Shown in pieces: positions 1 to 8,460 of a stretch of 8,460 nucleotides of DNA (within the stretch, counting starts at the first letter, position 1; every line of letters begins with the position of its first letter). The DNA is from Candidatus Methylomirabilota bacterium (GTDB taxonomy: Bacteria > Methylomirabilota > Methylomirabilia > Methylomirabilales > Methylomirabilaceae): assembly GCA_016200385.1 (NCBI GenBank), contig JACQEV010000111.1, positions 1 through 8,460 on the forward strand, given 5' to 3'. The notes beneath the pieces are model-generated. The model was not told the DNA's origin. It did not search any database and was given only the letters and a program-made list of their open reading frames with translations. The position numbers and the translations under genes are program-made.

Positions 1-88
1 CGTCACGCTCTGGGCGCTCAGCCTGAGAACGGACACTCGCGTTCATGGAATTATAAACCAATCTGGTGAATGAGCATCCGGGCGCTCT

Positions 89-1036
89 CTACGGGGCGTT
101 GAAGAAGCTGGCCACCTCGCGCTGGAAGACTCGATGCCCTTTCTGAAGATGCATCATGTGGCCGGCGTTTGGAACGACGACGTACCGCTTATACTGATTG
201 GGAAGCAGCTTGAAGAAAGGAAGGAGGCCGCCAAGGTCGGCCACGTCGTCGTATTCTCCATGGATGATCATTACGGGGACGGCCATGAGCCGGGGATTGA
301 GCATGGGCATGATGGTGACCATGTCAAGCTGAGGGCCGGTAGGCGTCTTTAGCTCGACCTGCGCGGCGGCCTGGGCATAGGTGTCTATCACGCCGGGATC
401 GTTGGCAGCAGCCGGGGTCATGGAAGAGAACCGGGGCTTCCAGCCGGCTTGAGGGATACTGACGTAGGGGTTCTTCCGGAAGGCCTCGACCTTGGGCCGT
501 CTCCGGGCGAGATCCGGGCTATCAACATGCATCTGGGCGTAGGTGATATGCTTCTCGACCTTCTCGGGATGGGCCATGACGAACATCCCGCCGTACTGTG
601 TCCCCCAGGACCAGCCGAGCAGGTTCACCTTCTGGATCCCCCGCAGTTTCAGGATGTAATCGACCACGGCGTTCAGGTCCTCGCTCGCCTGCTGGGTCGT
701 CATGTGGGCCTCGGGATGGGTCGAGCGGCCGAAGCCTCGGGTATCCAGGGCGAAGACGTCGAAACCCTCCCTCGACAGGAAGTCCATGAGACTGTACGAC
801 GGCTTCTCCGGAACCTGCAGGTCGAAGCTCTCTTTGCCGGCCGTGGCGGAGCCGTGGGCTAGGACGACGACCTTCTTGTCGGACGGAGTACTGACATATT
901 TCTCCCACACGTAGATTCGTATACCGTCATGCTCCACCCAGTGTTCCACTCCGATGACCTCCTGGGCGGCCGAAGGGACAACCAGGGCGAGGACGGAGAT
1001 GATCATGCCGAATCCTACCAAAGCTTGAAGTGTCAT
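89..1036 (-). CDS. Exported alpha/beta-hydrolase fold protein
   Basis: A 315-residue serine hydrolase of the alpha/beta-hydrolase fold, probably an esterase or lipase-like enzyme; the substrate cannot be told. Residues 1-24 look like a Sec signal peptide: a short N-terminus, a hydrophobic run (about 5-20) and a signal peptidase I-like site, PSAA before Q25, so it should act outside the cytoplasm. The fold's hallmarks are in order: the oxyanion-side HG at 61-62, the strand and turn DTRGFGRS (98-105), the nucleophile elbow GWSWG with Ser143, the acid in HGEYDD (Asp263 most likely) and the catalytic His293 in NAGH. The start is supported by a strong AAGGAGGA four bases upstream. It points away from every other gene here and appears to be a separate unit. 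Catalytic residues are seen; family membership is firm; the role is unknown. Confidence 0.88.
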   Translation of the reverse strand: MTLQALVGFGMIISVLALVVPSAAQEVIGVEHWVEHDGIRIYVWEKYVSTPSDKKVVVLAHGSATAGKESFDLQVPEKPSYSLMDFLSREGFDVFALDTRGFGRSTHPEAHMTTQQASEDLNAVVDYILKLRGIQKVNLLGWSWGTQYGGMFVMAHPEKVEKHITYAQMHVDSPDLARRRPKVEAFRKNPYVSIPQAGWKPRFSSMTPAAANDPGVIDTYAQAAAQVELKTPTGPQLDMVTIMPMLNPRLMAVPVMIIHGEYDDVADLGGLLPFFKLLPNQYKRYVVVPNAGHMMHLQKGHRVFQREVASFFNAP

Positions 1037-1040
1037 GGGT

Positions 1041-1048
1041 TCCTCCTT
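1041..1048 (-). promoter_or_regulatory. Strong Shine-Dalgarno of the hydrolase gene
   Basis: On the minus strand this reads AAGGAGGA and lies four bases before the ATG at 1036-1034. It is close to a perfect anti-16S match and fixes the start codon, so the signal peptide is part of the gene. Confidence 0.8.
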
Positions 1049-1072
1049 GATGCGGTGAACGTTTAGCTTGAA

Positions 1073-1091
1073 GCGTCACTGGGGGTGACGC
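1073..1091. promoter_or_regulatory. Small perfect hairpin upstream of the hydrolase gene
   Basis: GCGTCAC and GTGACGC form a perfect 7-bp stem around the 5-base loop TGGGG. It lies 37-55 bases upstream of the hydrolase ATG, in its leader or promoter. It could be an operator for a dimeric regulator or an mRNA stem. There is no T-run on either side, so it does not look like an intrinsic terminator. The palindrome is seen; a role is inference. Confidence 0.4.
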
Positions 1092-1576
1092 AGTTGCTCG
1101 TGAACGCCGTTTTCGCTGACAGAGTGTCGGGTCCTGTTGCCCGACGTTCCTGGACGTTGCGAAGGGCAAAGTCTCTCTGGAGGAGGAAGGCGTCAGAGGA
1201 ATATTGCGGCGTCGGGTGCAACTTGTCAAGAATTGCACTCACTCACCCCCCTTCCCCTCCCGCTCGCGCATCCCGCAGGGCGTTGGCGAGCTTGGCCGAC
1301 GTGAATGCGCGTTGGATTGGGCAAGGATCTCCCATTGGAAGAACCGTCAGTCAAGGTTTATTGTCCTAGTCCTCCCTCCAGTAGGGTTGTTCCCATCGCG
1401 CTATCGCCCGCCTCAGAGGTTTTGGTCCCTTTGCACCCCATGCGGGCGAGCTCGGTGAGGTTGTCTGGCATTCATCGTTCGCATTCGTGGGGATTGCATT
1501 TCATGCCCCGTTTTGCTATGGTCTGCCATCCCAACCCTCTAAACATCGCTATTTTCGGGTCTTAACCTATCTTCAA

Positions 1577-1604
1577 TTGAAATTTCCGCGGCCTGTGGTA
1601 AGCT
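1577..1604 (+). promoter_or_regulatory. Candidate extended -10 promoter of the exonuclease-mtaB-mtnP cluster
   Basis: A -35-like TTGAAA (1577-1582) is followed after 16 bases by TAAGCT (1599-1604), which keeps the three most conserved -10 positions and is preceded by TGG, an extended -10 element. Transcription would start near 1611, two or three bases before the ATG at 1614. No Shine-Dalgarno is visible before that ATG, so the message may be leaderless or nearly so. The TTCAATTGAA palindrome (1572-1581) overlaps the -35 and could be an operator. Motifs are seen; promoter activity is inferred. Confidence 0.42.
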
Positions 1605-1613
1605 CGTGAACCG

Positions 1614-2102
1614 ATGAAAGCCTACCTTGACATCGAGACGTCATTCGACGGGAGCATTACCGTCGTCGGCCTGCATGCTGAAGATCGAGGCATGATCCAG
1701 TTGGTCGGAGGGAAGATCAACGACCTCGCGCTCTGCAGCGCACTGGAGGGGGTGAAGACGATCTGCACGTATAACGGCAGTCGCTTCGATCTGCCGGTGA
1801 TCCGCAGGCGACTGGGGCTCGACCTGGCGAAGGAATTCCGATCCCACGATCTGATGTACGATTGCTGGCGTCATGGCCTGTTCGGCGGGCTGAAGCGAGT
1901 CGAGGAACAGCTTGGTATCTCTCGGCGTTCCAAGGGGATCGATGGCTTCGACGCCATGCGACTGTGGTCCCGATTCGAAGACGGTGGCGACGAGGAGGCG
2001 CTCGAGGTGCTCCTCACCTACAACCGGGACGATGTCTTGAACCTGCCGGTTCTCGAAGCACATCTCTCTGAGCTCGAGGCGAGATATGCGCGTCGCGATT
2101 AA
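1614..2102 (+). CDS. DEDDy 3'-5' exonuclease, YprB / RNase H-like family
   Basis: A stand-alone 162-residue exonuclease domain of the RNase H-like YprB type, expected to trim DNA or RNA 3' ends with two metal ions. The acidic motifs are visible: Exo I YLDIET (Asp6, Glu8), Exo II YNGSRFDLPVI (Asp59) and Exo III YNRDDV (Tyr136, Asp140), the Tyr marking the DEDDy subtype. SHDLMYDCW (77-85) and the GGLKRVE segment (91-97) are typical of this group. Length and order look complete. No ribosome binding site precedes the ATG; it may be translated from a nearly leaderless transcript. Its last 17 bases overlap the start of the methylthiotransferase gene, implying translational coupling and perhaps a link to RNA metabolism. 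The nucleic acid it acts on is unknown. Confidence 0.82.
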   Translation: MKAYLDIETSFDGSITVVGLHAEDRGMIQLVGGKINDLALCSALEGVKTICTYNGSRFDLPVIRRRLGLDLAKEFRSHDLMYDCWRHGLFGGLKRVEEQLGISRRSKGIDGFDAMRLWSRFEDGGDEEALEVLLTYNRDDVLNLPVLEAHLSELEARYARRD

Positions 2103-3333
2103 GACGTTGGGGTGCCGCCAGAACCAGTATGAGAGCGATGCCTTGCAAGAGGCGCTGCGTGGTGACGGGCACATCGTGGTCAGTCCCGATGAAGAGGCCG
2201 ACCTCTTTGTCATCAATACCTGCACCGTGACGAAGGAGGCCGACGCCGATTCGAGACAGATGATCCGGCGGGCAGTCCGGCGCAACCCGTCAGCCCGTGT
2301 AGTCGTCACTGGCTGTTACGCCCAGGTTGCGCCCAGGGAGATCGGAGTGATCCCGGGCGTCGATCTGATCGCGGGCAACGCCGAGAAGGCACGACTTCCC
2401 AAGATGATCCAGGGCCTCGGGGAGAAAGGCCCGCCCCTGATCGCGGTCAGCGATATCCAGCAGGCGAGGACCTTCGAGCCCCTTCCGCCGCCAGTTGGGG
2501 CCTCTCGAAGCCGGGCGTTTCTCAAGGTCCAGGACGGCTGTAACTACCGCTGCACTTTCTGTATCATCCCCGAGACCCGCGGACCCAACCGGAGCCAGCC
2601 GAGGGCAGCCGCGCTGGGTGACTTGAAGGCCCTTGTGGACGCCGGGTATCCGGAAGTCGTCCTGACCGGGATCCACCTGGGAACGTATGGCCGCGATCTG
2701 CCGATTCGAAGTTCAATCGCAGCATTGGTCGCGGAGATGCTGGAGGTGGCCGCGCCAGCGAGGATCCGTCTGAGCTCGCTTGACCCGCATGAGGTGAAGG
2801 AGGATTTGATCGGCCTCTTCGACCGCTTCGGGAATCTTTGTCGGCACCTGCACCTGCCGCTGCAGAGTGGCGTCCCGGGGATCGCCATAGGGACCGATGT
2901 CATCGTCGGATTTCCTGGCGAGAGGGAGGCGGAGTTCGAGAACACCCACCGGCTCCTCGAGCGCCTGCCTATCGCTTATCTCCATGTCTTCAGCTACTCG
3001 CAGCGCGAGGGAACTGTCGCGGCGTCATTGCCGGACCAGGTTCCCAAGGCTGTAAGGGCGGCGCGGAGCTTCGCCCTCCGATCGTTGAGTGAAAGGAAAT
3101 GGCATGAGTTTCGAAGTTCACAGGTCGGGCAGCCACTCACGGCTGTCGTCCTCGACAGGCGGGATGCGCGGAGGAGACGGCTTGATGCGCTGACTGACAA
3201 CTATATTACGGTTGCCCTCGATTCTGCTGAAGGGTTCGGTGGTCGCGTGGTCGATCTCACCATCGAGTCCGTGACCGAACGGCAGACGCTTGGTCGATTG
3301 AGTTCGCTGGAGGGAAAATGGTCGAGGGCCTGA
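2086..3333 (+). CDS. mtaB: tRNA (t6A37) methylthiotransferase MtaB-type, with an apparent internal deletion
   Basis: A radical-SAM methylthiotransferase of the MiaB/RimO/MtaB family, expected to convert t6A37 to ms2t6A in ANN-decoding tRNAs. The N-terminal UPF0004 domain has its three cluster cysteines: Cys10 (LGCRQNQYESD), Cys46 (NTCTVT) and Cys77 (TGCYAQ). The radical-SAM CxxxCxxC is Cys152, Cys156, Cys159 in DGCNYRCTFC, followed by PETRGPNRS, TGIHLGTYG and RLSSLDPHEV. The C-terminus resembles a TRAM domain (LTDNYITV). TLGCRQNQYESD and CxxxCxxC favour MtaB over MiaB. Oddity: HLHLPLQSG (to Gly262) runs directly into VPGIAIGTDVIVGFPGE, whereas relatives have about 27 residues here (the S-D-x-V-L-x-x-M-x-R-x-Y-T segment). 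At 415 residues the protein is short accordingly. The gene overlaps both neighbours (17 and 16 nt). Family call firm; activity of this form doubtful. Confidence 0.85.
   Translation: MRVAIKTLGCRQNQYESDALQEALRGDGHIVVSPDEEADLFVINTCTVTKEADADSRQMIRRAVRRNPSARVVVTGCYAQVAPREIGVIPGVDLIAGNAEKARLPKMIQGLGEKGPPLIAVSDIQQARTFEPLPPPVGASRSRAFLKVQDGCNYRCTFCIIPETRGPNRSQPRAAALGDLKALVDAGYPEVVLTGIHLGTYGRDLPIRSSIAALVAEMLEVAAPARIRLSSLDPHEVKEDLIGLFDRFGNLCRHLHLPLQSGVPGIAIGTDVIVGFPGEREAEFENTHRLLERLPIAYLHVFSYSQREGTVAASLPDQVPKAVRAARSFALRSLSERKWHEFRSSQVGQPLTAVVLDRRDARRRRLDALTDNYITVALDSAEGFGGRVVDLTIESVTERQTLGRLSSLEGKWSRA
3309..3314 (+). promoter_or_regulatory. Ribosome binding site of mtnP inside the end of mtaB
   Basis: GGAGGG lies three bases before the ATG at 3318, within the last codons of mtaB. 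It supports the overlapping start and translational coupling. Confidence 0.6.
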
Positions 3334-4184
3334 TCGGTATCATCGGCGGGAGTGGGCTCTACGAGATGGAGGGCCTCGAGTCGATCGAGGAGCGGCGGGT
3401 CGAAACACCCTTTGGGTCGCCGTCGGACGCCTACATTACAGGACTCCTGAAAGGGCGACGGGTGGCGTTTCTGCCGCGGCATGGACGGGGTCACCGCCTG
3501 ATGCCATCGGAGCTGAACTATCGGGCGAATATCTTCGGGTTCAAACTGTTGGGGGCGGAGTGGGTCATCTCCGCCTCGGCGGTAGGCAGCATGAGGGAGG
3601 ACCTTCCTCCCCTGGACATTGTCATTCCTGATCAGTTCTTCGATCGGACGCGGGGGAGGCCCAGCACGTTCTTCGGTAACGGCCTCGTGGCCCACGTCAG
3701 CTTCGCTGACCCCACCTGCCCGGTCCTGGGGCACAGGTTATTTGCGGCCGGTCAGGCCGTCGGAGCCCGCATCCATCAGGGTGGAACGTACCTCTGCATC
3801 GAGGGGCCGCAGTTCTCGACCAGGGCCGAGTCTCGGATCTATCGAAGCTGGGGGGTGGATATCATCGGGATGACCAATCTGCAAGAGGCGAAACTCTGCC
3901 GGGAGGCAGAGATCTGCTATGCGACCCTGGCCTTAGTGACCGATTATGATGTCTGGCACGAGACGGAGGAGGATGTGTCTGTCGAAGCCGTCGTGGCGAT
4001 CCTGAAGCAGAACGCCGAAACGGCCAAGGCCATCATCAAGACCGCTGTGTCGTCGTTCACGATCGGCAGAGAAGACTGCGCGTGCTCCAGTGCGTTGAGG
4101 GATGCTGTCATCACCGCTCGCAACGCAATCCCTCCAGACGTCCGGGAACGGCTGCGACCGATCATCGGGAAGTATGTCAAATAA
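3318..4184 (+). CDS. mtnP: S-methyl-5'-thioadenosine phosphorylase
   Basis: A 288-residue purine nucleoside phosphorylase-fold enzyme (PNP/MTAP family 2). It cleaves methylthioadenosine with phosphate to adenine and methylthioribose-1-phosphate; family members often also accept 5'-deoxyadenosine. Seen in order: GIIGGSGLYE (7-16, phosphate loop), LPRHGRGH (52-59), SASAVGSM (85-92), PDQFFDRTRGRPSTFF (104-119), IEGPQFSTRAES (161-172), IGMTNLQEAKL (183-193) with Met185, and the base-recognition TDYD (Asp209, Asp211). The two Asp indicate 6-aminopurine preference, as in MTAP rather than guanosine-type PNP. A CAC pair (Cys254, Cys256) matches the CxC seen near the C-terminus of many of these enzymes. 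Length is normal and nothing is missing. Its start overlaps the end of mtaB by 16 nt; a hairpin repeat begins at its stop codon. Confidence 0.93.
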   Translation: MVEGLIGIIGGSGLYEMEGLESIEERRVETPFGSPSDAYITGLLKGRRVAFLPRHGRGHRLMPSELNYRANIFGFKLLGAEWVISASAVGSMREDLPPLDIVIPDQFFDRTRGRPSTFFGNGLVAHVSFADPTCPVLGHRLFAAGQAVGARIHQGGTYLCIEGPQFSTRAESRIYRSWGVDIIGMTNLQEAKLCREAEICYATLALVTDYDVWHETEEDVSVEAVVAILKQNAETAKAIIKTAVSSFTIGREDCACSSALRDAVITARNAIPPDVRERLRPIIGKYVK

Positions 4185-4268
4185 CGTTTCGAGTTTCGAG
4201 TTGCGGGTTTCGAGTTGAAGGGAAGTGTCCCTTAACTAACACGAAACGCGAGACCCGAAACTCGAAAC
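4184..4268. repeat. GTTTCGAG-type imperfect inverted repeat, copy 1
   Basis: The left arm is built of GTTTCGAG-like units (from 4186) and the right arm ends with the complement (CTCGAAAC at 4261-4268). The arms of roughly 40 bases pair imperfectly and close on a perfect AAGGGA / TCCCTT stem (4218-4223, 4228-4233) with loop AGTG. It begins at the last base of the mtnP stop and ends 12 bases before the kinase ATG. The RNA would fold into a long hairpin in either direction. With no T-run it is a REP-like element or attenuator rather than a classical terminator. A related copy starts at 8363. Structure seen; function inferred. Confidence 0.75.
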
Positions 4269-4280
4269 TGCGGAGCGGAC

Positions 4281-5189
4281 ATGAGTATCCTGGTCGTCGG
4301 ATCGGTCGCGCTCGACTCCGTGCAGACCCCCTTCGGTAGTGCGAAGGAGGTGCTTGGGGGGTCCGCCACGTACTTCTCGGCGGCGGCCAGCTTCTTTGCC
4401 GATGTCCGGGTTGTGGCCGTGGTGGGGGACGACTTCCCGGAGGAGCACCTCGCATTCCTGAAGCGCAGGTCGATCGACCTTCAGGGTCTGCAGAGAGTGC
4501 CCGGGCGGACCTTCCGGTGGGCAGGCGAGTACGGATTCGATCTGAATGATGCCCGAACGCTCGAGACCCAGCTCAATGTGTTTGCCGAGTTCCGACCCGA
4601 GATCCCGGAGGCGTACAAAGAGAGCGAACTGGTCTTCCTCGGGAACATCGACCCGGATCTGCAGCGACAGGTTCTCCGGCAGGTGCGCTCGCCGAAGCTG
4701 GTGGCGGCCGATACGATGAACTTCTGGATCGACCGTAAGCTCGAGGCGCTCCGAGAGACCTTGAAGTCAGTGGATGTCCTCCTGATCAACGACGCCGAGA
4801 CCCGTCAGCTCGCCGGGGAGCCGAACCTGGTCCGGGCGGCCCGGAAGATCCTCGACTGGGGGCCGACCTCGCTGGTGATCAAGCGGGGGGAATATGGCGC
4901 GTTGATGGTCCGCGAAGACGGTTGGTTTGCGGCCCCGGGCATCCCACTTGATTCGGTATTTGACCCGACAGGAGCCGGGGACTGCTTTGCCGGCGGCTTC
5001 ATCGGGTATCTCGCCAACACGATGAATTTCGAGGACGCCAACATCCGGAAGGCGATCGTGATGGGATCAGTGATGGCCTCTTTTAACGTCGAGGCCTTTT
5101 CGCTTGATCGCCTGCGACGACTCACCTATCCCGAAATCGAGGCGAGGTACAAAGCGTTTAAGCGCCTGGCCCAGTTCGAAGACCTCTAA
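4281..5189 (+). CDS. PfkB-family (ribokinase-like) carbohydrate or nucleoside kinase
   Basis: A 302-residue ATP-dependent kinase of the PfkB/ribokinase fold. Hallmarks: the N-terminal MSILVVGSVALDSV strand, signature 1 around GGSATYFSAAASFF (26-39), VVGDDF (47-52), the NDAE Mg-site motif (Asn170, Glu173), VIKRGEYGAL (199-208), and signature 2 DPTGAGDCFAGGF (228-240) with the anion-hole GAGD and catalytic base Asp234. Length is normal and the protein looks intact. The substrate cannot be read from sequence. Lying downstream of the methylthioadenosine phosphorylase, it may phosphorylate a sugar or nucleoside from that pathway, but the classical methylthioribose kinase MtnK belongs to another fold, so this is inference only. 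The ATG at 4281 has GGAG at 4272-4275, directly after the hairpin repeat. The repeat may tune its expression relative to mtnP. Confidence 0.88.
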   Translation: MSILVVGSVALDSVQTPFGSAKEVLGGSATYFSAAASFFADVRVVAVVGDDFPEEHLAFLKRRSIDLQGLQRVPGRTFRWAGEYGFDLNDARTLETQLNVFAEFRPEIPEAYKESELVFLGNIDPDLQRQVLRQVRSPKLVAADTMNFWIDRKLEALRETLKSVDVLLINDAETRQLAGEPNLVRAARKILDWGPTSLVIKRGEYGALMVREDGWFAAPGIPLDSVFDPTGAGDCFAGGFIGYLANTMNFEDANIRKAIVMGSVMASFNVEAFSLDRLRRLTYPEIEARYKAFKRLAQFEDL

Positions 5190-5317
5190 GTGGTCTCGAA
5201 TGCCATGTATCTTTTTCGGTTGTCACTGCGCTGAGCTTCGTGGTAAGGTCGGCGAGCGTTCGCCATGTCGGTTCCGTATCAGTCGGTCTTCGTTATCCAA
5301 GCCCACACTGCCCAGAA

Positions 5318-5409
5318 AATCCCCCTCCCCTTTGTAAGGGGAGGCCGGGTGGGGTAGATCCGAAGCCACTCTACCTCCCCTGGCCCCCCCCTTATAAAGG
5401 AGGGGAACC
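5318..5409. repeat. C/G-rich inverted repeat made of two hairpins (REP/MITE-like)
   Basis: The left half has a perfect 9-bp stem, CCTCCCCTT (5324-5332) with AAGGGGAGG (5336-5344), around loop TGT. The right half has a 9-bp stem with one mismatch (5385-5393 with 5397-5405) around ATA. The halves are also mirror images: GGTAGA (5353-5358) pairs TCTACC (5370-5375), and the reverse complement of the right half aligns along the left half with small gaps. This is the build of a short non-coding interspersed element. It has no ORF, and it does not resemble the GTTTCGAG-type repeat elsewhere in this window. Confidence 0.72.
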
Positions 5410-5451
5410 AGGACGGCAGATGACAACGTAATCGAGGTTGGCTTACCGCGC

Positions 5452-5460
5452 TGCTATGAA
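5452..5460 (+). promoter_or_regulatory. Weak candidate extended -10 for the carboxylase genes
   Basis: TGCTATGAA has a TGn extension followed by a -10-like TATGAA about 40 bases before the ATG at 5502. No properly spaced -35 is seen. It is the best candidate in this gap, but weak. Confidence 0.22.
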
Positions 5461-5490
5461 TCGCACTGCTCATGATAGATGAGATGAGAG

Positions 5491-5496
5491 GGGGAG
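5491..5496 (+). promoter_or_regulatory. Ribosome binding site that decides the carboxyltransferase start
   Basis: GGGGAG sits five bases before the ATG at 5502. In-frame ATGs at 5472 and 5484 lack such a site and would add residues unlike the family, so 5502 is chosen. Confidence 0.7.
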
Positions 5497-5501
5497 AAGG
5501 T

Positions 5502-6953
5502 ATGGCGGGAGAACGCCATAAGGACAGGCTGGAAGAGTTGCGCCGCCGGCGCGAGGCCGCCCTTCAGGGAGGCGGGAAAGACCGGATCGAGCGACAGCAC
5601 CAAGCGGGGAAGCTGACGGCGCGGGAACGGGTCGAGCTGCTCCTGGATAAAGGGAGCTTTACCGAGCTGGATGCCCTTGTGACCCATCAGTGCTACGACT
5701 TCGACATGGATCGGCAGCGCGTCCCAGGGGACGGGGTCGTGATCGGATGCGGGGCGATCGATGGGCGACAGGTCTACATCTTCGCCCAGGATTTCACCGT
5801 CTTCGGCGGGAGCCTGAGCGGTGCCCACGCCGCCAAAATCTGCAAGGTGATGGAGCTGGCCCTCAAGATGGGCGCCCCTATCATCGGCCTGAACGACTCA
5901 GGTGGAGCCCGGATACAGGAAGGGGTTGTCTCGTTGGCCGGCTATGCCGACATCTTCCTGCGAAACACGCTGGCTTCAGGGGTTATCCCGCAGATCGCGG
6001 CCATCATGGGGCCGTGCGCTGGGGGCGCGGTCTATTCCCCTGCGCTGATGGACTTCGTCTTCATGGTGCGACACACTAGCCACATGTTCGTCACGGGCCC
6101 TGATGTGATCAAGACCGTCCTCCATGAGGAGGTCAGTTTCGAGGAGCTCGGCGGTGCCATGACCCACAACGCCTCCTCTGGGGTGGCCCACTTCGCCGCC
6201 GAGTCCGAGGAGGAGTGTCTTGCGTCGATCAGGGAGCTCCTTTCATATCTGCCTCAGAACAATCTGGAAGATCCGCCCCGGCGCGAGACCCGGGACTTCT
6301 TTGAGGTTCAGGAACATTTTGCCCAGAACATCGTCGTCGGCTTCGCTCGGCTGGACGGCTACTCGGTCGGGTTTGTGGCTAACCAGCCTGCCATGCTGGC
6401 GGGCTGTCTGGACATCGGGTCCTCCATCAAGGCGGCCCGCTTCATCCGTTTTTGCGATGCGTTCAACATCCCCATCATCACCCTGGAGGATGTCCCGGGT
6501 TACCTTCCGGGCACTGCCCAGGAGCTGGGCGGAATTATCAAGCATGGCGCAAAGCTCCTGTACGCCTATGGCGAGGCAACTGTGCCCAAGATCACCGTCA
6601 TCACCCGAAAGGCCTACGGGGGCGCCTACTGTGTGATGGGCAGCAAGCACATGCGGGCGGACGTCAACTTTGCCTATCCGACGGCCGAAATCGCCGTGAT
6701 GGGACCAGAGGGAGCCGTTAATATCCTCTATAAGCGAAAGATTGCCGACGAAGCAGATGCAGCCTTCCGCGAGGAAAAGGTTGCGGAGTTCAGGGATAAG
6801 TTTGCTAATCCCTACATCGCTGCGGAACGAGGGTACATCGACGATGTGATCGAGCCGCAGGAAACTCGCCCCAAGCTGATTAAGGCGCTTCGGTCGCTTC
6901 GGACCAAGCGCGAGACGAATCCGCCGAAGAAACACGGTAACATCCCGCTCTAG
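5502..6953 (+). CDS. Acyl-CoA carboxylase carboxyltransferase (beta) subunit, with an apparent internal deletion
   Basis: The biotin-dependent carboxyltransferase of an acyl-CoA carboxylase (PccB / methylmalonyl-CoA carboxyltransferase family), which moves CO2 from carboxybiotin to acetyl- or propionyl-CoA. Seen: [13 protein letters not shown] (37-49), [13 protein letters not shown] (94-106), [13 protein letters not shown] (129-141), the N-half oxyanion region [11 protein letters not shown] (170-180), [11 protein letters not shown] (331-341), [14 protein letters not shown] (370-383) and the usual end [10 protein letters not shown]. Cys377 occupies the GGAY-x-VM position, linked in actinobacterial enzymes to acetyl- versus propionyl-CoA choice (Asp or Ile there), so substrate stays open. 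Oddity: [11 protein letters not shown] (253-263) runs straight into [10 protein letters not shown], omitting about 35-38 residues including the conserved VPD-x-P-x-KPYD-x-x-x-VI segment. The 483 residues compare with about 515 normally. Family call firm; function of this shortened form uncertain. Confidence 0.88.
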
Positions 6954-6989
6954 GACGAGGGCGCCGATCGAGCCGCCCTCCATGTAAGG
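6954..6989 (+). other. In-frame remnant of the biotin carboxylase N-terminus directly after the upstream stop
   Basis: The 36 bases between the carboxyltransferase TAG and the apparent biotin carboxylase ATG contain no stop in the biotin carboxylase frame and translate to DEGADRAALHVR. This continues into MADEAYLIG exactly as in the family, where a ...ADR-x-x-x-HV-x-x-ADE stretch lies around residues 35-47 of E. coli AccC. These bases are therefore former coding sequence, not a spacer. The preceding N-terminal strand with its ANRGEIA motif, the true start codon and any original gap are absent. Confidence 0.75.
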
Positions 6990-8360
6990 ATGGCCGATGA
7001 GGCGTACTTGATCGGCCCCGCTCCTTCCGCCCAGAGCTATCTGAAGGTTGACCGGATCATCGACACTGCGAGAACGGCAGGTGCGGAGGCCATCCATCCG
7101 GGATACGGTTTTCTATCCGAGAACCCCGAGTTCGCCCTGCGGTGCGAGCAAGAGGGGCTCGTCTTCATCGGGCCCACATCTCAGGCGATCCGAGCGATGG
7201 GGGGCAAGACCGCCGCTCGAAGCCTGGCAACCCATGCTGGCGTGCCAGTTGTTCCGGGAACGACCCGTGACCTGACTGATGAAGAGGTGCTCCAAGTTGC
7301 CACAGAGATGGGCTTTCCGGTGCTCATCAAGGCCTCTGCGGGCGGGGGCGGCAAAGGGATGCGTAGTGTCTCGGCCGAGGCTGAACTCGCGGGCGCTATC
7401 CGTGCTGCTCGCTCCGAGGCGACTTCTGCCTTCGGCAACCCTGCCGTCTACGTAGAGCGGTATCTGGATTGCGCTCGCCACATCGAGATGCAGATTCTTG
7501 CCGATAAGGCAGGCAATGTGGTGTATCTCGGGGAACGCGAATGCTCGCTCCAGCGGCGTCACCAGAAGGTGGTCGAAGAGTCGCCGTCGCCCTTCGTCGA
7601 TGCTGATCTGAGGCGTCGGATTGGGGAGGCGGCCGTCAAGCTGGCCAAGGCTGCGAGCTATACCAATGCTGGCACGCTGGAGTTCTTGGTCGATTCGGCC
7701 AAGAACTTTTATTTCCTGGAGTTGAATGCGCGCCTGCAGGTGGAGCACCCGGTCACCGAGATGGTGACGGGACTTGACCTCGTGAAGGAGCAGATCCGGA
7801 TCGCGGCGGGCGAGCCCCTCTCCGTGCGACAGGAAGAGATCCAGTTGCGCGGGCATGCTATCGAGTGCCGTATCTATGCGGAGGACCCTTTTAACAACTT
7901 CATGCCCTCGCCAGGGCGAATTCAGGTGCTGCGTAATCCGTCCGGCCCAGGCATCAGGATCGACAGCGGCATCTACGAGGGGTGCGAGGTCCCACTCTAC
8001 TACGATCCCATCGTGGCGAAACTGATCGCGTGGGGACAGGATAGGAGCGAGGCGATCGGGAGGATGCGGCGAGCCCTGCGTGAATATGCGATCATCGGAG
8101 TGAAGACCAGCATCCCGTTCCACCATCGAATCCTTGACCATCCGCAGTTTCAGAAAGGCGAGTTCCACACACAATTTCTTGAGAGATGGCTGGCCGAAGG
8201 ATTCAAGGAGGAGAGCGGAAGGCTGGCTGAGATCGCGTTGGTTGCGGGCGCGCTCTATCTCCATACCAGGAAGCCGCCTTCCCCCGTATCTGTCTCGCAG
8301 GCTGCCCGGTCCGAAAGCCTCTGGAAGCTAGCCGCCCGGCACGAGGCATTACGCCGATAG
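6990..8360 (+). CDS. accC: Biotin carboxylase subunit of an acyl-CoA carboxylase, N-terminus missing
   Basis: An ATP-grasp enzyme that carboxylates protein-bound biotin using bicarbonate and ATP. Seen from the ATG at 6990: AIHPGYGFLSENPEFA (34-49), the ATP glycine loop KASAGGGGKGM (114-124), LGERECSLQRRHQK (180-193), the metal and catalytic stretch FLELNARLQVEHPVTE (242-257), GHAIECRIYAEDP (288-300) and the Arg expected for catalysis in GIRIDSG (Arg323). There is no biotin-attachment MKM motif or BCCP domain, so a separate carrier is needed. The C-terminus ends normally for a single-domain subunit (ARHEALRR). The N-terminus is wrong: relative to E. coli AccC about 43 residues are absent, including ANRGEIA; 12 more are encoded in frame upstream. 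The ATG's AAGG abuts it with no spacing and encodes Val-Arg in the family, so it is probably not a true start. Possibly non-functional or misassembled. Confidence 0.85.
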   Translation: MADEAYLIGPAPSAQSYLKVDRIIDTARTAGAEAIHPGYGFLSENPEFALRCEQEGLVFIGPTSQAIRAMGGKTAARSLATHAGVPVVPGTTRDLTDEEVLQVATEMGFPVLIKASAGGGGKGMRSVSAEAELAGAIRAARSEATSAFGNPAVYVERYLDCARHIEMQILADKAGNVVYLGERECSLQRRHQKVVEESPSPFVDADLRRRIGEAAVKLAKAASYTNAGTLEFLVDSAKNFYFLELNARLQVEHPVTEMVTGLDLVKEQIRIAAGEPLSVRQEEIQLRGHAIECRIYAEDPFNNFMPSPGRIQVLRNPSGPGIRIDSGIYEGCEVPLYYDPIVAKLIAWGQDRSEAIGRMRRALREYAIIGVKTSIPFHHRILDHPQFQKGEFHTQFLERWLAEGFKEESGRLAEIALVAGALYLHTRKPPSPVSVSQAARSESLWKLAARHEALRR

Positions 8361-8362
8361 TG

Positions 8363-8460
8363 ACGTTTCGAGCTCCGAGTTCCGAGTTGGCAACGCGCTC
8401 GATGAAACTTTAAATCTGGAAGCTCGGAACCCTGAGATCGTTAACTCGAAACCCGAAACT
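8363..8460. repeat. GTTTCGAG-type inverted repeat, copy 2 (runs off the window)
   Basis: It starts two bases after the biotin carboxylase stop with ACGTTTCGAG, the same ten bases that open copy 1 at 4184-4193, and continues with CGAGTT-type units. The right side carries complementary units (AACTCGAAACCCGAAACT at 8443-8460) that run to the window edge, so the true end is not visible. The interior is more diverged than in copy 1. As with copy 1 it lies at a gene's 3' end, suggesting a REP-like element tolerated or used at transcript ends. Confidence 0.68.

Follow-up and report, generated by a model that had tools for sequence, protein, structure and literature searches.

Three conserved genes on one bacterial contig each lack a short stretch of sequence, and the locus raises the question of whether these losses arose in the cell or in the assembly. 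The window, by which we mean the whole stretch of DNA analysed (8,460 bases), is the complete contig C272 of the genome G000, an assembly of 2,214,058 bases in 411 contigs that is 81.32% complete. Its relatives are Ca. Methylomirabilis of the candidate division NC10, and 14 other genomes of the genus were compared. A first-pass annotation had described the losses as similar in size and free of frameshifts, and had weighed a systematic assembly error against selection or recombination favouring in-frame deletions. Our comparisons confirm that the three losses are present in the assembled sequence and suggest that they are probably errors of a low-quality draft metagenome assembly and not the product of a biological process.

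Three losses on one contig

Profile searches find genes on the contig for an RNase H-like protein, MtaB, MTA phosphorylase and a PfkB-family kinase, followed by those for two acyl-CoA carboxylase subunits, carboxyltransferase and biotin carboxylase. Starting with the RNase H gene, the gene order matches that of G005 (complete, one contig) and G006. The features are listed below.

1614..2102, forward strand: RNase H-like gene, no loss (comparison gene; profile match and comparison with G005)
2086..3333, forward strand: mtaB, tRNA threonylcarbamoyladenosine methylthiotransferase, 415 residues against about 442 (TIGR01579; alignment with relatives)
2871..2872, forward strand: mtaB junction, 81 bp (27 codons) gone, about 1 shared base (DNA alignment, 13 congeners)
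3318..4184, forward strand: S-methyl-5'-thioadenosine phosphorylase, no loss (comparison gene; TIGR01694)
4281..5189, forward strand: PfkB-family kinase, no loss (comparison gene; PF00294)
5472..6953, forward strand: acyl-CoA carboxylase carboxyltransferase (beta) gene, 35 + 1 codons short (PF01039; TIGR01117 below cut-off; alignment)
6296..6297, forward strand: carboxyltransferase junction, 105 bp (35 codons) gone, about 3 shared bases (DNA alignment, 13 congeners)
6758..6759, forward strand: a single extra codon gone from the carboxyltransferase gene (protein alignment, seven relatives)
6954..6962, forward strand: junction zone from the carboxyltransferase stop to the biotin carboxylase remainder (alignments with congeners)
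6963..8360, forward strand: biotin carboxylase remainder lacking its start, first remaining ATG at 6990 (PF00289; alignment)

Alignments with congeners fix the losses at exactly 81 bp in mtaB, exactly 105 bp in the carboxyltransferase gene and the first 32 codons in the biotin carboxylase gene. The mtaB shortfall is identical against each of the 13 congeners in the DNA alignment, which excludes G012, a genome whose match coordinates leave space for the segment. Compared with relatives, the chain is interrupted in the radical SAM region, with 27 residues gone after residue 262, and the protein passes the curated TIGR01579 cut-off (365.5 against 357.05 bits) in two stretches. The carboxyltransferase gene falls 105 bp short of each of 13 congeners, a count that leaves out G011, which has the C-terminal part of the gene alone. 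PF01039 (Carboxyl_trans) is passed at 616.5 bits (cut-off 22.3), again in two stretches, and the chain is not continuous between them, as 35 residues are gone. In the biotin carboxylase gene (domains PF00289, PF02786 and PF02785), the start codon and part of the preceding intergenic gap are gone together with the 32 codons, leaving an incomplete N-terminal domain in which PF00289 is matched from profile position 35 of 110. Measured against 12 congeners, the net loss at this junction ranges from 121 to 218 bp, as the intergenic sequence differs among them; the count leaves out G010, where a contig edge intervenes, and G012, in which the gene was not found. The bases at 6954..6962 match neither flank of the congeners well. 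The losses are therefore similar in size in a loose sense, with the third being larger once intergenic sequence is included, and the described lack of frameshifts applies to the two internal losses, since the third removes a gene start and the question of frame does not arise there.

All congeners readable at the three junctions carry the missing stretches. In a database of 5.8 billion proteins, the nearest relatives (P0002, P0122 and P0241) are full-length and are 94.2, 95.0 and 94.8% identical outside the gaps. When full-length relatives were searched, the best solved chains also span the missing stretches (7mjv for MtaB, 3n6r chain B for the carboxyltransferase and 9eb7 for biotin carboxylase). 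The suggestion that family alignments might reveal these segments to be optional is thus not borne out in the relatives seen. We note a sole exception among the relatives, the congener MtaB P0052 (274 residues), which ends inside the stretch missing from the mtaB of the window.

The remaining sequence of the three genes is well kept, as had been proposed. At columns invariant in 11 chosen relatives, changes found only in the window number 4 in mtaB, 1 in the carboxyltransferase and 1 in biotin carboxylase, compared with 3, 4 and 2 changes of the nearest relative's own. A raised rate of change at conserved sites, as would mark old pseudogenes, was sought in these three genes and not found. Old pseudogenes are therefore ruled out, since what remains is conserved to the same degree as the intact genes of a close relative, and the absence of excess change at invariant columns argues against prolonged decay. 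Judged from these alignments, the lesions are either very recent or absent from the DNA of the cell.

Broken genes elsewhere in the assembly

The first-pass annotation had proposed scanning the conserved proteins of the assembly for further gaps. We compared 430,801 bases of G000 (76 contigs, some partial; 19% of the assembly) with the open frames of 1.2 Mb of G005, requiring matches of at least 65% identity and at least 80 residues, and scoring losses of 10 residues or more and stops that lie 12 or more residues inside the match ends. The survey yielded 85 loci with 27,421 aligned residues, and six conserved genes were found to be broken besides the three of the window. Their names were assigned from the G005 counterparts.

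Lesion 1, C140: 149-bp loss, frame shifted, in a CusA/CzcA-type efflux gene
Lesion 2, C340: 151-bp loss, frame shifted, in a gene with nucleotidyltransferase, hexapeptide and phosphomutase domains
Lesion 3, C299: 2-bp frameshift in a branched-chain amino acid binding protein-like gene
Lesion 4, C92: TGA stop in carB
Lesion 5, C92: TAG stop in an O-methyltransferase-family gene
Lesion 6, C35: TAA stop in a DEAD-box helicase gene

The scan thus did find further losses in conserved genes, on C140 and C340, and the earlier statement that no frameshifts or stops are seen holds on C272 but not elsewhere in the assembly, where both occur. The genes concerned are largely intact in congeners. G005, the source of the queries, is counted among them. 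The efflux gene is one full-length open frame in 9 congeners, and two partial copies are unbroken as well. Ten congeners have an unbroken copy of the C340 gene, and 11 have a full-length unbroken carB, with a twelfth unbroken in part. The methyltransferase gene, with its stop in G000, has none in 10 congeners and one short piece. Among the 14 genomes with the binding-protein gene, 13 give a single match and G000 alone a two-frame split. The matches in G003 and G004 contain stops, which may lie before the true start, as several congener matches begin at residues 15-30. The helicase match is stop-free in 9 near-complete congener copies and one part, with one TAG each in G007 and G014. Lesions 3 and 6 are the least secure of the six, because congener matches for these genes also contain stops.

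Several decisions define these counts. Three of the 85 loci were set aside, one with a longer open frame on the opposite strand and two that were ambiguous. The survey flags biotin carboxylase as carrying a stop that is the carboxyltransferase's own, and the loss of its start rests on the protein alignment. An apparent 379-residue loss on C110 is a difference at an insert site in a vitamin B12-dependent ribonucleotide reductase and was counted as sound; the insert of the G005 counterpart matches a LAGLIDADG domain and an intein splicing domain (the latter below cut-off), and G000's own insert was judged from sequence. Three other genes lack 9 residues and the C110 linker lacks 11, and these losses were taken as natural. 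Some differences fell below the filters and were not counted. In G000 they are a locus of 56% identity that holds several stops and another with a stop at residue 5; in the control genome G006 they are a gene of 62% identity that has lost 48 bp, and two stops close to where the matches begin. Further single stops occur in weaker G000 matches on C377 and C96.

As a control, the same procedure was applied to 13 congener genomes and gave no lesions in 126 loci (42,836 residues), with one gene-fusion difference in G006 left uncounted. This difference, of -163, was read as a pair of genes corresponding to a single fused frame in G005 and was not scored as a lesion. The control consists of 94 loci that are mostly window-region genes and 32 loci from G006, including three longer stretches. 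Broken genes account for 9 of 82 loci in G000 and 0 of 126 in the congeners (p = 0.00017), and for 6 of 76 against 0 of 126 outside C272 (p = 0.0025). Under the least favourable counting, in which the G006 difference is counted and the set-aside loci are taken as sound, the excess outside C272 gives p = 0.014. Against the 32 G006 loci alone it is not significant (p = 0.06 for all loci and 0.18 outside C272). The genome-wide control is accordingly small, since G006 alone provides the broad part of it.

These lesions bear directly on the argument from reading frame. The first-pass annotation had put the chance that two independent internal losses both keep frame at about 1 in 9, which fails once the whole set of internal losses (81, 105, 149 and 151 bp) is considered: two of the four keep frame and two shift it, and the probability of at least two in frame at one-third chance each is 0.41. 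This is the level expected by chance, so no selection on frame is needed. It had also been proposed that selection or recombination favours in-frame deletions, and a selective or mechanistic preference for in-frame losses of 80-120 bp, leaving shortened, working proteins, would explain why both internal losses of the window have lengths divisible by three and leave the frames open. But the 149- and 151-bp losses in the same assembly shift the frame and occur beside stops and a 2-bp frameshift, the missing segments are kept in all congeners readable there and spanned by the solved chains, and biotin carboxylase is left without its start. We consider such a preference highly improbable. An NC10 Ca. 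Methylomirabilis lineage with a shortened, working MtaB and acyl-CoA carboxylase, trimmed in the radical SAM barrel and between the carboxyltransferase halves, is to be given equally little credence.

Origin of the losses

The lesions could instead be real and very recent, belonging to a lineage in early gene decay such as a declining or mutator population. Such decay would be consistent with the variety of the lesions, which fall both in and out of frame and are spread over several contigs. It would also be consistent with unmarked contigs, as N gap marks were sought in the 76 readable G000 contigs and none was found, and with the lack of intact duplicates: a search of the 81% complete assembly for second copies of the three window genes returned, as the closest match, a biotin carboxylase relative of 60% identity. 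However, the broken genes include housekeeping genes such as carB, alongside mtaB and both subunits of the carboxylase, conservation of the window genes is not relaxed, and the 126 control loci of 13 congeners contain no lesions, one gene-fusion difference apart. Early decay is therefore unlikely in our view, though it is less so than the other alternatives considered here.

The base composition of the lost stretches was also examined. Their G+C content is 66.7% in mtaB, 61.0% in the carboxyltransferase, 57.1% in biotin carboxylase, 61.2% in the C140 gene and 55.3% in the C340 gene, and that of the whole genes in G005 is 63.2, 60.2, 60.1, 60.3 and 59.3%, respectively. An unusual composition was not seen in these five genes.

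The proposal of an assembly error stands in outline, but its suggested mechanism, in which pieces are dropped between short repeats, does not. Microhomology at the junctions, judged by eye, amounts to about 1 base in mtaB and about 3 bases in the carboxyltransferase, and we infer that these are too few for a repeat-mediated collapse in the assembly graph, which we reject. An artefact of another kind could have arisen at low depth from chimeric or PCR-derived reads, or from joins between strain variants, that made short versions of the genes. The bases shared at the carboxyltransferase junction would suit such an origin, as would a repeat in the C340 gene, imperfect and about 7 bp long, seen by eye in comparison with G005; the mtaB junction, with its share of about 1 base, suits it less. 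The present data do not separate this origin from bridged gaps, and we give it only a very small share of the probability.

We favour assembly error because the draft is fragmented and the lesions are spread across housekeeping genes that lie on separate contigs. The genes of relatives are intact and the same assembly holds lesions both in and out of frame, as expected of local assembly errors, with two of the six genes showing stops in two congeners each. In such an error, the assembly would have linked the sequence ends on the two sides of a short, badly sequenced stretch and left out what lay between, the joins being bridged by read pairs or chimeric reads, so that the lesions would not be present in the DNA of the cell. 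Sizes from 81 to about 200 bp would fit holes shorter than a read-pair fragment, and the two losses that keep frame would do so by chance. From the assembly we infer that the junctions would lack read support.

Some observations run against assembly error. All five losses of at least 81 bp lie on 3 of the 76 contigs, three of them on C272; a uniform error rate would spread losses more evenly, although C272 was chosen for its losses. The contigs lack N gap marks, and the broad control is one genome. Stops also occur in the helicase matches of G007 and G014 and the binding-protein matches of G003 and G004. We note that three matching gaps on one contig, two of them in frame, can mimic biology until the remaining assembly is examined. 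Metabolic calls made from the G000 draft, for instance that a working acyl-CoA carboxylase or MtaB has been lost, need the backing of reads before they are trusted.

Comparison with known systems

Compared with the MtaB, carboxylase beta subunit and biotin carboxylase of Ca. Methylomirabilis, the window has the gene order and the sequence outside the junctions in common, and its copies differ in being short by 27, 35 + 1 and 32 residues, respectively. Local assembly errors in uncurated metagenome assemblies are described as putting incomplete genes into databases (Chen et al. 2020, PMC7111523). The resemblance lies in a draft of many small contigs with incomplete or incorrect protein-coding genes; the difference is that its criterion is missing read support, whereas the G000 lesions are known from assembled sequence alone. 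Spurious stops and frameshifts are reported to track low coverage and the choice of assembler (Cooley and Wright 2024, PMC11017572). The spurious pseudogenes described there resemble the G000 lesions in that internal stops and frameshifts fall in conserved draft genes that are intact in relatives. The test given there needs a neighbour with a nucleotide identity of 99.9% or more, whereas the nearest relatives here are about 94-95% identical in protein.

Intergenic elements and the upstream end of the window

The window contains intergenic repeats built on TTTCGAGTTTC / GAAACCCGAAA, which are present in both orientations, and an intergenic element of a second kind, recognized by eye. A minus-strand gene, which we take from its sequence to be alpha/beta-hydrolase-like, lies upstream of the conserved block.
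89-1036, minus strand: alpha/beta-hydrolase-like gene (presumed)
4184-4281 and 8360-8460: TTTCGAGTTTC / GAAACCCGAAA repeats
5310-5410, between the genes for the kinase and the carboxyltransferase: element of the second kind, its arms C-rich and G-rich

Against the stretch around the conserved block in the complete congener genome G005, the contig begins to match at window position 1572, and nothing was matched before this position. Across 279 kb of whole contigs elsewhere in the same assembly (G000), the four TTTCGAGTTTC / GAAACCCGAAA repeat motifs were counted six times; in 1.2 Mb of G005 they were counted twice. The 3' end of the window contig falls within such a repeat; among 96 other contig ends, only one has a motif within 200 bases.

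A short congener MtaB and stops in related genes

P0052, a 274-residue congener MtaB encoded on a 9,694-base contig, ends within the same stretch that is missing from the window mtaB, and this end is either a break or the contig end. Stops were found in paralogues and congener matches of other genes; for the helicase and binding-protein genes, they are located only to within the extent of the match.
G000:C377:5413-8556: efflux-pump paralogue, one stop (TAA) within the match
G006:C9:2440-5538: efflux-pump paralogue, one stop (TGA) within the match
G007:C164:17628-18848: helicase gene, stop
G014:C127:17694-18914: helicase gene, stop
G003:C21:41970-43145: binding-protein gene, stops
G004:C82:86421-87608: binding-protein gene, stops

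Inserts in the B12-dependent ribonucleotide reductase gene

The B12-dependent ribonucleotide reductase gene of G000 was compared with G005 L237:16339-19995.
L118 (contig C110), minus strand: B12-dependent ribonucleotide reductase gene of G000

Both genes carry an intein-like insert, and the insertion sites differ, being ahead of the SGGGTGF segment in G000 and ahead of CGEQPLGPNDACNLG in G005.
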